Shown: piece by piece, positions 1 to 64,000 of the stretch
Layout of the letters: each line of letters starts with the position of its first letter
Numbering within the stretch: position 1 is the first letter of the stretch
Assembly: GCA_030832185.1 (NCBI GenBank)
Contig: JAURJQ010000003.1
Span: forward strand, 1 to 64,000
Length of the DNA: 64,000 nt
Source of the DNA: Chitinophagales bacterium
GTDB taxonomy: Bacteria > Bacteroidota > Bacteroidia > Chitinophagales > JADJOU01
Direction: 5' to 3'
Notes under the pieces: model-generated
Database searches by the model: none
What the model was told of the DNA's origin: nothing
Seen by the model: the letters and a program-made list of their open reading frames with translations, nothing else
Translations under genes and position numbers: made by a program

Positions 1-699
1 ATTCTTTTTGAAGATGATCATTTTCTAGCAGTAGATAAGCCCAGCGGAGTTTTATCTATACCCCCTCGAAATGGTGAGGAAGAGGATATCTATTCTTTTT
101 TTAAAGCGAAATATGAGGATCTGAGGCTGGTACATCGGATTGATAAAGATACATCGGGTATTCTCCTATTTGCGAAAGGGGAGGAAGCACAGCGAGCCAT
201 GTCTATGCTGTTTGAATCCCATGAAATATTTAAAGAATACATGGCTATTCTATCCGGTACACCTAAATTAGACGAAGATACGATAGAAAACTTTCTAGAC
301 GAACACCCCAATGTGAAGGGGACTTATCGAGTCGCCTTTCAAGGTAAAGGAAAGCGTGCGGTATCTCACTACAGAGTGGAAGAAAAGTATAAAAGACACA
401 GTTTAGTCTCATTTCAAATCGAAACAGGTCGTACCCATCAGATCAGAGTCCATGCTCAGTTTTTAGGCTGTCCATTGGCTTTTGATCCCCTGTACAATTT
501 GCAAAATGGCATATTCATATCACGATTTATCAAAAACTATAAAGGTAAAGAAGACGAGCGCTCTATTATTCAGCGCTTATCTCTTCATGCTCGCACTATG
601 CGATTCTTTCATCCTTTTACCGAGGAGGTGATAGATATTCAGTCGCCCTTTCCGAAAGATTTTCAGAAGACACTGCAGATTTTGAGAAAGTATGTTTAA
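1..699 (+). CDS. RluA-family pseudouridine synthase (5' truncated by window edge)
   Basis: The open frame runs in from base 1, so only the C-terminal part (232 residues) is present. The catalytic motif HRIDKDTSG, with the aspartate that attacks the uridine, is read at about 136-162, upstream of the first internal ATG at 199; the visible protein therefore must not be started there. A second family motif, ETGRTHQIRVHAQ, lies at about 421-459. RluA-family enzymes isomerise uridine to pseudouridine in rRNA or tRNA. The substrate (RluA, RluC or RluD type) cannot be settled without the N-terminus, where an S4 domain might be found. It ends 178 bases before typA and is probably a separate transcription unit. 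Confidence 0.93.
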   Translation: MLFEDDHFLAVDKPSGVLSIPPRNGEEEDIYSFFKAKYEDLRLVHRIDKDTSGILLFAKGEEAQRAMSMLFESHEIFKEYMAILSGTPKLDEDTIENFLDEHPNVKGTYRVAFQGKGKRAVSHYRVEEKYKRHSLVSFQIETGRTHQIRVHAQFLGCPLAFDPLYNLQNGIFISRFIKNYKGKEDERSIIQRLSLHARTMRFFHPFTEEVIDIQSPFPKDFQKTLQILRKYV

Positions 700-773
700 G
701 CGTTTTACAAGTTTCAAGTCATTAAGGAATCGTAAATTTCCAACTTTTAGCCTCTGTTCTATTTATTTTAAAC

Positions 774-781
774 TATTTTTG
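774..781 (+). promoter_or_regulatory. -7 box of a Bacteroidota promoter before typA
   Basis: TATTTTTG matches the Bacteroidota -7 consensus TAnnTTTG and lies about 97 bases before the typA start. No TTTG is found at the expected -33 spacing, so the call rests on the -7 box alone. Confidence 0.4.
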
Positions 782-877
782 CACCCCATTAAAAAAGGTA
801 ATTCTTAATTCTCAATCACTTATTAGAATGGTTTGGAGAATAATTAATTATTAATTTATCAAGATTAATTCAATAAA

Positions 878-2689
878 GTGAGTGTAGAAAAAATTAGAAA
901 CATTGCTATTATAGCCCACGTTGACCATGGTAAAACGACTTTGGTAGATAAAATGCTGCATGCAGCCATGCTATTTAGGGATAACCAACAGATGAATGAA
1001 CTCATTCTGGATAATAATGACCAAGAGCGAGAGAGAGGAATAACGATTCTAGCTAAAAATGTAGCAGTTAATTGGAAAGGACACAAAATTAATATCATTG
1101 ATACACCAGGTCACTCGGACTTTGGTGGAGAGGTAGAGAGAGTATTGAATATGGCGGATGGTGTATTGCTTTTATGTGATGCATTTGAAGGTCCTATGCC
1201 ACAGACACGTTTTGTGACTCAGAAAGCGCTAGCACTCGGTAAGAAAGCGATTGTTATCGTAAATAAAGTGGATAAGCCAAATTGTAATCCAGAACAGGCT
1301 TATGAAGATGTATTTGATTTATTTTTCAATCTAGAAGCTACACAAGAGCAGCTAGACTTTAAAACCATTTATGGATCTGCCAAACAAGGTTGGATGAGCA
1401 ATGACTTCAAAAAACCTACTGATAATGTGAATATAATTTTTGATACGATTATCAGTGAAATACCATGCCCTAATATTAGTCAAGGAAATTTGCAATTACA
1501 AATTACATCACTTGATTTCTCTAATTACACAGGTCGAATAGCTGTAGGCCGCATTGAAAGAGGAACTATAGAAGAAAATCAACCAATCTCATTGATGAAG
1601 GCAGATGGATCTATTAAGAAAATGAGAACCAAAGAGGTCTATGTCTTTGAAGGCATGGGTAAAGTAAAGGTAGCGAAAGCAGAAGCCGGTGAAATAGTAG
1701 CTGTGACTGGGATTGAAGATTTTGAAATTGGAGATACAATAGCCGATTTTGAGAATCCAGAAGCCTTGGAGAGAATCAAAATAGATGAGCCGACGATGAG
1801 TATGATCTTCACGATCAATAACTCACCATTTTTCGGAAAGGAAGGAAAATTCGTCACTTCTCGTCACATTAGAGAGAGATTGCATAAAGAACTAGAGAAA
1901 AACCTCGCCCTCAAGGTGCATGATACAGCTTCTCCAGACTCTTTTTTGGTCTACGGACGTGGTATTCTCCATTTGTCCGTATTGCTAGAAACTATGCGAA
2001 GAGAAGGCTATGAGTTACAGGTAGGTCAGCCACAGGTTATCATCAGAGAAATTAATGGTAAGAAATGTGAACCGATTGAATCATTGACAGTGGACGTACC
2101 CGAGGAGTTTGCTGGGAAAATCATAGAATTAGTCTCTCAGAGAAAAGGGGAGATGAAAGCTATGTTTACCAAAGGTGATATGCAGCGTTTGGAGTTTGAA
2201 ATACCTACGAGAGGTCTGAACGGATTTAGAAGTACTGCCCTGACTCAGTCTGGTGGCCAAGCTATCATTGCCCATAGATTTAAGGATTACGAGCCGATGA
2301 AAGGGGAGATACCAGCAAGAATCAACGGTGTTATGATTTCAAAAGATACCGGAATGGCTACAGGTTATTCTATGGATAAATTGAAAGATAGAGGCCGCTT
2401 TTTCATTGATGCAGGAGATCAAATCTATGCTGGTCAGGTGATAGGAGAGCAGATTCGCCCCGGTGATTTGATAGTGAATGTATGTACTGCAAAGCAATTG
2501 ACTAATTTCCGCGCTGCAGGTAAGGACGATAACGTAGGACTTCCACCTAAAATAGATTTTTCACTCGAAGAGTCTATGGAGTATATAGAGAAAGATGAAT
2601 ATTTGGAGTTAACTCCTAAATCTATGCGTTTACGTAAAATTCATCTCGATGAGAATGAAAGAAAGAAGGCTGCTCAGAAAGCTGGGTAG
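878..2689 (+). CDS. typA: Ribosome-associated translational GTPase TypA/BipA
   Basis: The 603-residue length is typical of TypA/BipA, an EF-G-like GTPase that binds the ribosome and helps 50S assembly and stress or cold adaptation. G motifs are visible: P-loop AHVDHGKT (residues 13-20), ERGITI (switch I), DTPGH (G3) and NKVD (G4). Domain 2 (beta barrel) follows from about residue 200, and EF-G III/V-like domains plus the BipA-specific C-terminal domain complete the protein. The start is GTG at 878; the sequence [21 protein letters not shown] begins exactly where homologues begin, and no ATG is available. It stands alone, with a probable promoter at 774-781. Confidence 0.97.
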
Positions 2690-2718
2690 TTAATTTGAAA
2701 ATGAGTTAATTTGAAAAT
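2689..2718 (+). repeat. Tandem 14-bp direct repeat after typA
   Basis: GTTAATTTGAAAAT occurs at 2689-2702 and again at 2705-2718. The first copy overlaps the last base of the typA stop codon. AT-rich TTTGAAAAT runs of this kind are common intergenic filler in Bacteroidota; no function is claimed. Confidence 0.6.
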
Positions 2719-2738
2719 TTTATAATGAAAAGATTCAA

Positions 2739-2762
2739 ATTTAATTCGTGAATTCGTAGCTT
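2739..2762 (+). repeat. Dispersed-type repeat, copy 1
   Basis: The 24-base stretch containing AATTCGTGAATTCGTAGC matches 22 of 24 bases of a second copy at 2857-2880. Short sequences of the form ATTCGTGAATTCGTGGC recur in many unrelated bacterial genomes (recalled, not searched). This copy is intergenic. Confidence 0.7.
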
Positions 2763-2856
2763 ACCGTCTTTCAAGATCTTGAAAACTTTAAAATTGAAAT
2801 ATACTTTATCGCACCTTGATGACAATTGTAAGGAGTAGCAATATACTGTATAGTTG

Positions 2857-2880
2857 ATTTAATTCGTGAATACGTGGCTT
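2857..2880 (+). repeat. Dispersed-type repeat, copy 2, overlapping the prmC start
   Basis: Copy 2 (AATTCGTGAATACGTGGC core) differs from copy 1 at two positions and supplies the GTG at 2874, the first canonical start codon of prmC. Read in the prmC frame it encodes DLIREYVA. Confidence 0.7.
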
Positions 2881-3623
2881 CCCTATCCGATAATTTTTCC
2901 GAGTCCGAAAAACGCTTTCTTTTGCAATATATTGAAAAGGAAAATCCGACGATTCCGTTTGACGAAATAATCAATCGCTTAAATCTAGGCGAACCCATAG
3001 ATTATATACTTGGCTATACCTATTTTTATGGATTGAAAATTGAAGTCAGCAAGGATACCTTAATTCCCCGTCCAGAGACCGAAGAGCTAGTCGAATTTAT
3101 TTTGAATGAGAATCAAACTAGGTCTGGATTAAAAATACTGGATATAGGCACAGGCAGTGGTTGTATTGCCTTGGCCTTAAAATCTAAATTAGTTGATGCC
3201 GAAGCAACGGCATTAGATCTTTCTGCTGCGGCATTAGACATAGCGCATAAAAATTCTGTTTATCTTAATTTGAATATAAATTTCATCCAGCTAGATATTT
3301 TGAATGAACATCTATGGTCTAAATTAGCGAACTATGACATTATAGTCTCTAATCCACCCTATATTACGCAGGAAGAAAAGAAGGACATGACTTCTTCAGT
3401 GTTAGATTATGAGCCGCATTTAGCCTTATTCGTAGAAAATGACTCACTCATTTTTTATAAGCAAATCTTAAAATTGGCTACTTCCCACCTTCATCCATGC
3501 GGACTTGTCTATTTCGAAACTAGTCAAACCATTCAGTTGGAGGAATCCAGTGCATTTCAAATAGAAAAAAGAAAAGACTTGAGCGGAAATTGGCGGTTTT
3601 TGAAATGTATTTCAAATGACTAA
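2874..3623 (+). CDS. prmC: Peptide chain release factor N5-glutamine methyltransferase PrmC
   Basis: PrmC methylates the glutamine of the GGQ motif of release factors using S-adenosylmethionine. The substrate-binding motif NPPY (in IVSNPPYIT), the SAM loop DIGTGSGCIALAL and the family signature LIPRPETEELVE are all present. The annotated GTG start gives 249 residues, shorter than the usual 275-290. The frame stays open upstream to 2832, and the residues just before the GTG (DLIREYV) resemble the usual PrmC N-terminus. The true start may therefore be a non-canonical codon such as ATA 2850 or ATA 2841; the latter lies 5-8 bases after an AAGGAG-like sequence. No ATG, GTG or TTG exists upstream in this frame. 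Confidence 0.9.
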   Translation: MASLSDNFSESEKRFLLQYIEKENPTIPFDEIINRLNLGEPIDYILGYTYFYGLKIEVSKDTLIPRPETEELVEFILNENQTRSGLKILDIGTGSGCIALALKSKLVDAEATALDLSAAALDIAHKNSVYLNLNINFIQLDILNEHLWSKLANYDIIVSNPPYITQEEKKDMTSSVLDYEPHLALFVENDSLIFYKQILKLATSHLHPCGLVYFETSQTIQLEESSAFQIEKRKDLSGNWRFLKCISND

Positions 3624-3641
3624 TTTATTGAAGTGAAAAAG

Positions 3642-3673
3642 TTTGCGAATGACAAGAGAATTGACTAACTTTG
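3642..3673 (+). promoter_or_regulatory. Full Bacteroidota-type promoter (-33 TTTG, -7 TAACTTTG)
   Basis: TTTG at 3642-3645 and TAACTTTG at 3666-3673 are separated by 20 bases, which is the published Bacteroidota consensus TTTG-N19-21-TAnnTTTG. Transcription should start near 3679. It is the only promoter I checked here with both elements at correct spacing. It lies 224 bases from the next gene, which suggests it serves an RNA. Confidence 0.75.
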
Positions 3674-3678
3674 TAAAA

Positions 3679-3860
3679 AAGCTGGAAATTTTAGTCTATT
3701 GTGGAGGACAAGGATTGTTGCCTATCAAGGTGTTGCGACCTTGAAACAAATGTAAAGAAAGTAATAGACTCGAACGCAGAAAAGATTCAAAGCCGTAAGA
3801 TCTTGAATGGCACAATACCATATCAATTGCTAACAATTTGTACAAAGCCGCCAATCAATT
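3679..3860 (+). ncRNA. Candidate structured non-coding RNA (possibly 6S-type)
   Basis: No coding frame fits this stretch between prmC and the HAD gene, yet nested perfect helices are visible. The outer helix is AGTCTATT (3693-3700) with AATAGACT (3763-3770). The middle one is ATTGTT (3715-3720 region) with AACAAAT, one base bulged. The inner hairpin is TCAAGGT (3725-3731) with ACCTTGA (3738-3744). A purine-rich internal loop separates outer and middle helices. A second hairpin, ATTCAA/TTGAAT, sits at 3785-3808. A full promoter precedes it by a few bases. Length and the large internal loop would suit a 6S RNA, but I cannot assign a family. It could also be a long structured leader of the HAD gene. 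The 3' end is a guess; no terminator is seen. Confidence 0.5.
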
Positions 3861-3897
3861 ATTTAAAGTAAAAATTATATCTTAATCCAAAAAACAA

Positions 3898-4560
3898 ATG
3901 AAAGAAATTCAAGCAATTTTCTTCGATATGGACGGAGTTCTTATCTTCTCAGAGCCTTTTTGGCGAGAGGCGGAGTACAAAGTTTTCAAAGAGCATTTCA
4001 ATATTGCGCTCACAGAGGACGATGTGAATCAAACTACAGGTTTGAAGACAACGGAAGTAGTCACTATGCATATGAATAAATATGAATTTAGCTGTGATAT
4101 TGAGAAGATAGGTCATGAGATAGAGAAGGAAGTCGTTTGCTTGGTCTATGAGCAGGGTCAGCCCATGCCTGGGTTGAAGAATCTGACAGAATGGATAGCA
4201 GAAAAGGGGTGGAGAAAATGTTTAGTCACTTCCTCGTCTCAGTATGTATATGAGCATATAGTTAAATTTGTAGGATTGGAGACCTTTTTTGAGCGAAAAT
4301 TTACAGCCTATGATGAGGAATGGGGCAAGCCTAATCCGGCGGTATATCATTCTGCCATAGCTTTTTTAGGCCTACCTGTAGAAAATATACTAGTCATAGA
4401 AGATAGCATGAATGGCGTCAAGGCGGCCCATGCTGCCGGATTAAAAGTTCTAGGTTTACCCGAGGAGCACAATCAGGCCAATGAAATGTATAATTCTATG
4501 GTTTCTAAGTCTTTTGATTCACATTGGGAGATATTAGATTACTTAAAATCTAATTGTTAA
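3898..4560 (+). CDS. HAD-superfamily phosphatase (HxpB / beta-phosphoglucomutase-like)
   Basis: Haloacid-dehalogenase fold hydrolase of 220 residues. Motif I DMDGV carries the nucleophile and general-acid aspartates (residues 10 and 12). Motif II is the serine of TSS, motif III the lysine of KPNP, and motif IV the acidic EDSMNG. The alpha-helical cap lies between motifs I and II (subclass IA). The opening FFDMDGVLIFSEPFWREAE resembles hexitol phosphatase YniC/HxpB more than a mutase, so a sugar-phosphate phosphatase is the best guess; the substrate is unknown. It is preceded by a 274-base gap that holds the RNA candidate. Confidence 0.85.
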   Translation: MKEIQAIFFDMDGVLIFSEPFWREAEYKVFKEHFNIALTEDDVNQTTGLKTTEVVTMHMNKYEFSCDIEKIGHEIEKEVVCLVYEQGQPMPGLKNLTEWIAEKGWRKCLVTSSSQYVYEHIVKFVGLETFFERKFTAYDEEWGKPNPAVYHSAIAFLGLPVENILVIEDSMNGVKAAHAAGLKVLGLPEEHNQANEMYNSMVSKSFDSHWEILDYLKSNC

Positions 4561-4602
4561 AATCTTAAAGATTTTTACTCATACACTCCGTTTCACCCAT
4601 CT

Positions 4603-4610
4603 TAAATTTG
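4603..4610 (+). promoter_or_regulatory. -7 box before the TonB receptor gene
   Basis: TAAATTTG matches TAnnTTTG. Transcription would start near 4616, just upstream of the ATG at 4626. This argues against the earlier in-frame TTG at 4608, which lies inside the box. Confidence 0.5.
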
Positions 4611-4625
4611 TGCCTTAATTATTTT

Positions 4626-7004
4626 ATGATTACCAGATTATTATTCTCTTTTAGTTTATTGATATTGTCTTTAAGTATACAAGCTCAGAATATAAACCTC
4701 AGCGGAACTATTACAGATGCAGAGAGTGGCGAAACCATTACAGGAGCTATAGTATCTGCGCCAGAATTGCCAGGTATCGGGACAGCAACGAATACCTACG
4801 GTTATTTTTCTCTGTCTGTACCTAAAGGAAATCAAAAAATTAAAATCAAATTTCTTGGCTATGAGGAAAGATTAGAGGATATCAACTTGACAGATAATCT
4901 TAAGAAAAATTTTAGTTTAAAGAAGAAGTCTAGGGCGATAAAACAAGTAACAGTTTCTGGTAAGAAGAAACAAAAACTAACAGATGAGGTACAGATGGGA
5001 AAAATTCAAGTAGACCTCAAGGAGTTAGATAAAATTCCTGTAATTTTAGGCGAACGCGATGTATTGAAATCTATCCAATTGCTGCCAGGAGTCATGCCTC
5101 AGCAAGAAGGTGCGTCAGGAATCATCGTGCGAGGTGGGGGTGCTGATCAGAATCTTATTTTACTAGATGAAGCTCCTGTTTATAATGCATCTCATTTATT
5201 AGGTTTCTTTTCTACCTTTAATTCTGATGCACTGAAAGACCTTACCTTATACAAAGGAAATATGCCTGCCGAATATGGGGGAAGACTTTCATCTGTTATT
5301 GATGTGAAAATGAAAGAGGGTAATAATAAAAATTATGAATTTGGTGGAGGTATTGGGCTTATAGCTTCACGATTCTATGCCGAAGGACCGATACAAAAAG
5401 ATAAAAGTTCCTTTTTTGTATCAGGAAGGCGAACCTATGCGGATGCGTTTCTCTTTTTAGCGAGTGATTCTGTGGCTAAGAAAAGTACTTTGTTTTTTTA
5501 TGATCTAAATTTAAAGACGAATTTCCAAGTTTCCAAGAAGGATCGAATTTATTTTTCAGGTTATTTCGGAAATGATCATTTCGGTTTGGCAGATGCATTC
5601 GGTATTCAATACGGAAATGTGACCGCTACCACTCGATGGAATAGAATTATAAGTGATAGAGTGTTTTCCAATACTTCTTTCATTTATAATAATTTCAATT
5701 ATCAAGTGAAAATCGGCGTCAATAATTTTGACTTAAAAGTGAATTCTATTTTAAATAATTATAGTTTGAAACAGGATTACGATTATTTCTTAAATAGTAA
5801 GAATCGAATTAAAATGGGAGGTATCTCTACATGGCACAATGTAGTTCCTGGTGATATCGAGAGCTCGGATACGCTCATCGCTAAGCGCGGATTGAATAGA
5901 AGTAATGGATGGGAGAATGCATTATATATTCAAAATGAACAGACCATCAGTTCGAAATTGAAAATCAATTACGGCATGCGATTTACATTATTTACCGTAG
6001 CAGGAGCCAATAACCTTTATTCCTTCGATGCTGCTGGTAGAGTTTTAGATACCACTAAACTAAAGGATAGACAGTTAGATCGGTCTTATTTTAACTCTGA
6101 ACCCCGTTTTTCATTAAATTACAGCCTAGGCGAAGATAAATCTATCAAATTTGCATATTCTAGAAATGTGCAGTATATCCAGCAGCTGAGTAATACGAGT
6201 GCTGGATCCCCTACAGATAGATGGGTACTAACTTCTAGAAATATTAGGCCAGGAATTTCAGATCAAGTATCTGCTGGTTATTTTTTCAACTTTGCAAATG
6301 ACATGTTTGAAGCATCCTTCGAAGGATACTATAAGCATTTGCAAAATCAAGTAGATTATAAACCTGGTACAATACTCAGAGCAAACGAAACTGTAGAAAA
6401 AGACCTAGTCTATGGTATAGGCAGAGCATACGGCGCTGAGTTTTACTTGAAAAAGAGAGTGGGTAAGTTAACTGGATGGATAAGTTATACACTCGCTAGA
6501 ACGGAGCGAAGCTTTGAGGGTATTGACGGGGGAGAATGGTTTCCATTTAGATTTGACAGAACCCATGACTTGAGTGTGGTGGCCATGTATGATTTATCTG
6601 AAAAGGTCAATATTTCTGGAGTGTTAGTTTATTATACAGGAAATGCTACTAATTATCCTACAGGAAAATATAGTGTATCTGGAGATATATCAGGTAATCC
6701 CGGGGATCCAGGTATTGTATATACCTCCTACGATAAAAGAAATAAAGATCGGTTTCCGAATTATACTAGGGTAGATTTAGCACTAAATTGGTCTCTAAAG
6801 AAGACCAGAAATTGGGAGCATGAATTGAGTTTCTCTATTTACAACGTGTTAGGAGCTAGAAATGCTTTTCAGATAGACTTTTTATATGATGCTCAGCTCA
6901 GTGAAACCTATGCTGAAAAGACTTACCTATTCGCTCAGGTACCGTCCATTACTTATAATTTCAAATTTAAACCTAGAAGACCTAGTTCATTGGAAACAAA
7001 ATAA
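4626..7004 (+). CDS. TonB-dependent outer membrane receptor with CarboxypepD_reg-like domain
   Basis: The 792-residue protein has a signal peptide (MITRLLFSFSLLILSLSIQAQ), then a carboxypeptidase-regulatory-like beta-sandwich (about 23-95) typical of Bacteroidota receptors. A plug domain follows (about 130-230, with the conserved segments GVMPQQEGASGIIVRGGGA and EYGGRLSSVIDVKMKEGN), then a 22-strand-type barrel to the C-terminus. It imports an unknown ligand using TonB-ExbBD energy. The start ATG 4626 is chosen because it gives a clean signal peptide and follows the -7 box at 4603-4610. The next gene, 6 bases downstream, is a DUF4249 lipoprotein; this pairing is common and resembles SusC/SusD without the SusD fold. 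No regulator is adjacent. Confidence 0.93.
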   Translation: MITRLLFSFSLLILSLSIQAQNINLSGTITDAESGETITGAIVSAPELPGIGTATNTYGYFSLSVPKGNQKIKIKFLGYEERLEDINLTDNLKKNFSLKKKSRAIKQVTVSGKKKQKLTDEVQMGKIQVDLKELDKIPVILGERDVLKSIQLLPGVMPQQEGASGIIVRGGGADQNLILLDEAPVYNASHLLGFFSTFNSDALKDLTLYKGNMPAEYGGRLSSVIDVKMKEGNNKNYEFGGGIGLIASRFYAEGPIQKDKSSFFVSGRRTYADAFLFLASDSVAKKSTLFFYDLNLKTNFQVSKKDRIYFSGYFGNDHFGLADAFGIQYGNVTATTRWNRIISDRVFSNTSFIYNNFNYQVKIGVNNFDLKVNSILNNYSLKQDYDYFLNSKNRIKMGGISTWHNVVPGDIESSDTLIAKRGLNRSNGWENALYIQNEQTISSKLKINYGMRFTLFTVAGANNLYSFDAAGRVLDTTKLKDRQLDRSYFNSEPRFSLNYSLGEDKSIKFAYSRNVQYIQQLSNTSAGSPTDRWVLTSRNIRPGISDQVSAGYFFNFANDMFEASFEGYYKHLQNQVDYKPGTILRANETVEKDLVYGIGRAYGAEFYLKKRVGKLTGWISYTLARTERSFEGIDGGEWFPFRFDRTHDLSVVAMYDLSEKVNISGVLVYYTGNATNYPTGKYSVSGDISGNPGDPGIVYTSYDKRNKDRFPNYTRVDLALNWSLKKTRNWEHELSFSIYNVLGARNAFQIDFLYDAQLSETYAEKTYLFAQVPSITYNFKFKPRRPSSLETK

Positions 7005-7010
7005 TTCGAT

Positions 7011-7796
7011 ATGTCTATAAAATATTGTATCTCATTTATATTTATTGTGTCTCTCTTCTCCTGCAAGGAGCGAATTGATATAGCATTGGCAGAAGATGTC
7101 AATAAACTAATCATTGAAGGAGAAGTTCATGATGGCGCAGGACCCTATTATGTAAAACTATCTCGATCTACTAAATTTGGTAGTTCCACTACTTTTTTAC
7201 CTCATTCACCTAATTCAGTTATTATCACCGATAATGAGGGGAATAAAGATTCTTTAGTAAAACATGCGGATGGAATTTATAAAACCACTTCCCTTCAAGG
7301 TAAGTTAGGGAACTCATACTTCCTGACAGTAAATGATAAATCCGGAGTTTACACTGCGGAATCTAAGTTAAACTCAAGTCCAGAAATAGATAGTTTTTAT
7401 TTCTTTTTCTTTCTAACTCAGGAAAATATAAATCCTACCATTGTAATAAATGAACCAATTAATGAAGAAAATTATTACCGCTATTTTGTGCGTAAAAATG
7501 GACGCGCTCCTGAGTTTAGTTATGTATCAGACGATAAATTAATCAACGGTTCTAAGTGGAGATTTTCGGCCTTTAGAGAAGTATTTAAGAAGGGAGACTC
7601 TGGTGAGTTTATATTCTTAGGCATGGATAAAGCTAATTTCAACTATTGGAATATTTTAATTCAAAATCAAGCAGCCGTAAGCGGCGGAAATGAAAGCGCC
7701 TCTCCCACCAATCCTCCAACGAACATAACTGGTGGCGAGGTCTTAGGTTATTTTAGTGCTCACTCGCGAAAGACTAAAAAGTTTATTGTCCCATAG
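7011..7796 (+). CDS. DUF4249 lipoprotein, partner of the TonB receptor
   Basis: A lipoprotein signal peptide ends in a lipobox with cysteine at residue 18 (IVSLFSC), so the protein is lipid-anchored. The N-terminal stretch, with LIIEGEVHDGAGPYYVKLSRS, is typical of DUF4249, a Bacteroidota family encoded next to TonB receptors. At 261 residues it is at the short end of the family. It starts 6 bases after the receptor gene and is certainly in its operon. It probably sits at the outer surface and helps ligand capture; the ligand is unknown. Confidence 0.85.
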   Translation: MSIKYCISFIFIVSLFSCKERIDIALAEDVNKLIIEGEVHDGAGPYYVKLSRSTKFGSSTTFLPHSPNSVIITDNEGNKDSLVKHADGIYKTTSLQGKLGNSYFLTVNDKSGVYTAESKLNSSPEIDSFYFFFFLTQENINPTIVINEPINEENYYRYFVRKNGRAPEFSYVSDDKLINGSKWRFSAFREVFKKGDSGEFIFLGMDKANFNYWNILIQNQAAVSGGNESASPTNPPTNITGGEVLGYFSAHSRKTKKFIVP

Positions 7797-7870
7797 GTTT
7801 TATAAATTTTTAAGTATTTAAAGACTAAACCTTATCTATTTTGGTCACTCTAAATATTAAAATTAACAAT

Positions 7871-8377
7871 ATGAACAAAGTTTTTTTATTTTCCATTTTA
7901 GTACTGGCTTCTTTTTCCAGTCAAGCCCAAAAGGTAGCACTAGTAGAATCAGAGTATATTTTTTCAAAGTTGAAGTCATATACTGCAGCTAATGAGAAAC
8001 TAGAAAAACAATCTCAAGATTGGCAGAAAGATATTGAAGATAGAATGAGTGAATTAGAGTCCATTTATAAAAAATTTCAAGCTGAGCAATCATTATACAC
8101 TACTCAGATGAAGCAAGAGAAAATTCTAGAAATAGAAATAAAAGAAAAAGAAGTAGCTGTACTCCAGCAGAAAAGATTCGGACCTAATGGCGAGCTGTTT
8201 AAGAAAAGACAAGAACTTCTTCAACCGATAATGAATAAAATGATTGAAGAAATACAAAAGATAGCTCAAGCTAAATCTTATGATATAGTTTTAGATAAAA
8301 GTAGTGGTAATACGGTGCTTTTCAGCAATCCTAGATTAAATATAAGTGAAGAAGTCATAAAAGCTATGGGTAATTAG
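7871..8377 (+). CDS. OmpH/Skp-family periplasmic chaperone (first copy)
   Basis: A 168-residue secreted protein with signal peptide MNKVFLFSILVLASFSSQAQ, the family opening KVALVESEYIFSKL, a long charged coiled coil (about residues 35-105) forming the Skp tentacle, and the C-terminal strand segment YDIVLDKSSGNTVLFSNPRLNIS. Skp trimers hold unfolded outer membrane proteins in the periplasm. ATG 7871 is preferred to a TTG 30 bases upstream because it starts the signal peptide. The second copy follows 107 bases later, then murI. This order is conserved in Bacteroidota, although there it is usually preceded by bamA, which is missing here. Confidence 0.93.
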   Translation: MNKVFLFSILVLASFSSQAQKVALVESEYIFSKLKSYTAANEKLEKQSQDWQKDIEDRMSELESIYKKFQAEQSLYTTQMKQEKILEIEIKEKEVAVLQQKRFGPNGELFKKRQELLQPIMNKMIEEIQKIAQAKSYDIVLDKSSGNTVLFSNPRLNISEEVIKAMGN

Positions 8378-8484
8378 ATTAATTACTTATTATTGCAATA
8401 AAAATATTAACAATCAATTTTATAAACAAACAAATGAGCACCATGAAATGGAACACGAATTCAATTATTAACAAAATAAACATC

Positions 8485-9042
8485 ATGAGTAAAAAACAAA
8501 TTTTAATTTTATTGGCTGGTTTTATAACAATTACAGCGAGTGCACAGGTGAAAACAGCTACTGTCAATTCGAATGAATTAGTAATGAGTATGCCTGAGAC
8601 TAAAGCATTGCAAGCGAAAATACAGGAGAAAAGCGCTGAATTAAGTAAGCAATTGGAAACAATGTATAAGCAATATGAAACCAAAATGGCTGAGTTAAAA
8701 GGTATTAATCCTCAAAAAATGACTGCAATAGAAGAAGCTAAGGTGGCGGAATTACAGGATTTGCAAAAGAGAATTGAAAAATTCGAGCAGTCTGCTCAGA
8801 AAGAAGTACAGCAAATGGAACAAACACTTTCAGTCCCAATCCTTGAGAAAGCTAAGAAAATGATAGAGGTCGTAGCAACAGAAAGAGGCTACAGTCATGT
8901 ATTTGATGTATCTGCCGGAGGTATGATCGTATTCCCTAAAGGAGACGATATTACAGATGCTACAAAGACTAAGATGGGTATTCCTTTGACTCCAGCCACG
9001 AATACGAATACTGCAGCACCTGCAATAGGGGGTAAAAAATAA
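8485..9042 (+). CDS. OmpH/Skp-family periplasmic chaperone (second copy)
   Basis: A 185-residue paralogue of the preceding gene. Signal peptide MSKKQILILLAGFITITASAQ is followed by VKTATVNSNELVMSMPETKA, a coiled coil (about 45-110), and the conserved C-terminal core GYSHVFDVSAGGMIVFPKGDD. A Thr/Ala/Asn-rich tail ends in GGKK. The ATG at 8485 fits the signal peptide; in-frame ATGs at 8434 and 8443 would add a polar N-terminal extension and are less likely. The two copies differ enough in the coiled coil to be an old duplication. It ends 15 bases before murI and is probably cotranscribed with it. Confidence 0.93.
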   Translation: MSKKQILILLAGFITITASAQVKTATVNSNELVMSMPETKALQAKIQEKSAELSKQLETMYKQYETKMAELKGINPQKMTAIEEAKVAELQDLQKRIEKFEQSAQKEVQQMEQTLSVPILEKAKKMIEVVATERGYSHVFDVSAGGMIVFPKGDDITDATKTKMGIPLTPATNTNTAAPAIGGKK

Positions 9043-9057
9043 TTAGAATATTTCCTT

Positions 9058-9855
9058 TTGAGCTCTCAGAGTATAGGAATTTTTGATAGTGGTATTGGCG
9101 GCCTTACGGTCGCCAATGCTATTTCTAGTCTCTTACCAAATGAGCATATAGTTTATTTTGGAGACTCAGAGCACATGCCATATGGTGAGAAGTCCCCAGA
9201 GTTGATTCAAGAATTTGCCACTAAAATTACTCAATACCTTATTGAAGAGAAAAAATGTAAAGCAGTTGTCATAGCATGCAATACAGCATCGGCTGTCGCT
9301 TATAATCATTTGAAACTTCTTTATGAAGGACAAGTTCCGATTATTAATGTTATAGACCCAATGATAGAGCTTATTGTAGGCTCCTTATACAAAAAAATAG
9401 GTATTATCGCTACTCGAGGAACAGTGGACTCTAATGTATATCAAGATAAACTTCAACGCAGAGCTCCCAGTCAAGATTATACAGTTATGGCTACTCCACT
9501 ATTAGCATCTATGATTGAAGAGAATTTTATTCATGATGAAATCTCATCCACTATCATTAGTAAATATTTGAGTGACTCAAAGCTGGCAGGTATTGATGCA
9601 CTTGTTTTAGCATGCACTCATTATCCGCTGATAGCGGCTGATATATCTGAGTATTATCATCATAAAGTCAAGCTTCTATTATCAGGTCCTGTAGTGGCAG
9701 AAAAGTTAAAAGTCATTTTAGCTAAGGAAGAACTTCTAAGCCAAAACAGGGAAAAAGAAAATGACTATATTGTCTCTGATTTAACTAAAAATTTTGAAAA
9801 ATCAGCCGAAAAATTCTTTGGTACAAAGATTAGCCTAAAAGAAGTGAAGCTTTAA
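9058..9855 (+). CDS. murI: Glutamate racemase
   Basis: MurI interconverts L- and D-glutamate in the cytoplasm to feed peptidoglycan synthesis. Both catalytic cysteines are visible in their motifs, CNTAS (about residue 74) and CTHYP (about residue 186), and the N-terminal signature GIFDSGIGGLTV is intact. The 265-residue length is normal. The start is TTG at 9058: it places the GIFDSG motif at the usual distance and there is no ATG nearby. It lies directly after the two ompH genes, a neighbourhood conserved in the phylum that links envelope chaperones with cell-wall precursor supply. Confidence 0.95.
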   Translation: MSSQSIGIFDSGIGGLTVANAISSLLPNEHIVYFGDSEHMPYGEKSPELIQEFATKITQYLIEEKKCKAVVIACNTASAVAYNHLKLLYEGQVPIINVIDPMIELIVGSLYKKIGIIATRGTVDSNVYQDKLQRRAPSQDYTVMATPLLASMIEENFIHDEISSTIISKYLSDSKLAGIDALVLACTHYPLIAADISEYYHHKVKLLLSGPVVAEKLKVILAKEELLSQNREKENDYIVSDLTKNFEKSAEKFFGTKISLKEVKL

Positions 9856-9867
9856 TCTAATATTCAA

Positions 9868-9875
9868 TATTTTTG
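9868..9875 (+). promoter_or_regulatory. -7 box before the DUF4369-thioredoxin gene
   Basis: TATTTTTG fits TAnnTTTG and lies 46 bases before the ATG at 9922. No clear -33 element is seen. Confidence 0.4.
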
Positions 9876-9921
9876 TATTACACTATTAAATTATATTTTT
9901 ACTAAAATAAAACATAAAAAA

Positions 9922-11088
9922 ATGAAGAGAATACTATTTGCTTTTTTGACCATTATTTTAACAAATTGCAATGCAATTGGTGGAGATGATTATGTAATCA
10001 ATGGCAAACTTAATAATACTGCCGCTCAATCTATATATTTAGAGCGTATCTCTCATACAGAGATTAAGATGATAGATAGTTCTATCCTAAAGAATGGACT
10101 ATTTACATTGAAAGGGCCAATTGAAGGCCTTGGTTTTTATCGTTTGAGAATACGAGCGAATAATCCACAAGGTGAATTATTTTGGTTTCTAAGTCTCAAT
10201 AAGAAAGAACTAGTTCAAGCAACATTAGATGAAAAGAATCCTGTGAGCTATACTATCACAAGCAATGAAGCTCAGAAAGAATTCCAAGACTTGTTGAAAA
10301 ATTTCGGAGCGCATCAAGCTGATATCGGTCAGTTATATCAGCAGTATAATGCCCTCTCTCAAAAGGATCCAAACTCAAAAGAGTCAGAGGAAATAGGGAT
10401 GCAGATTAATAGCAAGAATGATAATTTCAATAAATATGTCACTGGGGTGATTCAAACATCAAAGAACTTGATGACGAAATATTACTTATATTCAGTCATG
10501 CTGCAGCAGTTTCAGAATCAAGCAGTCCCTGAGCAATTGACACAGGATATCAGACTATATGCTGATAAGATGACTAAAGAATTGCCAAACTCACAATACA
10601 CTAAAGATTTTCAAGCGATTATTAATAATTTGGATTTGCAAAAGAAAATGGCTGAATCCAAAAATAAATTGGATATTGGTTCTTTAGCTCCTGATATTGA
10701 CTTAGTAAAAGATGATGGTTCAAAGGTAAAGTTATCTTCATTCAAAGGAAAAATTGTATTAATGGACTTCTGGGCAAGCTGGTGTAGACCATGCAGAATG
10801 GAAAATCCAAATGTGGTGGCGGCCTACAATAAATACAAAGATAGAGGTTTAGTCATACTGAGTATTTCACAAGACCAAGATTTGGTAAAATGGAAAGCTG
10901 CAATAGGTCAGGATGGATTGATTTGGAAAACACATTTTTCAGATAACATGGCAGGCGGCGTAGCTTCTTCTACCTACGATGTCAGTTATATTCCTAAGAC
11001 ATACCTTATCGATAAATTAGGTAAAATAGCAGCAAAAGATCTTCGTGGTGCTGCATTGGATGCTGAAATAGAAAAATTGATAAAGTAG
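9922..11088 (+). CDS. DUF4369 and thioredoxin-like (TlpA/ResA type) oxidoreductase
   Basis: A 388-residue secreted protein. The signal peptide ends near a cysteine at residue 17 (LTNCNAIG), so it may be a lipoprotein. The DUF4369 domain (about 24-120) is typical of Bacteroidota, then a helical linker (130-245), then a thioredoxin fold (250-388) with the redox motif WASWCRPCRMENP and the cis-proline loop YIPKTYLID. Such proteins act in the periplasm on disulfides of secreted or cytochrome proteins; the exact partner is unknown. It has its own probable promoter and ends 12 bases before rfbA. Confidence 0.88.
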   Translation: MKRILFAFLTIILTNCNAIGGDDYVINGKLNNTAAQSIYLERISHTEIKMIDSSILKNGLFTLKGPIEGLGFYRLRIRANNPQGELFWFLSLNKKELVQATLDEKNPVSYTITSNEAQKEFQDLLKNFGAHQADIGQLYQQYNALSQKDPNSKESEEIGMQINSKNDNFNKYVTGVIQTSKNLMTKYYLYSVMLQQFQNQAVPEQLTQDIRLYADKMTKELPNSQYTKDFQAIINNLDLQKKMAESKNKLDIGSLAPDIDLVKDDGSKVKLSSFKGKIVLMDFWASWCRPCRMENPNVVAAYNKYKDRGLVILSISQDQDLVKWKAAIGQDGLIWKTHFSDNMAGGVASSTYDVSYIPKTYLIDKLGKIAAKDLRGAALDAEIEKLIK

Positions 11089-11100
11089 AATTTAATTTAC

Positions 11101-11970
11101 ATGAAAGGAATAATTCTGGCAGGTGGCAGTGGTACAAGATTGTATCCGATAACTTATGCTATTAGTAAGCAGATCATGCCTATCTACGATAAGCCCATGA
11201 TTTATTATCCTCTATCCACACTATTACTCAGTGGTATACGAGAGATTTTAATTATTTCTACCCCTTATGATTTGCCTCAGTTCGAGAGATTATTGGGAGA
11301 TGGAAGTCAGATTGGGTGTAAATTTTCCTATGCTGTTCAGGAAATTCCGAATGGATTAGCTCAAGCTTTTGTTATTGGCGAGAAATTTATAGGCAATGAT
11401 AAATGTGCCTTAATTCTTGGAGATAATATTTTCTATGGTTCCGGTCTTGGAAAATTGCTTGAAAAGAATAATGATCCAGACGGAGGTATCATATATGCCT
11501 ATAGAGTTTCAGATCCAGAGAGATATGGCGTCGTAGAATTTGATGAGAATAAAAAAGCGATTAGTCTGGAAGAAAAGCCTTCCTCTCCCAAGTCTAATTA
11601 TGCCGTACCGGGGCTTTATTTTTACGATAACTCAGTGGTAGAGTTCGCTAAAAATTTAAAGCCGGGACCCAGAGGAGAGTACGAAATTACTGATTTAAAT
11701 AGAATCTATCTAGAAAATAATAAGCTAAATGTCAGTATATTGGAGAGAGGCACTGCCTGGCTGGATACCGGTACGCATGAATCTTTGATGCAGGCTTCTC
11801 AATTTGTGCAGGTAATAGAAAATCGTCAAGGATTTAAAATTGGTTGTATAGAGGAGATAGCTTATAGAAAAGGTTTTATCGATAGATCTCAGCTTTTGAA
11901 AATAGCAGAGCCTCTTAGAAAAAGTGGGTATGGACAGTATTTATTAGATGTAGCAAATGAGAAATTTTAA
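11101..11970 (+). CDS. rfbA: Glucose-1-phosphate thymidylyltransferase
   Basis: RmlA/RfbA makes dTDP-glucose from dTTP and glucose-1-phosphate, the first step to dTDP-L-rhamnose and related sugars. The nucleotide-binding signature [13 protein letters not shown] (residues 6-18), the conserved [19 protein letters not shown] and the metal-binding DNIF are present; the 289-residue length is standard. The rest of the rml pathway (rfbB, C, D) is not next to it. The downstream epimerase overlaps its end by 14 bases, so the two are translationally coupled and may work on the same sugar nucleotide. Confidence 0.96.
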
Positions 11971-12931
11971 GTTCATGCCAACCTCTGAAAATCAAAGTAA
12001 GCATTATAAAAGGACAATATTAGTGACTGGCGCTGCTGGTCAAGTAGGTAGTTGTCTAGTAGACAAGTTAATTGAAGATAGTGAAAACTTCATCGTAGCT
12101 GTAGATAATTTACTGACAGGAACTAGGCAGAATTTACCTAATAATTCCCCCACAAATTATAAGTTTATTGTGTGCGACGTTAATGATAAAAAGCAGATAT
12201 CTGCTGTCATGACCTCTTTTCAGTTTGATTTTGTATTTCACTATGCTGCAGTGGTAGGTGTGAAAAGAACAATAGATAACCCCATAATGGTATTAAATGA
12301 TATTAAAGGAATAGAATCTATTTTGATGTTATCTGTATCTACTGGGGTAAAGAGAATTTATTTCTCTTCTAGCAGCGAAGTATATGGAGAGCCATTTGAG
12401 CATCCTCAGCATGAGAAAACCACTCCATTGAACTCCAGACTGCCATACGCTATAGTTAAAAATGTTGCAGAGGCTTATTTAAGAAGTTATAATAAAGAGT
12501 TTGGATTGGAATATACTGTATTCAGATTTTTCAATACCTATGGACCTAAGCAGAGCAAGGATTTCGTGGTGAAGAAATTTATGCATGCTGCCTTGTTAGA
12601 AGAACCATTAACCATATATGGAGACGGCTCCCAGTCGCGCACTCTTTGTTATATAGATGACAATATTCAGGCTACAGTCAATTGTCTTTATAAAAATTTA
12701 TTCATTAATGACACTATCAATATTGGAAATTCCAATGAAATTTCTATGTTAGATTTAGCCAAGCTCATTATTAAATTGACGAATTCAAAATCAGAAATTA
12801 TTCACCTCCCTGCTTTAGAAGAAGGAGATATGACTCGCAGATGCCCAGATATCTCTAACATGTTGTTGGCATTAGGCCGCGAATTGACTGCTTTAGAAGA
12901 GGGACTTGAGAAATTAAAAATTTACTACTAG
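11957..12931 (+). CDS. NAD-dependent sugar-nucleotide epimerase/dehydratase (extended SDR)
   Basis: A 324-residue extended short-chain dehydrogenase. The Rossmann motif is GAAGQVGS (about residues 24-31), and the catalytic pair is YAIVK with an upstream SSSSEVYGE segment supplying the serine/threonine. NTYGP and the C-terminal substrate region complete the fold. It acts on an NDP-sugar as 4-epimerase, 4,6-dehydratase or decarboxylase; the sequence does not decide. ATG 11957 overlaps rfbA by 14 bases. ATG 11975, 4 bases after the rfbA stop, is an equally good start and would remove six residues. Coupling to rfbA suggests a role in surface polysaccharide sugars. Confidence 0.85.
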
Positions 12932-12973
12932 TCTTGTTGAGTTGAATTCTAAGCGTTTGCTTTACTGACGTTT

Positions 12974-14344
12974 TTATTCCAATACTACTATCTCTACTCG
13001 TCTATTTTTTGCTCTACCATGCTCGCTTTCATTGTTAGCCAGTGGATTGTCATAGTTGTTTCCTATATAATTGATTCGGTCTTCTTCCACGCCGTTTTCG
13101 AGCAATAATTTTTTCACTGTTTTGGCCCGTTGTTCGGATAATTTTTGATTATAGTCTATTGTTCCTATATTATCAGTATAACCTATAAGGTGCACTCGAT
13201 AATCTTTATTCTTATTAAGATATATAGCGAGCTCTCTCACATCTATTTGACTTGAATCAGGAATATCAAATTTGTTATATTCAAAATTTATATTTGTAAT
13301 TTCAAATTTTTCTTCAATTTGCTTCGGGGAATCGATGGTGATTGGAGTGATTAGTTTTAACTGAAATAGACTATCAAAATTGATTTTCCCTCTCAAATTT
13401 TCATAGTTTTTAAAATAAGGAGCTTTCGGGTTTTTCTGCGCAGTAAAAGATTGATGTTCGAGAAATACACCGCTATCAAACATAGGGTCTCCAATATCTC
13501 CAATGGCTATTTTCATATGATATACCTTATAGGGTGTTAAAAAGCAATTAGCAGTTAATTTTCGAGTCAGTCCGTCAAACTCAATATTATTAAAGAGTTC
13601 ATCATTGAGCGTCTTTCGTTCGAGATCGTCTACCGAAAAATCTTTCGACTTATCTCCGAAAAGTCTAACGATAATATCCTTAATAAAAGGCTCTCTTGGC
13701 TCTAGGTCGTCTAAAACGTCTTTCTTAATATTGGAATTGACAAAGCATGCATTATTTATAAAATATTGGTTGTTTCTTAAGTGATTTACATTATTAATAG
13801 TTACAGGTATCCTAGTTTCAGGTATGAGGGCTAAGTTTTTATAAAAATTCCCATCTCCTGTAATGATAAATCCAAACACATCATTAAATCGACTACCGAC
13901 ATACTCTTTATATTCCTCAGAAGCAAAAATATAATTAAATTTTATTTCATTTTCAAGTGGAATAAAATCAAATTCTAAATAAACTTGATCGCAGACTTTG
14001 CCTCTAGATAATTTTCCTAAATCTCTATCGCCTTTAAACCTATATTTATTGTCCCAGGCTAGACCACTGGTCCCAGGCGTTTTATTTCCCCCGCCTAAGG
14101 TATTCAAATTTCCTGTGGTAAATACAATTCCTTCCTTAATTTCAAATGAATCTACCTGGATATTAAACCTGCCTAAAGATGATTTGAGTCCTCGAAATTT
14201 TAGATTGTTTATTTTGACATTGGTAGTATCTAGTATATGGAGGAGATACTGCAAGGGTTTAAGACTAGTATCAATCTTTACCTTTTTCTGGGCATGTAGG
14301 CTCAGGTGAATGAGGGTAATCAAAATTAGGAAACTATATTTCAT
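12974..14344 (-). CDS. Choice-of-anchor L domain protein with C-terminal OmpA domain
   Basis: A 456-residue secreted protein. The signal peptide is residues 1-18 (ending HAQ). The choice-of-anchor L domain (about 30-225) is recognised by GIVFTTGNL, YLEFDFIPLENEIKFNYIF and ASEEYKEYVGSRFNDVFGF. A linker region follows to about 345. The OmpA-like peptidoglycan-binding domain fills residues 345-456, with LIGYTDNIGTIDYNQKLSEQR and GRAKNRRVEI. In its usual form the L domain sits in proteins exported by T9SS; here the OmpA module would anchor it to the cell wall from the outer membrane or periplasm. It lies convergent to the epimerase and 17 bases after thyA, so it is probably read with thyA although functionally unrelated. 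Confidence 0.88.
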   Translation of the reverse strand: MKYSFLILITLIHLSLHAQKKVKIDTSLKPLQYLLHILDTTNVKINNLKFRGLKSSLGRFNIQVDSFEIKEGIVFTTGNLNTLGGGNKTPGTSGLAWDNKYRFKGDRDLGKLSRGKVCDQVYLEFDFIPLENEIKFNYIFASEEYKEYVGSRFNDVFGFIITGDGNFYKNLALIPETRIPVTINNVNHLRNNQYFINNACFVNSNIKKDVLDDLEPREPFIKDIIVRLFGDKSKDFSVDDLERKTLNDELFNNIEFDGLTRKLTANCFLTPYKVYHMKIAIGDIGDPMFDSGVFLEHQSFTAQKNPKAPYFKNYENLRGKINFDSLFQLKLITPITIDSPKQIEEKFEITNINFEYNKFDIPDSSQIDVRELAIYLNKNKDYRVHLIGYTDNIGTIDYNQKLSEQRAKTVKKLLLENGVEEDRINYIGNNYDNPLANNESEHGRAKNRRVEIVVLE

Positions 14345-14361
14345 AGAGTAGTTTTTTGTTT

Positions 14362-15243
14362 TTACACAGCTACTTCGGCTTTGATTTTTGGGTGAAATTG
14401 GTAGTCTCTAATTTCGATATCTTCATATTCAAAATCAAAAATAGAGTCTATTTTTCTACTAAAATGAAGACTCGGAAGTGGCAATGGCTCTCGCGACAGC
14501 TGAAGCTTAGCCTGATCTATATGGTTGTGATATAAATGGACATCTCCGAAAGTATGCACAAAGTCGCCTAGTTTTAAATTTAAGACATGTGCAATCATAT
14601 ACGTGAAAAGTGAATATGAAGCTATATTGAAAGGTACCCCGAGAAATACATCAGCACTGCGCTGATATAACTGACAGCTGAGTTTTCCATCTGCTATGTA
14701 GAATTGAAATAAACAATGGCAAGGAGGTAAAGCCATATTACCTATCTCGGTTGGGTTCCAAGCACTGACTATATGTCGCCTTGAATCCGGATTATTCTTT
14801 AGCTGCGTCATCAGATCTACTATCTGGTCCACCTTGACGCCATTGAGTCCTTCCCAATGCCTCCATTGACGACCGTATACAGGACCTAGATCTCCCCATT
14901 TATCTGCAAAATCGCTATCTTCTTTTATTTTTTTAGCAAATTCCTTAATAGTCTCGCCCTGATAAGTCTCACTTTTCTTGAATTTTTCAAACGGCCAATC
15001 ATTCCATATCCCTACACCATTATCTATCAAATATTTTATGTTGGTCTCTCCCTTAAGAAACCACAGTAATTCGTATATGATTGATTTCAAATGTAATTCC
15101 TTGGTTGTCACTAGAGGGAAGCCCTCATTGAGATTAAATCGCATTTGATAGCCAAATAGACTTCGCGTCCCTACACCAGTTCTGTCACTTTTATCCGTGC
15201 CATCTTGAAGGATTTTGTCTAGTAAATCTAAGTATGTTCGCAT
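14362..15243 (-). CDS. thyA: Thymidylate synthase
   Basis: ThyA methylates dUMP to dTMP with 5,10-methylene-tetrahydrofolate. The catalytic cysteine is in [13 protein letters not shown], followed by [20 protein letters not shown]. The N-terminal [13 protein letters not shown]-like segment ([18 protein letters not shown]) is also intact. At 293 residues it is longer than the 264 of the E. coli enzyme because of an insertion at about 95-125 ([18 protein letters not shown] region) before [11 protein letters not shown]; this longer small domain is common. The partner folA is not adjacent. A -7 box is seen at 15264-15271 on the minus strand. Confidence 0.97.
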
Positions 15244-15263
15244 TTATTCAGTGTCTTTGAACA

Positions 15264-15271
15264 CAAAAATA
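15264..15271 (-). promoter_or_regulatory. -7 box before thyA
   Basis: The minus strand reads TATTTTTG, matching TAnnTTTG, about 20 bases before the thyA ATG. No -33 match. Confidence 0.45.
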
Positions 15272-15425
15272 CTTTTATGGTTTAAAATCATTAGAACAGT
15301 CATCCACATACTGTCGAAATGTTGTGGCTTAATTTGTATACCTATTGAGTTGGCTCAATTTAGCAAATCTTAGCGTGAATTCAGCGAGATACTCTTTATA
15401 TTTGCCTCAAAGTAATTATTTCCTC

Positions 15426-16697
15426 ATGATACTAGATGTCGTAATCCCAAATGTCGCAGAATCTATCACAGAAGTCACCTTAGGTACCTGGCTGGTCAAG
15501 GATGGTGATTATGTAACCATAGACCAACCTCTATGTGAGGTGGAGACAGACAAAGCTTCTCAAGAGCTCATAGCTGAAAAGGCTGGTCAAATTAAATTAG
15601 TAGTATCTGAAGGCGATGATGTCAAGGTAGGTGGGTTAATAGCTAAAATAGATACCAGCGCTGCAGAACCTGCAACGGTGCCTGTTGTCGAGAAAAAGAT
15701 AGAATCTCCAGCCCCATCTCAAAAGCCAGTAGCAGAAGAGAAAAAAGCGAATCCTATCAAAGAAATTCATCACTTTGCTGCTCAAACACCATCGCCATCG
15801 GCTCAGAAGTTGATTGCGGAAAACAAACTGGATGTTTTTAAAATAGCGAGTACAGGTAAGGATGGGCGAATAACCAAAGAAGATGTAATCAATGCTATTA
15901 AAAATGGCACTAGTGCTATGCAAGATGGCTTTAAGACACTCGCTAACTCTCAATCCATATTTAGCAGAGGCGAGGAGGTTAAAAAAATGCCTAGGATACG
16001 AAAAGTCATTTCCGAAAGATTAGTTTATGCTAAAAATAGTACAGCTATGCTCACCACATTTAATGAGGTGAACATGCAGCCTATAATGGATATTAGAGCT
16101 AAGTACAAGGATAAATTTAAAGAGGTACATGGTATCAATCTGGGTTTTATGAGCTTCTTTACCAAAGCATGCAGTTTAGCTCTTATGAAGTATCCAGAGG
16201 TGAATGCGTATATAGATGTCGAAAAAGGTGAACTAATTTATCATAATTATGCAGACATATCTATAGCTGTATCCACTCCAAAGGGACTAGTAGTGCCTGT
16301 AATACGCAATGCCGAGAGTCTGACTATGGATGGTATTGAAAAAGTGGTGGCACATTTAGCGGCTAAAGGTAGAGATGGTAATCTCTCTATGGAAGATATG
16401 GAGGGAGGCACATTTACTATCACTAATGGAGGAGTTTTTGGTTCACTCATGAGCACTCCGATAATAAATCCACCCCAATCAGCTATATTAGGTATGCATA
16501 AAATACAAGATAGGCCTATGGTGGAGAATGGTCAAATAGTGGTAAGACCCATGATGTACGTAGCTCTGAGTTATGATCACAGAATCATAGATGGGAAAGA
16601 AAGTGTAGGTTTTTTAGTGACTGTCAAAGACTTTCTCGAAAATCCAGAAAAAATGCTCATAGGTTCCGACCCTGTGGAGGCATTGTTAATGCTTTAG
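15426..16697 (+). CDS. 2-oxoacid dehydrogenase E2, dihydrolipoyl acyltransferase (succinyltransferase type)
   Basis: The E2 core enzyme transfers the acyl group from lipoate to CoA in 2-oxoglutarate or branched-chain 2-oxoacid dehydrogenase. One lipoyl domain (residues 1-77) carries the lipoylated lysine in [12 protein letters not shown] Pro/Ala/Lys-rich hinge leads to the E3-binding domain (about 115-155, [11 protein letters not shown]), and the catalytic domain (about 190-423) ends with [16 protein letters not shown] single lipoyl domain and about 420 residues suit SucB. The start is ATG 15426, exactly at the lipoyl domain; an in-frame upstream TTG (15345) would add a non-homologous 27-residue leader. 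E1 and E3 are not nearby. Confidence 0.9.
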
Positions 16698-16704
16698 GAT
16701 AGTT

Positions 16705-18066
16705 ATGAATATCCGATTTATACAAATATTCGGAGTAATTTCCTTTTTGTTCTATATTCTTTTAGCGCTAGTCTTATACATGGAGAGAGTTTCTATGATA
16801 GATTCTGCTTTTCAATTGTTTAGTATAGTTCAATCAGAATATTTAACGATCCAAGTAAATCGTTATCTAGCTTTTTTTACACAGATTCTCCCTTTAATTG
16901 GAGTCAAATTAAATTTTTCTCTTGAAATAATTGCTCGGATTTATTCTGCTTCATTTCCTATAGTATATGGGATTTGTTATGTATTCATTGCATTCGTATT
17001 TAAGGATAAAAAAAATGCTATTTTATTTTTAATATATCACTTTCTTATCATTGGGCATTCTTTTTATTGGCCACAGTGTGAATTAGTTCAGGGCATTTCA
17101 TGGTTCATAGTTTATGTTTCATTTTTGGAATGGCAGCTTGTCAATTCAAAGAAATTCTATTATTTATGCTTGCTTAATCTGGTATTTGTTGTTTCCTTAG
17201 TTTTTATGCACCCATTAATCTTATTAATTTTCTCATTTTATTTTTTCATTTTAATTATTGAAAAATCAGAATATAGAGGACAATATATTTTACAGATTGC
17301 TCTCTTCATATTTATCTCACTGTTAAAAAAGATATTCTTTGAAAATGGATATGATAATATGTTTAACGATAAGTTAATTCATTTTTTCAATGACTTTTCT
17401 CAAGCGAGAAAAGGTTTAAAAATCTCAGTTATTTATAATAAGTTTATTCTAAATTTCAAATTTCTAGTATGCGCTTTTATCCTGACAATAGGATATTTAA
17501 TCTACTCCAAAAGATTTATTCTATCTGCTATCTTAGTTGTTTATTCTGTTAGCTTGATTCTACTAATATACATCGGATACGGTATGAATATGGATTTATT
17601 CTATTCGGAGATCCAGTATAATCTAATTGTTTTTTTTATAGGTTGCATATTCGTTTTCTGTCTTTCATTTAACTTGAATAAAAATTATCATATAAGTTTT
17701 CTGATTCTCATGTTTCTGGCTTTCAACTATAGGGTTATAGATCTCTCGCATCAGTATGCCGCAAGAGTAAACTACTTAAAAGAATTAATCAAGGAATATC
17801 ACGGGCAAAAGGTTATTAAGATAGCCAATCAAAATGACTATAAAAATCTCAAATTATTTTGGAGTTCTTCTTTTGAAACATGGCTGATTTCTACTATTAT
17901 AAATGGAAAATCTAGTTCAATCATTATAGTCGATGATGTTGGTAAATATAATAAAGACTTAGGGAAAACTAATAAATGGATAACAATTTGGGAAACAATT
18001 TGTTATGATAGTTTAAATCGTAGGTACTTCAAGTTTAGTGATACAGGAATGTATATCATAAAGTAA
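16705..18066 (+). CDS. Polytopic membrane protein of unknown function
   Basis: A 453-residue protein with about ten hydrophobic helices up to residue 365 and a soluble C-terminal segment of roughly 85 residues. The layout and aromatic-rich loops (HSFYWPQCELVQG) resemble GT-C or EpsG-like membrane proteins of surface polysaccharide pathways, but no catalytic motif is clear and I do not recognise a family. Its DNA is markedly richer in A and T than the flanking E2 and ABC genes, which may indicate recent acquisition or simply the Phe/Ile/Leu-rich protein. It begins 7 bases after the E2 gene. Confidence 0.75.
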   Translation: MNIRFIQIFGVISFLFYILLALVLYMERVSMIDSAFQLFSIVQSEYLTIQVNRYLAFFTQILPLIGVKLNFSLEIIARIYSASFPIVYGICYVFIAFVFKDKKNAILFLIYHFLIIGHSFYWPQCELVQGISWFIVYVSFLEWQLVNSKKFYYLCLLNLVFVVSLVFMHPLILLIFSFYFFILIIEKSEYRGQYILQIALFIFISLLKKIFFENGYDNMFNDKLIHFFNDFSQARKGLKISVIYNKFILNFKFLVCAFILTIGYLIYSKRFILSAILVVYSVSLILLIYIGYGMNMDLFYSEIQYNLIVFFIGCIFVFCLSFNLNKNYHISFLILMFLAFNYRVIDLSHQYAARVNYLKELIKEYHGQKVIKIANQNDYKNLKLFWSSSFETWLISTIINGKSSSIIIVDDVGKYNKDLGKTNKWITIWETICYDSLNRRYFKFSDTGMYIIK

Positions 18067-18140
18067 ATTACATTGAATTAATTGCAATTATTTATTTTTA
18101 CCTAATTGTATACATTCGCAGATTTAATATAGATAGAATA

Positions 18141-19931
18141 ATGGAGAAGAAAAAATTATTAGAAGTTAAAAATCTAGTGACAACTTTTAAGACAGATGAT
18201 GGTGAAGTTCGTGCGGTGAATGATATAAGCTTTACTTTATATCGTGGAGAAACGATTGGTATTGTTGGGGAATCAGGGAGCGGAAAGTCTGTAACATCTC
18301 TATCGATTATGCGTCTTATTCCTAATCCTCCAGGAAGAATAGAGTCTGGTGAAATTTTATATTATACGGGTGATGGCGATGTCATTGATATTACAAAATT
18401 GGAAGATAAAGATTTAAGAAGAATTCGGGGCAATGAAATATCGATGATTTTCCAAGAGCCTATGACTTCTTTGAATCCTGTCTATACATGTGGTGACCAA
18501 GTTGCAGAGGCCATTATTCTGCATCAGAATAAAACCAAGAAAGAAGCAGAAGATCTCACGTTAAAATTATTTGAGCAGGTTAAACTTCCTGACCCAAGTC
18601 GCATTTTATCATCATACCCACATCAGTTATCTGGGGGACAGAAGCAGCGTGTCATGATAGCAATGGCTATGAGCTGTAAACCAGGTATTTTGATAGCCGA
18701 TGAGCCCACTACAGCTCTTGATGTGACTGTTCAGAAGACTATACTCAATCTGATGAATGATTTGAAGAGAGAGATTGAAGCTTCTATTATTTTTATTACG
18801 CACGATTTAGGTGTCATAGCGGAAATAGCAGACCGTGTGATAGTTATGTATAAAGGTAAAATAGTAGAGGAAGGCACTATTTTATCTATTTTTGAAAATC
18901 CACAGCATCCATACACTAAGGGTTTATTAGCATGCAGACCACCATTGACCAAGCGTCTTAAAGTTCTCCCTACTATCAATGACTTCATGCGTAAGGATGA
19001 GAATGGAAAGCTAATTGAAATCGAATCTGATTTAACTAAGGCCATAGAGCGAGTAGCAGTAACCGAAGAAGAAACTAAACTGAGAAGAAAAGAACTGGAA
19101 GCAGCTCCTAAGCTTTTAGAAGTTAAAGATTTAAAAGTATGGTTCCCTAATAAATTAGACTTTTTTGGCAATCCAACAGGCTATGTGAAAGCCGTGAATA
19201 ATGTGAGCTTCAAAATGAATGAAGGTGAAACTTTGGGACTAGTAGGGGAGAGTGGTTGTGGAAAAACGACCTTAGGAAAAACTATCCTCAGACTAAATCC
19301 AGCGTATGGTGGAGAGATTATCTATAAAGGCAGAAATATTCTTGATTTATCAAAATCCGATTTGAAGGAATTGCGAAAAGAAATGCAAATAATTTTCCAA
19401 GATCCTTACTCCTCTCTCAATCCTAGAATGACAGTAGGAGACGCTATTTTGGAGCCAATGTCTGTGCATGGTATATATAATAATCCTAAAGAGAGAAAAG
19501 ATAAGGTCTATGAATTGTTGGATAAGGTCAATCTAAATCCGGAACAGTTTAACCGCTATCCGCATGAATTTTCAGGTGGTCAGCGTCAGCGTATATGCAT
19601 CGCCAGAGCCTTGGCATTAAATCCTAGTTTTATTATTTGTGATGAATCCGTATCAGCATTGGATGTCTCAGTGCAGGCACAAGTATTGAATTTATTGATT
19701 AAGCTGAGAGAGGAGTTTAAATTCTCTTACATTTTCATATCCCATGACCTTTCTGTTGTCAAGTTTATAAGTGATCGAATCGTCGTTATGAATAAAGGTG
19801 AAATAGAAGAGATAGGGTATGCAGATGATATTTATAATAATCCTACAAAAGAATATACGAAAGGTCTAATCAGTGCTATACCAAAAGGAGAGTTAGAAGA
19901 TATAAAAAGAAAAATGAGCCAAGCTTCATAA
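18141..19931 (+). CDS. Fused dipeptide/oligopeptide ABC transporter ATPase (DppD-DppF type)
   Basis: A 596-residue protein with two complete nucleotide-binding domains. Domain 1 (about 1-270) has Walker A GESGSGKS, signature LSGGQKQR and Walker B ADEPTTALD. Domain 2 (about 325-590) has Walker A GESGCGKT, signature FSGGQRQR and Walker B CDESVSALD. Each is followed by the oligopeptide-type C-terminal extension with NPQHPYTKGL and NPTKEYTKGL. This fusion powers peptide or nickel uptake in the inner membrane. The permease and binding-protein genes are not in the window, so the transporter is assembled from a split locus. The hemoglobin gene starts 4 bases downstream. Confidence 0.93.
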   Translation: MEKKKLLEVKNLVTTFKTDDGEVRAVNDISFTLYRGETIGIVGESGSGKSVTSLSIMRLIPNPPGRIESGEILYYTGDGDVIDITKLEDKDLRRIRGNEISMIFQEPMTSLNPVYTCGDQVAEAIILHQNKTKKEAEDLTLKLFEQVKLPDPSRILSSYPHQLSGGQKQRVMIAMAMSCKPGILIADEPTTALDVTVQKTILNLMNDLKREIEASIIFITHDLGVIAEIADRVIVMYKGKIVEEGTILSIFENPQHPYTKGLLACRPPLTKRLKVLPTINDFMRKDENGKLIEIESDLTKAIERVAVTEEETKLRRKELEAAPKLLEVKDLKVWFPNKLDFFGNPTGYVKAVNNVSFKMNEGETLGLVGESGCGKTTLGKTILRLNPAYGGEIIYKGRNILDLSKSDLKELRKEMQIIFQDPYSSLNPRMTVGDAILEPMSVHGIYNNPKERKDKVYELLDKVNLNPEQFNRYPHEFSGGQRQRICIARALALNPSFIICDESVSALDVSVQAQVLNLLIKLREEFKFSYIFISHDLSVVKFISDRIVVMNKGEIEEIGYADDIYNNPTKEYTKGLISAIPKGELEDIKRKMSQAS

Positions 19932-19935
19932 GTTG

Positions 19936-20289
19936 ATGTTAAATGATATCAAGACAGAAGACGACGTCAAGTTGTTTTCAGACATATTTTATAAGAAATT
20001 ACTGGCAGATGAAAGTATCAATCATCTCTTTTTAGATTTGAATCTAGAAGAGCACATGCCAAGAATCTATAGCTTTTGGTCTACGATTTTGTTGGGAACT
20101 ATGAGTTATAAGAGAAATATGATGGAAGCTCATCAGCATTTATTCTTGAAGAAAGAAGATTTTCCTGTATGGTTGAAACATTTTGAATCTACCCTGCGAG
20201 AAAATTTTGAAGGAGATAAAACTGATGAAGCAATTTCTAGGGCCAATACTGTGGCAATGACCATGCGGTATAAATTATTAGGAATTTAA
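19936..20289 (+). CDS. Group III truncated hemoglobin
   Basis: A 117-residue 2-over-2 globin. The proximal histidine is in the segment MMEAHQHLFLKKEDFPVWL, and TFWSTILLGTM-like FWSTILLGTMSYK plus the C-terminal ANTVAMTMRYKL fit group III (trHbP). Such globins bind oxygen or nitric oxide in the cytoplasm, often in microaerobic bacteria; the ligand role here is unknown. ATG 19936 is chosen over the TTG just before it. It lies 4 bases after the fused ABC ATPase gene, so the two are cotranscribed, but I see no functional link. Confidence 0.88.
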   Translation: MLNDIKTEDDVKLFSDIFYKKLLADESINHLFLDLNLEEHMPRIYSFWSTILLGTMSYKRNMMEAHQHLFLKKEDFPVWLKHFESTLRENFEGDKTDEAISRANTVAMTMRYKLLGI

Positions 20290-20350
20290 TTTTATATATG
20301 ACAAGATTTGACGTTCCATTTTAGTATTCTTGTTCTCTAAATATGTTTTA

Positions 20351-21694
20351 ATGTCAGATACTGTTATTTATTTTATTCTTCCACTTGCTTCCCTTATTAT
20401 TGGTTTGTTTCTAGGTTATTTTTATACTCAGCTGAAAACAAGTAAGAGTTCTAACCAGATGGAGTCGAATATTCTTATTTTAAATTCAGAATTAGAGCAC
20501 TTAAAATCTGAGTTAAACCAATCTAAACAACTAGTAGATAAGTTAAGAAGTGAAAAGGATCAGATTTCGATTGCGCTAGCCCATAAGCAGACAGAAGGGG
20601 ATGGGTTAATGATCAAGTTGGCTGAACAAAAACAAGAGGTAGAAAAATTACAAGAGCGTTTCACAAAAGATTTCGAACTCTTAGCGAATAAGATTCTTGA
20701 GGAGAAATCTAATAAATTTGCCGAGCAGAATAAAGAGAATCTAAAAACAATATTATCACCATTACAAGAGAAGATTCTGCTTTTTGAGAAGAAAGTGGAA
20801 GATACCCATAAGGAGAGTATAGGTTTTAATGCGGCACTCCATCAGCAGATAAGAGGTCTAAGAGAGGTTCACGAACAGATGAGTCGTGAGACTCTGAATC
20901 TCACGAAAGCACTGAAAGGAGATGCTAAAATGCAAGGAAACTGGGGTGAATTGATTTTAGAAAAAGTACTTGAAAAATCTGGCCTCGAAAAAGATCGAGA
21001 ATACTTCGTCCAGAAGAGTTTTGATACAGCAGATGGAGCCAAGGTATTTCCAGATATAGTGATCAATCTACCTGATGGGAAAAAGATGATAGTTGATTCT
21101 AAGGTATCCCTAGTTAGTTATGAGCGCTATACCAATGAAGAAGAAGATGCTGCCAAAGAAGAAATACTTTCTATTCATATTCAGTCAATTAAAAGACATA
21201 TAGACCAGCTGAGTGAAAAAAATTATCAAGATCTCTATCAAATGGAGTCTCCAGATTTCGTGCTCATGTTTATTCCGATAGAGACGGCATTCTCTCTCGC
21301 TATTAATTCCGATACATCTCTATATAATAAAGCGTTTGAAAAGAATATTGTCATCGTAACTCCTTCTACGCTTTTAGCCACCTTGCGCACAATAGATTCT
21401 ATGTGGACCAATCAAAAGCAGCAAGAAAATGCTCTGGAAATTGCACGACAAGCTGGCGCACTTTATGATAAGTTTGAAGGATTCGTTACAGACTTGATAC
21501 AAATTGGAAAGCGAATAGATGACTCTAAAAAGGAGTATACAGAGGCTATGAATAAGCTCGTTGATGGTCGTGGAAATATTATTCATAGTATTGAAAAATT
21601 AAAGAAAATGGGAGCTAAGGCTAAGAAGGCACTTCCAGAGAGTATTTTACGAAGAGCAGATATAGAGGATTCTGATTCAAATGTAGATGTTTAA
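20351..21694 (+). CDS. rmuC: DNA recombination protein RmuC homologue
   Basis: A 447-residue protein with an N-terminal membrane helix (about 5-25), a long coiled coil (about 30-165), and the RmuC nuclease-like domain (about 185-410) marked by KGDAKMQGNWGELILEKVLE, FPDIVINLPDGKKMIVDSKVSL and SPDFVLMFIPIETAF. RmuC limits DNA inversions in E. coli and belongs to the PD-(D/E)xK superfamily. ATG 20351 is preferred to an in-frame TTG at 20330. It stands between the hemoglobin and a TPR gene and is probably part of the same run of plus-strand genes. Confidence 0.92.
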   Translation: MSDTVIYFILPLASLIIGLFLGYFYTQLKTSKSSNQMESNILILNSELEHLKSELNQSKQLVDKLRSEKDQISIALAHKQTEGDGLMIKLAEQKQEVEKLQERFTKDFELLANKILEEKSNKFAEQNKENLKTILSPLQEKILLFEKKVEDTHKESIGFNAALHQQIRGLREVHEQMSRETLNLTKALKGDAKMQGNWGELILEKVLEKSGLEKDREYFVQKSFDTADGAKVFPDIVINLPDGKKMIVDSKVSLVSYERYTNEEEDAAKEEILSIHIQSIKRHIDQLSEKNYQDLYQMESPDFVLMFIPIETAFSLAINSDTSLYNKAFEKNIVIVTPSTLLATLRTIDSMWTNQKQQENALEIARQAGALYDKFEGFVTDLIQIGKRIDDSKKEYTEAMNKLVDGRGNIIHSIEKLKKMGAKAKKALPESILRRADIEDSDSNVDV

Positions 21695-21707
21695 AAAAAA
21701 CTAGAAT

Positions 21708-22415
21708 ATGAAGAATAAATTATCGCTTGTTTTCCAAATATTATTTAGCACTCTAATTCTAAAGTCACAAACACTTACCTACTCTGATACGCTTATGTTT
21801 TATGGTTCTCAATTGTATCAGGCTAAGGATCTCATACTAGCTAAAGAAAAGCTAGATAGTTGTATTTTATTAAACCTTAGAAATGATGAATGTAAATACT
21901 ATAGAGCCAAGATAGAGTATGATATGAAGTCATACCGAAAGGCCTCAATTATGTTTAAAAATGTGCTAGCACTTCAAGAAAATGATGCGAGTAGTTGGCA
22001 TATGCTAGGATTATGCTTTACTAGTTTAAAGCATTATGATTCTGCAGAGTTTTGTTTCAAAAACGCTGTAAGATTGGACTCTAGACGATCGGAGTTCTAC
22101 GCCAATTGGGGAAATAGTGAGTTTCTACGTGGCAACTTAGAGCATGCTGACCAGCTCTATGGCACAGCAATTCTTCTAGATGAAAAGCAGGCACAATATT
22201 ATGTAAATAGAGCAGAAATTCGTGCTAAGCTGGGAAATAAAGAGGATGCTCAAGATGATTTGAAACAAGCCCTATCTATTGATCCTTATAATGCAATGGC
22301 GCAGAAGAATCTGGCTGAGCGGACAGTTTTTGATAAAAAATGGCTATTTTTTTTAGCTTTAGGTTTTGTACTTTTCTTTAGCCTTTTTTTATTTCTGAGA
22401 AGTAAAAAGCATTAA
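21708..22415 (+). CDS. Tetratricopeptide repeat protein with C-terminal membrane anchor
   Basis: A 235-residue protein with a signal peptide (1-20) and four or five TPR units between about 35 and 195; SSWHMLGLCFTSLKHYDSAEFCFKNAVRLD is a clear example split over two units. A single hydrophobic helix near the C-terminus (LFFLALGFVLFFSLFLFL) ends in a basic tail. It should sit in the periplasm tied to the inner membrane and act as a protein-interaction scaffold. No partner is evident. It starts 14 bases after rmuC. Confidence 0.8.
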   Translation: MKNKLSLVFQILFSTLILKSQTLTYSDTLMFYGSQLYQAKDLILAKEKLDSCILLNLRNDECKYYRAKIEYDMKSYRKASIMFKNVLALQENDASSWHMLGLCFTSLKHYDSAEFCFKNAVRLDSRRSEFYANWGNSEFLRGNLEHADQLYGTAILLDEKQAQYYVNRAEIRAKLGNKEDAQDDLKQALSIDPYNAMAQKNLAERTVFDKKWLFFLALGFVLFFSLFLFLRSKKH

Positions 22416-22439
22416 GATAGCTTTACTCTTTAAGTATTG

Positions 22440-23066
22440 CTAGTTTCCTTTCCTATGAACTTCTATAAGCTCTGCTATAGAATCGTAGCTATTTTCTAAA
22501 AGTTTATCTATTTCTTCAATATTTTTCCACTCTACTTTTTCTATATTTTCTTCTGCCTGTGGCTGGAGTTTCTGATTAGAGTCTGCATACATAAGGAACC
22601 AATGATTGGATTTGAGGATATGTTTATCCTCAAGTAAATAAGTGTGATAGGTAACGGCTATTTTTTTTTCAAGCTTGGATATCTTGACTCCACATTCTTC
22701 TTCTACTTCGCGTATGGCTCCTAGTTCATTGGTTTCATTAGCTTCTATCTTACCTTTAGGTAAATCCCATTTTCCATTTCGAAAAATAAAAAGTATTTGA
22801 TTCTTTTCATTTATGACTAGTCCTCCACCAGCATTGATGCAAGTAAAATTCTTCGTCAATTCTTTAAAAACCAAATTAGTATCGCTATTAAATATGATAT
22901 GATTTTTTATGGATGAATCCATAATTTCACTTATCAAATCCAGTAACTTCCTAGGTTTAGTATAATTATAAACTACCGCCTTATTTTTACCTATTTTCTT
23001 AAAGGAAAAAGCATCTAAATCACTTAATATTCGCAGTGTATTCTCTCCAAATTTTATAGTATACAC
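22440..23066 (-). CDS. Nudix hydrolase
   Basis: A 208-residue protein with a C-terminal Nudix domain (about 75-200). The Nudix box GKIEANETNELGAIREVEEECGV matches GX5EX7REUXEEXGU in all key positions (shown here as two joined halves, GKIEANETNELGAI and REVEEECGV). The N-terminal 75 residues are not part of the Nudix fold and are Bacteroidota-specific as far as I recall. The enzyme cleaves a nucleoside diphosphate linked to some group; LPKGKIE is the diadenosine-polyphosphate/NTP-type variant. Substrate unknown. It follows the SPOR-like gene by 10 bases on the minus strand. Confidence 0.88.
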   Translation of the reverse strand: MYTIKFGENTLRILSDLDAFSFKKIGKNKAVVYNYTKPRKLLDLISEIMDSSIKNHIIFNSDTNLVFKELTKNFTCINAGGGLVINEKNQILFIFRNGKWDLPKGKIEANETNELGAIREVEEECGVKISKLEKKIAVTYHTYLLEDKHILKSNHWFLMYADSNQKLQPQAEENIEKVEWKNIEEIDKLLENSYDSIAELIEVHRKGN

Positions 23067-23076
23067 AGTTCTTTAA

Positions 23077-23685
23077 TTAATCTTCGATAATCATCATTTT
23101 ACTCTTTGTTACAGTGGGATTTTTTTTAAATTCAACTAATTCAGGATCAGATTCTGATACGTTAGAAGGTCTTGATTTTTTTTCATTCGGATAGTAGCTA
23201 TGTTGTGGCGGAGAATAACTAGTAGGCGTCTGATCTGGGTCAAATCTATAGTTATAATCTCTTACACCATTTACATATCTTGTAACAAAAGAACCAGCTA
23301 AATTAAGTTTTCGCAATTCTTGTGATAATAAAAATGCATCATTCGCATCTTGAAATCCAGTAATATCATACACCATTTTTTTATTAATCATACTCCCCGT
23401 AAGCATTTTAGGGATTGTTAATGCTTGAATAGACTTATTTTGGACACCGAGCTGAATTCGATATTCTTCACCCTTATTATCATATTTGGAGGTTGCTTTT
23501 GAAGATTCTTCTTTCTCAATTATGACAAATCTCAACCTGTTGACTTCTTCTCGTAGTTCTTCATTTACTTTTTTTAAACTATTTAACTCGTTTCTTAAAG
23601 CATTTATTGAATTAACTTTACTATCTTGAGCAGAAAGATTAATTACGAAAATGTAGATTAGAATTAACGGACTTATTTTTTTCAT
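23077..23685 (-). CDS. Secreted coiled-coil protein with SPOR-like domain
   Basis: A 202-residue protein. The signal peptide (1-19, ending NLSAQ) is followed by a short coiled coil (about 22-58). A region of about 75 residues (EYRIQLGVQNKSIQA to ITGFQDANDAFLLSQELRK) resembles the SPOR fold, which binds denuded peptidoglycan glycans at division sites. A low-complexity Pro/Ser/Tyr-rich tail ends the protein. The SPOR assignment rests on pattern only and is tentative. It is probably the first gene of a two-gene unit with the Nudix hydrolase. Confidence 0.65.
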   Translation of the reverse strand: MKKISPLILIYIFVINLSAQDSKVNSINALRNELNSLKKVNEELREEVNRLRFVIIEKEESSKATSKYDNKGEEYRIQLGVQNKSIQALTIPKMLTGSMINKKMVYDITGFQDANDAFLLSQELRKLNLAGSFVTRYVNGVRDYNYRFDPDQTPTSYSPPQHSYYPNEKKSRPSNVSESDPELVEFKKNPTVTKSKMMIIED

Positions 23686-23745
23686 ATATTTAAGTTTTTA
23701 AACTCTGAGATAATTTGAAATATCAGCTATAACATTTTTATTGTA

Positions 23746-23753
23746 CAAAATTA
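23746..23753 (-). promoter_or_regulatory. -7 box before the SPOR-like gene
   Basis: The minus strand reads TAATTTTG, fitting TAnnTTTG, about 60 bases before the start codon at 23685. No -33 match at normal spacing. Confidence 0.4.
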
Positions 23754-23820
23754 CGACAGTTTATATCAATTTGAAAAATAAATAATCATACAATGATGTA
23801 TAAAAACCCATACACATTCC

Positions 23821-26800
23821 TTATCTTTCTATCGATATTTTTTCGTAAATTGTTTCAGCATCAATCCCACATTCTAAGATATAGTTTCCATTAGGAAGTT
23901 CTTCTATCATTATTTCTACTGGATTCGTACTTTGTATAAATATTTTTTCCAGTATGGCTCTGCCTTCTAGATTATAAATAACAATTCTTCCAGATATTGG
24001 TTTACTTCTATTGATAAATTTAATATTCAATTTATCCTTTACCGGGTTAGGAAATAAGACTAAATGCTCATTATGAAAATTAGAAATTCGGCTTGTTACA
24101 AAATTATATTCATTAGAACTGGCGAAGCATTTATTAGAATCTAATGCTATTACTTTGTAATTACCAGTTTTATTTACCTCTGCATAGTATCTTTTCTCAT
24201 TCGGTAGTAATGCATTGTTCCAATACCATTGGTAGGAGAGAAATCCAGTCTGTGTAGTTAGGACATTAGCGATGTATTTGGATAGTGTAATTGTACTCGG
24301 ACTAAATTTAACTAAATTGAGCGTGATTATACTATCACATCCTCCAGCATTTTTCAACGTATTAGTATAAACTCCAGCTACTTTTAAGAACTTTCCATTG
24401 AAGTTAAAACTATCATATGCGCAGATGGAGTCTGAAATATTTTTCACATACACCGTATCTTTAAATAAGACCATAGTTAAAAAACTATCACATCCTTTAG
24501 CATTGACTAGTGTATCATTATAGGTACCACTTTGAGTTTGAAAGATCCCATTAAACCAAACGCCTGAATTGTGGCAGAATTTTTTGTATAGCGTCGCAGA
24601 GGATGGAGGACTGTATCTGAGTTTAAGAATAATCAAACTGTCGCAATTATTTATGGATTTTAAACTGTCTGTATAGGTGCCTGGTAGGGAGATAAATCCG
24701 CCTTTGAAATATACAGAATTCCCTATGCAGACACTGGTATCTATAGTTCTAAAATAGGTAGGGTAAACAGTTAGATTTAAAGTGACAACACTATCGCATC
24801 CATTAGTATTTAAGGTTGTAAATTTATAGATGCCAGAAACGGTGCGGAGTATGCTGCCGAATAAGTAGGCGCCCCCTTGACATATCGATGCAGAAAAGCT
24901 AAAACTAGAAGTATCTCTAGAGGTATAATTTAATGTAATAAAACTATCACAGCCGTATTGATTAGTCAATGTATCTCTGTATATACCACTGATATTGCGA
25001 AAAGAACCATTGAAAAAGTATGGATTATTTTTGCACTGAGATAGGCTAAAACTATAAAATGATGGATTGCGAACGACAAGATTTAACGTAATAAAGCTAT
25101 CACAGCCTTGGCTATTGATTAAGGTATCCAGAAATGTGCCACTGAGTTTTCTAAAGAACCCATTAAATAGAATAGAATCACCCAAGCAGATTTCTTGATT
25201 ATAACTATACGAGCTCGTAGTATTTACAGTTAGATTCAGCGTGAGAAAGCTATCACAGCCTTTACTATTTACTAGAGTGTCTAGATACGTTCCAGCAGTG
25301 GTGCGATTCAATCCATTGAAAAAATAACTCGAGTTTGAACAAATGGATTGATTGAAGCTGAATGTCGAAATAGCCTTTACAAATAGGTTTAGCGTTATTA
25401 TACTATCACAGTTTTTGCTGTTGAGCAATGTATCGTAATAGATGCCACTTACATTCAGATTTTTTCCATCGAAAGAATAAACTTGATTAAAGCAGATGGT
25501 GTCAGAAATACTTCTATAGGTTCTAGAATTTACTGTCAGATTGAGAGTTACTATTGAATCACATCCTAAACTGTTTATAAGCGTGTCTCGATATATTCCT
25601 GCTGTCGTCCTTGGTATTCCTTTAAATACATAAGATTGATTGTCACATAAAGTAACAGGGAGATTCGTAAATGATAAGGCTTTGATTGTTAGATTTAAAA
25701 TAACAAAACTATCGCAACCTACACTATTGACTAAGGTGTCTCTATATGTACCAGTGGTCGTTCGATTCTGTCCTTTGAACCAATAGGATAGCCCGCTGCA
25801 TATAGCGGTATCAATCGTTTTGGTGCTATTCGCTTTTACAGTCAGGTTTAACGTGATAAAACTATCACAGCCCCTCGCATTTACTAATGTATCCAAATAC
25901 GTGCCCGAGGTAGTCCGCCAGAATCCGTTGAAGAAGTATGGATTTTTTGGACAGATGGAGGAGTCAATCGTCTTAGAAGTGGTAGGTTTTATTGATAAAT
26001 GTAAATAGACAAAGCTGTCACAATTATTTGAAGCTAACAGAGTGTCTTTATAAATACCTGCGGTGCTTCTAGGTAGCCCATTAAAAAATAATGATTGATT
26101 GGAGCAGATAGTATCGTACCGATTGAAACTACTCGTATCTTTCATGTTCAGATTGAGGGTAATAATACTATCGCAGCCTTTACTGCTTAATAGAGTATCT
26201 ATTATTGTACCGGTGGTACTTCTCGCTTGACTTTTGAAAAAATAAGTCTGCGGTCGACAGAGCTGAATATTGAGTGTAGTGAACTTTTTAGGATGCACGA
26301 AAAATCGGATAGCCAAACTCCAAGCGGAGTCGTAAAGTAATCCTACAGCATTACTGATCATTAGGCACTTTATACTATCTCCTGTTGAAAAACCTCCGCC
26401 TTTATAACTAATTGTAGTATCCACTAGTATGTTATTTCTAAACCATCTATATTTCGGGTTCGCACCTCCATTGACATCTGTTCTGGTAAATATGATACTA
26501 TCTCCTTGGCATATCGTATCTCCTTTATTGCTAAATATTTCTACATATGGAATAGGGTCTTCCGACATTTTGACTAGATAGACATCTTCTGCACCACCAT
26601 AGGTATTCTGATGTCCTCCAGATGATATGAGCGCACTGGAAAGGGTGACGCCTGAGTAATATATATTCCCAAATCCATCAGGCACACTCGAAAAGAGATA
26701 ATCATCATTGGTGCCACCATAGTAGGTTCCCCAGAATCTGCTGCCACTAGGGTTAAATTTGGCAATAAACCCCTCTATATTGCCACCGAATACATTTTTA

Positions 26801-28620
26801 ATGCCTGCAAATGCGATGGCATTGTTAGAGAGCGTATAGCCTGTGAGATAGACATTGTTAAACTTATCTGTAATGCAGTGTGGCCCATAATCACCGTTAG
26901 TTCCGCCATAGTAGGTGCTCCATAGTCTTGAGCCACTCGTGTTGAATTTTACTAAATAGGCGTCATTCACGCCTCCAAAGGAATTTTGAAATCCTCCACT
27001 AGCTATCGAACTGGTAGAATAAGTGAAGCCAGATAAATAAACATTGAGTAAGGTGTCTACACACACTGAATTGCCAAAGTCAGCAGACGAACCTCCATAA
27101 TAGGTTCCCCATTGTCTAGTGCCATTCGGATTGAACTTCGCTAGAAAACCATCCCGTCCACTATTTTTTGTATTTTGAAATCCTGAGCCAGAGATATTGG
27201 TAGTAGACTGAGTTGTGCCGCAAAGAAAGACGCTACCTTGCTTATCTATTGCGCATTGCGCGCCCTCATCGAAGTTAGTCCCGCCATAGTAGGTTCCCCA
27301 TTGGCGGGTTCCACTTGCATTAAATTTGACCAAATAAGCATCGGTCAGGTTACCAAATGTATTTTGAAATCCTCCTGTCGCAAAGATATTATTGTTAGAT
27401 TCCGTTGTTCCAGCCATATACACGTTGAGCCCAGTATCCGTAGCGCAGGTCGTATGATCTTCGTGATTGCTACCACCATAGTAGGTAGCCCATTGGCGGG
27501 TGCCTGCAGCATTAAACTTGACTAGAAAACCGTCTCGGTCACCACCATGAGTATTCTGATGACCCCCCGAGGCCATACTCGCTGTCGAGAGTGTTGTCCC
27601 ACAGAGATATACATTATTGTTTTTATCTACATGGCAGAAGGTGCCTCTATCATCATCTGTACCTCCATAATAGGTCGCCCATTGACGTACTCCAGAGGAA
27701 TTAAACTTGACTAAAAAGGCATCATTTAAACCACCCCCATAGGAAGTCTGATGACCTCCAGAAGCTATCGCAGTAGTAGAAGCTGTGTGGCCACATAAGT
27801 AAACAAAGCCAGATCCATCTATAGTCGTGAATCCGCCCCTCTCTAGTGCACCACCTCCATAGTAGGTCGCCCACTGCAGCAGCGGGTCTATTGTCAAGGT
27901 TTTTGATGTGTCGTAGCTCCCTAGTCGAAAACTTAAAATGTCTTGGTTTAATTCAAATGAAGATACTATCGGAATCGTCTGATCTTGAAAACTTATAGGC
28001 TTGGCTTCCGTAATTTTTCCAAGAGAATTAACCAATTGCAAATTTCCCTGTTCATCTATATTCAGTTGTTCTGCCCATTTTACTTTCAATTTAATAAGAT
28101 CAGGATTCCCCCCAGGATGGACGATAAAATCGTATTTTAAAACTCCCTCTCCTTTGGAGAGGGCTGGGGTGAGGTAAATCACCCAGTCGATGTTTGCATA
28201 GATATTCTTATACGTAATTTTTCTATAAGAACCTACATTCAATATATTGTAGTTATAATAATTGGTGAAACTAGAGAGCTTATCTTCTTCGATAATCTCT
28301 GCGTTCGGATTTGTATTTATGAGCTCCATATCCATTCTATAGGACTCATGTTTGGAGTTTGTTTTTTTATCTGTTGTCTGGCTTATAGGTTCCCATTGAT
28401 CAAACTGATACGTCAGTCCTTTTTTAGTTAAGAACACAGTGAGATTCCCAGATGTATAGAAATACTGGACGAGCTCTTTGTCTTCCCCTTGTACCTGTCC
28501 TAGATTCTTTTCAAAGCCCAAGGTGGATTGCTGACCAAAGCTAACTTTACCTTCATTCGGCTGCGATGCCACTAATTCGCAGCATAGGAATAGAACAAGT
28601 GTGGTAAAAATGAGCTTCAT
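23821..28620 (-). CDS. Giant T9SS-exported repeat protein: DUF7948, SBBP repeats, 13 CDS repeats, sorting domain
   Basis: A 1599-residue surface or secreted protein. After the signal peptide (1-19) comes a DUF7948-like N-terminal domain (about 28-245). Then come seven SBBP beta-propeller repeats, each opening with WATYYGG or a close variant (about 248-690), and an Ig-like segment (about 695-770). Next are 13 tandem units of about 50 residues (780-1440), each with a paired cysteine and the signature GCDSFITLNLTV. The C-terminal type A sorting domain starts at LVLFPNPVKDKLNIKF (about 1515-1599). T9SS would carry it across the outer membrane. The function may be adhesion; no enzyme domain is seen. 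An in-frame palindromic insert occurs at residues 149-159. A -7 box (28661-28668) precedes it. Confidence 0.9.
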   Translation of the reverse strand: MKLIFTTLVLFLCCELVASQPNEGKVSFGQQSTLGFEKNLGQVQGEDKELVQYFYTSGNLTVFLTKKGLTYQFDQWEPISQTTDKKTNSKHESYRMDMELINTNPNAEIIEEDKLSSFTNYYNYNILNVGSYRKITYKNIYANIDWVIYLTPALSKGEGVLKYDFIVHPGGNPDLIKLKVKWAEQLNIDEQGNLQLVNSLGKITEAKPISFQDQTIPIVSSFELNQDILSFRLGSYDTSKTLTIDPLLQWATYYGGGALERGGFTTIDGSGFVYLCGHTASTTAIASGGHQTSYGGGLNDAFLVKFNSSGVRQWATYYGGTDDDRGTFCHVDKNNNVYLCGTTLSTASMASGGHQNTHGGDRDGFLVKFNAAGTRQWATYYGGSNHEDHTTCATDTGLNVYMAGTTESNNNIFATGGFQNTFGNLTDAYLVKFNASGTRQWGTYYGGTNFDEGAQCAIDKQGSVFLCGTTQSTTNISGSGFQNTKNSGRDGFLAKFNPNGTRQWGTYYGGSSADFGNSVCVDTLLNVYLSGFTYSTSSIASGGFQNSFGGVNDAYLVKFNTSGSRLWSTYYGGTNGDYGPHCITDKFNNVYLTGYTLSNNAIAFAGIKNVFGGNIEGFIAKFNPSGSRFWGTYYGGTNDDYLFSSVPDGFGNIYYSGVTLSSALISSGGHQNTYGGAEDVYLVKMSEDPIPYVEIFSNKGDTICQGDSIIFTRTDVNGGANPKYRWFRNNILVDTTISYKGGGFSTGDSIKCLMISNAVGLLYDSAWSLAIRFFVHPKKFTTLNIQLCRPQTYFFKSQARSTTGTIIDTLLSSKGCDSIITLNLNMKDTSSFNRYDTICSNQSLFFNGLPRSTAGIYKDTLLASNNCDSFVYLHLSIKPTTSKTIDSSICPKNPYFFNGFWRTTSGTYLDTLVNARGCDSFITLNLTVKANSTKTIDTAICSGLSYWFKGQNRTTTGTYRDTLVNSVGCDSFVILNLTIKALSFTNLPVTLCDNQSYVFKGIPRTTAGIYRDTLINSLGCDSIVTLNLTVNSRTYRSISDTICFNQVYSFDGKNLNVSGIYYDTLLNSKNCDSIITLNLFVKAISTFSFNQSICSNSSYFFNGLNRTTAGTYLDTLVNSKGCDSFLTLNLTVNTTSSYSYNQEICLGDSILFNGFFRKLSGTFLDTLINSQGCDSFITLNLVVRNPSFYSFSLSQCKNNPYFFNGSFRNISGIYRDTLTNQYGCDSFITLNYTSRDTSSFSFSASICQGGAYLFGSILRTVSGIYKFTTLNTNGCDSVVTLNLTVYPTYFRTIDTSVCIGNSVYFKGGFISLPGTYTDSLKSINNCDSLIILKLRYSPPSSATLYKKFCHNSGVWFNGIFQTQSGTYNDTLVNAKGCDSFLTMVLFKDTVYVKNISDSICAYDSFNFNGKFLKVAGVYTNTLKNAGGCDSIITLNLVKFSPSTITLSKYIANVLTTQTGFLSYQWYWNNALLPNEKRYYAEVNKTGNYKVIALDSNKCFASSNEYNFVTSRISNFHNEHLVLFPNPVKDKLNIKFINRSKPISGRIVIYNLEGRAILEKIFIQSTNPVEIMIEELPNGNYILECGIDAETIYEKISIER
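24300..26290 (-). repeat. Thirteen tandem coding repeats with CDS motif
   Basis: Inside the giant gene, 13 consecutive units carry the pattern IC-x(5-8)-F-G-x(5)-G-Y-DTL-x(3-5)-GCDS-(I/F)-TLNL. The sequence CTATCACA or CTATCGCA recurs on the plus strand at each CDS codon triplet. The units are diverged at DNA level, so they are an old expansion and not recently homogenised. Boundaries are approximate. Confidence 0.85.
26560..27880 (-). repeat. Seven SBBP (beta-propeller) coding repeats
   Basis: Seven units of 58-65 residues each begin with W-(A/G/S)-TYYGG and contain a GxxYLCGTT-like strand. They should close one seven-bladed propeller. On the plus strand the recurrent text is CCACCATAGTAGGT or close variants. 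Confidence 0.85.
28143..28174 (-). repeat. Palindromic dispersed-type repeat inserted in frame in a coding sequence
   Basis: CCCTCTCC (28145-28152), TTT, GGAGAGGG (28156-28163) form a perfect 8-bp hairpin followed by CTGGGGTGAGG. In the gene frame it encodes LTPALSKGEG between WVIY and VLKYDFIVHPGG, where homologous DUF7948 domains have only a short turn. Sequences of this shape are widely scattered between genes in Bacteroidota and other phyla (recalled, not searched). Confidence 0.75.
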
Positions 28621-28660
28621 TAAGTTTTTAGTGAAGTTTTTTTAAGTAAATTGATTATCA

Positions 28661-28668
28661 CAAAGATA
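28661..28668 (-). promoter_or_regulatory. -7 box before the giant T9SS gene
   Basis: The minus strand reads TATCTTTG, a match to TAnnTTTG, about 41 bases before the start codon. It lies between the giant gene and the end of the PEBP gene. Confidence 0.5.
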
Positions 28669-28679
28669 GGAATAATCGA

Positions 28680-29219
28680 CTATCTTTTATAGTAAAAAAC
28701 CAAACTCGCTTTTTCTATCGTATGAGCGTTTATATTAAATCCTACAATAGCGGCATTGGTGTCTTGATTTAAGTCTAGTTTTTCTATGTCTAGGGCATAA
28801 ATAGTCATCGTATATTTATGAATACCATGGCCCACTGGCGGACATGGACCTCCATAGCCATAGCTGCCATAATCCGTTTTGCTCTGTATAGCCATCGCAG
28901 GCAGCAGCTTTTTGGTTACATCGCCCGCATTGGCTACTAGTTCTGTGGTAGTGGCTGGTAGATTAAAGACCAACCAATGCCACCACCCACTGCCAGTCGG
29001 CGCGCTTTCGTCATGAATAGTGATTGCATAACTTTTAGTGCCTTTAGGAGCATTCGACCAGGAAAGTTGCGGAGATATATTCTCTCCCTCACAGCCAAAG
29101 CCTTTGAAAACTTGCCTCATCGTAGCCTGACCACCGAGATCTCTGCTCTGAAGTGTAAAGGTCTGCGCATAGCTAGCCGCAGTGATGAGCAGAAGTAGTA
29201 GGGATAATTTTAGTTTCAT
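28680..29219 (-). CDS. YbhB/YbcL-family Raf kinase inhibitor-like (PEBP) protein
   Basis: A 179-residue protein with signal peptide MKLKLSLLLLLITAASYAQ, so unlike cytoplasmic YbhB it is exported to the periplasm. The PEBP anion-binding pocket is recognised by SPQLSW, TIHDESAPTGSGWWHWLVFNL (read as two segments) and YGGPCPPVGHGIHKYTMTIYAL. The family binds phosphorylated ligands or phospholipid headgroups; the bacterial role is not known. It is followed 59 bases later by the giant T9SS gene in the same direction, which has its own probable promoter. Confidence 0.92.
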   Translation of the reverse strand: MKLKLSLLLLLITAASYAQTFTLQSRDLGGQATMRQVFKGFGCEGENISPQLSWSNAPKGTKSYAITIHDESAPTGSGWWHWLVFNLPATTTELVANAGDVTKKLLPAMAIQSKTDYGSYGYGGPCPPVGHGIHKYTMTIYALDIEKLDLNQDTNAAIVGFNINAHTIEKASLVFYYKR

Positions 29220-29247
29220 ATCTGTATATTTAATGAAGTAACAACCA

Positions 29248-29255
29248 CAAATTTA
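29248..29255 (-). promoter_or_regulatory. -7 box before the PEBP gene
   Basis: The minus strand reads TAAATTTG, a TAnnTTTG match 29 bases before the start codon. The remaining bases to 29507, behind panC, show no coding frame or clear structure. Confidence 0.45.
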
Positions 29256-29507
29256 AACAGAAAGCGAGAACTAATCGGAAAATTGAAAATTTCCATCAAA
29301 ATAGTTGAACTCATTGATTCTTTTGTATTATTTTTTGAAGTGCATAGTAGATTACCCTGCTGATGATTGTCTCCGACTAAGTTCGAGTGTTAGTAAATTT
29401 ATGATTTATACCACAGAACCCATATCACCCTACCTATCCTATAATATAGCCACTATAGTGTTTACCTGACCCGTGATGACGAAAAGATGAGCCGCGATGA
29501 CAGGCTT

Positions 29508-30359
29508 TTACAGACAGAGATTATCTATCAGCCGCACTCCTTCAAGCCAACCGGCATAGAGGGCTACATAATCCACACCTTCCTGCCAATGCTTTAGGTC
29601 AATCTCAGATAGGTCCTGTGCATGGCGCAATTCTAGATACTCTAGATCCCAGTAGTCTTTAGAGGCTATCATGTCCTTAGCCTTCGCTAGCACTATTTCT
29701 GGAGTGTCTATGGCACGATGTTTTTGTATAAAATCTAAGACCTGATAGATATCACCCGCTTTTTGTTTGCCATCCTCTGATAGTCTCATATTGCGGCTAC
29801 TCATAGCCAGTCCATTGGGCTCGCGTAGCGTAGGGCAGCTTACTATTTTTATGGGCATGTATTTATCTCGAATTAGTTTTTCTATGACCTTGATTTGCTG
29901 AAAATCTTTGAGGCCCAAATAGACCTTGTCTGGTTGCACAGAAAGGAATAGTTTTTCTACTATTGTAGCTACGCCCTGATAATGCCCCGGACGCTTGGCT
30001 CCTTCCAATATCGTATCGAGGTATCCGATATTTAAAGGAGATATCTCTAGCAGAAGATGCTGATACATCTCATCTACGCTGGGTAGAAAGAGGATATCGC
30101 AGCCATGTTCTCTTAGCATTTGACCATCGGTTTCCGTCATGCGCGGATATTTGTAATAGTCTTTAGGATCATTAAACTGGGTAGGATTCACGAAAATACT
30201 GGCTAAGGTTAGATTGCACTCAGCCTTCGAGCGTGCTATGAGTGAGAGATGCCCCTGATGCAGCGCGCCCATAGTCGGCACAAATCCTATGACCATGCCT
30301 AACGCTTTTTGATTTTGAGTATATGCTCTTAATTCATTTACGGTATAAAATATCTCCAC
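29508..30359 (-). CDS. panC: Pantoate-beta-alanine ligase
   Basis: PanC joins pantoate and beta-alanine with ATP in the last step of pantothenate synthesis. The HIGH-like motif is GALHQGHLSLI (about residues 31-41) after the PTMG signature, IFVNPTQFNDPKDYYKYPR binds substrates, and the KMSKS-like segment is MSSRNMRLS. The 283 residues are standard. panB and panD are not adjacent. It is transcribed divergently from recA with a 151-base shared upstream region; its promoter is not obvious there. Confidence 0.96.
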   Translation of the reverse strand: MEIFYTVNELRAYTQNQKALGMVIGFVPTMGALHQGHLSLIARSKAECNLTLASIFVNPTQFNDPKDYYKYPRMTETDGQMLREHGCDILFLPSVDEMYQHLLLEISPLNIGYLDTILEGAKRPGHYQGVATIVEKLFLSVQPDKVYLGLKDFQQIKVIEKLIRDKYMPIKIVSCPTLREPNGLAMSSRNMRLSEDGKQKAGDIYQVLDFIQKHRAIDTPEIVLAKAKDMIASKDYWDLEYLELRHAQDLSEIDLKHWQEGVDYVALYAGWLEGVRLIDNLCL

Positions 30360-30399
30360 TAATAATTCTTAAACGTCATTTTATGTCATTTTGTTGTTC

Positions 30400-30407
30400 T
30401 ATATTTG
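30400..30407 (+). promoter_or_regulatory. -7 box before recA
   Basis: TATATTTG, followed by C, matches TAnnTTTG and lies about 104 bases before the recA ATG. No -33 element is found. I see no recognisable LexA palindrome in the leader. Confidence 0.45.
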
Positions 30408-30510
30408 CAGTATTGATTTAAACAAAAATAAAGGAATCATTCATTTGAATTGAATTAATTTTGTATTAACTCAGTAGAATTTTAATTTTAAAGATATAAA
30501 AACAATCAGT

Positions 30511-31560
30511 ATGTCAGATTTAACACAGAAAATGAAAGCCTTAGAGAGCACCATAGGTGTTCTAGAAAAATCTTATGGAAAGGGCACAGTCATGCGCTTG
30601 GGCGATTCCAGAGTCATAGCGGTAGATACCATACCTTCGGGTTCTATCGGCTTAGATTTATCACTAGGTATAGGAGGATTTCCTAAAGGCCGTATCATAG
30701 AGATATATGGACCAGAGTCTTCAGGTAAGACTACGCTGGCTATTCATGCTATAGCCGAAGCGCAGAGAAAAGGGGGTATCTGTGCGATCATAGATGCAGA
30801 GCATGCCTTTGATAGAACCTATGCCGCAGCATTAGGAGTGGATACCAATAATTTATTTATCTCTCAGCCAGATAATGGTGAGCAGGCACTAGAAATAGCC
30901 GATCATTTGATACGAAGTGGCGCGATAGATGTGTGCGTGATAGACTCGGTAGCAGCCTTGGTCCCTAAGAGTGAACTTGAAGGAGAAATGGGAGACAGCA
31001 AAATGGGACTGCATGCGAGACTCATGTCTCAGGCACTGAGGAAACTGACAGGAACAATTAGTAAGACGAATAGTTGTTGTATATTTATCAATCAATTGAG
31101 AGAAAAAATTGGAGTTATGTTTGGAAATCCTGAGACCACTACAGGTGGTAATGCTCTAAAATATTATGCTTCGGTGCGATTAGATATCCGTAGAATAGCG
31201 CAGATAAAAGATAAGGAAGGAGAGATCATTGGAAACAGAACCAAGGTCAAGGTAGTAAAAAATAAAGTCGCTCCTCCATTCAAGGTCTGTGAGTTTGACA
31301 TTATGTATGGACTAGGTATATCTAAAGTCGGTGAAATTATAGACTTCGGTATAGAGCTCAACGTATTAGAAAAAAGTGGTTCATGGTATAGCTATGAAGG
31401 CACTAAGATAGGCCAGGGCAGGGATGCCGTCTTACAATTTCTTGCAGATAACCCAGAGGTAGCTAAGGAAATGGAAGCTAAAATCAAATTGCAAATAGGC
31501 GGTGCATCACCGGCCGTAGAAGAGGAGACCTCTGAAACTAGGGCAGAGAAAACGAAATAA
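30511..31560 (+). CDS. recA: Recombinase RecA
   Basis: RecA forms filaments on single-stranded DNA and drives homologous recombination and SOS induction. The 349-residue protein has the Walker A motif GPESSGKTT (about residues 69-77), Walker [11 protein letters not shown], the L2 loop region with [20 protein letters not shown], and an acidic C-terminal tail. The ATG at 30511 fits the family start. The next gene begins immediately after the stop codon with no spacing, suggesting translational coupling to a membrane glycosyltransferase-like gene, which is not a usual neighbour. Confidence 0.98.
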
Positions 31561-32817
31561 ATGCAGTTTAAATTTCAAATGGAAGACTGGCAGAAACAAT
31601 TTTTTGTTTTAGCTGGTCTTCTTTTTTTGGTGGTACTATTTATCCTCCCAGACCATGGTCATAAAGGGGATATAAGTTGCTGGGCGGATTGGTCGGCCTT
31701 TATCCGTATGCATGGATTGACTAATATTTACTACTCCGATACAGACTATCTGCCTGCCTACCACTATATATTATACCTATACGGTCATAGCAGAGAAAGT
31801 ATCGATAGAATCTATACCGATATAAACTATTTTAAGATGGTTGTATTTCTATTTCATCTAGGAAGTAGCTATATCATGTTGTTATTTATTCGCTTGCTAG
31901 ATACTAAGGAGAAATTGCCACAAGGTATTTTCTACCTGCTCAATATAGCCGTGCTATACAATACATTGGTCTGGGGTCAGGTAGATGAGATTATGACATT
32001 TTTTGTAGCCTTGAGTCTTTATTTCCTCACACGGGAGCAGCCTCGCTGGGCTATGATTTCTTATCTATTAGCCATCAATCTGAAATTACAGTCTATCGTT
32101 TTTTTACCATTAATCCTGCTTATTGTCTTCTTTATTTACCTTGGAAAAAATATCAAGACCTTCTTATTAGATCTTTTCATATTAGTATCACTTCAGTATT
32201 TGATTTTTTTGCCGTTTATACTGACTGATAATCTCCATATGGTCTGGAATACCCTTTTTCGTCTGGTCGATAGTCAGCCTTTAATTTCTGCTAATGCTTT
32301 TAATCTATGGTTTGCTATAGTAGGCATAGACGCCAGAGGTACGCACGATACGGAGAGGTTTATCGTCTTTACCTATAAGCAATGGGGCTTGTTTTTGTTT
32401 TTCCTCATGAGCTTTTTCGCTCTTTTGCCTCTTTTTATTCAAGTGATGAAACGGTGGCTTCTTCATTCTAGTCAAGAGCTATTTGCGCCTATCACGGTCC
32501 TCACATTTGGCATGGTGCCTCTTTTATTTTTCTTTTTCTGCACCCAAATGCATGAGCGCTATAGTCATCCGGCTATTTTTTTTCTGGTGCTTTATTCTAT
32601 TCTCAGTAGAAAGTGGTATATTGGTCTTCTGGGGAGTCTAGCCTACCTTCTCAATATTGATGGCGTATTGCGAAGTTTAAAGTTTCAATATTATGGCGTT
32701 ATTATTTATGATTCTAAGTTTGTAGCTGCCCTTTTCTTCCTCACTATTGTACTCTGCTACAGAGAGCTCTACAACCTTGCAATAAAAGAAGGAATTTTTA
32801 GTTGGAAGAAAGTATAA
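31561..32817 (+). CDS. GT-C-like polytopic membrane protein (possible mannosyltransferase, Gpi18-like)
   Basis: A 418-residue protein with about ten hydrophobic helices. An acidic first periplasmic loop (HGHKGDISCWADWSAFIR), the VWGQVDEIMTFF segment and a later HERYSHPA motif recall the Gpi18/COG5542 mannosyltransferase group of GT-C enzymes, which use polyprenyl-phosphate sugars on the outer face of the inner membrane. The assignment is by motif impression only. The ATG follows the recA stop with zero bases between. Ten residues of polar N-terminus precede the first helix. Confidence 0.65.
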   Translation: MQFKFQMEDWQKQFFVLAGLLFLVVLFILPDHGHKGDISCWADWSAFIRMHGLTNIYYSDTDYLPAYHYILYLYGHSRESIDRIYTDINYFKMVVFLFHLGSSYIMLLFIRLLDTKEKLPQGIFYLLNIAVLYNTLVWGQVDEIMTFFVALSLYFLTREQPRWAMISYLLAINLKLQSIVFLPLILLIVFFIYLGKNIKTFLLDLFILVSLQYLIFLPFILTDNLHMVWNTLFRLVDSQPLISANAFNLWFAIVGIDARGTHDTERFIVFTYKQWGLFLFFLMSFFALLPLFIQVMKRWLLHSSQELFAPITVLTFGMVPLLFFFFCTQMHERYSHPAIFFLVLYSILSRKWYIGLLGSLAYLLNIDGVLRSLKFQYYGVIIYDSKFVAALFFLTIVLCYRELYNLAIKEGIFSWKKV

Positions 32818-32835
32818 TGAAAAAAGAAAAAAACA

Positions 32836-33723
32836 TTATTTCCTCTTGGTCTTCTTGCGCAGGACATCTATACTGCGATTCATCTCATAGCCTATGAGAA
32901 TAGCCAATGAATTCCAATAGAGCCAAATAAGCATAAAGATAAGCACTCCGAGTGAACCATAGACCTTATTATAGTTTCCAAAATTCTTTATGTAATAGGA
33001 GAATAAATAGGAAACAACAACAATCATAGTGGTAGCTACAATAGATCCTGGCGTGAAAATCTTAAATCGCTCTGGTCTCTGAATTGGACCTAGGTAATAG
33101 AGGATAGAGATCACTAAAAAATTAAGACTAATACTGATAGCATAACGCAGTAAATCGATAAGTATAACTAAGACTTGCCCATCGTAACTAAAAAAGTCAA
33201 ATATTTTCTGCATAAGAAACTTACCCATGACGAGAAGTATGATAGTCAATACAAATAAAAAAAGGACTACAATGGTTATGACGATAGAAATGAGCTGATT
33301 TTTCAAGAATAGCTTGCCAGAGCGAACATCAAAGTGTACATTAAAAGATTGCATCATGGTGACTACCCCGTTTTTCATAAAGAAAATAATCAATAAAAAC
33401 CCCAGCGATAAAACGCCTCCTTTAGGACCATTCATCACTTCGTTTATGATAGGTTTGAACATTTCTATCATTTGCTGATTTGGCGACATTCTATTGAGAT
33501 AGCCTAGTATATTCTCTGTGAGCTCTCTACTTTTAGGCAAATAGGATAGAAGGCTGAATAAAAAAACTATAGAAGGAAAGATAGCCAAGAAAAAACTGTA
33601 AGCTATCGCTTTGGCTCGCAATATCATAATGGGAGAGCGAATCTCACGAATCAATAGCCCAAAGACCTTATGAATAGGCACTCTCTCAAATCCCGGAAGA
33701 GTTAGACGTTTAAAAACTGACAT
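32836..33723 (-). CDS. YihY/BrkB-family inner membrane protein
   Basis: A 295-residue protein with six predicted helices. The family features are present: the N-terminal RAKAIAYSFFLAIFPSIVFLFSLLSYLP helix (read as RAKAIAYSFFLAIFPSIVF), a long loop with residues MSPNQQMIEMFKPIINEV, and the C-terminal YGSLGVLIFMLIWLYWNSLAILIG. Formerly called RNase BN, members are membrane proteins of unknown transport role. It lies convergent to the recA-linked gene and 6 bases after the small T9SS-domain gene, so it is likely in that operon. Confidence 0.9.
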   Translation of the reverse strand: MSVFKRLTLPGFERVPIHKVFGLLIREIRSPIMILRAKAIAYSFFLAIFPSIVFLFSLLSYLPKSRELTENILGYLNRMSPNQQMIEMFKPIINEVMNGPKGGVLSLGFLLIIFFMKNGVVTMMQSFNVHFDVRSGKLFLKNQLISIVITIVVLFLFVLTIILLVMGKFLMQKIFDFFSYDGQVLVILIDLLRYAISISLNFLVISILYYLGPIQRPERFKIFTPGSIVATTMIVVVSYLFSYYIKNFGNYNKVYGSLGVLIFMLIWLYWNSLAILIGYEMNRSIDVLRKKTKRK

Positions 33724-33729
33724 GAATAT

Positions 33730-34023
33730 TTAGTTCTTCTGAACTCTTTTGACGATATCCCCTTTATCAGAATAAGCTTTGATAAGATAGTAGCCACTAG
33801 GTAAGTCTGTGAAGTCTAATTCACCTTGACCATCTTTTTCCATGACTTTATTGCCCAGTAGATTATAAACTTCTAGTCGTCTCAGTTCTACATCGCAGTT
33901 GATCTTCGCTTTTCTCACGATAGGGTGAGGATATACGCTCAAGCTGTTAATACCCTCTTTATCTAGAAATGTAAAGGACATTAAAACGCAAATTAAACCA
34001 AAAAAAACAAATAGTTTCTTCAT
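33730..34023 (-). CDS. Minimal T9SS sorting-domain protein (signal peptide plus CTD only)
   Basis: A 97-residue protein. The signal peptide (1-19) is followed almost at once by a type A sorting domain: LSVYPHPIVRKAKINCDV, the strand LEVYNLLGNKVMEKDG, then LDFTDLPSGYYLIKAYSDKGD and a basic end (VKRVQKN). All hallmarks of the T9SS C-terminal domain are present but there is no passenger domain. It could be a free-standing beta-sandwich adaptor, a relic of a longer secreted protein, or a secreted domain in itself. A -7 box at 34043-34050 suggests it is expressed. Confidence 0.82.
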   Translation of the reverse strand: MKKLFVFFGLICVLMSFTFLDKEGINSLSVYPHPIVRKAKINCDVELRRLEVYNLLGNKVMEKDGQGELDFTDLPSGYYLIKAYSDKGDIVKRVQKN

Positions 34024-34042
34024 TTTATACTTGATCTTAATG

Positions 34043-34050
34043 CAAATATA
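34043..34050 (-). promoter_or_regulatory. -7 box before the small T9SS-domain gene
   Basis: The minus strand reads TATATTTG followed by C, a good TAnnTTTG match 20 bases before the start codon. Confidence 0.5.
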
Positions 34051-34086
34051 AAACTAATTTCTGACATATCTATTTTTTTTATCTTT

Positions 34087-34419
34087 TTAGGAAATACTAG
34101 TGTCTTTTTTAGTGGATAGCTGAGCCTTTGCATTGCGCATTAAATAGATGAAATATCTAGCATAATAAAAGACTAAGGTAGGAAATACTATGAATGATAG
34201 TTTGTTAAATTCCCAGGCACCTGCAAAGTCAAGATCAATTAGTCGCATGCAGGCTCGGGTCATGCCACATCCATAACAGTTCATTCCAGTCAGCAAGGTA
34301 TAAATGCAGATGGTTGGTCCGTTATCAAAAAAGGTTTTTGGGAATATAATTAATAAAATAGGTAGAAAAATCATTCCAATTAAACAAATATAGATCCATA
34401 CATGCCTGAACTTTTTCAC
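34087..34419 (-). CDS. DUF2752 membrane protein
   Basis: A 110-residue protein with three hydrophobic helices. The core GMNCYGCGMTRACMRLIDLD is the DUF2752 signature, with cysteines in a CxxCGxTRA context, followed by AGAWEFN. The function of the family is unknown. It has its own probable -7 box and stands upstream of the small T9SS gene by 63 bases. Confidence 0.88.
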   Translation of the reverse strand: MKKFRHVWIYICLIGMIFLPILLIIFPKTFFDNGPTICIYTLLTGMNCYGCGMTRACMRLIDLDFAGAWEFNKLSFIVFPTLVFYYARYFIYLMRNAKAQLSTKKDTSIS

Positions 34420-34444
34420 TCAAATCTCATACTTAGTTACAAGG

Positions 34445-34452
34445 CAAAGCTA
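34445..34452 (-). promoter_or_regulatory. -7 box before the DUF2752 gene
   Basis: The minus strand reads TAGCTTTG, matching TAnnTTTG, 26 bases before the start codon. Confidence 0.45.
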
Positions 34453-34616
34453 CATTAACCTTAAAGAAATAAAGCTTAATAATTTAAATTGAACCTCAAA
34501 TTGAGTGAAATTGTATTTTAAGAGATTTAGGTTGGTTAAAATTGGATTGGTTTCTCCTAGTTTTGAGCTTCTTATTTTTATCCTAAATTAAATAAGTTCA
34601 ATTAGACCTATTTTCT

Positions 34617-34624
34617 TAGATTTG
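34617..34624 (+). promoter_or_regulatory. -7 box before nuoA
   Basis: TAGATTTG followed by C matches TAnnTTTG, 21 bases before the nuoA ATG. It should drive the complex I operon. The rest of the 225-base gap between DUF2752 and nuoA shows no gene. Confidence 0.5.
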
Positions 34625-34644
34625 CAGTTACAATTTTAGATAGA

Positions 34645-35001
34645 ATGAACTCTTATATTCCTATAATTTTAGCATCCATAGTATCCATTGGTTTTGTTCT
34701 TCTTACACTAGTAGGTACCCACTTTCTAGGCCCTAAGAGAAATTCAAAAGCAAAGAATGAATCATTTGAGTGTGGTATAGATAGTCAAGGGGATGCGCGC
34801 TTTCCTATTTCAGTTAAATATTTTCTTGTAGCTATATTATTCGTGCTTTTTGATGTGGAAGTGGTGTTTTTTTACCCTTATGCAGTCAATTTTTTGGATA
34901 TGGGCTGGCAAGGATTCTATGCGGTTCTAATATTCGTAGCCTTTTTCCTTTGCGGATTTTACTACGTGCTGAAGAAAGGAGTTTTAGATTGGAATAAGTA
35001 G
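34645..35001 (+). CDS. nuoA: NADH-quinone oxidoreductase subunit A
   Basis: A 118-residue inner membrane subunit with three helices. The conserved cytoplasmic loop KNESFECGIDSQGDARFPISVKYFLVA (key pieces FECG and RFPISVKYFL) and the second-helix acidic motif LFDVEVVFFYPYA define NuoA, which lies near the quinone-binding junction of complex I. It opens the operon. Its stop is 6 bases before the left inverted repeat of the IVS-like cassette that separates it from nuoB. Confidence 0.96.
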   Translation: MNSYIPIILASIVSIGFVLLTLVGTHFLGPKRNSKAKNESFECGIDSQGDARFPISVKYFLVAILFVLFDVEVVFFYPYAVNFLDMGWQGFYAVLIFVAFFLCGFYYVLKKGVLDWNK

Positions 35002-35006
35002 TTTAG

Positions 35007-35417
35007 GTATTAGGTACAAGGTATTAAGGATTAAAGATGCATCGGTTTGAAGATTTGAAAGTATGGCAAAATGCAATTCAATTAGTTAAGGAGGTTTATT
35101 TAATTTTACCGAATATGCCTAAAGAAGAAAAGTATGCGATTAGTGAACAAATAAGACGAAGTGCAGTTTCCATTCCTTCAAATATTGCAGAAGGTGCTGG
35201 AAGAAATAATAATGGGGAGTTTTATCATTTTGTGGGAATTGCGAATGCTTCTGCTAATGAGTTAATGACACAATAAATATTAATAAAGGAACTGGGTCTA
35301 ATAAATGGGTTCGATCCAAGCATGAAAATTGAAAATATAAAGTTAATTCAGAATATGATATACAAATTACAGTTAACATTAAAGAAATCATAATACATCA
35401 TACTTTGTACCTAATAC
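35007..35417 (+). mobile_element. IVS/S23-type cassette with terminal inverted repeats inserted between nuoA and nuoB
   Basis: An 18-base left end at 35007-35024 (GTATTAGGTACAAGGTAT) pairs with the right end at 35400-35417, 17 of 18 positions. The 411-base interval contains one S23/four-helix-bundle gene and nothing else. This is the plan of the intervening sequences found in 23S rRNA genes of many bacteria: an inverted-repeat stem enclosing a small bundle-protein gene. Here the cassette sits in an mRNA, between two complex I genes that are normally adjacent. Its RNA would fold into a long stem across the nuoA-nuoB junction. Confidence 0.75.
35037..35393 (+). pseudogene. S23 / four helix bundle protein (23S rRNA intervening-sequence type), interrupted by one stop
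   Basis: The first 79 codons encode a textbook S23 protein: FEDLKVWQNAIQLVKEVY, SEQIRRSAVSIPSNIAEGAG and GIANASANELMTQ. A TAA at 35274-35276 then stops translation. The same frame continues beyond with ILIKELGLINGFDPSMKIEN and MIYKLQLTLKKS to a second stop at 35391-35393. That second half is exactly the missing C-terminal helix region of the family, so the full gene would encode 118 residues, the normal size. A single substitution (for example TTA to TAA) explains it. The product is likely non-functional unless the stop is read through or is a sequencing error. Confidence 0.88.
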
Positions 35418-35426
35418 AATTATAAA

Positions 35427-35975
35427 ATGAACCAACTAGATAAAATAAAAATAGAGCAAATCGAATCTCATCAAGGAGAAGGGTTTATGCTAACTAAGTT
35501 TAGTGAAGCTATCGGATTGGCTCGCGCTAATTCTTTATGGCCATTGCCTTTTGCTACCTCATGTTGTGGTATCGAATTTATGAGTACTATGGGTCCTAAT
35601 TATGACTTGGCTCGTTTTGGATCCGAACGATTAAGTTTCTCTCCTCGTCAGGCAGACATGCTCATGGTAATGGGGACTATAGCTAAAAAAATGGGACCAA
35701 TACTTCGCAAAGTATATGAGCAAATGGCTGAACCAAGGTGGGTAATCGCTGTAGGAGCATGCGCTAGTAGTGGAGGAATTTTCGACACCTATTCTGTGCT
35801 TCAAGGTATCGATCGAGTAATACCCGTAGACGTCTACGTGCCGGGCTGTCCACCGAGACCAGAACAGATTATTGAAGGTGTGATTAAAATACAAGAGTTT
35901 GCAAGGTCTGAATCTGTGCGAAGAAGAGAGATGCCAGAATATCAAAAATTACTTGAATCCTATAATATAGATTAA
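35427..35975 (+). CDS. nuoB: NADH-quinone oxidoreductase subunit B
   Basis: NuoB carries iron-sulfur cluster N2, the last electron carrier before quinone. Its ligands are visible: tandem cysteines in ATSCCGIEFM, cysteine in AVGACASSGG and cysteine in VPGCPPRPEQI. The 182-residue length is normal. The ATG is 10 bases after the right inverted repeat of the IVS-like cassette, so the insertion left the gene and its start intact. nuoC follows 4 bases downstream. Confidence 0.97.
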   Translation: MNQLDKIKIEQIESHQGEGFMLTKFSEAIGLARANSLWPLPFATSCCGIEFMSTMGPNYDLARFGSERLSFSPRQADMLMVMGTIAKKMGPILRKVYEQMAEPRWVIAVGACASSGGIFDTYSVLQGIDRVIPVDVYVPGCPPRPEQIIEGVIKIQEFARSESVRRREMPEYQKLLESYNID

Positions 35976-35979
35976 TTCC

Positions 35980-36483
35980 ATGCCAAATCACGAAGAAGTT
36001 TTAAAAGAGCTTAATGCTCAATTTGGAGATAAAATTCAATGTTACAAGGTGGATAATGATACACTTATCATAGATCTAGAATCCGGAGATCATGCTTATA
36101 ATGTTTTGAATTATTTACAGAATGACTCAATATTGAAGCTAAATTTTTTGACTACACTCTGTGGGCTTCATTTCCCAGATCATTCAGGTGCTGAGCTAGG
36201 AGTTATGTATCAAGTTAAAAACTTAGTCACGGGTTATAGTTTGCGACTAAAATCATATTTCCCAATAGCCCATCCAAAAATAAAATCAGTGACGAGTCTA
36301 TTCCCTTCTGCAAATTGGATGGAAAGGCAAGAATATGATTTCTTCGGTATCGAATTTGAAGGTCATCCAGATTTAAGGAGAATATTGAATGTAGACGATA
36401 TGGATTATTTCCCTATGAGAAAGGAGTATAGGCTGGAAGATGCTACGAGAGATGATAAAGAGGATAAATATTTTGGTAGATAG
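35980..36483 (+). CDS. nuoC: NADH-quinone oxidoreductase subunit C
   Basis: A 167-residue peripheral-arm subunit (30-kDa family). The family signature is ERQEYDFFGIEFEGHPDLRR (slightly split: ERQEYDFFGIEF and GHPDLRRIL), followed by DDMDYFPMRKEYRLED. It docks on NuoD and NuoB and is separate here, unlike the NuoCD fusion of enterobacteria. It starts 4 bases after nuoB. Confidence 0.96.
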   Translation: MPNHEEVLKELNAQFGDKIQCYKVDNDTLIIDLESGDHAYNVLNYLQNDSILKLNFLTTLCGLHFPDHSGAELGVMYQVKNLVTGYSLRLKSYFPIAHPKIKSVTSLFPSANWMERQEYDFFGIEFEGHPDLRRILNVDDMDYFPMRKEYRLEDATRDDKEDKYFGR

Positions 36484-36506
36484 AAATTAGATTAGAAGAA
36501 TTGATT

Positions 36507-37709
36507 ATGAATAAATCACAAGTAGAAATTTCCGACAATTTTGATGGCGAAATAGCCACACTGAATCTAGGTCCAACGCATCCAGCTACGCATGGTATAT
36601 TTCAGAATGTACTCAAGGTAGACGGTGAGCGAATACTAAGTTCCGAACCTACAATCGGTTATATACACAGAGCATTCGAAAAAATTGCTGAGCATAGAGC
36701 CTATTATCAGATAACCACTTTGACGGATAGATTGAACTACTGCTCATCTCCTATTAATAATATAGGTTACCTCATGGCAGTAGAAAAATTGGCTAAAATA
36801 AAAGTGCCTAAGAAGGTAGATTACATGCGCATAATTATGATGGAGATGGCGCGTATAGCAGATCATATCATCTGTGATAGTGTGATAGGCGTAGATACAG
36901 GAGCCCTAACTGGTTTTACCTATATATGGCAATGGAGAGAGAAAATTTATGACATGTATGAGGAGGTAGCAGGCGCGCGCTTGACTACTAACATGGGTCG
37001 AATTGGAGGTTTTGAGCGAGACTTTTCTCCTCGCTTTCATGTATTGTTTAAAGAATTTATTCGTGACTTCCCTGCAGCTTTTGAAGAGTTTAATTCTCTC
37101 TTAGAGCGAAATAGAATTTTTATGGATCGCTGTATTGGTGCAGGACCTATTTCAGCAGAGCAAGCCTTGGCCTATGGATTCACAGGACCTAATTTGCGCG
37201 CTACAGGTGTAGATTATGATATTCGTATAGCTCAGCCTTATTCTAGTTATGAAGATTTTGATTTTACTGTGCCGGTTGGTGTCAACGGAGATACCTATGA
37301 TAGATTTACCGTGCGCCAGGAAGAGATTCGTCAGAGTTTTAAATTGATGAAAGATGCATACGAGAATCTGCCAGAAGGTAAAACGCATGCAGATGTACCT
37401 GACTTTTTCTTGCCTCCAAAGCAGGATGTTTATTCAAAAATGGAGCAACTGATTTATCAATTTAAAATCATTATGGGTGAAGTACCAATGCCAAAAGGCG
37501 AGGTATACTTTGCTGTAGAAGGTGGAAATGGAGAACTAGGTTTCTATATTCAAAGTGATGGGGGGCGCAGTCCATATAGATTGCATTTCAGAAGGCCATG
37601 CTTTATATATTATCAGGCATATCCAGAGATGATCAAAGGCTCGGTATTAAGTGATGCCATTTTGACTATGAGCAGTATGAATGTAATAGCTGGAGAATTA
37701 GATGCCTAA
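36507..37709 (+). CDS. nuoD: NADH-quinone oxidoreductase subunit D
   Basis: A 400-residue 49-kDa-type subunit that forms the quinone cavity with NuoB. The GPTHPATHGIF motif (beta hairpin with the quinone-binding histidine), YIHRAFEKIAEHR and the C-terminal segment RSPYRLHFRRPCFI are all present. ATG 36507 is chosen over a TTG 6 bases before it. The gene ends 8 bases before an unknown small membrane protein gene, not directly before nuoE. Confidence 0.96.
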   Translation: MNKSQVEISDNFDGEIATLNLGPTHPATHGIFQNVLKVDGERILSSEPTIGYIHRAFEKIAEHRAYYQITTLTDRLNYCSSPINNIGYLMAVEKLAKIKVPKKVDYMRIIMMEMARIADHIICDSVIGVDTGALTGFTYIWQWREKIYDMYEEVAGARLTTNMGRIGGFERDFSPRFHVLFKEFIRDFPAAFEEFNSLLERNRIFMDRCIGAGPISAEQALAYGFTGPNLRATGVDYDIRIAQPYSSYEDFDFTVPVGVNGDTYDRFTVRQEEIRQSFKLMKDAYENLPEGKTHADVPDFFLPPKQDVYSKMEQLIYQFKIIMGEVPMPKGEVYFAVEGGNGELGFYIQSDGGRSPYRLHFRRPCFIYYQAYPEMIKGSVLSDAILTMSSMNVIAGELDA

Positions 37710-37717
37710 ATAAAACA

Positions 37718-38050
37718 ATGTCAGAATTAATTAGCATATTATTTTTTCTTATTGGATTAGTCCTTTCATGGCTTATGCTTCCTTTAATAGTTAAAGAAAG
37801 ACTCAGTTATTCTAATTTTTTAGTAGCTATATTGTTTTTACTCCTCTGGAATAGCGAGTATATGGCGGCATCTATATTTACTTTCGCAGTCTTGTTTTAT
37901 ATAAAAGAATCAGCGGCTGAAAATCTCCTAAATCTTAAAACAATCCTATCAAACCTCTTATATATTATGATCTTTACCTTTGTCTTTAGAAAAATTAAAG
38001 ATATTAGTATGCAATATATAATTGAACTCAACTTACAGAATATCAAATAG
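37718..38050 (+). CDS. Small four-helix membrane protein of unknown function inside the nuo operon
   Basis: A 110-residue, strongly hydrophobic protein with four likely helices (about 5-26, 33-48, 50-66 and 80-97) and a short polar tail. I recognise no family; it is not NuoJ, NuoK or NuoH by sequence motifs. It is packed between nuoD (8 bases) and nuoE (8 bases), in the same direction, so it must be cotranscribed and may associate with the complex or its assembly. A chance insertion of an unrelated gene is the alternative. Confidence 0.7.
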   Translation: MSELISILFFLIGLVLSWLMLPLIVKERLSYSNFLVAILFLLLWNSEYMAASIFTFAVLFYIKESAAENLLNLKTILSNLLYIMIFTFVFRKIKDISMQYIIELNLQNIK

Positions 38051-38058
38051 AAATACGT

Positions 38059-38574
38059 ATGGTAAAAGTAACCGAATCACCAGAAAAACCAAAATTTAAG
38101 TCAGAAACCATGCAAGAGGTGCAGCGCATTACAGCGCAGTATCCAGAGGGCAAACAAAAGAGTGCTATTTTGAGAGTATTGCATTTAGCGCAAGCGGAAT
38201 TTGGGGGTTGGCTCAGTGTCAATACAATGAATTATGTAGCAGAAATATTGAATCTAAGACCAATAGAAGTCTATGAGGTAGCTAGTTTCTATTCTATGTA
38301 TAACTTAAAACCTGTAGGAAAATATATGCTAGAATTTTGTCATACTGCTACCTGCGCTACCATGGGTGTAGAAAGTTTGATAGATTATACATGTAAAAAA
38401 TTAGGAATCAAGACCGGAGAAACGACTGCTGATGGATTATTCACCATTAAAGAGGTAGAATGTCTCGGAGCCTGCGGCTACGCGCCTATGTTGCAGTTGG
38501 GTAAGTCCTACAGAGAGCATTTGACACCCGAGAAAATAGATGCATTAATAGATGAATTAAAAGCAAAAGGATAA
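38059..38574 (+). CDS. nuoE: NADH-quinone oxidoreductase subunit E
   Basis: A 171-residue thioredoxin-like subunit holding the 2Fe-2S cluster N1a. The four cysteine ligands are in CHTATCATMG and VECLGACGYAPM. The N-terminal helical domain (YPEGKQKSAILRVLHLAQ) docks on NuoF. It lies 4 bases before nuoF, the usual E-F pair that forms the NADH-oxidising module. Confidence 0.96.
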   Translation: MVKVTESPEKPKFKSETMQEVQRITAQYPEGKQKSAILRVLHLAQAEFGGWLSVNTMNYVAEILNLRPIEVYEVASFYSMYNLKPVGKYMLEFCHTATCATMGVESLIDYTCKKLGIKTGETTADGLFTIKEVECLGACGYAPMLQLGKSYREHLTPEKIDALIDELKAKG

Positions 38575-38578
38575 GAAT

Positions 38579-39937
38579 ATGTCACGTAAACTACTACTTA
38601 AAAATGCACACATCGAAGGCATAGAGACCTACGAAGTGTATAGAAAAAATGGAGGCTATGCTTCTACAGAGAAGGCATTGAAAATGACTCCTGAGAAAAT
38701 CGTGGAAGAGGTTCAGAAATCTGGTCTTCGTGGCCGCGGTGGCGCAGGCTTCCCTACAGGCATGAAATGGTCATTTCTAGCCAAGCCAGATGGTATTCCT
38801 AGGTATTTAGTCGTCAATGCAGATGAGTCAGAACCTGGTACGTTTAAAGATAGATTCCTAATGGAGAAAATCCCCCATCTGCTGATAGAAGGAATGATCA
38901 ATTCTTGCTTTGCACTAGGAGCCAATGTTGGTCATATATTTATCAGAGGTGAATATATGTGGATAGTAGATATATTGGAAAAGGCTATAGCCGAAGCAAA
39001 GTCCAATGGATGGTTAGGAAAAAATATATTGAAGTCTGGTTACGATTGTGAAATCTATGTGACTCCAGGTGCGGGAGCCTATATCTGTGGAGAAGAAACA
39101 GCATTATTAGAAGCATTGGAAGGAAAGCGTGGGAATCCTAGAAATAAACCGCCTTTCCCTGCCGTCAAAGGACTATATCAGTGCCCAACGGTAGTGAATA
39201 ATGTGGAGACAATAGCAGCCGTAGTTCCAATTATAGAGTTAGGTGGAGAGGAGTATGCTAAAATTGGTATCGGTAAATCAACAGGAACTAAATTAATTTC
39301 GGCATCAGGAAATATCAATAAACCAGGTATCTATGAAATAGAGCTAGGTATGAAGATGGAAGAGTTTATATACTCCGATGAATGGCTAGGTGGAATACCT
39401 AAGGGAAAAAGAATGAAAGCTTGCATTCCTGGAGGGAGTTCTATGCCTATTCTTCCTAATTATTTGGTGACTAAGACTGCCAATGGAGAGGATAGATTGT
39501 TTAGCTACGAAGGCCTGAATGATGGAGGCTTTGAATCGGGGACTATGCTAGGATCTGGCGGCTTTATGCTTTATGATGAAGATCAATGTATCGTACGAAA
39601 TACATGGAATTTCTCCCGCTTCTATCACCATGAGAGTTGTGGACAGTGCAGCCCATGCCGTGAAGGTACTGGTTGGTTAGAAAAAGTGCTTCATAAAATA
39701 GAAAACGGACATGGAACCATGTCAGACATAGACCTGTTATGGGATATTCAAAAATCTATCGATGGAAATACAATTTGTCCACTCGGTGAAGCTGCTGCAT
39801 GGCCTGTAGCGGCTGCGCTTCGACATTTCCGAGACGAATTTGAATGGCATGTCAAAAATCCACAACTTTGTATGTCGCAGAATTTTGGAATGCACACGTA
39901 TGCGGATGCGAGACCAATAAAGGTGGCGCAGGCTTAA
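38579..39937 (+). CDS. nuoF: NADH-quinone oxidoreductase subunit F
   Basis: A 452-residue subunit that binds NADH and FMN and holds cluster N3. Key motifs are GLRGRGGAGFPTGMKW (NADH), the FMN loop GAGAYICGEETALLEALEG, and the 4Fe-4S ligands ESCGQCSPCREGTGW with a fourth cysteine in TICPLGEA. In most Bacteroidota operons nuoG follows directly; here an unrelated secreted-protein gene does, so the G-N part of the complex must lie elsewhere. Confidence 0.97.
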   Translation: MSRKLLLKNAHIEGIETYEVYRKNGGYASTEKALKMTPEKIVEEVQKSGLRGRGGAGFPTGMKWSFLAKPDGIPRYLVVNADESEPGTFKDRFLMEKIPHLLIEGMINSCFALGANVGHIFIRGEYMWIVDILEKAIAEAKSNGWLGKNILKSGYDCEIYVTPGAGAYICGEETALLEALEGKRGNPRNKPPFPAVKGLYQCPTVVNNVETIAAVVPIIELGGEEYAKIGIGKSTGTKLISASGNINKPGIYEIELGMKMEEFIYSDEWLGGIPKGKRMKACIPGGSSMPILPNYLVTKTANGEDRLFSYEGLNDGGFESGTMLGSGGFMLYDEDQCIVRNTWNFSRFYHHESCGQCSPCREGTGWLEKVLHKIENGHGTMSDIDLLWDIQKSIDGNTICPLGEAAAWPVAAALRHFRDEFEWHVKNPQLCMSQNFGMHTYADARPIKVAQA

Positions 39938-39965
39938 AGGTATTTTAAATTATTAAAAATATATT

Positions 39966-41567
39966 ATGACTTCAATAAAATATTGCTGGAGACTATTTTG
40001 TTTTTTTCCTTTGGTTCTCTTTGCTCAATCCGATATAGATAGCTTGACTGAAGATAATTTGGCAAGGATGAAATGGTCATCCGAATTAAATGAAACATCC
40101 TGCTACTATCCGCACAATTCGTTTAGCTGTATTTTAAGAAATGATTCGTCTATACTAACAATGAGACAAGAAGATGAATATCATTCTGTTGAGATTACAG
40201 TTCTTGATTCAAATCTAACCAGAAAATGCAGTTATAATCTTAATAAGAAAAACAAGGAATTTTTTAAATCACGAAGGGTATTGGGCTTTGCATATCAAAA
40301 TCAAATTCCTTATTTAATTTCTATCAATTTAGGACCAACCAATGAATTACAAGCTATTCCTGTATCAGACAATTGTTCTGTAGATGCGAATAGTACTATT
40401 GAAATTAGTAGTGGTCAATTTGATAAATCAAGTGAACCTTATCTAGACTTTTTTAAAGACGTTTCAAAGTTAAAGTATACGGCATTTAAGCAGTGTACCT
40501 CGCAAAATGGAGAGTATAATCTTTATTTAGCACATGAATTTAAGAAAGGATATCATAATTTTAATAATCATAGATTTTATTTATTAGTCCTAAATAAAAA
40601 CCTTGAATTAGTCCATTTTTCCAAACAAGAATATCGTAATTCAGAGTGGGAGTTTTTGATTGAATCTTTTTTAGTTTCAAATGAAGGGGTTGCTTTCATT
40701 AGCTTTAACTGTAAAGAAGGGGCTGCTATGTTTGGTAAAAAAATAAAATCAACGAGAAAGTTATATATAGGAGATCATGACAAATCATCTCAGTTTGAGT
40801 TAAAACATAAAAATAAATATATTCAAAGCGCTTCTATAGTTAATGTGTTTGAAAATGAGGTAAGATTAATTTATGTTTTAGCAAATGAACCCAGGTATGG
40901 AGAAAAAATGACTAGCCTTGAATTTTATTCACTTAATAGGTCTGGAGAGGCTGATTTTATTAATGAAATCAATGCTTCGGAATTTGAAATTGAGGATAAT
41001 TTAGACAATAGAAAATGTGATTTTCAAAAATTTAAACCACATAGCTTGCATAGATTAAGCGATGGGTCATATTATTTTCTATTGGAGGAGTACGATCAAA
41101 TAGAAAGTTTTAGTGAAATGAATGGTTCAAAAATGTACTTTTTAGGGTATGTTAAGTTCTATGGAGATATATTTATTTGTAAGCTAGACAATAAATTAAA
41201 TTTAGAGAGTAAGATTTATTTTGATAAGGCGAATGATTTTGGTTCTCCGGCAAGCTCCAATTATGGAGGAACTCTGGCATTTTTAACAGGAAATAAATTA
41301 GGATTATTATATAATATACTTAATGAAAAGAGAACTTCGGGATATTTAGCTCTATTTGAAAGAAATAGATATTCTCTTTATTTTTCCGTATCTGATGGAA
41401 AATATATAGAGCCGAAGCTTCTGTATGAACCAGCTATCAAAGCTTGTAATTTCAAGCCTTTTGCTTTTTCCAAACCGGTTCAAAATAAGATTTTATTTTT
41501 TGGAAATAATATAGTTGTGAATGGCGATTTCACTGATAAAACTAAATATGGTCTTTTTAGTTTTTAA
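39966..41567 (+). CDS. Secreted protein of unknown function
   Basis: A 533-residue protein with a signal peptide (1-21, ending LFAQ) and no membrane helix after it. The body alternates short strands with polar loops (LYLAHEFKKGYHNF, FYFLLEEYDQIESF), which suggests a beta-propeller or beta-sandwich, perhaps a WD/Kelch-like surface protein, but no repeat or known family is clear. No T9SS sorting domain is present at the C-terminus. The gene is AT-rich and sits 28 bases after nuoF; it is followed by the strong terminator at 41654-41685. Its role and relation to complex I are unknown. Confidence 0.7.
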   Translation: MTSIKYCWRLFCFFPLVLFAQSDIDSLTEDNLARMKWSSELNETSCYYPHNSFSCILRNDSSILTMRQEDEYHSVEITVLDSNLTRKCSYNLNKKNKEFFKSRRVLGFAYQNQIPYLISINLGPTNELQAIPVSDNCSVDANSTIEISSGQFDKSSEPYLDFFKDVSKLKYTAFKQCTSQNGEYNLYLAHEFKKGYHNFNNHRFYLLVLNKNLELVHFSKQEYRNSEWEFLIESFLVSNEGVAFISFNCKEGAAMFGKKIKSTRKLYIGDHDKSSQFELKHKNKYIQSASIVNVFENEVRLIYVLANEPRYGEKMTSLEFYSLNRSGEADFINEINASEFEIEDNLDNRKCDFQKFKPHSLHRLSDGSYYFLLEEYDQIESFSEMNGSKMYFLGYVKFYGDIFICKLDNKLNLESKIYFDKANDFGSPASSNYGGTLAFLTGNKLGLLYNILNEKRTSGYLALFERNRYSLYFSVSDGKYIEPKLLYEPAIKACNFKPFAFSKPVQNKILFFGNNIVVNGDFTDKTKYGLFSF

Positions 41568-41580
41568 TTTTAATAGAGAG

Positions 41581-41630
41581 CGTTCGCTAAGGGATTCCCT
41601 ACCTGACTGCATCTTGTAGACAGGGACCCT
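41581..41630. repeat. Short palindromic intergenic sequence
   Basis: AGGGATTCCCT (an exact palindrome around one T) is followed by CCTGACTGCATCTTGTAGACAGG, whose ends CCTG and CAGG can pair. The text resembles scattered intergenic repeats in related genomes, as far as I recall; only one copy is in the window. Confidence 0.4.
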
Positions 41631-41653
41631 AAAAAAACCTTCATCACATATAA

Positions 41654-41685
41654 AAAAAGCCTCTCAATCTCTTAAGGGGCTTTTT
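41654..41685. terminator. Strong bidirectional intrinsic terminator
   Basis: AAAAAGCCTC (41654-41663) pairs with GGGGCTTTTT (41676-41685), ten pairs including one G-T, loop of 12. The A-run and T-run flanks let it work for both the nuo operon on the plus strand and the tRNA on the minus strand. Confidence 0.85.
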
Positions 41686-41693
41686 ATAATATG

Positions 41694-41767
41694 TGATCGC
41701 GAAGGGATTCGAACCCCTAACCTCCTCATTCGTAGTGAGGTGCTCTATCCAGTTAAGCTACGCAACC
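41694..41767 (-). tRNA. tRNA-Arg (anticodon ACG)
   Basis: The minus strand folds into a complete 74-nt cloverleaf. The acceptor stem GGTTGCG/CGCGATC has two G-T pairs and discriminator A. The anticodon stem is CCTCA/TGAGG with loop CTACGAA, so the anticodon is ACG (read as ICG) for arginine CGN codons. The T loop is TTCGAAT. CCA is not encoded. The terminator at 41654-41685 lies just downstream. Confidence 0.95.
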
Positions 41768-41840
41768 ATTCCAAGTTTATGAAATTGGAAAACAAAGATA
41801 ATAAATTATCTTTAACGTGTTAATTTCTATCAGGTGAAAA

Positions 41841-42776
41841 CTATAAAGATAGTGTAGCTAATACACTATTCATACTTCTTACCGCATCGGCAGATTTAGC
41901 AAATAATCCTTTCTCTTCTTCATTTAGATCTAGCTCTATGATTCGCTCCCAACCATTTTTTCCTATCACTACTGGTACTCCTAGACATATATCATTTTGG
42001 CCATATTCTCCATCCAATTTCACACAACAAGGATAGACTCTCTTCTCATCTCTCACGATAGATTCTACCAGTGCGGCACCAGCTGCACCTGGCGCATACC
42101 AGGCAGATGTACCTAGCATAGCAGTCAATGTAGCTCCGCCAACCATAGTATCTGCTGCAACTTTAGCCGCTGTCTCAGTTGTAAGTACATTGGATAAAGG
42201 AACGCCTTGGTAAGTAGCTAATCTAGTTAATGGTATCATCGTAGTATCACCATGACCACCGATAACTGTTGCTTGAAGGTCATGCTGCGAGCAGCCTATT
42301 GCTTGTTGCAAATAGGTCTTGAATCTACTACTATCTAGAATGCCACCCATACCTATGATTCTATGTTTTGGTAAGCCGGAGCTAGTCAAAGCAAGATAAG
42401 TCATGGTATCCATAGGATTGGAAATGACAACTATGATGCACTCAGGAGAATATTTTAATAAATTTTCCGTGACAGTTTTCACTATACCAGCGTTGATACC
42501 AATGAGCTCTTCACGTGTCATACCTGGTTTTCTAGGAATACCTGATGTAATAACCGCTACATGACTGCCACTTGTTTTACTGTAATCATTCGTGCTACCT
42601 GTTACCTTGGTGTCAAATCCTAATAAAGATGCAGTTTGTAACATATCTAAGGCCTTACCCTCAGCGAATCCTTCTTTGATATCGAGTAGCACCAATTCCT
42701 CGCACAGTTCTTTTCTCATGATATTGTCAGCACATGTGGCCCCTACGGCACCAGCTCCTACTACTGTAATTTTCAT
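41841..42776 (-). CDS. mdh: Malate dehydrogenase
   Basis: A 311-residue LDH-like malate dehydrogenase that interconverts malate and oxaloacetate with NAD in the citric acid cycle. The N-terminal NAD loop VGAGAVGATCADN, the substrate loop RKPGMTREELIGINAGIV with its arginines, and the catalytic histidine in GGHGDTTMIPL are present. The MTREE arginine loop identifies malate, not lactate, specificity. It is transcribed away from efp with a 267-base shared upstream region. Confidence 0.96.
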   Translation of the reverse strand: MKITVVGAGAVGATCADNIMRKELCEELVLLDIKEGFAEGKALDMLQTASLLGFDTKVTGSTNDYSKTSGSHVAVITSGIPRKPGMTREELIGINAGIVKTVTENLLKYSPECIIVVISNPMDTMTYLALTSSGLPKHRIIGMGGILDSSRFKTYLQQAIGCSQHDLQATVIGGHGDTTMIPLTRLATYQGVPLSNVLTTETAAKVAADTMVGGATLTAMLGTSAWYAPGAAGAALVESIVRDEKRVYPCCVKLDGEYGQNDICLGVPVVIGKNGWERIIELDLNEEEKGLFAKSADAVRSMNSVLATLSL

Positions 42777-43011
42777 TTAATTTATTTTTAGAGGGTTAAT
42801 TATTTTTAAGAATGCAAATCTCTATACTTTTAGACGGATATTTCAAATTTATTTTACCATTGCACCTATAAAAAAACGTAAAATGTTATCGATATCACAA
42901 GACAGTTTGTAGTAGTTTAGGTCTAGATAGTGAAATAGGTCTCATTTATCTGAATATCAATTATAAAGCTGTAAAATATCGTTTTAAAATATAGGTTTAG
43001 TCTAAAATCCT

Positions 43012-43020
43012 TAGGTTTGC
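43012..43020 (+). promoter_or_regulatory. -7 box before efp
   Basis: TAGGTTTGC matches TAnnTTTG and lies 24 bases before the ATG at 43044. It shows that the TTG at 43017, inside the box, is not the start. Confidence 0.55.
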
Positions 43021-43043
43021 ATCAAAATAAACTCAAAATTAAA

Positions 43044-43610
43044 ATGGCTAGTACTTCAGAAATTAAGAAAGGGCTATGTATGGTAATCGATGGGCAATTG
43101 TGGATAGTTGTAGACTTTCTGCATGTAAAGCCCGGAAAAGGCCCTGCCTTCGTGCGAACTAAAATAAAGAATGTGAAATCTAAGAAGGTTATAGATCAAA
43201 CGATTCCTGCCGGCCATTCGATAGAAACTGCCAGAGTGGAGCGCAGGACGTTTCAATACCTATATAACGATGAAACTGGATATCACTTCATGAATACCGA
43301 GACTTATGATCAGGTATCTATCGATGCTGATATGATCAATAATCCTCAGCTTCTGAAAGAAGGACAATCTGTGGAAATGCTTTTGCATGCAGAGACAGAA
43401 GAAACTCTCACTATAGAGTTACCTGTATCTATAGTGCTAAAAATCACAGAGACTTATGACGCAGTAGCGGGTAATACAGCTACGAATGCTACTAAAGAGG
43501 CTACGGTAGAAACAGGAGCTAAAATTCAGGTGCCACTCTTTGTAAACGAAGGAGATATGGTAAAAATCAATACGGAGTCTTGTGCTTATGTGGAGCGTGT
43601 AAAATCCTAA
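43044..43610 (+). CDS. efp: Translation elongation factor P
   Basis: EF-P enters stalled ribosomes and rescues polyproline synthesis. From ATG 43044 it has 188 residues, the standard size. The tip loop of domain I is VKPGKGPAFVRTK, with the lysine that is the modification site in some bacteria; no modification enzyme gene is seen nearby. Domains II and III follow, ending in the conserved FVNEGDMVKINTESCAYVERV. accB follows 55 bases later; the efp-accB-accC order is frequent in bacteria. Confidence 0.96.
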   Translation: MASTSEIKKGLCMVIDGQLWIVVDFLHVKPGKGPAFVRTKIKNVKSKKVIDQTIPAGHSIETARVERRTFQYLYNDETGYHFMNTETYDQVSIDADMINNPQLLKEGQSVEMLLHAETEETLTIELPVSIVLKITETYDAVAGNTATNATKEATVETGAKIQVPLFVNEGDMVKINTESCAYVERVKS

Positions 43611-43665
43611 TAATTAAATCAAGAATAACTATTTATTTATATATTTGAATCTAAAATTTTAGAAT

Positions 43666-44145
43666 ATGGACTTTAAAGAAATCCAAGAGCTAGTGAAAAT
43701 GTTTAGCAAATCAGGAATTGGTGAGTTAAAAATAGAGCAAGAAAATTTTGCAATAAAACTAAAAAGCAATGAGAGTTTCACCCAGATAGTATCTAGCGGG
43801 ATGATGCCCTCCTTGCCTATGCAAATGAACGCTGCTCCGGCAGTAATGGCACCTGCTCCAGTATCGAATAGCGGCGAAGAAAAAGCGCTTGTAGTAAAAT
43901 CTGGGGGTAATGAAAAAACAATTAAAGCTCCAATGATTGGTACTTTCTATCGTTCGGGCGGTCCAGACAAGGATGCATTCGTGAAAGTAGGAGACAGAGT
44001 AGAAGTGGGCCAAGTAATTTGTATTATCGAAGCGATGAAGCTATTCAACGAGATTGAAAGTGATCAAGCAGGAACTATAACTAAAGTTCTTTTAAACGAT
44101 GCAAGTCCTGTTGAATACGATCAACCACTTTTCGTTATTGAATAA
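43666..44145 (+). CDS. accB: Biotin carboxyl carrier protein of acetyl-CoA carboxylase
   Basis: A 159-residue carrier. The N-terminal helix (about 1-28) precedes an Ala/Pro-rich linker (50-75), and the biotinyl domain (about 82-159) has the biotinylated lysine in CIIEAMKLFNEIES and the protruding thumb segment. It hands CO2 from AccC to the carboxyltransferase for malonyl-CoA synthesis. accC follows 85 bases later; the gap is AT-rich and contains a small CTCTAA/TTAGAG hairpin near 44160. Confidence 0.96.
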   Translation: MDFKEIQELVKMFSKSGIGELKIEQENFAIKLKSNESFTQIVSSGMMPSLPMQMNAAPAVMAPAPVSNSGEEKALVVKSGGNEKTIKAPMIGTFYRSGGPDKDAFVKVGDRVEVGQVICIIEAMKLFNEIESDQAGTITKVLLNDASPVEYDQPLFVIE

Positions 44146-44230
44146 TAATTAATACCATTCTCTAAGAATTTTAGAGTGCGCCATTAATTATTAGTTATTA
44201 ATTGTTAATTATCAATTATTAATTAAATTT

Positions 44231-45601
44231 ATGTTTAAGAAAATACTGATTGCCAATCGAGGTGAAATAGCCCTTCGAGTCATTCGAACAGCAAGAGAAA
44301 TGGGTATCAAAACTGTGGCTATTTATTCGTCGGCGGATAAGGATAGTTTGCATGTGAAATTTGCAGACGAAGCCGTTTGTATTGGTCCACCGGAGAGTTC
44401 TAAATCTTATTTGAATATACCGAATATAATTGCAGCTATTGAGCTCACAGGAGCAGATGCTGTCCACCCAGGATATGGATTCTTAGCTGAGAATGCAGGT
44501 TTTGCTGAAATCTGTAGTCAATATAAGGTGAAATTTATTGGCCCTACACCAGAGATGATGAATCTAATGGGTGATAAAGTAACTGCTCGCGATACTATGA
44601 AAAAAGCTGGCGTACCTGTAGTGCCTGGATCCGATGGTCTAATAGAGGATTTAGCAGATGGACTAAAAGTAGCACTAGAAGTGGGCTATCCAGTGATGAT
44701 TAAAGCCACAGCTGGTGGAGGCGGAAAAGGTATGCGCGTAGTATGGAAAGAAGAAGATTTTGAAAAGAATTTTGAAAATGCTTCTCAAGAGGCTGCTGCT
44801 GCATTTGGAAATGGTAGATGTTATATCGAGAAATTTATTGAAGAACCGAGACATATTGAAATTCAGGTAGCAGGTGATCAGCATGGCAACGTCTGTCATC
44901 TTTCAGAAAGAGATTGTTCTATACAACGTAGACACCAGAAACTCGTAGAGGAGTGTCCTTCGCCATTCGTAAATCATGAACTGAGAGTAAAAATGGGCGA
45001 AGCTGCTAAAAAAGCGGCGGCTTCTATAAATTATGAAGGAATGGGTACCATAGAATTTCTTGTCGATAAATACAAGAATTTTTATTTCATGGAAATGAAT
45101 ACAAGAATTCAAGTAGAGCATACTGTGACTGAAGAGGTTATGGACTTTGACCTCATTAAAGAACAAATAATGATTGCTGCGGGTGAGAAAATTACTCGTT
45201 CAGAATATTTTCCGCCTGAAAGAGGCGTCCACGCTATTGAAGTAAGAATTAATGCGGAGAATGTATTGAAAGATTTCGCCCCGAATCCAGGAAAAATAGG
45301 CGCTTTCCATACTCCTAAAGGTTTTGGAGTGCGAGTAGATACACTGGCTTATTCAGGATATACGGTACAGCCATACTATGATAGTATGATAGCTAAGTTG
45401 ATATGCCGCTCCCATTCGAGAGGTGAAGCTATTCAAAAAATGAAGCGAGCCTTGGAAGAGTTTGTCGTAGAAGGTATCAATACCACTATTCCATTCCATA
45501 AAGTTCTTATGAATAACGAAGACTTTATCAATGGTAATTTTGATACTGGATTTTTGAATAACTGGGACTACGTAGCGGAGATTAAAAAAAATGAAAAATA
45601 A
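44231..45601 (+). CDS. accC: Biotin carboxylase subunit of acetyl-CoA carboxylase
   Basis: AccC carboxylates biotin on AccB with ATP and bicarbonate. The 456-residue ATP-grasp protein has the glycine loop [14 protein letters not shown], the [19 protein letters not shown] segment (split here: [16 protein letters not shown]) and the catalytic [15 protein letters not shown]. The N-terminal [17 protein letters not shown] is canonical. It completes efp-accB-accC, and fabI lies 90 bases downstream. Confidence 0.97.
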
Positions 45602-45610
45602 ATTGAGTGG

Positions 45611-45669
45611 AAAGTTCAAAGTCTTTTTGACTTTTGTCACTTAAGATTTGATTTTTGACTTTCAACTTT
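45611..45669. repeat. Imperfect inverted repeat between accC and fabI
   Basis: AAAGTTCAAAGTC (45611-45623) and GACTTTCAACTTT (45657-45669) pair at 12 of 13 positions. The right arm continues into a 15-base sequence (45658-45672) that recurs, reversed, at 52793-52807. It may be a terminator-like stem or a remnant of a dispersed element. Confidence 0.6.
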
Positions 45670-45691
45670 AAAACTTTAAACTAATATAGGT

Positions 45692-46507
45692 ATGTACAAT
45701 TTACTCAAAGGAAAAAAAGGAATCATATTTGGGGCATTGAATGTAGACTCTATCGCATGGAAAGTAGCTCAGAGAGCTTATGCGGAAGGTGCTCAAATAG
45801 TCTTAACCAATGCACCGGTGGCTATGCGTCTCGGAGAAATAAATAAATTGGCAGAGGAATGCAACGCTCCTGTAATCCCAGCAGATGCTACAAAAAATGA
45901 AGATTTAGAAAATTTGTTCTTAAAAGCCATAGAGCATTTTGGAGGTAAAGTAGATTTTGTATTACATTCTATTGGTATGAGTATTAATATACGAAAGAAT
46001 CGTTCGTATGCAGAATCTGTGCATGAAGATTTTATCAAAGGTATGGATATATCTGCACTATCTTTGCATAGAACCTTGGCGGCTGCATGGAAATTAGATG
46101 CTTTATCTTCGGGCAGTTCTGTTCTATCATTATCTTATATTGCGGCGCAAAGAACCTTCCCTGGTTATGGAGATATGGCTGATAATAAATCTTATTTAGA
46201 ATCTATCACACGATCTTTTGGCTATTATTATGGTAAGAAAAATGGCACAAGAGTTAATTCTATTTCTCAATCTCCAACCAAGACATCAGCGGGAAGCGGC
46301 ATAGCTGGCTTTAATGCCTTTTATAACTATGCTCAGAAGATGTCCCCATTAGGTAATGCCACGGCAGATGAGTGTGCAGACTACTGTATCACTATGTTCT
46401 CAGACCTTACCAAAAAAGTCACTATGCAGAATCTCTTCCATGATGGAGGTTTTTCTTATACAGGTGTCAGTGAGGAAGTGATGGAGATGTTTATGGATAA
46501 AGAATAA
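45692..46507 (+). CDS. fabI: Enoyl-[acyl-carrier-protein] reductase
   Basis: A 271-residue short-chain dehydrogenase that reduces enoyl-ACP in the last step of fatty-acid elongation. The FabI-specific catalytic pattern Y-x6-K is seen in YGDMADNKSYLES, and the cofactor-binding N-terminus is GIIFGALNVDSIAWKVA, with the SIAW form typical of FabI. It stands after accC, so this locus groups malonyl-CoA supply with the enoyl reductase. Triclosan would be expected to bind this enzyme type. Confidence 0.93.
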   Translation: MYNLLKGKKGIIFGALNVDSIAWKVAQRAYAEGAQIVLTNAPVAMRLGEINKLAEECNAPVIPADATKNEDLENLFLKAIEHFGGKVDFVLHSIGMSINIRKNRSYAESVHEDFIKGMDISALSLHRTLAAAWKLDALSSGSSVLSLSYIAAQRTFPGYGDMADNKSYLESITRSFGYYYGKKNGTRVNSISQSPTKTSAGSGIAGFNAFYNYAQKMSPLGNATADECADYCITMFSDLTKKVTMQNLFHDGGFSYTGVSEEVMEMFMDKE

Positions 46508-46559
46508 TTTTGATTTCGTAATTTTGAATTATAAATTTTAATAGATTCAAAAATTATCA

Positions 46560-47795
46560 TTGACCACATTAAAGACCAACAAATCATTTCTACTTAGTAT
46601 TTTCCTAACTGCCTTCATTGATATGTTAGGTATTGGGATTATTATACCAGTGATACCTGCTATTTTTTATGCTAATGATGCTGCTCATTTTGCTGGGCTA
46701 ATAGGAGAAGATAAAATTCGCTGGACGTTTTGCCTGCTTATGGCCGCCTTTCCATTCATGCAGTTTTTTGGAGCACCTATATTAGGTGGACTCAGTGATA
46801 GATTCGGAAGAAAACGAGTTATTATGGTATCTATGATAGGTACCGCGCTGGGCTATTCTTTATTTTCCTTAGCCTTATATCAGCAGAGTTTGATCATTTT
46901 ATTTTTGTCTAGATTGATTCCAGGTTTTTTTGGAGGAAGTTTGTCTGTATTGTTTTCTGCTATTAGCGATGTCTCTGAACCTGAAGATAAGCCGAAAAAT
47001 TTTGCATTGATAGGTATGGCTTTCGGATTAGGATTTATTTTTGGACCTTTACTCGGGGGAATTTTATCAGATTCTAGCCATTGTTCATGGTTCGATTTGA
47101 CTACGCCTTTTTTATTCACTGCAGCTTTATCTATCACCAATTTTATGTTGGTTTGGTGGAGATTTCAAGAAACTCTAGATGTTAAGAAATATACTAAAAT
47201 TACCTTTTTAAAGGGTATAGAAAATGTAAAAAAGGCATTTACTTCTCTCAATTTGAGAACGCTGTTTACTATCACTTTTCTCAATACCTTAGGATTTTCG
47301 TTCTATACGCAATTCTTTTCCGTATTTATGTATGAAAAGTTTCATTCTACTACCTCTGAAGTGGGTTATGTATTTGGTTGGGTTGGGTTTTGGTTAGTAT
47401 TTACACAGGGTTTTTTAATCAGAAAACTAAACCCGAGCCTAGCACCAGCTAGTATCGTTTCTAAAACCATGCTGGTCCTCGGCTTAGGAATTATAGCCAT
47501 GGTTTTTCCATCTACTATCGTTGGTATTTTGATTCTAAATTTTTTCCTAGCATTAGCCCAGGGTTTAAACTCTCCGAATCTTTTGACCTTGGTCTCTGGT
47601 CAAGCCCAGCCTGAGCAGCAAGGAGAAATATTAGGAATCAATCAATCGATGCAGTCCTTAGCTCAGATTATTCCTCCATTAGTTGTAGCTATTTTTGGAA
47701 AAAATTTAGCAACATTTCCTTTTGTATTTGGGGGCAGTATGATAATATTGGGGTGGTTAATTTTTGTGTTTTTTTTTAATAAAAAAAGCTCATGA
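46560..47795 (+). CDS. MFS transporter, tetracycline-efflux (TCR) type
   Basis: A 411-residue protein with twelve predicted helices. The TCR-family signature DMLGIGIIIPVIPAIF in helix 1 and the loop 2-3 motif GGLSDRFGRKRVIM are present, and helix 5 has the antiporter-type glycine-rich GFIFGPLLGGIL. It likely exports a drug or metabolite with proton antiport; the name does not prove tetracycline as substrate. The start is TTG 46560; no ATG precedes helix 1. Its stop overlaps the pdxJ start by 4 bases. Confidence 0.88.
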   Translation: MTTLKTNKSFLLSIFLTAFIDMLGIGIIIPVIPAIFYANDAAHFAGLIGEDKIRWTFCLLMAAFPFMQFFGAPILGGLSDRFGRKRVIMVSMIGTALGYSLFSLALYQQSLIILFLSRLIPGFFGGSLSVLFSAISDVSEPEDKPKNFALIGMAFGLGFIFGPLLGGILSDSSHCSWFDLTTPFLFTAALSITNFMLVWWRFQETLDVKKYTKITFLKGIENVKKAFTSLNLRTLFTITFLNTLGFSFYTQFFSVFMYEKFHSTTSEVGYVFGWVGFWLVFTQGFLIRKLNPSLAPASIVSKTMLVLGLGIIAMVFPSTIVGILILNFFLALAQGLNSPNLLTLVSGQAQPEQQGEILGINQSMQSLAQIIPPLVVAIFGKNLATFPFVFGGSMIILGWLIFVFFFNKKSS

Positions 47796-48514
47796 CTAAA
47801 CTATCCGTAAACATTAATAAAGTAGCCACTCTTCGCAATGCTAGAGGAGCAGACTATCCAAATGTTATAGAATTTGCCAAAAAATGTATGGAATACGGTG
47901 TAGATGGCATCACTATTCATCCTAGACCAGATCAGCGCCATATCAAGTTCCAAGATGTGGAAGATTTGAGTAAATTTCTTCCTACTGAAAAATGCGAGTT
48001 TAATATCGAAGGTTATCCAGATAAGCACTTTATCGAAATGGTGTTAAAGCACAAACCAACACAAGTTACTTTGGTGCCAGATCCACCTCATATTTTGACC
48101 TCAGATACAGGTTGGGATACCATAAAGCAAGAAGATTTTTTACGACCTATCATAGAAAAATTTAAAAATGTAGGAATTCGTGTCTCCCTATTTATGGATG
48201 CGGATGAAGCCATGATTCGAAAAGCCAAAGAAATAGGAGCTGACAGAATTGAATTCTATACGGGCCAATATTTTAAAGATTATCCAAAGGACAAGCATGC
48301 GGCAATTTCAAAATTCATTTCAGCAAATAAAGTAGCACTAGAATGCGACCTAGTGGTCAATGCGGGACATGATTTAAACCTTGATAATTTGGGTTTTTTC
48401 AAGCAAAATTTCCCAGAATTGGCGGAGGTTTCAATAGGTCATTGGCTGATAAGTGATTGCTTATACTATGGATTGCAAAACGTGATACCGATGTATAAAC
48501 GGTTGCTCAAATAA
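47792..48514 (+). CDS. pdxJ: Pyridoxine 5'-phosphate synthase
   Basis: PdxJ condenses 1-deoxyxylulose-5-phosphate and 3-amino-2-oxopropyl phosphate to pyridoxine 5'-phosphate. The 240-residue TIM barrel has the family segments LSVNINKVATLRNARG, GITIHPRPDQRHI (catalytic His) and DRIEFYTGQY. The final KFISANKVALECDLVVNAGHDLNLDN is also canonical (read as NAGHDLNLDN). It overlaps the MFS gene by the ATGA junction and is translated with it. Confidence 0.96.
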   Translation: MTKLSVNINKVATLRNARGADYPNVIEFAKKCMEYGVDGITIHPRPDQRHIKFQDVEDLSKFLPTEKCEFNIEGYPDKHFIEMVLKHKPTQVTLVPDPPHILTSDTGWDTIKQEDFLRPIIEKFKNVGIRVSLFMDADEAMIRKAKEIGADRIEFYTGQYFKDYPKDKHAAISKFISANKVALECDLVVNAGHDLNLDNLGFFKQNFPELAEVSIGHWLISDCLYYGLQNVIPMYKRLLK

Positions 48515-48551
48515 TTTTATATACCGAGACAATAAGTACGATATTTGCTTT

Positions 48552-49298
48552 ATGCGTATTTTTAGAATTATTTGGGGAGTTTATTGCTTTATAGTTTTAG
48601 TTCCTATTGTTATTTTCACTGCTTTATTTATTTTGACTACCAATCTTATTTTTGGGAAAAGATCACGAAGAATAAACCTTCTGCTAAGTCAAAAAATTTC
48701 CTGTGTAGGCATTTGTTATTTGAGCGGAATCTTTGTAAAAGTTATCGGTAAGGAAAATTTCGAACCAAACAAAGGCTATGTTATCATAGGCAACCATAAT
48801 TCTAACTACGATATCTTTATCAATTCAATTACATTGCCTTGGGATAATGTATTTTTCTTTCTTTCTAAGGCAGAATTGGGGAAAGTGCCAGTCTTTAGTG
48901 TAGTAGCAAAAAATCTAGCAGTATTAGTAGATAGAAGCAGTATGACCTCTCGAGTGAAATCGATGAAGAAGATGAAAGAAATACTCAATGATGGTATTTC
49001 CGTTTGGATATTCCCTGAAGGAACCAGAAATAAAACAGATGAGCCATTGATAGATTTTATTGACGGAGCATTTCGTCTAGCTGTAGATATGAAATCTCCT
49101 ATTATCGTCAGCACTTTAGTCGGAATGCGTCACATTAATAATCCGAATTATAAAATAGATATGGCTCCAGGTTTTGTCAGATGCTATTTTGAAAAGCCTA
49201 TCGATACTTCGCAGATAACAGCGGCCGAAATTCCTGCATTGAAGGAGCAGGTAAGAAATCTTATGCTTTCCCGATTAATCCCTAACCCTAATGAATAG
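48552..49298 (+). CDS. plsC: 1-acyl-sn-glycerol-3-phosphate acyltransferase family (PlsC-like)
   Basis: A 248-residue membrane-bound acyltransferase. An N-terminal helix (about 1-28) is followed by the catalytic HX4D motif NHNSNYD and the substrate motif FPEGTRNK. It makes phosphatidic acid from lysophosphatidic acid or a related acyl transfer. Some paralogues act on other acceptors, so the exact substrate is a family inference. The end overlaps the pyrF start by 8 bases. Confidence 0.9.
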   Translation: MRIFRIIWGVYCFIVLVPIVIFTALFILTTNLIFGKRSRRINLLLSQKISCVGICYLSGIFVKVIGKENFEPNKGYVIIGNHNSNYDIFINSITLPWDNVFFFLSKAELGKVPVFSVVAKNLAVLVDRSSMTSRVKSMKKMKEILNDGISVWIFPEGTRNKTDEPLIDFIDGAFRLAVDMKSPIIVSTLVGMRHINNPNYKIDMAPGFVRCYFEKPIDTSQITAAEIPALKEQVRNLMLSRLIPNPNE

Positions 49299-50094
49299 AG
49301 CAAATTTAATAACAGCGATTAAGCGCAAAAAATCGTTTCTATGTGTTGGACTAGATCCAGATATTTTGAAACTACCATCTCATTTGTCAAAAGATGCGGA
49401 AGGTGTCAAGGAATTCTGCCTTAAGATAATTGCTCAGACTATAGATAGCTGCGTATCGTATAAGTTTAATTTGGCTTTTTTTGAAGCACTGGGCTGGAAA
49501 GGTATGAAGGTGTTTGAAGAAATAGTCGCGGAGATTCCTAAAACCCACCTGATCATAGCTGATGCTAAACGTGGTGATATAGGTAATACATCTGAGCTTT
49601 ATGCAAGGGCTTTCTTTGAAAAAATGAATTGTGATGCCTTAACGGTCAACCCATATATGGGCAGCGATAGCGTAAAGCCGTTTTTGAATCATAAGGACAA
49701 ATGGGCAATAGTATTAGGTTTGACATCGAATGAAGGAGCCAAGGATTTTGAATTGGAAAAAATAGGAGAACAATATCTTTATGAAAAGGTGTTGAAGACT
49801 TGTTCGGAGTGGGGTTCAGAAGAATCAATGATGTTCGTCATTGGTGCTACTCAGGCACCCTATTTCACTAGAATACGTCAAATTATTCCACATCATTTTC
49901 TGTTGATACCAGGTGTGGGCGCACAAGGCGGCTCACTAGGTGCTGTGTGCAACAGACTAATGAATGATGATATAGGTATTCTCGTCAATTCTTCCCGTGA
50001 AATTATTTATGCCTCTAATGATATAGATTTTGATATAAAAGCAGGCGAAAAGGCCAGAGAATTGGCGATGGAGATGAGTCTGTACTTATTGTAA
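49291..50094 (+). CDS. pyrF: Orotidine 5'-phosphate decarboxylase
   Basis: PyrF removes CO2 from OMP to give UMP. The 267-residue TIM barrel carries the catalytic triad in IIADAKRGDIGNTSELYA and the phosphate-binding VGAQGGSLG and VNSSREI segments. The longer form and motif spacing are those of type 2 PyrF (COG0284), common in Bacteroidota. It overlaps plsC by 8 bases and is translationally coupled, so pyrimidine and phospholipid genes share a transcript. Confidence 0.96.
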   Translation: MNRANLITAIKRKKSFLCVGLDPDILKLPSHLSKDAEGVKEFCLKIIAQTIDSCVSYKFNLAFFEALGWKGMKVFEEIVAEIPKTHLIIADAKRGDIGNTSELYARAFFEKMNCDALTVNPYMGSDSVKPFLNHKDKWAIVLGLTSNEGAKDFELEKIGEQYLYEKVLKTCSEWGSEESMMFVIGATQAPYFTRIRQIIPHHFLLIPGVGAQGGSLGAVCNRLMNDDIGILVNSSREIIYASNDIDFDIKAGEKARELAMEMSLYLL

Positions 50095-50142
50095 TTAAAC
50101 GTAATCGACTTTTTTAAGTCTAACAATTAAAGTACTTTCAAA

Positions 50143-52785
50143 TTGAGAAAAATATTAGTAGGTATCCTCGTCATTATAATTGTTTTGATAGGCACAGTAG
50201 TTGCTATTCCATTTATTTTCAAAGATAAAATAGTGCAAGCGGCTAAAGATGCGGCTAATCAAGAATTGAATGCTATTCTCAATTTTGAGTCTATAGATGT
50301 TTCATTATTGCAAAATGTTAAGAACTTTCCTGATATTACACTAGTCGTTCATAATCCTTCTATATCAGGGATAGGACAGTTTGCTGGCGATACTTTGGTG
50401 AAAATGGAGGCCTTGAAATTAGCACTAGATATAAAATCAGTATTTCAAACAGAAAAACCAATGGCAATAAATGGCCTGGAGCTATTCAATGCCGATATCT
50501 ATGCCATAGTGGCTGCAGATAGCCAGACAAATTGGAATATAAGCAAAGAAACGGGCGAGAAAAAAGAGGAGTCTAAATTTTCAATGGCAATAGAAGAAAT
50601 CAAGTTGGATAATGTCAATATCATTTATAAAGACATACCAGCGAATAATTCTGCGAAATTATATGGGTTGAATCATAAGGCTAGCGGTAATTTCTCTAAT
50701 AATCTAGTGAACTATGCTAGTGAGACTAGTATTGAAGAGTTGAGTTATTTTAAAGGATTAGTTCCTTATCTGAAGAGTGTTAAACTAAAGAATGAATCTG
50801 TCATAGAATTAGACCAAGCCGCAATGAAGTATAAATTTAGTGACAATAAAATTCAGCTCAATGACCTAGAATTAAACGTGAATGGCTTCTTACAGCAGAT
50901 GGATAAAGACGCTATGAGTATGAGCCTCGATTTTAAAACTGAAAATAACGATTTTAAAAAAGTACTTTCTCTCATTCCTGCTATTTATAAAAATGATTTT
51001 AAAAGTATTGAAACTAAAGGACAATTTGATCTGAAGGGGAAAGTAGAAGGGCTCTATAGAGGTTCTGTTTATCCCAAAATGGATATAGTATTCAATGTCA
51101 ATAACGGAGGATTTCAATATCCCGATATACCGAAAAAAGTTTCCAATATTCAAATAGCATCAGCAATAAAAAGTCCAGGCGGTTCTATGGATAATATGAC
51201 GATAGATGTTTCAAAATTTTCGATGATTATTGGAAGCGACCCTTTTGAAGGAAGATTGAAAGTTAGTCAGCTTGTGTCAAATCCTCATTTGGAGCTCTAT
51301 TCGAAAGGTAAGATTAATCTTGGTGATGTCTTGAAATTTTACCCTTTGGAAGGAGTGAAAAAATTAGAAGGTTTGTTCCACCTCGATTTGGATTTAAATG
51401 CGAGAAAATCAGACCTGCAGTCAAAAAATTATTCGGCTATTCAAGCAGCTGGAACGGCTAGTGTGAAAGGCCTGGCTTATGAATCTTCGACAGTGGAAAA
51501 GCCTGTGCGAATTTCAGATTTAGTTCTCAATTTTTCTCCACAATTCGTAGATATGCCTGCCTGTGTAGGAAATATCGGTTCTACGGATTTTAATATCAAA
51601 GGTCGATTGGAAAATTTTATAGCCTACTACTTGTCAAAAGATGAAGTGATGCGAGGAAATTTAAATTTCACAAGTCAGAAAGTGGATATGAATGAATTTT
51701 CTTCGGATGATAAATCTGACAAAAAGGCTGAGTATATAATGGTTCCAAATAAAATTGATTTTACAGGAAATGCCACTATCGGTGAGATGCTTTATGGAAA
51801 AATGAATATAAAAAATATTGCAGGTTCTATGACGGTAAAGGAGGAGAAAATTACTTTGAACAATGTCAGAGCTGAATTGCTAGGAGGACTAGCAAAAATG
51901 TATGCAATCTATAGTACTGTAAGACAGACCAAACCTTTCACAGTTGTTCATTATGATATTGAATCGTTTGATATCAATCAGGTATATAACTATATGGAGA
52001 GTGCGCCTAAGCTTGCGCCGATTATGAAGTATATGACGGGTAAACTTTCTTCTAGTTCTAACCTAACCATGAATCTCCTACCTGATATGAGCCCAGACCT
52101 CAATACATTGAATGGAGATTTTACGGTGTCTATTCCCGTAGCAAAAGTGATAGATTTGCCTATATTACAGCAGATAGCGGGTGTGACGAAACTGAGTCAG
52201 CTCAATAACCTGGAGGCTACCAATATTAAAGCAAACATGTCTTTTGACAACGGTAGAATAGTACTTCAACCCACCAAGTTCAGAGCAAATAATCTCGATA
52301 TCAATCTGACAGGTTTTCAAGGACTGGATAAATCCATAGACTATAAAATGGGTTTAGATGTGCCATTTTCGCAGTTAGGCAATGCATCGAGTGTGGTCAC
52401 AGGATTAATTTCAAAATTTAAATTGCCATTTATTGGTATTTTTAATCCAGAAACTATAAGGCTAAATCTCAATGTAAAAGGATTTTTCGATAAACCTACT
52501 ATAACTCTAGGTGCGCCAGAAATATTGTCTGGGGGTAAGCCTACAGATGCGAAAGGTGCTGCGCTCGATGCAGCTAAGAAGGCAGGAGAAGATTTAAAAA
52601 ATCAAGCGTTAAAGACTGCGGATAGCATGAAGAATAAAGCTATTCAAGAAGCGAATAAAAAGCTAGATGAAGTGAAAAAAGAAGCAGAGAAAAAAGTAAA
52701 CGAAGCTAAGAAAAAAGCAGAGGAAGAGGTCAATAAAAAGAAAGATGAACTTTTGAATGAATTGAAGAAAAAACTGCCGTGGTAG
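50143..52785 (+). CDS. AsmA-family envelope protein
   Basis: An 880-residue protein with an N-terminal membrane helix (ILVGILVIIIVLIGTVVAIPF, residues 3-23) and a long beta-rich periplasmic body. The AsmA segment KIVQAAKDAANQELNAIL follows the helix, and the C-terminal domain (about 480-790) includes FDINQVYNYMES and LNNLEATNIKANMSFDNGR. A Lys/Ala/Glu coiled coil (about 800-880) is unusual. AsmA-like proteins bridge the envelope and may move phospholipids to the outer membrane. The start is TTG 50143. Whether it is AsmA, YhdP or TamB class is not settled; it is not a full TamB. Confidence 0.85.
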   Translation: MRKILVGILVIIIVLIGTVVAIPFIFKDKIVQAAKDAANQELNAILNFESIDVSLLQNVKNFPDITLVVHNPSISGIGQFAGDTLVKMEALKLALDIKSVFQTEKPMAINGLELFNADIYAIVAADSQTNWNISKETGEKKEESKFSMAIEEIKLDNVNIIYKDIPANNSAKLYGLNHKASGNFSNNLVNYASETSIEELSYFKGLVPYLKSVKLKNESVIELDQAAMKYKFSDNKIQLNDLELNVNGFLQQMDKDAMSMSLDFKTENNDFKKVLSLIPAIYKNDFKSIETKGQFDLKGKVEGLYRGSVYPKMDIVFNVNNGGFQYPDIPKKVSNIQIASAIKSPGGSMDNMTIDVSKFSMIIGSDPFEGRLKVSQLVSNPHLELYSKGKINLGDVLKFYPLEGVKKLEGLFHLDLDLNARKSDLQSKNYSAIQAAGTASVKGLAYESSTVEKPVRISDLVLNFSPQFVDMPACVGNIGSTDFNIKGRLENFIAYYLSKDEVMRGNLNFTSQKVDMNEFSSDDKSDKKAEYIMVPNKIDFTGNATIGEMLYGKMNIKNIAGSMTVKEEKITLNNVRAELLGGLAKMYAIYSTVRQTKPFTVVHYDIESFDINQVYNYMESAPKLAPIMKYMTGKLSSSSNLTMNLLPDMSPDLNTLNGDFTVSIPVAKVIDLPILQQIAGVTKLSQLNNLEATNIKANMSFDNGRIVLQPTKFRANNLDINLTGFQGLDKSIDYKMGLDVPFSQLGNASSVVTGLISKFKLPFIGIFNPETIRLNLNVKGFFDKPTITLGAPEILSGGKPTDAKGAALDAAKKAGEDLKNQALKTADSMKNKAIQEANKKLDEVKKEAEKKVNEAKKKAEEEVNKKKDELLNELKKKLPW

Positions 52786-52792
52786 AGAGTAG

Positions 52793-52807
52793 TTTAAAGT
52801 TGAAAGT
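52793..52807 (+). repeat. Dispersed 15-bp sequence, reversed copy of 45658-45672
   Basis: TTTAAAGTTGAAAGT occurs here and, as its reverse complement, at 45658-45672. The surrounding bases are A-rich repeats of GAAAGT. Common intergenic text of this kind occurs in Bacteroidota; its function is unknown. Confidence 0.55.
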
Positions 52808-52840
52808 GAAAAGTAGAAAGTAAAGTTGAAAGCTGCTGCC

Positions 52841-52874
52841 TTTGTTGGTGTTTAAGCGCAGCGTCACTAACAAA
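52841..52874. terminator. Convergent hairpin between the AsmA and sir2 genes
   Basis: TTTGTTGGTG (52841-52850) pairs with CACTAACAAA (52865-52874) at 9 of 10 positions, one pair G-A mismatched. It lies between two convergent genes and ends directly before the sir2 stop codon. The T-rich and A-rich ends suit a terminator for both directions. Confidence 0.6.
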
Positions 52875-52875
52875 A

Positions 52876-53556
52876 TTAAAATAGCAATTCATCTCTTACC
52901 TTCGCCATTCCCTCCGTCGCTTTCATAGCCAGTTTGACAAAGTCAGACGGAACAGAATAGTCTCGAAAATGTGGATCAATGAGATATTTTTTCTTAGCAT
53001 TATAAGCAAAGTGAATCAAATTGGCAGCAGGATAGACTTGAAGCGAAGTGCCAATAACTATGAGAATGTCGGCATCATAAACCATATCCGTCGCAGGGCC
53101 TAGCAGCGGCACATCTTCTCCAAACCAGACGATAAAAGGTCTTAACTGCGAATTATCTTCAGCCTTATCACCAAGATTTATATCTGTTTTCCATTCTATT
53201 ACTTTATCTTTATTTCTCTCGCTGCAAGCTTTATAGAGTTCTCCGTGTAAGTGAATTACATTTTTACTTCCAGCTCTTTCGTGGAGGTCGTCTACGTTTT
53301 GGGTGATGATTATCACTTCAAACTGATCTTCTAGCTGCACTATGATGTTGTGAGCTTCATTGGGTTTTACTTCGGATAACTGCCTTCTTCGTTGATTATA
53401 AAAATCGAGCACCAATTCAGGATTATTCTGCCAGCCTTGTATAGAAGCTACTTCCATGATATTATGATTTTCCCATAAACCATTCGCATCGCGAAAAGTA
53501 GAAATGCCAGATTCTTGGGATATACCAGCACCAGAGAGTATTACTAGTTTTTCCAT
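52876..53556 (-). CDS. Sir2-family NAD-dependent protein deacylase
   Basis: A 226-residue sirtuin. Motifs: GAGISQESGISTFRD (NAD loop), the catalytic TQNVDDLHERAG and HLHGEL, and IGTSLQVYPAANL. It removes acyl groups from lysines using NAD. The zinc-binding cysteine pairs expected between HGEL and WFGEDVP are missing: one cysteine (YKACSERN) remains. Zinc-less CobB-like sirtuins are frequent in Bacteroidota, so this is a lineage trait and does not show loss of function. It is the last gene of the minus-strand unit. Confidence 0.92.
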   Translation of the reverse strand: MEKLVILSGAGISQESGISTFRDANGLWENHNIMEVASIQGWQNNPELVLDFYNQRRRQLSEVKPNEAHNIIVQLEDQFEVIIITQNVDDLHERAGSKNVIHLHGELYKACSERNKDKVIEWKTDINLGDKAEDNSQLRPFIVWFGEDVPLLGPATDMVYDADILIVIGTSLQVYPAANLIHFAYNAKKKYLIDPHFRDYSVPSDFVKLAMKATEGMAKVRDELLF

Positions 53557-53582
53557 TTCTGAAAACTTATTTAAGCTTTAAC

Positions 53583-54578
53583 CTATAACCAGTTATTGGT
53601 TTTATACCAATTGATTGTTCTTTCAAAGCCTTCCTCGACCGTCATTAAGGGATTATATCCGAAGTCATGTTTAGCCTTTTGGCTAGTGCAGCTCCAGGAT
53701 TCGCTGACCATTTCACGTCCTTTTTGTGTATTGAAGGTGACGGCTTGTCCGAAGAGCTTGGCGATAAATTCATAAATATATGCTACTACGAAGATAACCG
53801 AATGTGGCACTCGGAGCTTGATAGCGGAGACTTTGAGAATTTTAGCTGAGAGTTCTCCCAAGCGGGGCCAAGTATATTCATCCTCATGACCACCTAGAAA
53901 ATAGGTTTGATTTTTGGATTTTTCAGAAATGGCGCATTCATAAAAACCTTTGACTAAATCGCCCACATAGACTAGTGAAACAGACTTGGGTGTAAAACCG
54001 ATTAATGGGATTAAATGTGCTTTGACTGTTTTAAAAAACAAAAGAACTTCGACATCCCGCTCACCATAGACCACCGGTGGACGAATGATACTAATCGGTA
54101 ATCTATCCATATAGGAAATAGCCAAATCTTCTTCGGCTACCTTACTCATGCCATAGTCCGTTAGGGGAATTCGTTCGCATGTTTCATCATTAGGTTGACC
54201 TACTTTGGTCGCTCTCGAAGCGGCTAAACTGGACGTCACTATAATTTTTTCTAAGCTATCTAATCCTAAACTCGCTTCCAAAATACATTTTGTCGGCTTT
54301 ACATTTCCCGCTTCAAATCCTGCATAGTCAAAAGCTTTGACTGTGCCAGCGAGATGAAAAATATAATTTACATTATGTTCTGAAAATACCTTTTTTAAAA
54401 ATTCAATATCTTCGATACCATTTCGATGAATGAAAATATCTAATCCTTTGAGCCATTTATCATCGCTTGATTTGCGCATCAGACAATGCACTTCATGTCC
54501 TTGATTTAAGAGATATTCTACTAAGTGAGAACCTACGAAGCCATTGGCACCAGTGATGAATGATACTTTTTTAGTCAT
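53583..54578 (-). CDS. NAD-dependent epimerase/dehydratase (extended SDR)
   Basis: A 331-residue protein with Rossmann motif GANGFVGSHLVEYLLNQGH (residues 10-28) and the catalytic pair YGMSK. The C-terminal region is typical of dihydroflavonol reductase-like or 3-beta-HSD-like SDRs (YVGDLVKGFY). The substrate is unknown; it may act on a polyprenyl, steroid-like or sugar alcohol. It starts 6 bases after udk, in a unit with spoU and sir2, which gives no clear metabolic hint. Confidence 0.85.
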   Translation of the reverse strand: MTKKVSFITGANGFVGSHLVEYLLNQGHEVHCLMRKSSDDKWLKGLDIFIHRNGIEDIEFLKKVFSEHNVNYIFHLAGTVKAFDYAGFEAGNVKPTKCILEASLGLDSLEKIIVTSSLAASRATKVGQPNDETCERIPLTDYGMSKVAEEDLAISYMDRLPISIIRPPVVYGERDVEVLLFFKTVKAHLIPLIGFTPKSVSLVYVGDLVKGFYECAISEKSKNQTYFLGGHEDEYTWPRLGELSAKILKVSAIKLRVPHSVIFVVAYIYEFIAKLFGQAVTFNTQKGREMVSESWSCTSQKAKHDFGYNPLMTVEEGFERTINWYKTNNWL

Positions 54579-54584
54579 AGAAAT

Positions 54585-55193
54585 TTAATGTTCGTTGAGT
54601 TTGTTTTTTATCATACTAGCTAGTACCTTTATAGCCACCTGATTATCTCCACCTAAAGGGACAATGATATCTGCATATTTTTTTGAAGGTTCTATAAACT
54701 GCTCATGCATGGGGCGCACTGTCTTTTCATATCGATTCAATACTTCTGCGGAATCTCGTCCTCGCTCTATAGTATCTCGTTTTATTAATCTGATTAGGCG
54801 TTCATCTGCTTGTGTATCTACGAATATTTTGACATCAAATAATTGTCTCAGGGTAGCATCTGTAAATAAAAGTATTCCTTCTACTACGATAACTTTTTTA
54901 GGTTCTATAACCCTTCCTTCAGATCGAGCACAGGTAATATAAGAATAAGCTGGCTGGACTACGCTGTGGCCTTTGAGTAGTTGTATTATCTGCTGCTCGA
55001 GAAGTGAAAATTCAATAGAATCTGGGTGATCAAAATTGGTTTCCTTTCTACTTTCTGCTGATAAATGACTAATATCTTTGTAATAATTATCTTGGGATAA
55101 AAGTATGACATCTTGTTTTGGAAACAAGCTCATTATTTTTTTTACTACGGTTGTTTTTCCTGAGCCTGAACCGCCAGCTATTCCTATGACCAT
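54585..55193 (-). CDS. udk: Uridine/cytidine kinase
   Basis: Udk phosphorylates uridine and cytidine in pyrimidine salvage. The 202-residue P-loop kinase has Walker A GGSGSGKTT (residues 7-15), the nucleoside-binding NFDHPDSIEF, and the lid-arginine segment RLIKRDTIERGRDSAEVL. It starts 24 bases after the spoU stop codon. Confidence 0.94.
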   Translation of the reverse strand: MVIGIAGGSGSGKTTVVKKIMSLFPKQDVILLSQDNYYKDISHLSAESRKETNFDHPDSIEFSLLEQQIIQLLKGHSVVQPAYSYITCARSEGRVIEPKKVIVVEGILLFTDATLRQLFDVKIFVDTQADERLIRLIKRDTIERGRDSAEVLNRYEKTVRPMHEQFIEPSKKYADIIVPLGGDNQVAIKVLASMIKNKLNEH

Positions 55194-55217
55194 GGGTTAT
55201 TATTTCTGATTGCAAAT

Positions 55218-55955
55218 TTAGGTATTCGTGGTAAACTGGTGAAGTATTATACCTGCGGCTACTGCTACATTGAGCGATTCTGTTTGGCCAAAGGAAGGTA
55301 TAGTTATTTTCGAATCACTAGCAGTTAATAGTTCGCTGCTAACTCCATGCGATTCACTACCCATTATCACTAAGCTTCCGGTTATATCCTTCAATTGATT
55401 GAGGTCATTCCCTCGCATAGCTGTCGAGTATATACTTGAAAAAGTATGATTTGCTACTAAGTCATTAAAGTTGATTTCTACACATTCCATTCTGAAATGA
55501 GATCCCATAGCTGATTGGATGACTTTAGAATTGTAGAGATCTACGCAGTTAGGCGATAGAAAAAGCTGTTTATGCCCATACCAGTCCGCAGTTCTGATAA
55601 TAGTTCCTAAATTGCCAGGATCAGCTATTTGGTCTAAAAAGAGATGAAATTTCTGTAGAACAGGTTGAAATGGTATTTTTTTTGGAAAATTAACTAAAGC
55701 TATAACAGATGGAACGGTTGCATGTTGACTCATTTTTTCTAAATCCTTACATGTAACACGTTCTAGTCGGATATTCTTCGCAGTTATTGGCAGTGACCAT
55801 TCATCCGCAGCATACACTATTTCAATATATTCAGGCTTAAAACTAATTAATTCCTGAACGATTTTCGCACCTTCACATATATATTGACCATATTCTAGTC
55901 TATTTTTCTTAAGATGTAGGGACTTAATAAATTTAATTTGTAAATTTGTAACCAC
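55218..55955 (-). CDS. SpoU/TrmH-family RNA 2'-O-ribose methyltransferase
   Basis: A 245-residue SPOUT methyltransferase with trefoil knot. The C-terminal motifs DQIADPGNLGTIIRTADW, VIMGSESHGVS and LNVAVAAGIIL are all present. The N-terminal substrate-binding domain (about 1-85) looks like the L30e-like fold of tRNA/rRNA guanosine methyltransferases. The RNA target is unknown. The start is GTG at 55955; the divergent tamL promoter lies inside its first codons. Confidence 0.93.
   Translation of the reverse strand: MVTNLQIKFIKSLHLKKNRLEYGQYICEGAKIVQELISFKPEYIEIVYAADEWSLPITAKNIRLERVTCKDLEKMSQHATVPSVIALVNFPKKIPFQPVLQKFHLFLDQIADPGNLGTIIRTADWYGHKQLFLSPNCVDLYNSKVIQSAMGSHFRMECVEINFNDLVANHTFSSIYSTAMRGNDLNQLKDITGSLVIMGSESHGVSSELLTASDSKITIPSFGQTESLNVAVAAGIILHQFTTNT
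55941..55948 (+). promoter_or_regulatory. -7 box for the tamL gene, inside the start of spoU
   Basis: TAAATTTG matches TAnnTTTG on the plus strand, 41 bases before the TTG start of tamL, overlapping codons 3-5 of the divergent spoU gene. A near copy (TAATTTG) lies just upstream. Confidence 0.45.
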
Positions 55956-55988
55956 GAATTCTATAAAAAGATATACAAAGTAACGGAA

Positions 55989-58328
55989 TTGACAATAAAA
56001 TCAGCAATTAATTTTTTTAAATACTTTAGCCTATTCCTATTGCTAGGCAATTATTCATGCAATATATACAAACAAGTGCCGGAAGGAAGTTCTATACTTT
56101 TGTCCAACCAGATCGACCTAATAGGTCAGGAGAAAGATCTAATCAACGATTTTTTCTATAAAGATGAGATTTATAAAATACCCTTACAAAAGCCAAACAA
56201 GCGCGTTCTTGGGATTCCATTGTCTCAGCATATTTGGGCATTTTATAATAAACGAAAGGTAACCAAGTTTTCTCAATTCATGAAAACAAAAGTTGGTAAA
56301 TCTCCTATTTTCTTTGATTCATCCAAACTTGATCGTAGCAGGATAGCTCTTGAAAACTATTATTTCAATATTGGATATTTAGATAATCAGGTGAAAGTTA
56401 ATTATCAAACTAAAGATAAACGCACGAAAGTTGTCTATGCGGTGGAGACCAAATCTCCCTATAAAATTAAATTTATTTATACAGATACGTTAACACCTAT
56501 TCAAAAAGATATTAGTGCAGAGAATTACAATTCATTCATAGTAAAGGGAGATATATTGAATATAGAAAAGTTAGAAAGAGAGATAGGGAGAATGACCTAC
56601 GTAGCAAATGATAAAGGTTATTATAGTTTTACAAAAGATAATATCAAGTATAGTTTTGACACCTTCCATAAGAATCATGAAGTAAATGTTCACGTGAAAA
56701 TATTAGAAGAAACTGATTCCACTCTATTTCAGAAATATAGATTAGATAGTATATACGTTTTTATCAATACATATAAAGAACAAGCCAATGTCAATACTTC
56801 AATAATTGAGCGCCGAGGAAATATCATTTTCGTTCAATCAAAGGACAAATCTTACAATGAAAATTTTATTCAGAAATTTATCTACCAAAACCATGATAGT
56901 TTCTATTCAAAAGGCGATATCAACAAAACTATTCAAAGGTTGTCTGAACTCAATAATTTTAAACTCATCAATTCAACTGTAAAATTCCCGAGTGAATTTG
57001 CTCGTAACTTAGATGTTGTTTATACGCTATCCCCTAATTCAAAAAGGACTATATCATTAGACCAGAGCTTTTACAATTCTACTCTTGGATTTATAGGTGC
57101 ACAACCTACATTGAAATACGTTAATAGAAATCTAACCCGTAAAGCTGATAAATTCAGTTTATCCCTTTCTGGTGCACTAGAATTCAATGCTTATTTAAAT
57201 CAGAATAAAAATTTCTCAGGTCTTATATCTAGGACAGATTTGACTGTAGCCGCAGGTTATAATATTGAAAAATTTTTATTGCCCAAGTTTATAGTGAATA
57301 AACAAGATTATGTATTTAATCGCACATTCATTAATTTGAATTATACTTATAGTAAGCGATTAGGATTCTATGATATTCATAATATAGGTACTAATCTTGA
57401 ATTTCAGTGGGCTAAAAAGAAAAATTCAACATTTAGTTATTCACCTGTAGCTTTCAATGCTATTATCTTCCCTGAAAAATCTGTTTCAGAGCAATTTCAA
57501 AATACGCTAAATCAAAATCCATTTTTAAAATCATCTTTTAATAATTCCTTTATTATTGGTTCTAATTTTTCGTGGAATCATTTTTTTTCAGTTGGTAAGC
57601 GAAAATCTAATTCAATAAATATGATGCTAAATATGGAGACAGCTGGGAATTCAGTCTATCTATTAGATCAATTATTTAGTTTATCTAAAGATGACAATGG
57701 GGTGAATATTGGCGATATTAATTTGTCTCAATTTGTCAAGACGCAGTTAGAGTTAGTAAAATCAACTAAATTAACTCACCTATCTAGTCTGCAAAGCAGG
57801 GTGAAACTCGGAGTTGCCTTTCCATTTGGCAATTCAAGTAAACTTCCGTATATCAAGCAATACTTTATAGGAGGACCTTTTTCTTTGCGAGCATTTCAAC
57901 CTAGAACAATAGGAGCAGGTTCTCACAATCCAGGCGTCTTCGGGTTAGATACCCTGCAATTTCCTCGTGATCAAACTGGAAATATGGTTTTGGAATTCAA
58001 TACGGAGTTTAGATTCCATATAGTAAGTTTCTTAAAGGGTGCTCTATTCTTAGATGGAGGAAATATTTGGAATTCTTCACCTAATTTTAGTCAAGATGAG
58101 CTGGGAGTATTTAAGCTATCAGAATTCTATAAACAAATGTATTTAGGTGGTGGATTTGGTTTGCGGGGTGATTTCAACTATTTTATCATGAGATTCGATG
58201 TTGGTATTCCTCTTAGAGTGCCTTATTTGTCCAAAAATGACTGGGTTATACAAGATGCGAAGCCTCTTAATAATGAGTGGTTGCGAAACAATCTAGTTAT
58301 TAATTTTGCTGTTGGATATCCCTTTTAA
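55989..58328 (+). CDS. tamL: Lipoprotein Omp85-family outer membrane protein (TamL-like)
   Basis: A 779-residue protein with a lipoprotein signal: hydrophobic core KYFSLFLLLGNYSC, lipobox cysteine at residue 24. Three POTRA-like domains lie at about 80-330, and the Omp85 barrel at about 360-779. The barrel carries the conserved motif GGPFSLRAFQPR, the lid-lock equivalent of (V/I)RGF. A lipidated BamA/TamA-like protein fits TamL, the Bacteroidota lipoprotein form of TamA. It works in assembly of surface or outer membrane proteins. The start is TTG 55989. Confidence 0.85.
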   Translation: MTIKSAINFFKYFSLFLLLGNYSCNIYKQVPEGSSILLSNQIDLIGQEKDLINDFFYKDEIYKIPLQKPNKRVLGIPLSQHIWAFYNKRKVTKFSQFMKTKVGKSPIFFDSSKLDRSRIALENYYFNIGYLDNQVKVNYQTKDKRTKVVYAVETKSPYKIKFIYTDTLTPIQKDISAENYNSFIVKGDILNIEKLEREIGRMTYVANDKGYYSFTKDNIKYSFDTFHKNHEVNVHVKILEETDSTLFQKYRLDSIYVFINTYKEQANVNTSIIERRGNIIFVQSKDKSYNENFIQKFIYQNHDSFYSKGDINKTIQRLSELNNFKLINSTVKFPSEFARNLDVVYTLSPNSKRTISLDQSFYNSTLGFIGAQPTLKYVNRNLTRKADKFSLSLSGALEFNAYLNQNKNFSGLISRTDLTVAAGYNIEKFLLPKFIVNKQDYVFNRTFINLNYTYSKRLGFYDIHNIGTNLEFQWAKKKNSTFSYSPVAFNAIIFPEKSVSEQFQNTLNQNPFLKSSFNNSFIIGSNFSWNHFFSVGKRKSNSINMMLNMETAGNSVYLLDQLFSLSKDDNGVNIGDINLSQFVKTQLELVKSTKLTHLSSLQSRVKLGVAFPFGNSSKLPYIKQYFIGGPFSLRAFQPRTIGAGSHNPGVFGLDTLQFPRDQTGNMVLEFNTEFRFHIVSFLKGALFLDGGNIWNSSPNFSQDELGVFKLSEFYKQMYLGGGFGLRGDFNYFIMRFDVGIPLRVPYLSKNDWVIQDAKPLNNEWLRNNLVINFAVGYPF

Positions 58329-58535
58329 AGCAACGTCAATTTAATATGGATAATTAATACCTAGAATTCGGAATTATTCAGCTAAAGATAATTTTAATAG
58401 TTCTCTTTTAAACCTTTTTGTTTTTATCTGAGTCATAGATTTAGATATCTTAACGGAATTGAAATTCTAAACTGATTAAGTTTAGGCTAGTTCTTAGTTG
58501 TAGAAATAATTTCTTAATTACTTAATAAAATTCGG

Positions 58536-58567
58536 AAGCGGATGAAAAGTGAAATTTTCACCCGCTT
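58536..58567. terminator. Hairpin terminator between tamL and the ABC-F gene
   Basis: AAGCGG-A-TGAAAA (58536-58548) pairs with TTTTCA-C-CCGCTT (58555-58567), twelve pairs and one A-C mismatch, loop GTGAAA. It lies 10 bases from the end of the minus-strand ABC-F gene and also serves tamL from the other side. The rest of the 249-base gap shows no gene. Confidence 0.8.
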
Positions 58568-58577
58568 TAACTTTATA

Positions 58578-60191
58578 CTAGGAGTACATTTGAGCTCTTA
58601 GGCTCTGAACACCCTCATTGGCTAGATACTCATCGTAAGTCATTAATTTATCTATTATGCCCTTAGGTGTTAATTCAATGATTCGGTTAGCTATGGTATT
58701 AGTGAATTCGTGATCTTGAGAAGTGAAAAGAACGGTACCTTTAAAATCAATTAAACTTTCATTTAAAGCTGTAATAGCCTCGAGATCAAGATGCCCAGTA
58801 GGTTCTTCAAGGAGTAGTACATTTCCCTGCTGTAACATTAATCTAGAAAGCATACAACGCACTTTTTCACCTCCAGATAATACACTCGATTTTTTAAATA
58901 CATCATCTCCACTAAAAAGCATTTTACCTAAAAAGCCTCGGATATAATTTTCGTCTTTGTCTTCGCTATATTGTCTTAGCCAATCTACTAAATTTAATGT
59001 ATCTGTAAAATAACTATCATTGATTGATGGCACATAAGCTGTGGTTACGGTCTGCCCCCATTTATATTCACCTTTATCCGCATTGCGCTCTCCTGCTAAT
59101 ATTTCGTAAAAATACTTGGTAGCAAGACTATCTTCTGAAAGTATCGCTATTTTATCTCCTCGATTGATTTGAAAGTCGATTTTAGTAAATAAAACCCCGT
59201 TTTCATTGGAAGATTCTAAGCTATCAACTTCTAAAATTTGATTTCCAGCATCTCTTATTTGAGTGAAAATGATACCTGGGTAACGTCTTGAAGATGGTTG
59301 AATTTCAGATATATCTAATTTTTCGAGAGCCTTTTTTCTCGAAGTAGCTTGTTTCGATTTTGAGGCATTAGCTGAGAATCGTCTTATAAAGTCTAGAAGT
59401 TCTTCTTTTTTCTGTTCGGCTTTCTTATTCTTATCAGCACGCTGTCTGGAGGCTAATTGACTAGCTTGATACCAAAATGAATAATTTCCAGTATAAATGT
59501 TAATTTTCTTAAAATCGATATCACATATATGTGTACAGACCATATCTAGAAAGTGTCTATCATGTGACACCACTATAACGGTATTTTCAAAATCTGCCAA
59601 AAAGTTTTCTAACCAAGCAATTGTTTTTATGTCCAAGTCATTGGTCGGCTCATCAAGAAGAAGGATATCTGGGTTGCCAAAAATGGCTTGTGCTAATAAC
59701 ACTCTTACTTTTTGATTCGCATCTATTTCACTCATTAGTACACGATGATAATCTTCTACTACACCGAGGTTGCTGAGGAGTTCTGCAGCATTACTTTCTG
59801 CCATCCAGCCATCCATTTCTGCAAAATCAGCTTCCAGTTCTGCTACTTTCATTCCATCTTCGTCATTAAAATCGGGTTTAGCATAGAGTGCTTCCTTGGC
59901 CTTCATATTAGACCATAGTTTATCATTACCCATCATGACTGTATCTATAACTGGATAGCTATCATAAGCCTGATGATTTTGTTTTAGTACAGATATTCTT
60001 TCGCCAGGAGTTATTTCTATTCGTCCTTTAGTGGCTTCTATTTCACCACTGAGTATTTTTACAAACGTTGACTTTCCTGCCCCATTTGCCCCAATGACTC
60101 CATAACAATTCCCCTTAGAAAATGTCAGATTTACCTCGTCAAAAAGGACTTTTTTATCGTATTGTAAGCTAAGATTGGAAACTGATAACAT
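58578..60191 (-). CDS. ABC-F family ATPase (YbiT-like) with degenerate second P-loop
   Basis: A 537-residue ribosome-associated ABC-F protein with two nucleotide-binding domains. Domain 1 has Walker A GANGAGKST and Walker B LLLDEPTNDLD, but its signature is MSEIDANQKVRVLLAQ and not LSGGQ. Domain 2 has the signature LSGGEKVRCML but Walker A is replaced by LSEDSLATKYF, and Walker B reads LLLEEPTGHLD with E for D. These changes recall the YbiT branch in Bacteroidota. The interdomain linker with coiled coil is at about 240-310. ABC-F proteins act on the ribosome near the E site; the effect here is unknown. Confidence 0.9.
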   Translation of the reverse strand: MLSVSNLSLQYDKKVLFDEVNLTFSKGNCYGVIGANGAGKSTFVKILSGEIEATKGRIEITPGERISVLKQNHQAYDSYPVIDTVMMGNDKLWSNMKAKEALYAKPDFNDEDGMKVAELEADFAEMDGWMAESNAAELLSNLGVVEDYHRVLMSEIDANQKVRVLLAQAIFGNPDILLLDEPTNDLDIKTIAWLENFLADFENTVIVVSHDRHFLDMVCTHICDIDFKKINIYTGNYSFWYQASQLASRQRADKNKKAEQKKEELLDFIRRFSANASKSKQATSRKKALEKLDISEIQPSSRRYPGIIFTQIRDAGNQILEVDSLESSNENGVLFTKIDFQINRGDKIAILSEDSLATKYFYEILAGERNADKGEYKWGQTVTTAYVPSINDSYFTDTLNLVDWLRQYSEDKDENYIRGFLGKMLFSGDDVFKKSSVLSGGEKVRCMLSRLMLQQGNVLLLEEPTGHLDLEAITALNESLIDFKGTVLFTSQDHEFTNTIANRIIELTPKGIIDKLMTYDEYLANEGVQSLRAQMYS

Positions 60192-60255
60192 GATCTATAA
60201 ATTAGGAAAAAAGGTTTCTATATTATATTGAAAAACTATCCAATTAATACACTTG

Positions 60256-60263
60256 CAAAACTA
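60256..60263 (-). promoter_or_regulatory. -7 box before the ABC-F gene
   Basis: The minus strand reads TAGTTTTG followed by C, a TAnnTTTG match, 65 bases before the start codon. Confidence 0.45.
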
Positions 60264-60399
60264 GAAGAATTGAAATGAAAAAGTGGTAAAAAATAGAAAA
60301 TATGTTGAATGAAGCGAGCTAAATTTGTTTTTTAGGACTAAAAATGTCATAAAAATCTCAAAAACTAAAAAATATCGCCTAAATAATTGACTTTCATTA

Positions 60400-60407
60400 T
60401 ATATTTG
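60400..60407 (+). promoter_or_regulatory. -7 box before the HU gene
   Basis: TATATTTG followed by C matches TAnnTTTG, 53 bases before the HU ATG. The 268-base gap between the ABC-F gene and HU holds only these two divergent -7 boxes and AT-rich text. Confidence 0.5.
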
Positions 60408-60459
60408 CACCCTTGTAAAAAAATCAACCAATAAATTATAATTAATTAATTCAAAATCA

Positions 60460-60744
60460 ATGAGAAAAGCAGACGTAATAGCAAGAATTGCAGAGACTAC
60501 TGGTGTTCCTAAAGTAGATGTGCTCGTATCTGTAGAGCAATTTTTTAAAGAAGTAAAAACTTCATTGGAAAAAGGTGAAAATGTTTATGTAAGGGGCTTT
60601 GGTAGCTTTATCGTAAAGCAGCGTGCCGCTAAAATAGGAAGAAATATTAAGTCTAATACAGCAATTAATATTCCTGCTCATCAGATCCCTGCTTTCAAAC
60701 CAGCTAAAGAGTTTGTAGAGGCAGTAAAGAATGGCAAAAAATAA
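60460..60744 (+). CDS. HU/IHF-family DNA-binding protein
   Basis: A 94-residue histone-like protein. The dimerisation helices lie at about 1-42, the DNA-minor-groove arm at about 52-76, and the signature GFGSFIVKQRAAKIGRNIKS is intact with the proline-bearing tip region NIPAHQIPAFKPAK. It compacts and bends DNA in the nucleoid. It has its own -7 box and the TPR gene starts 12 bases after its stop. HU followed by rng is a conserved Bacteroidota neighbourhood. Confidence 0.95.
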   Translation: MRKADVIARIAETTGVPKVDVLVSVEQFFKEVKTSLEKGENVYVRGFGSFIVKQRAAKIGRNIKSNTAINIPAHQIPAFKPAKEFVEAVKNGKK

Positions 60745-60756
60745 TTTCCATATTTC

Positions 60757-61602
60757 TTGAAAAACAAAACATTTCTTATTTTTGGGTTAGCCCTATTAGT
60801 CATAGTGGGGATGTATTTATTTGTCCCTACGAAGACGAATAAGCGAGTTGCGCAAGCAGCTAACATGACTTCTCAGTCTACGATAGAGCAGTATAGATAT
60901 AATTTCATAAATAAGCAGGCCGACAGTATCAAACTCCTATTAAATCAAATAGAGGCCAAAATAAGTGATGCAAATGATAGCCTAAGCGCTGTTTCTGCTT
61001 TGACTGCTGGTATCGAAGAATACACAAGATTGCAAGCTCCAGAGATTGCAGCATTGCTAATATTCAGAAAAGCGGATTACATTAAGAATACCAATTCTTG
61101 GGAATTAACAGGAAATAATTTCCTTAGTCTTTTATCAGATCCTAGATTAGACTCTAACCTAGTAAATGATGTATCGAAACATGCGATACAGAGTTTTGAA
61201 AAAAGTATTTCTCTAGATTCTAATAATGTAGGCTCTAAAATGAAATTGGCTCAGTGCTTTTTAGAATTGAGTAATAAACCTATGGATGGCGTCCAATTGC
61301 TATTAGGTATCGCAAAAAAAGATCCTAAAAATATAGATGCTCAATTACTTTTGGCCAAATTTGGTCTAGTATCTGGCCAAATAGAAAAAGTGAATCAAAG
61401 ACTTGAAAACGTGCTATCTTTGCAGCCACTAAATACAGAGGCTCTTCTAATGCGCGCTGAAGTCCATGCTCGAACCAATCAGTTTGAACTAGCCGCAAAA
61501 GATTTGACTACTGTAAAAAATAATTCTAAAACCCCTCAACCTATGAAAGAGCAGCTAGAGGTGGCCATTCAGGATTTAAAATCACGAGCGAAAGCTAATT
61601 AA
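60757..61602 (+). CDS. TPR-repeat protein with N-terminal membrane helix
   Basis: A 281-residue protein with a membrane helix (residues 4-24, FLIFGLALLVIVGMYLFVP) and TPR-like helices from about 140 to 270 (GLVSGQIEKVNQRLENVL, ALLMRAEVHARTNQFELAAKDL). The middle region is helical and charged. It is probably anchored to the inner membrane with a periplasmic TPR domain. The start is TTG at 60757. It lies between HU and the small COX24-like gene; the link to RNase G may be a shared transcript only. Confidence 0.78.
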   Translation: MKNKTFLIFGLALLVIVGMYLFVPTKTNKRVAQAANMTSQSTIEQYRYNFINKQADSIKLLLNQIEAKISDANDSLSAVSALTAGIEEYTRLQAPEIAALLIFRKADYIKNTNSWELTGNNFLSLLSDPRLDSNLVNDVSKHAIQSFEKSISLDSNNVGSKMKLAQCFLELSNKPMDGVQLLLGIAKKDPKNIDAQLLLAKFGLVSGQIEKVNQRLENVLSLQPLNTEALLMRAEVHARTNQFELAAKDLTTVKNNSKTPQPMKEQLEVAIQDLKSRAKAN

Positions 61603-61631
61603 ATTATTCATCACAAATAAAAATATAAAGT

Positions 61632-61721
61632 ATGCCTTGCGGTAAAAAAAGAAAAAGACATAAGATAGCTACTCATAAGAGAAAAAAGAGATTGAGAAAA
61701 AATAGGCATAAAAAGAAATAG
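61632..61721 (+). CDS. AURKAIP1/COX24 (mS38-like) small basic protein, 29 residues
   Basis: This mini-gene (ATG 61632 to TAG 61719-61721) encodes a 29-residue peptide beginning MPCGKKRKRHKIATHKR and ending RHKKK, with more than half Lys, Arg and His. It matches the AURKAIP1/COX24 domain proteins that occur, in almost the same sequence, across Bacteroidota next to RNase G. The mitochondrial relative mS38 is a small-subunit ribosomal protein, so a ribosome role is the natural inference. It lies 29 bases after the TPR gene. Confidence 0.85.
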   Translation: MPCGKKRKRHKIATHKRKKRLRKNRHKKK

Positions 61722-61794
61722 TCGAGTGCCTTTGCATCTTGATTTAATTTCTTATCTCAATTTTTAAATCCCACTTAGTCTGTAACATCATATA

Positions 61795-61822
61795 GGGACA
61801 GAGCTTCTTAAAGCTCTGTCTC
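61795..61822. terminator. Perfect hairpin upstream of rng
   Basis: GACAGAGCTT (61797-61806) and AAGCTCTGTC (61811-61820) form a perfect 10-bp stem with loop CTTA; one more G-T and one G-C pair extend it. No T-run follows, so it may be an attenuator, an mRNA-stability stem, or a site for RNase G autoregulation and not a simple terminator. Confidence 0.65.
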
Positions 61823-61849
61823 CTATTATTATTGTTAGTTAATGTAGCC

Positions 61850-63394
61850 ATGGAACGTGAATTAGTCATACAAACCACCGATTTAGGTTGTGATATAGCT
61901 CTACTAGAAAATAAAGAGCTAGTTGAATTTCATCGCGAATCTCGTCAGAATACCCTCATTGTCGGCGATATTTATTGGGCGAGAGTCAAAAAAATCATGC
62001 CCCCTCTCAATGCTGTATTTATAGATATAGGTGAAGGAAAAGAAGCCTTTTTGCATTACACAGACTTGGGTGAAAAGTTTTCTTCATTTAGAGCCTATTT
62101 TAATGGTATTCTGGCCAAGGAATCTCTGAAGATAGAAAAATTTATTATCAAATCTGAGTATCCAAAAGATGGTAAAATAGGAGAAATTCTTAAGGTAAAT
62201 GATTATCTGGCTGTTCAGATTTTAAAAGAGCCAATGAGTAGCAAAGGAGCAAGACTTTCAGCGGATTTATCTATTGCTGGTAGATATCTTGTTTTGACGC
62301 CTTTTATGCCACAATCTAATATCTCTAAGAAAATATCCAATCCAATAGAGCGCTCCAGACTGCGAGAAATCACCTCCAAGCTCACTATTAATAATATGGG
62401 TGTCATCATTCGAACGGTGGCTGAGGGAAAAACAGTAAAAGAGCTTCATGAAGATTTCAATGAACTTCTAGAAAAATGGCAGGAGATTTGTAATCGAATA
62501 AAGTCATCCAATGGCATTGTCAAATTATTTGAGGAGCAATCAAAATCGAATACCTTACTGAGAGACTTATTGAATGATAGTTTTACTAAAATTCATGTTC
62601 ATGGTTCGGAATTATCTAGAAGTATTCAAACCTATGTTGACAAGATAGCGCCTGAAAAATCTGATATTATTAAAACCTATGAAAAAGAACCAGTCTTTGA
62701 GGTACTAAATCTAGTGCCTAAGATTAAATCTTCTTTCAACAAGATTATTCCCCTCCCTTCTGGCGGCTACCTTATTATAGAGCAGACAGAAGCTATGTGC
62801 GTCATCGACGTCAATAGCGGTGTGCATAAAGCTAAAAAAGATCTAGTTGAGAGCAATGATTCTATACTTAAAACCAATACAGAAGCAGCTAAAGAAATAG
62901 CAAGACAACTGCGTTTGCGAGATATAGGTGGTATTATAGTCATCGACTTCATAGACACAAAGGTGCAAGAAACTAGGGAGGCTATTTATGAGTCTATGCT
63001 CGAGTTTATGCGAAAAGATAAGGCGAGTCATACGGTCCTTCCTTTATCTAAATTTTGTCTGATGCAAATCACCCGCAGCAGGACTAAGCCGCAGGAAAAA
63101 GTAAACACGAGAGAAGTATGTCCTAGCTGCAAAGGCTCTGGTAAAGTCTCTAATGTCATATTTATTACGGAGCATATTTTTAATAGACTCCAAGCCGCAC
63201 TTAAAATAGATAAGAACCTTACCTTGACTGTACATCCTTTCGTATACGCTTATTTGAAGCAAGGTTGGCTATCTGAATTTATGAAGTGGCAATGGCAATT
63301 AAAAACACGCATAAAACTTCGAAAAAACTCTAGTTTAGGGGTTGTTGATTTTAGCTTTACAGATAGAGCTGGCGAAGTCATTCTAAATAGCTAG
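61850..63394 (+). CDS. rng: Ribonuclease G (RNase E/G family)
   Basis: A 514-residue endoribonuclease that trims rRNA 5' ends and decays mRNA. The S1 domain (about 33-125) is followed by the 5' sensor and the DNase-I-like catalytic region with metal-binding aspartates in MCVIDVNSG and GIIVIDFID. The zinc-link cysteines are in VCPSCKGSGK, as needed for dimer formation. The start is ATG 61850; a TTG at 61832 is possible but adds six unmatched residues. The short form without the RNase E scaffold tail is typical of the phylum. Confidence 0.95.
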   Translation: MERELVIQTTDLGCDIALLENKELVEFHRESRQNTLIVGDIYWARVKKIMPPLNAVFIDIGEGKEAFLHYTDLGEKFSSFRAYFNGILAKESLKIEKFIIKSEYPKDGKIGEILKVNDYLAVQILKEPMSSKGARLSADLSIAGRYLVLTPFMPQSNISKKISNPIERSRLREITSKLTINNMGVIIRTVAEGKTVKELHEDFNELLEKWQEICNRIKSSNGIVKLFEEQSKSNTLLRDLLNDSFTKIHVHGSELSRSIQTYVDKIAPEKSDIIKTYEKEPVFEVLNLVPKIKSSFNKIIPLPSGGYLIIEQTEAMCVIDVNSGVHKAKKDLVESNDSILKTNTEAAKEIARQLRLRDIGGIIVIDFIDTKVQETREAIYESMLEFMRKDKASHTVLPLSKFCLMQITRSRTKPQEKVNTREVCPSCKGSGKVSNVIFITEHIFNRLQAALKIDKNLTLTVHPFVYAYLKQGWLSEFMKWQWQLKTRIKLRKNSSLGVVDFSFTDRAGEVILNS

Positions 63395-63396
63395 AA

Positions 63397-63500
63397 TCTT
63401 AGTATTTTAACCGCAAAGTACACAGAGTTTTTCGCAAAGGAGTAAAGCCTTATATCAATATGACCATAAGGTCTAAAATATTACACCTGAAATACTAAGA
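63397..63500. repeat. Inverted-repeat-bounded intergenic element with widely dispersed core
   Basis: TCTTAGTATTT (63397-63407) and AAATACTAAGA (63490-63500) are perfect inverse copies, 11 bases, bounding a 104-base interval between rng and prfA. Inside, 63411-63441 reads CCGCAAAGTACACAGAG-TTTTTCGCAAAGG, resembling a sequence I recall from intergenic regions of many bacteria. A small GACC/GGTC hairpin lies near 63460. It contains no gene. Confidence 0.65.
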
Positions 63501-63528
63501 GTTTATTACTATAAACTCAATACTTTAA

Positions 63529-64000
63529 TTACATCGCATTTTCTTTCAACTTCTCAGCATTCTCTACAAATTTTAGAGAGTCGATCATCTCTTGAATATC
63601 TCCATTCATAAAGGCATCGAGAGAATAGATGGATTTATTGATACGGTGATCAGTGATTCTGCCTTGAGGATAATTATAGGTTCTGATTTTAGCACTTCGG
63701 TCACCCGTAGACACCAGTGATTTACGATGACTAGCTACATCACCCACTCTCTTTTCTAGCTCTAGGTCATAGAGTTTAGTTCGGAGCATATCCATGGCGC
63801 GGGCTCGGTTTCCATGCTGGGATCGCTCTACCTGGCACACGACCACGAGCCCAGAAGGCTTGTGCGTGAGTTGGACTTTAGTCTCTACCTTGTTTACATT
63901 CTGACCACCAGCGCCACCAGATCGCGAGGTAATCATTTCTATATCGGCAGGATTTATCTCGATATCAAACTCTTCTACTTCAAAAAGGACAGCTACTGTA
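63529..64000 (-). CDS. prfA: Peptide chain release factor 1 (5' part beyond window)
   Basis: The last 157 residues of RF1, entering from the right edge of the window on the minus strand. The ribosome-active motif [14 protein letters not shown] contains the GGQ that PrmC (this window, 2874-3623) would methylate. The residues upstream in frame, [20 protein letters not shown], show the gene continues past 63936 to the edge; an internal ATG there is not the start. The tail [21 protein letters not shown] is the class I signature. The PVT (RF1) versus SPF (RF2) anticodon-like motif is outside the window, so RF1 is favoured by the VAVLPE-like context. Confidence 0.92.

Follow-up and report, generated by a model that had tools for sequence, protein, structure and literature searches.

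The interval that separates a prmC-like methyltransferase gene from a HAD-family phosphatase gene very probably consists of a conserved promoter followed by a fossil REPIN-like element and the debris of a RAYT-type transposase gene. Mobile DNA is the origin of its hairpins, which give no evidence of a new 6S-type regulatory RNA; the element is the fossil of a mobile repeat of known type. The interval belongs to the 64,000-nucleotide stretch of DNA analysed here (the window), with which contig C26 of a 2.2 Mb genome, G000, begins, and both genes that bound it are on the + strand (Table 1). The congeners retrieved with the HAD gene are metagenome-assembled Sphingobacteriales/Saprospirales bacteria, and no match was found when the HAD locus was sought in viral contigs.

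Table 1. Features of the interval and its bounding genes (positions in the window)
Feature	Positions	Strand	Basis
prmC-like methyltransferase gene, 5′ neighbour of the interval	2874..3623	+	PF05175 and related families
Bacteroidota primary-sigma promoter: TTTG 3642-3645, 20-base spacer, TAACTTTG 3666-3673	3642..3673	+	consensus fit and G002 conservation
3′ end of a transposase gene of the Y1 (REP-associated) type, decayed, translating as VYCGGQGLL	3692..3720	+	27/29 bases as in the G001:C85 tail
First palindrome, REP-like unit A, GCCTATCAAGGTGTTGCGACCTTGAAACA	3720..3748	+	41.9 bits, model R1 (copy in R1 training set)
Variable spacer between units A and B	3749..3782	.	spacer differs among dispersed copies
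Second palindrome, REP-like unit B, inverted	3783..3811	-	36.6 bits, model R1 (copy in R1 training set)
Third, more decayed palindrome, TATCAATTGCTAACAATTTGTACAAAGCC	3821..3849	+	local alignment to repeat consensus, 0/2000 shuffles as good
HAD-family phosphatase gene, likely served by the promoter	3898..4560	+	PF00702/PF13419

The structured stretch is 3720-3811, where two 29-nt palindromes with the approximate form GCC-NNTCAAGGTG-TTGC-CACCTTGANNCA are inverted with respect to each other, GCC outward. On BLAST comparison of the interval with relatives, short extra matches at unrelated sites in congeners proved to be copies of this palindrome, and a covariance model, R1, was made from 21 copies. 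R1 has 6 matches in G000, 18 in G001, 6 in G002, 2 in G003, 3 in G005 and a few in more distant genomes, with 32 of the 40 searched genomes having none; it also missed the third palindrome of the window. Its matches to its own training copies are by construction, and C10 of G000 and the pair in C72 of G002, being outside the model, are independent. Twenty-two of the 33 listed matches (opposite-strand duplicates, partial matches and the weakest dropped, and the weak C10 partner added) form 11 GCC-out inverted pairs in four genomes, 62-81 bp from start to start and 91-110 bp overall.

Covariation in the stems over the 21 copies is 0.295 as against 0.031-0.078 when the partners are slid, and cells in which both sides have changed number 21 in the stems versus at most 5 with slid partners. 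Because the 21 copies are kin, a shuffle control alone is insufficient; the slid control preserves their relatedness. A compensatory GC to AT change distinguishes the C4 element of G000 from its G002 ortholog, and the intact copy at G001:C98 has a fold z of -6.81. G000 itself has three doublets, that of the window (C26, 3720-3811), C4:35702-35802 and C10:189109-189201, the last with a second unit that is nearly decayed (15.1 bits), and the C4 and C10 copies are both intergenic. The window doublet is at the orthologous position in G002, the C4 doublet in G002:C72 and the C10 doublet in G001:C98. As each G000 doublet has a counterpart at the corresponding position in a relative, the family is old, vertically inherited in G000 and decaying. 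On either side of the C4 doublet (L080:1150-1400) is a copy of a further palindrome family (CACGAGTTTGTAACTCG), of the type found 3′ of intact G001 transposase genes, and two repeat families form an array there.

Directly 5′ of unit A, and touching it, is the scrap of transposase gene. It matches the 3′ end of the transposase gene G001:C85 at 27 of 29 positions (0 of 300 shuffles as good), the match being only 29 bp long, and the in-frame reading VYCGGQGLL compares with DYCGGEGLL in the C85 gene. The initial annotation had seen no coding frame in the interval, which is not quite right given that 3694-3720 is a decayed piece of transposase reading frame. The tail is of the C85 type and not of the G003 type, for which 10 of 300 shuffles are as good. 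The 3′ end of C85 is matched twice, due to a tandem duplication, and a second gene end, C110, gives a 90% match. The duplication (L017:1967-2091) is of 96 bp and has in it the transposase 3′ end together with the palindrome that follows. Against Pfam Y1_Tnp the C85 protein scores 22.5 bits, for a cut-off of 23, and 23.5 with its neighbours in frame; it also has YIHNNP and WQ, which are given as motifs of TnpA-Y1 subclass 2.6, a subclass rich in Bacteroidetes (PMC6006769).

No Y1 transposase gene was found in G000 or G002 with Y1_Tnp. When the flanks of twelve Y1_Tnp loci were searched with R1 the sole match was weak (14.9 bits) and lay some 440 bp downstream of G001:C85, so that the flanks of the intact transposase genes of G001, G003 and G005 are, bar that match, without this palindrome; the palindromes that come after the intact transposases are different ones (GCACGAGTT..., GAAATC...). 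Elsewhere in the window a short repeat, AATTCGTGAAT(T/A)CGT(A/G)GCTT, is present twice (2743-2762 and 2861-2880), upstream of prmC and into it, and what may be a decayed palindrome, scored at 14.9 bits by R1, lies between its two copies (2766-2786).

The gap between prmC and the HAD gene is a recurrent landing place for transposase and repeat DNA. In G003 it is about 4.7 kb long, and in addition to three genes or gene fragments for Y1 transposases it has an Rhs-like piece and a Uma2-like gene (the Rhs-like and Uma2-like names come from reading of the translations); at G003:C8 (L070:2275-5990) one of the three transposase copies is truncated and one has an in-frame stop, with the Rhs-like frame between. 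In the G001 gap there are a lipoprotein-like gene and a Uma2-like gene, and shortly after the shared promoter comes a 62-bp stretch similar to what is found where the G003 transposase genes end (0 of 300 shuffles as good). At G003:C8 the prmC stop codon is immediately followed by 27 bp that resemble the first part of the HAD gene (L070:2095-2121, 6776-6802). The two genes may therefore have been immediate neighbours in the past, until insertions split or duplicated the HAD gene start.

REPINs are believed to owe their mobility to Y1 transposases that act on hairpins of single-stranded DNA (PMC6006769). The insertion debris here comprises the last codons of a Y1 (RAYT-type) gene, the inverted REP-like doublet and the third, decayed palindrome. 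As single-stranded DNA each palindrome forms a short hairpin, and the inverted pair can form one long hairpin as well. A Y1 transposase would once have recognised such hairpins where the DNA was single-stranded, and would have copied them or moved them between genes, and by analogy with REPINs the doublet was probably copied into the prmC-HAD gap by an enzyme of this sort. G000 no longer has the transposase, and the element is decaying where it lies.

Upstream of this debris the promoter has the TTTG at about -33 and TAnnTTTG at about -7 of the Bacteroides consensus (PMC7366714), as is characteristic of Bacteroidota primary-sigma promoters, and transcription is expected to start near 3679. The complete -33/-7 promoter with a 20-base spacer that the initial annotation had described is present as sequence and is conserved in G002. 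Its added statement that no other -7 box it checked has a -33 partner is almost right: it holds for the + strand, where just one of the 50 TAnnTTTG boxes in the window, that at 3666-3673, has a TTTG 19-22 bases upstream, and it fails overall, for one of the 44 boxes on the - strand also has such a partner (27384/27361). With the looser TTG in place of TTTG there are five such sites in the window on both strands. By our own estimate from base composition about two TTTG/TAnnTTTG pairs are expected by chance, and the promoter pattern alone is therefore weak evidence. Conservation is the better evidence, as over 3635-3680 G002 is identical at 44 of 46 bases and both differences are at the nn of TAnnTTTG. 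In G001 the TAnnTTTG box, TAGATTTG, is kept at this position, but the -33 TTTG has become TTTA; behind prmC in G003 the promoter sequence was not seen. Derivation of the promoter from the upstream region of a transposase was also considered; for the C85 type it was rejected (266 of 300 shuffles as good), and for the G003 type it is weak (5 of 300), the match being mostly the common -7 consensus.

Since no terminator-like site is present between 3679 and the start of the HAD gene, the promoter is proposed to read through the element into that gene, where the hairpins would probably be a passenger in a 5′ leader of about 220 nt on the HAD mRNA. The earlier suggestion of a long structured leader was thus a fair guess for the transcript, but the structure itself is a dispersed palindromic repeat. 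A more far-reaching version, that an undescribed GCC-headed family of Bacteroidota REPINs was mobilised by a Bacteroidota-specific Y1 subclass and that its remains are now a functional 5′ leader of the phosphatase mRNA, seems unlikely. Quite unlikely, too, is co-option of the element as a cis-regulator of the HAD phosphatase, for instance in mRNA stabilisation or tuning of translation. The conserved promoter and the lack of a terminator-like site ahead of the HAD gene are in keeping with such a role, as is the retention in G002 of all 6 inner pairs of unit B, but unit A has lost a pair there without compensation, and the identity of the element to G002, at 82-90%, is not higher than that of its flanks, at 89-91%. 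Moreover, the HAD orthologs of G001 and G003 are not preceded by the element, and the element is therefore not required for retention of the gene.

An independent small RNA, for example a divergent 6S RNA, is very improbable. It had been suggested by the good promoter and the short noncoding interval, and by three perfect helices, reported as nested, of 8 (3693-3700/3763-3770), 7 (3725-3731/3738-3744) and 6 pairs (3785-3790/3803-3808). All three helices exist and the 7-pair hairpin is inside the 8-pair helix, but the 6-pair hairpin is outside it. Folding of the whole of 3679-3860 (182 nt) gives an ordinary z of -1.17, as against an unusual -2.84 for the inner 3720-3811 alone. G002 is the sole true ortholog of the whole interval among the genomes compared, so that the test of the helices at the locus compares two sequences; in it 2 of the 8 outer pairs are broken and neither is compensated. 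At the G001 and G003 loci the element is absent. A perfect helix of at least 8 pairs occurs in 20% of dinucleotide shuffles, and with this, the ordinary fold of the whole and the uncompensated breaks in G002, the 8-pair helix is best seen as chance.

The covariance searches that had been proposed, with 6S-Flavo and other Rfam models, also give no support. At gathering and permissive thresholds no Rfam family was found at the interval, the matches being to a tRNA elsewhere in the window and, at the interval, chance ones to animal RNAs; the 6S and 6S-Flavo models found nothing in G000. Over the class 6S-Flavo gave a score in 5 of 149 genomes and in none above cut-off; a divergent 6S RNA might thus escape such a search, and the absence of a match is of limited weight. 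A closing helix with a large internal loop, kept by compensatory changes as in 6S RNA, is not what the broken outer pairs reveal, and no terminator-like site precedes the HAD gene. The idea of an independent regulatory RNA is not supported, its structured part being the dispersed palindromic repeat. That the hairpins are chance helices of AT-rich intergenic DNA is less credible still, for in spite of the ordinary z of the whole interval and the frequency of 8-pair helices in shuffles, the palindromes form inverted pairs at eleven sites spread over four genomes and covary, which refutes it for 3720-3811 and leaves it the best view of the 8-pair helix only.

With a fossil REPIN-like element as the source of the hairpins, a false candidate for a regulatory RNA is removed. 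The pitfall is a general one, in that inverted palindrome doublets behind a promoter mimic structured noncoding RNA, even to the extent of covariation over copies. A small GCC-headed palindrome family is also added to the poorly described hairpins that accompany Bacteroidota Y1 transposases.

The comparison with Bacteroidota 6S RNA (6S-Flavo, RF01685; Bacteroides thetaiotaomicron 6S, PMC7366714) extends to a short noncoding interval behind a good promoter, but the interval here has no model match, no conserved closing helix and no syntenic conservation. With TnpA-Y1 subclass 2.6, whose genes in Bacteroidetes are flanked by atypical hairpins that are without a GT[AG]G foot and have copies elsewhere in the genome (PMC6006769), the likeness is in the Bacteroidota setting and in the YIHNNP and WQ of the G001:C85 transposase. 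C85, likened to it by these motifs, differs in having SHLH for the HUH-type motif NH[LIV]H, and the intact C85 gene is flanked by a palindrome other than that of the window. The resemblance to REPINs, or BIMEs (Bertels and Rainey 2011, PMC3116915), is in an inverted pair of palindromes set close together around a short spacer, with a total length of about 90-110 bp and foldable as one long hairpin (11 pairs, that at 3720-3811 included), and in dispersed, multiple copies outside genes. In contrast to REPINs, copy number is modest, with three pairs in G000, no transposase is left in that genome, and the units start with GCC in place of the 5′-foot tetranucleotide GTAG/GGAG (or CGTC). Because of the GCC foot and the lack of GTAG the element is called REPIN-like and not a canonical REPIN.

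What the first reader, a model, noticed from the sequence alone, without database searches (positions are those of the whole stretch)
35007..35417. IVS/S23 cassette with terminal inverted repeats inserted between nuoA and nuoB
Seen: an 18-base left end and a right end that pair at 17 of 18 positions, enclosing exactly one S23 four-helix-bundle gene. Known: such pairs of inverted ends with an S23 gene are the intervening sequences inserted in 23S rRNA genes, and S23 genes are also found alone in genomes. Inference: the cassette is a small mobile or formerly mobile unit that can land in mRNA-coding operons. Its stem would form across the nuoA-nuoB junction and could be cut by RNase III, separating nuoA from the rest of the message.
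Basis: partly seen in the sequence, partly recalled or inferred. Interest (0 to 1): 0.85.

Follow-up and report, generated by a model that had tools for sequence, protein, structure and literature searches.

The report
Decayed S23 cassette with heptamer ends
Between two respiratory-enzyme genes sits a broken copy of a tiny one-gene mobile element whose mirrored ends are made of seven-letter repeats; the same kind of element turned up across many bacterial groups, inserted near stop codons inside operons, and may explain where some long-puzzling seven-letter repeats come from.

Summary
In detail: 35007-35417 has inverted ends (17/18; 27 nt at 85%) around one S23 (PF05635/TIGR02436) gene between nuoA and nuoB, far beyond chance. 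Correction: the gene is broken by an in-frame TAA (35274-35276). Close relatives carry an intact sister S23 with different ends (G001), a 3' remnant (G002), or no S23 (G003-G005).

The ends are inverted arrays of degenerate heptamers (GTATTAG...), and this is a general plan. Of 195 S23 loci from several phyla, 71% have a heptamer array in at least one flank, against 7% of control stretches. Left and right arms carry the same heptamer inverted, private to each element. Arms co-vary at orthologous sites, and intact S23 is under purifying selection (dN/dS 0.03-0.09). Cassettes lie inside core operons, 154 sense : 4 antisense. In cyanobacterial plasmids, filled/empty site pairs show precise insertion of about 400-430 bp near stop codons with a probable 5-bp target duplication. 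One 23S rRNA IVS (Coxiella) is published with tandem heptamers, but I found no paper linking S23 genes to heptamer repeats generally.

Best reading: a decayed S23/heptamer mobile cassette. RNA stem formation, S23 binding of heptamers, RNase III cutting and the mobility enzyme are inferred or unknown.

The parts
34645..35001 (+). nuoA, gene upstream of the cassette
   Evidence: PF00507 E 5.6e-33
35007..35033 (+). left arm: degenerate heptamers GTATTAG GTACAAG GTATTAA GGATTAA
   Evidence: inverted repeat I1; period-7 array 35001-35041
35037..35393 (+). S23 (four-helix-bundle, TIGR02436/PF05635) gene, 118 codons, interrupted by in-frame TAA at 35274-35276
   Evidence: sister of intact S23 in the same junction of G001
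35391..35417 (+). right arm, inverted copy of the left heptamers (reverse complement GTATTAG GTACAAA GTATGAT GTATTA)
   Evidence: array 35383-35417; right end also kept in the G002 remnant
35427..35975 (+). nuoB, gene downstream; its ATG lies 9 nt after the right arm
   Evidence: PF01058 E 1.5e-30

Best explanation
This is a decayed copy of an S23 cassette: a compact mobile element consisting of one S23 gene framed by inverted arrays of degenerate heptamers that are private to each element, inserted near a stop codon inside an operon. SHOWN (sequence evidence): the architecture, its recurrence across phyla, presence/absence at orthologous junctions, precise insertions with about 5-bp target duplications at two sites exactly and a third with one mismatch, strong purifying selection on intact S23, conservation and co-variation of the arms, sense orientation inside operons, and the nonsense mutation in this copy. 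INFERRED: in the operon transcript the arms pair into a stem enclosing the S23 reading frame; the S23 pentamer, which has the fold of the RNA-binding retroelement protein Avd, binds the heptamers of its own element; RNase III trims the stem as in rRNA IVSs. UNKNOWN: the enzyme that moves the element; S23 probably takes part but has no recognised catalytic motif. In this window full-length S23 can no longer be made, so what is left is a static insert that can form a stem just upstream of the nuoB start codon.
For: Period-7 autocorrelation in flanks of 115 S23 loci from the order: 0.379 up / 0.360 down vs 0.278 control; 80 further loci 0.377/0.378 vs 0.258, and 0.384/0.344 vs 0.270 in the 16 loci labelled non-Bacteroidota. 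An array in at least one arm in 138/195 loci vs 7.3% of controls; other lags give 3-7/195, lag 8 24/195. Left vs inverted right heptamer similarity 0.81 own vs 0.43 other loci; 76/92 above 0.7. Closely related S23s share heptamers (Mantel r 0.29, p 0.001), also at different sites (L125/L134: homology of 455 bp bounded by the arms). Same site but arms co-vary: own arms complement better than arms of orthologues at fadB-fadA, p 4e-9. Polymorphism: nuoA-nuoB, G034/G046, plasmid pairs L295/L300 at 98% flank identity and L306/L313. dN/dS 0.03-0.09 for intact orthologue pairs. Fold: S23 crystal structures 2gsc and 2rld; Avd 4dwl at TM 0.80.
Against: No transposition, transcript or binding data. No recent transposition within the window's own genus was caught. 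Long residence at some sites (33 loci at fadB-fadA) and purifying selection also fit an ordinary operon gene. 29% of loci show no array at the chosen threshold. Only a few target duplications could be read, all in cyanobacterial plasmids; none could be read in the window. The order-wide loci came from one search of close relatives plus one scan biased to S23s like this one, and taxon labels of single MAG contigs can be wrong.
Confidence: 0.8

Rival explanations
1. An ordinary, vertically inherited operon gene with a flanking regulatory hairpin (attenuator or processing signal), not a mobile element.
For: Purifying selection, conserved right arms (43/43 identical in L004/L072 despite dS 1.3), 33 loci at fadB-fadA, sense orientation 154:4; ordinary genes between co-directional neighbours are also mostly sense, 52:4.
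Against: Presence/absence between congeners and plasmids with precise junctions; related cassettes at different sites; the presence of a cassette with a different gene (GxxExxY) at the kynU-kmo junction in the sister genome.
Confidence: 0.12
2. The arms are mutational by-products: replication slippage makes the heptamers and template switching between arms keeps them matched, with no function in RNA.
For: Arm length differs by multiples of 7 (14 bp in L295 vs L304); arms stay matched while drifting.
Against: Does not explain why arrays flank S23 genes and rarely control stretches, nor why right arms are unchanged at sites with dS about 0.9-1.3.
Confidence: 0.2
3. A non-autonomous DNA element moved in trans by a host transposase such as a Y1/REP-type transposase.
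Against: The window's genome and 11 other S23-bearing genomes have no Y1_Tnp match; a passive element would not explain purifying selection on S23.
Confidence: 0.25
4. Retro-mobile element using a reverse transcriptase, as S23 shares the Avd fold of diversity-generating retroelements.
For: Fold and weak sequence similarity to Avd; sense orientation in operons.
Against: No RVT_1 in the window's genome and in 31 of 51 S23-bearing genomes; no RT gene noticed next to the cassettes, though this was not searched systematically.
Confidence: 0.15

Closest known systems
23S rRNA intervening sequence (IVS) with S23 ORF, e.g. Coxiella burnetii (PMC4990558)
   Same: Inverted ends enclosing one S23 gene, about 430 nt; tandem heptamers (GACAGAT) just upstream of the S23 ORF, varying in copy number between strains; S23 ORF prone to decay.
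   Different: Here the insert is in an mRNA operon between two protein genes, not in an rRNA helix; RNase III excision not shown.
S23 / 'four helix bundle protein' genes (PF05635, TIGR02436; structures 2gsc, 2rld)
   Same: The window gene and its relatives are members by profile and fold.
   Different: Described as stand-alone genes of unknown function; the heptamer-armed cassette and its insertion pattern were not found in the papers searched.
Intergenic heptanucleotide repeats (TAACTGA in Beggiatoaceae/Cyanobacteria/Bacteroidetes, PMC4679880; GGGAATC and GGGGATT in Xanthomonas/Nostoc, PMC4692102)
   Same: Tandem degenerate heptamers between genes, indels in steps of 7, some inverted pairs.
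   Different: Those papers do not mention S23 and propose no confirmed carrier; here heptamers are the ends of S23 cassettes.
Avd of diversity-generating retroelements (bAvd, 4dwl, 8ub7)
   Same: Same four-helix fold (TM 0.80).
   Different: About 10% sequence identity; below the Avd family cut-offs; no RT in the window's genome.

Membership tests
S23 protein family (PF05635/TIGR02436) | Profile match above curated cut-off | tested here: met
   103.7 bits vs 33.8 for the window copy; sister L056 119.4 vs 24
S23 protein family (PF05635/TIGR02436) | Four-helix bundle fold of solved S23 structures | tested here: met
   L056 model pLDDT 96.5; 2gsc TM 0.92
S23 protein family (PF05635/TIGR02436) | Intact reading frame in this copy | tested here: not met
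   TAA 35274-35276
rRNA intervening sequence (IVS) | Located inside a 23S or 16S rRNA gene | tested here: not met
   Lies between nuoA and nuoB; no Rfam match 34600-35600
rRNA intervening sequence (IVS) | Inverted ends enclosing an S23 gene | tested here: met
rRNA intervening sequence (IVS) | Excised from the transcript by RNase III without ligation | not testable with these tools
   no RNA data
Mobile element with terminal inverted repeats | Presence/absence at orthologous sites | tested here: met
   nuoA-nuoB; G034/G046; plasmids
Mobile element with terminal inverted repeats | Target site duplication of constant length | tested here: inconclusive
   GTAAT (L295/L300) and TTCTA (L306/L313), third site TAATG/TTATG with one mismatch; other pairs not readable; none in the window
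Mobile element with terminal inverted repeats | Encodes its transposase | tested here: inconclusive
   only S23, no known catalytic motif
DGR Avd | Match to Avd families above cut-off | tested here: not met
   24.3 vs 40 bits for the window copy (PF22296); 21.5 vs 80 for L056 (NF033474)

The most novel reading that the evidence does not exclude
S23 cassettes are a widespread class of mobile elements that insert near stop codons within operons; many of the heptanucleotide repeats of bacterial intergenic regions are their ends or S23-less derivatives, and the S23 pentamer recognises its own element's heptamers, one per subunit, in RNA or single-stranded DNA.
Probability: 0.4. Interest if true: 0.92.

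Novelty: new variant of a known kind. Interest (0 to 1): 0.8.

Why it matters
It would give a home and a testable function to S23, a protein family with solved structures but no known role, show that rRNA intervening sequences are one target of a broader mobile element, and offer a carrier for intergenic heptanucleotide repeats whose origin has been left open in the papers read here. It predicts a sequence-specific S23-heptamer interaction that one binding assay can test. The inserts sit inside core operons (fatty-acid oxidation, TCA cycle, respiration, CRISPR), so effects on expression of the downstream genes are plausible.

Tried and rejected
A whole-RNA fold of the cassette is not unusually stable (z -0.99); only the arms taken alone are (-25.7 kcal/mol, z -6.6, with an artificial G-rich loop in place of the gene). 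A survey of heptamer arrays without S23 in 20-kb samples was underpowered in AT-rich genomes (G050 shows an excess, G000 and G013 do not), so the claim that such arrays track S23 content stays open. A reverse transcriptase or Y1 transposase as a needed local partner is not supported: none in the window's genome. Orientation bias alone is weak evidence, because ordinary operon genes show it too. S23 was not found in phage records. No Rfam family matches the cassette region. A first, broader alignment could not be used as a collection query.

Full report
Observation. The window holds nuoA (34645-35001), then a 27-nt arm (35007-35033), an S23 gene, the inverted arm (35391-35417) and nuoB from 35427. 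The outer 18 bases match at 17 positions. No resampled pair of 5000 reaches the score, and only the cassette does so in a scan of the window. The gene is broken: TAA at 35274-35276 after 79 codons, frame reopening to 35391-35393.

Relatives at the same junction. Among genomes of the same genus, G001 has an intact S23 between nuoA and nuoB with different ends (ATATGAG-type heptamers); G002, whose NuoB is 98% identical, keeps only the 3' part and right end of the window's version; G003, G004 and the family member G005 have short spacers without S23. The S23s of G000 and G001 are sisters (support 100/96), so the simplest reading is one old insertion, both arms changing together, and decay in the G000/G002 line. 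dN/dS of this pair is 0.17, against 0.03-0.09 for intact orthologous pairs.

The ends are heptamer arrays. GTATTAG GTACAAG GTATTAA is a degenerate 7-mer array. Across 115 S23 loci of the order the flanks have period 7, 14, 21, 28; control stretches about 1 kb away do not. A scan of genome contigs gave 80 named loci, labelled Bacteroidota, Ignavibacteria, Desulfobacterota, Proteobacteria, Acidobacteria, Akkermansia, Clostridia, Selenomonadales and Cyanobacteria, with the same signal. In the joint set of 195, 138 have an array in at least one arm against 7.3% of controls, while lags 5, 6, 9, 10 and 11 give 3-7 and lag 8 gives 24; the left heptamer equals the inverted right heptamer within a locus (similarity 0.81) and not between loci (0.43); related S23s share heptamers. 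Arms pair with their own partner much better than with others, also among the 33 loci at one orthologous site (fadB-fadA; p 4e-9 by sequence, 2e-5 by RNA duplex energy).

Mobility. Two copies in G050 (83% protein identity) lie at different sites, with homology of 455 bp ending at the arms. G034 and G046 (same genus) differ at three sites tested: S23 vs an S23-less heptamer hairpin, S23 vs no cassette, and S23 vs a GxxExxY gene with its own inverted ends. S23 cassettes on cyanobacterial plasmids have nearly perfect heptamer arms. Trichormus plasmid C (filled, L295) against a Tolypothrix plasmid (empty, L300) at 98% flank identity reads AAAAAGTAAT|cassette|GTAATTAACAAA vs AAAAAGTAATTAACAAA, a 5-bp duplication over the upstream stop codon. 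Scytonema has the same insert with a left arm shorter by 14 bp, and a Nostoc plasmid has a remnant. L306 against the other plasmid of the same strain (L313) gives TTCTA; a third junction in L313 gives TAATG/TTATG. The L306 cassette is 78-81% identical in DNA to cassettes at other sites, over only about 418 bp. Other filled/empty pairs (nrdB-nrdA, integrase gene, cas6-cas4) are polymorphic but their edges could not be read cleanly.

Where they land. In 154 of 158 loci whose neighbours share a strand the S23 is sense. This excludes orientation-blind insertion without selection, but ordinary operon genes behave similarly (52:4). Sites include fadB-fadA (33 loci), fadA-acyl-CoA dehydrogenase (11), sucB-lpd, sdhA-sdhB, mutA-mutB, paaA-paaB and murE-mraY; these names were read by eye from the neighbour proteins.

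Function. S23 is kept by purifying selection and right arms stay identical where synonymous sites are near saturation. The predicted fold matches solved S23 structures and Avd, the RNA-bound partner of DGR reverse transcriptase; the Coxiella paper describes the solved S23 as a homopentamer ring. I infer, with about 0.35 confidence, that S23 binds its own heptamer arms in the transcript. RNase III excision is known for IVSs in rRNA (PMC4990558) and is only assumed here. The mobility enzyme is unknown: neither RVT_1 nor Y1_Tnp is found in the window's genome.

Prior knowledge. In the open-access library searched, only the Coxiella IVS paper joins S23 and heptamers, noting heptamers of variable number before the ORF. 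The heptanucleotide-repeat papers do not mention S23, and one leaves open whether the repeats are spread by a mobile element. Subscription literature and preprints were not searchable, so novelty is provisional.

Noticed in passing
L251 880-1580 (rc) and L258-L287: A second cassette type: GxxExxY genes (PF13366/TIGR04256) flanked by inverted CACAAAG/CGCAGAG-type arms; own-arm score 16.2 vs 10.2 for other loci, 6 of 30 above the 99th percentile; orientation 14 sense: 4 antisense.
   Followed up: partly
window 44179-44230, 45639-45686, 52787-52832: Period-7 arrays without S23: in the spacers that flank accC (accB- and fabI-like neighbours, named from sequence by eye) and after the gene ending at 52785; possible S23-less relatives of the cassette. 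Only the first folds better than shuffled sequence (z -2.8).
   Followed up: partly
L292, L297: S23 cassettes between cas6 and cas4 of CRISPR loci on Anabaena and Pseudanabaena plasmids; a 99% identical Dolichospermum locus lacks S23.
   Followed up: partly
L290 1370-1900: A rare antisense S23 cassette between nrdB and nrdA on a Nostoc plasmid, with (A)GGGAGT arrays; the Calothrix NIES-4105 counterpart lacks it.
   Followed up: partly
L040, L041, L044, L046-L048 and 27 other loci: S23 at the fadB-fadA junction in many Bacteroidota families: apparently long-term residence with drifting heptamers that stay matched between arms.
   Followed up: partly
L303 490-800: At the Nostoc plasmid site that holds S23 in C052, strain ATCC 53789 has heptamer-like arms without an S23 gene.
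   Followed up: no
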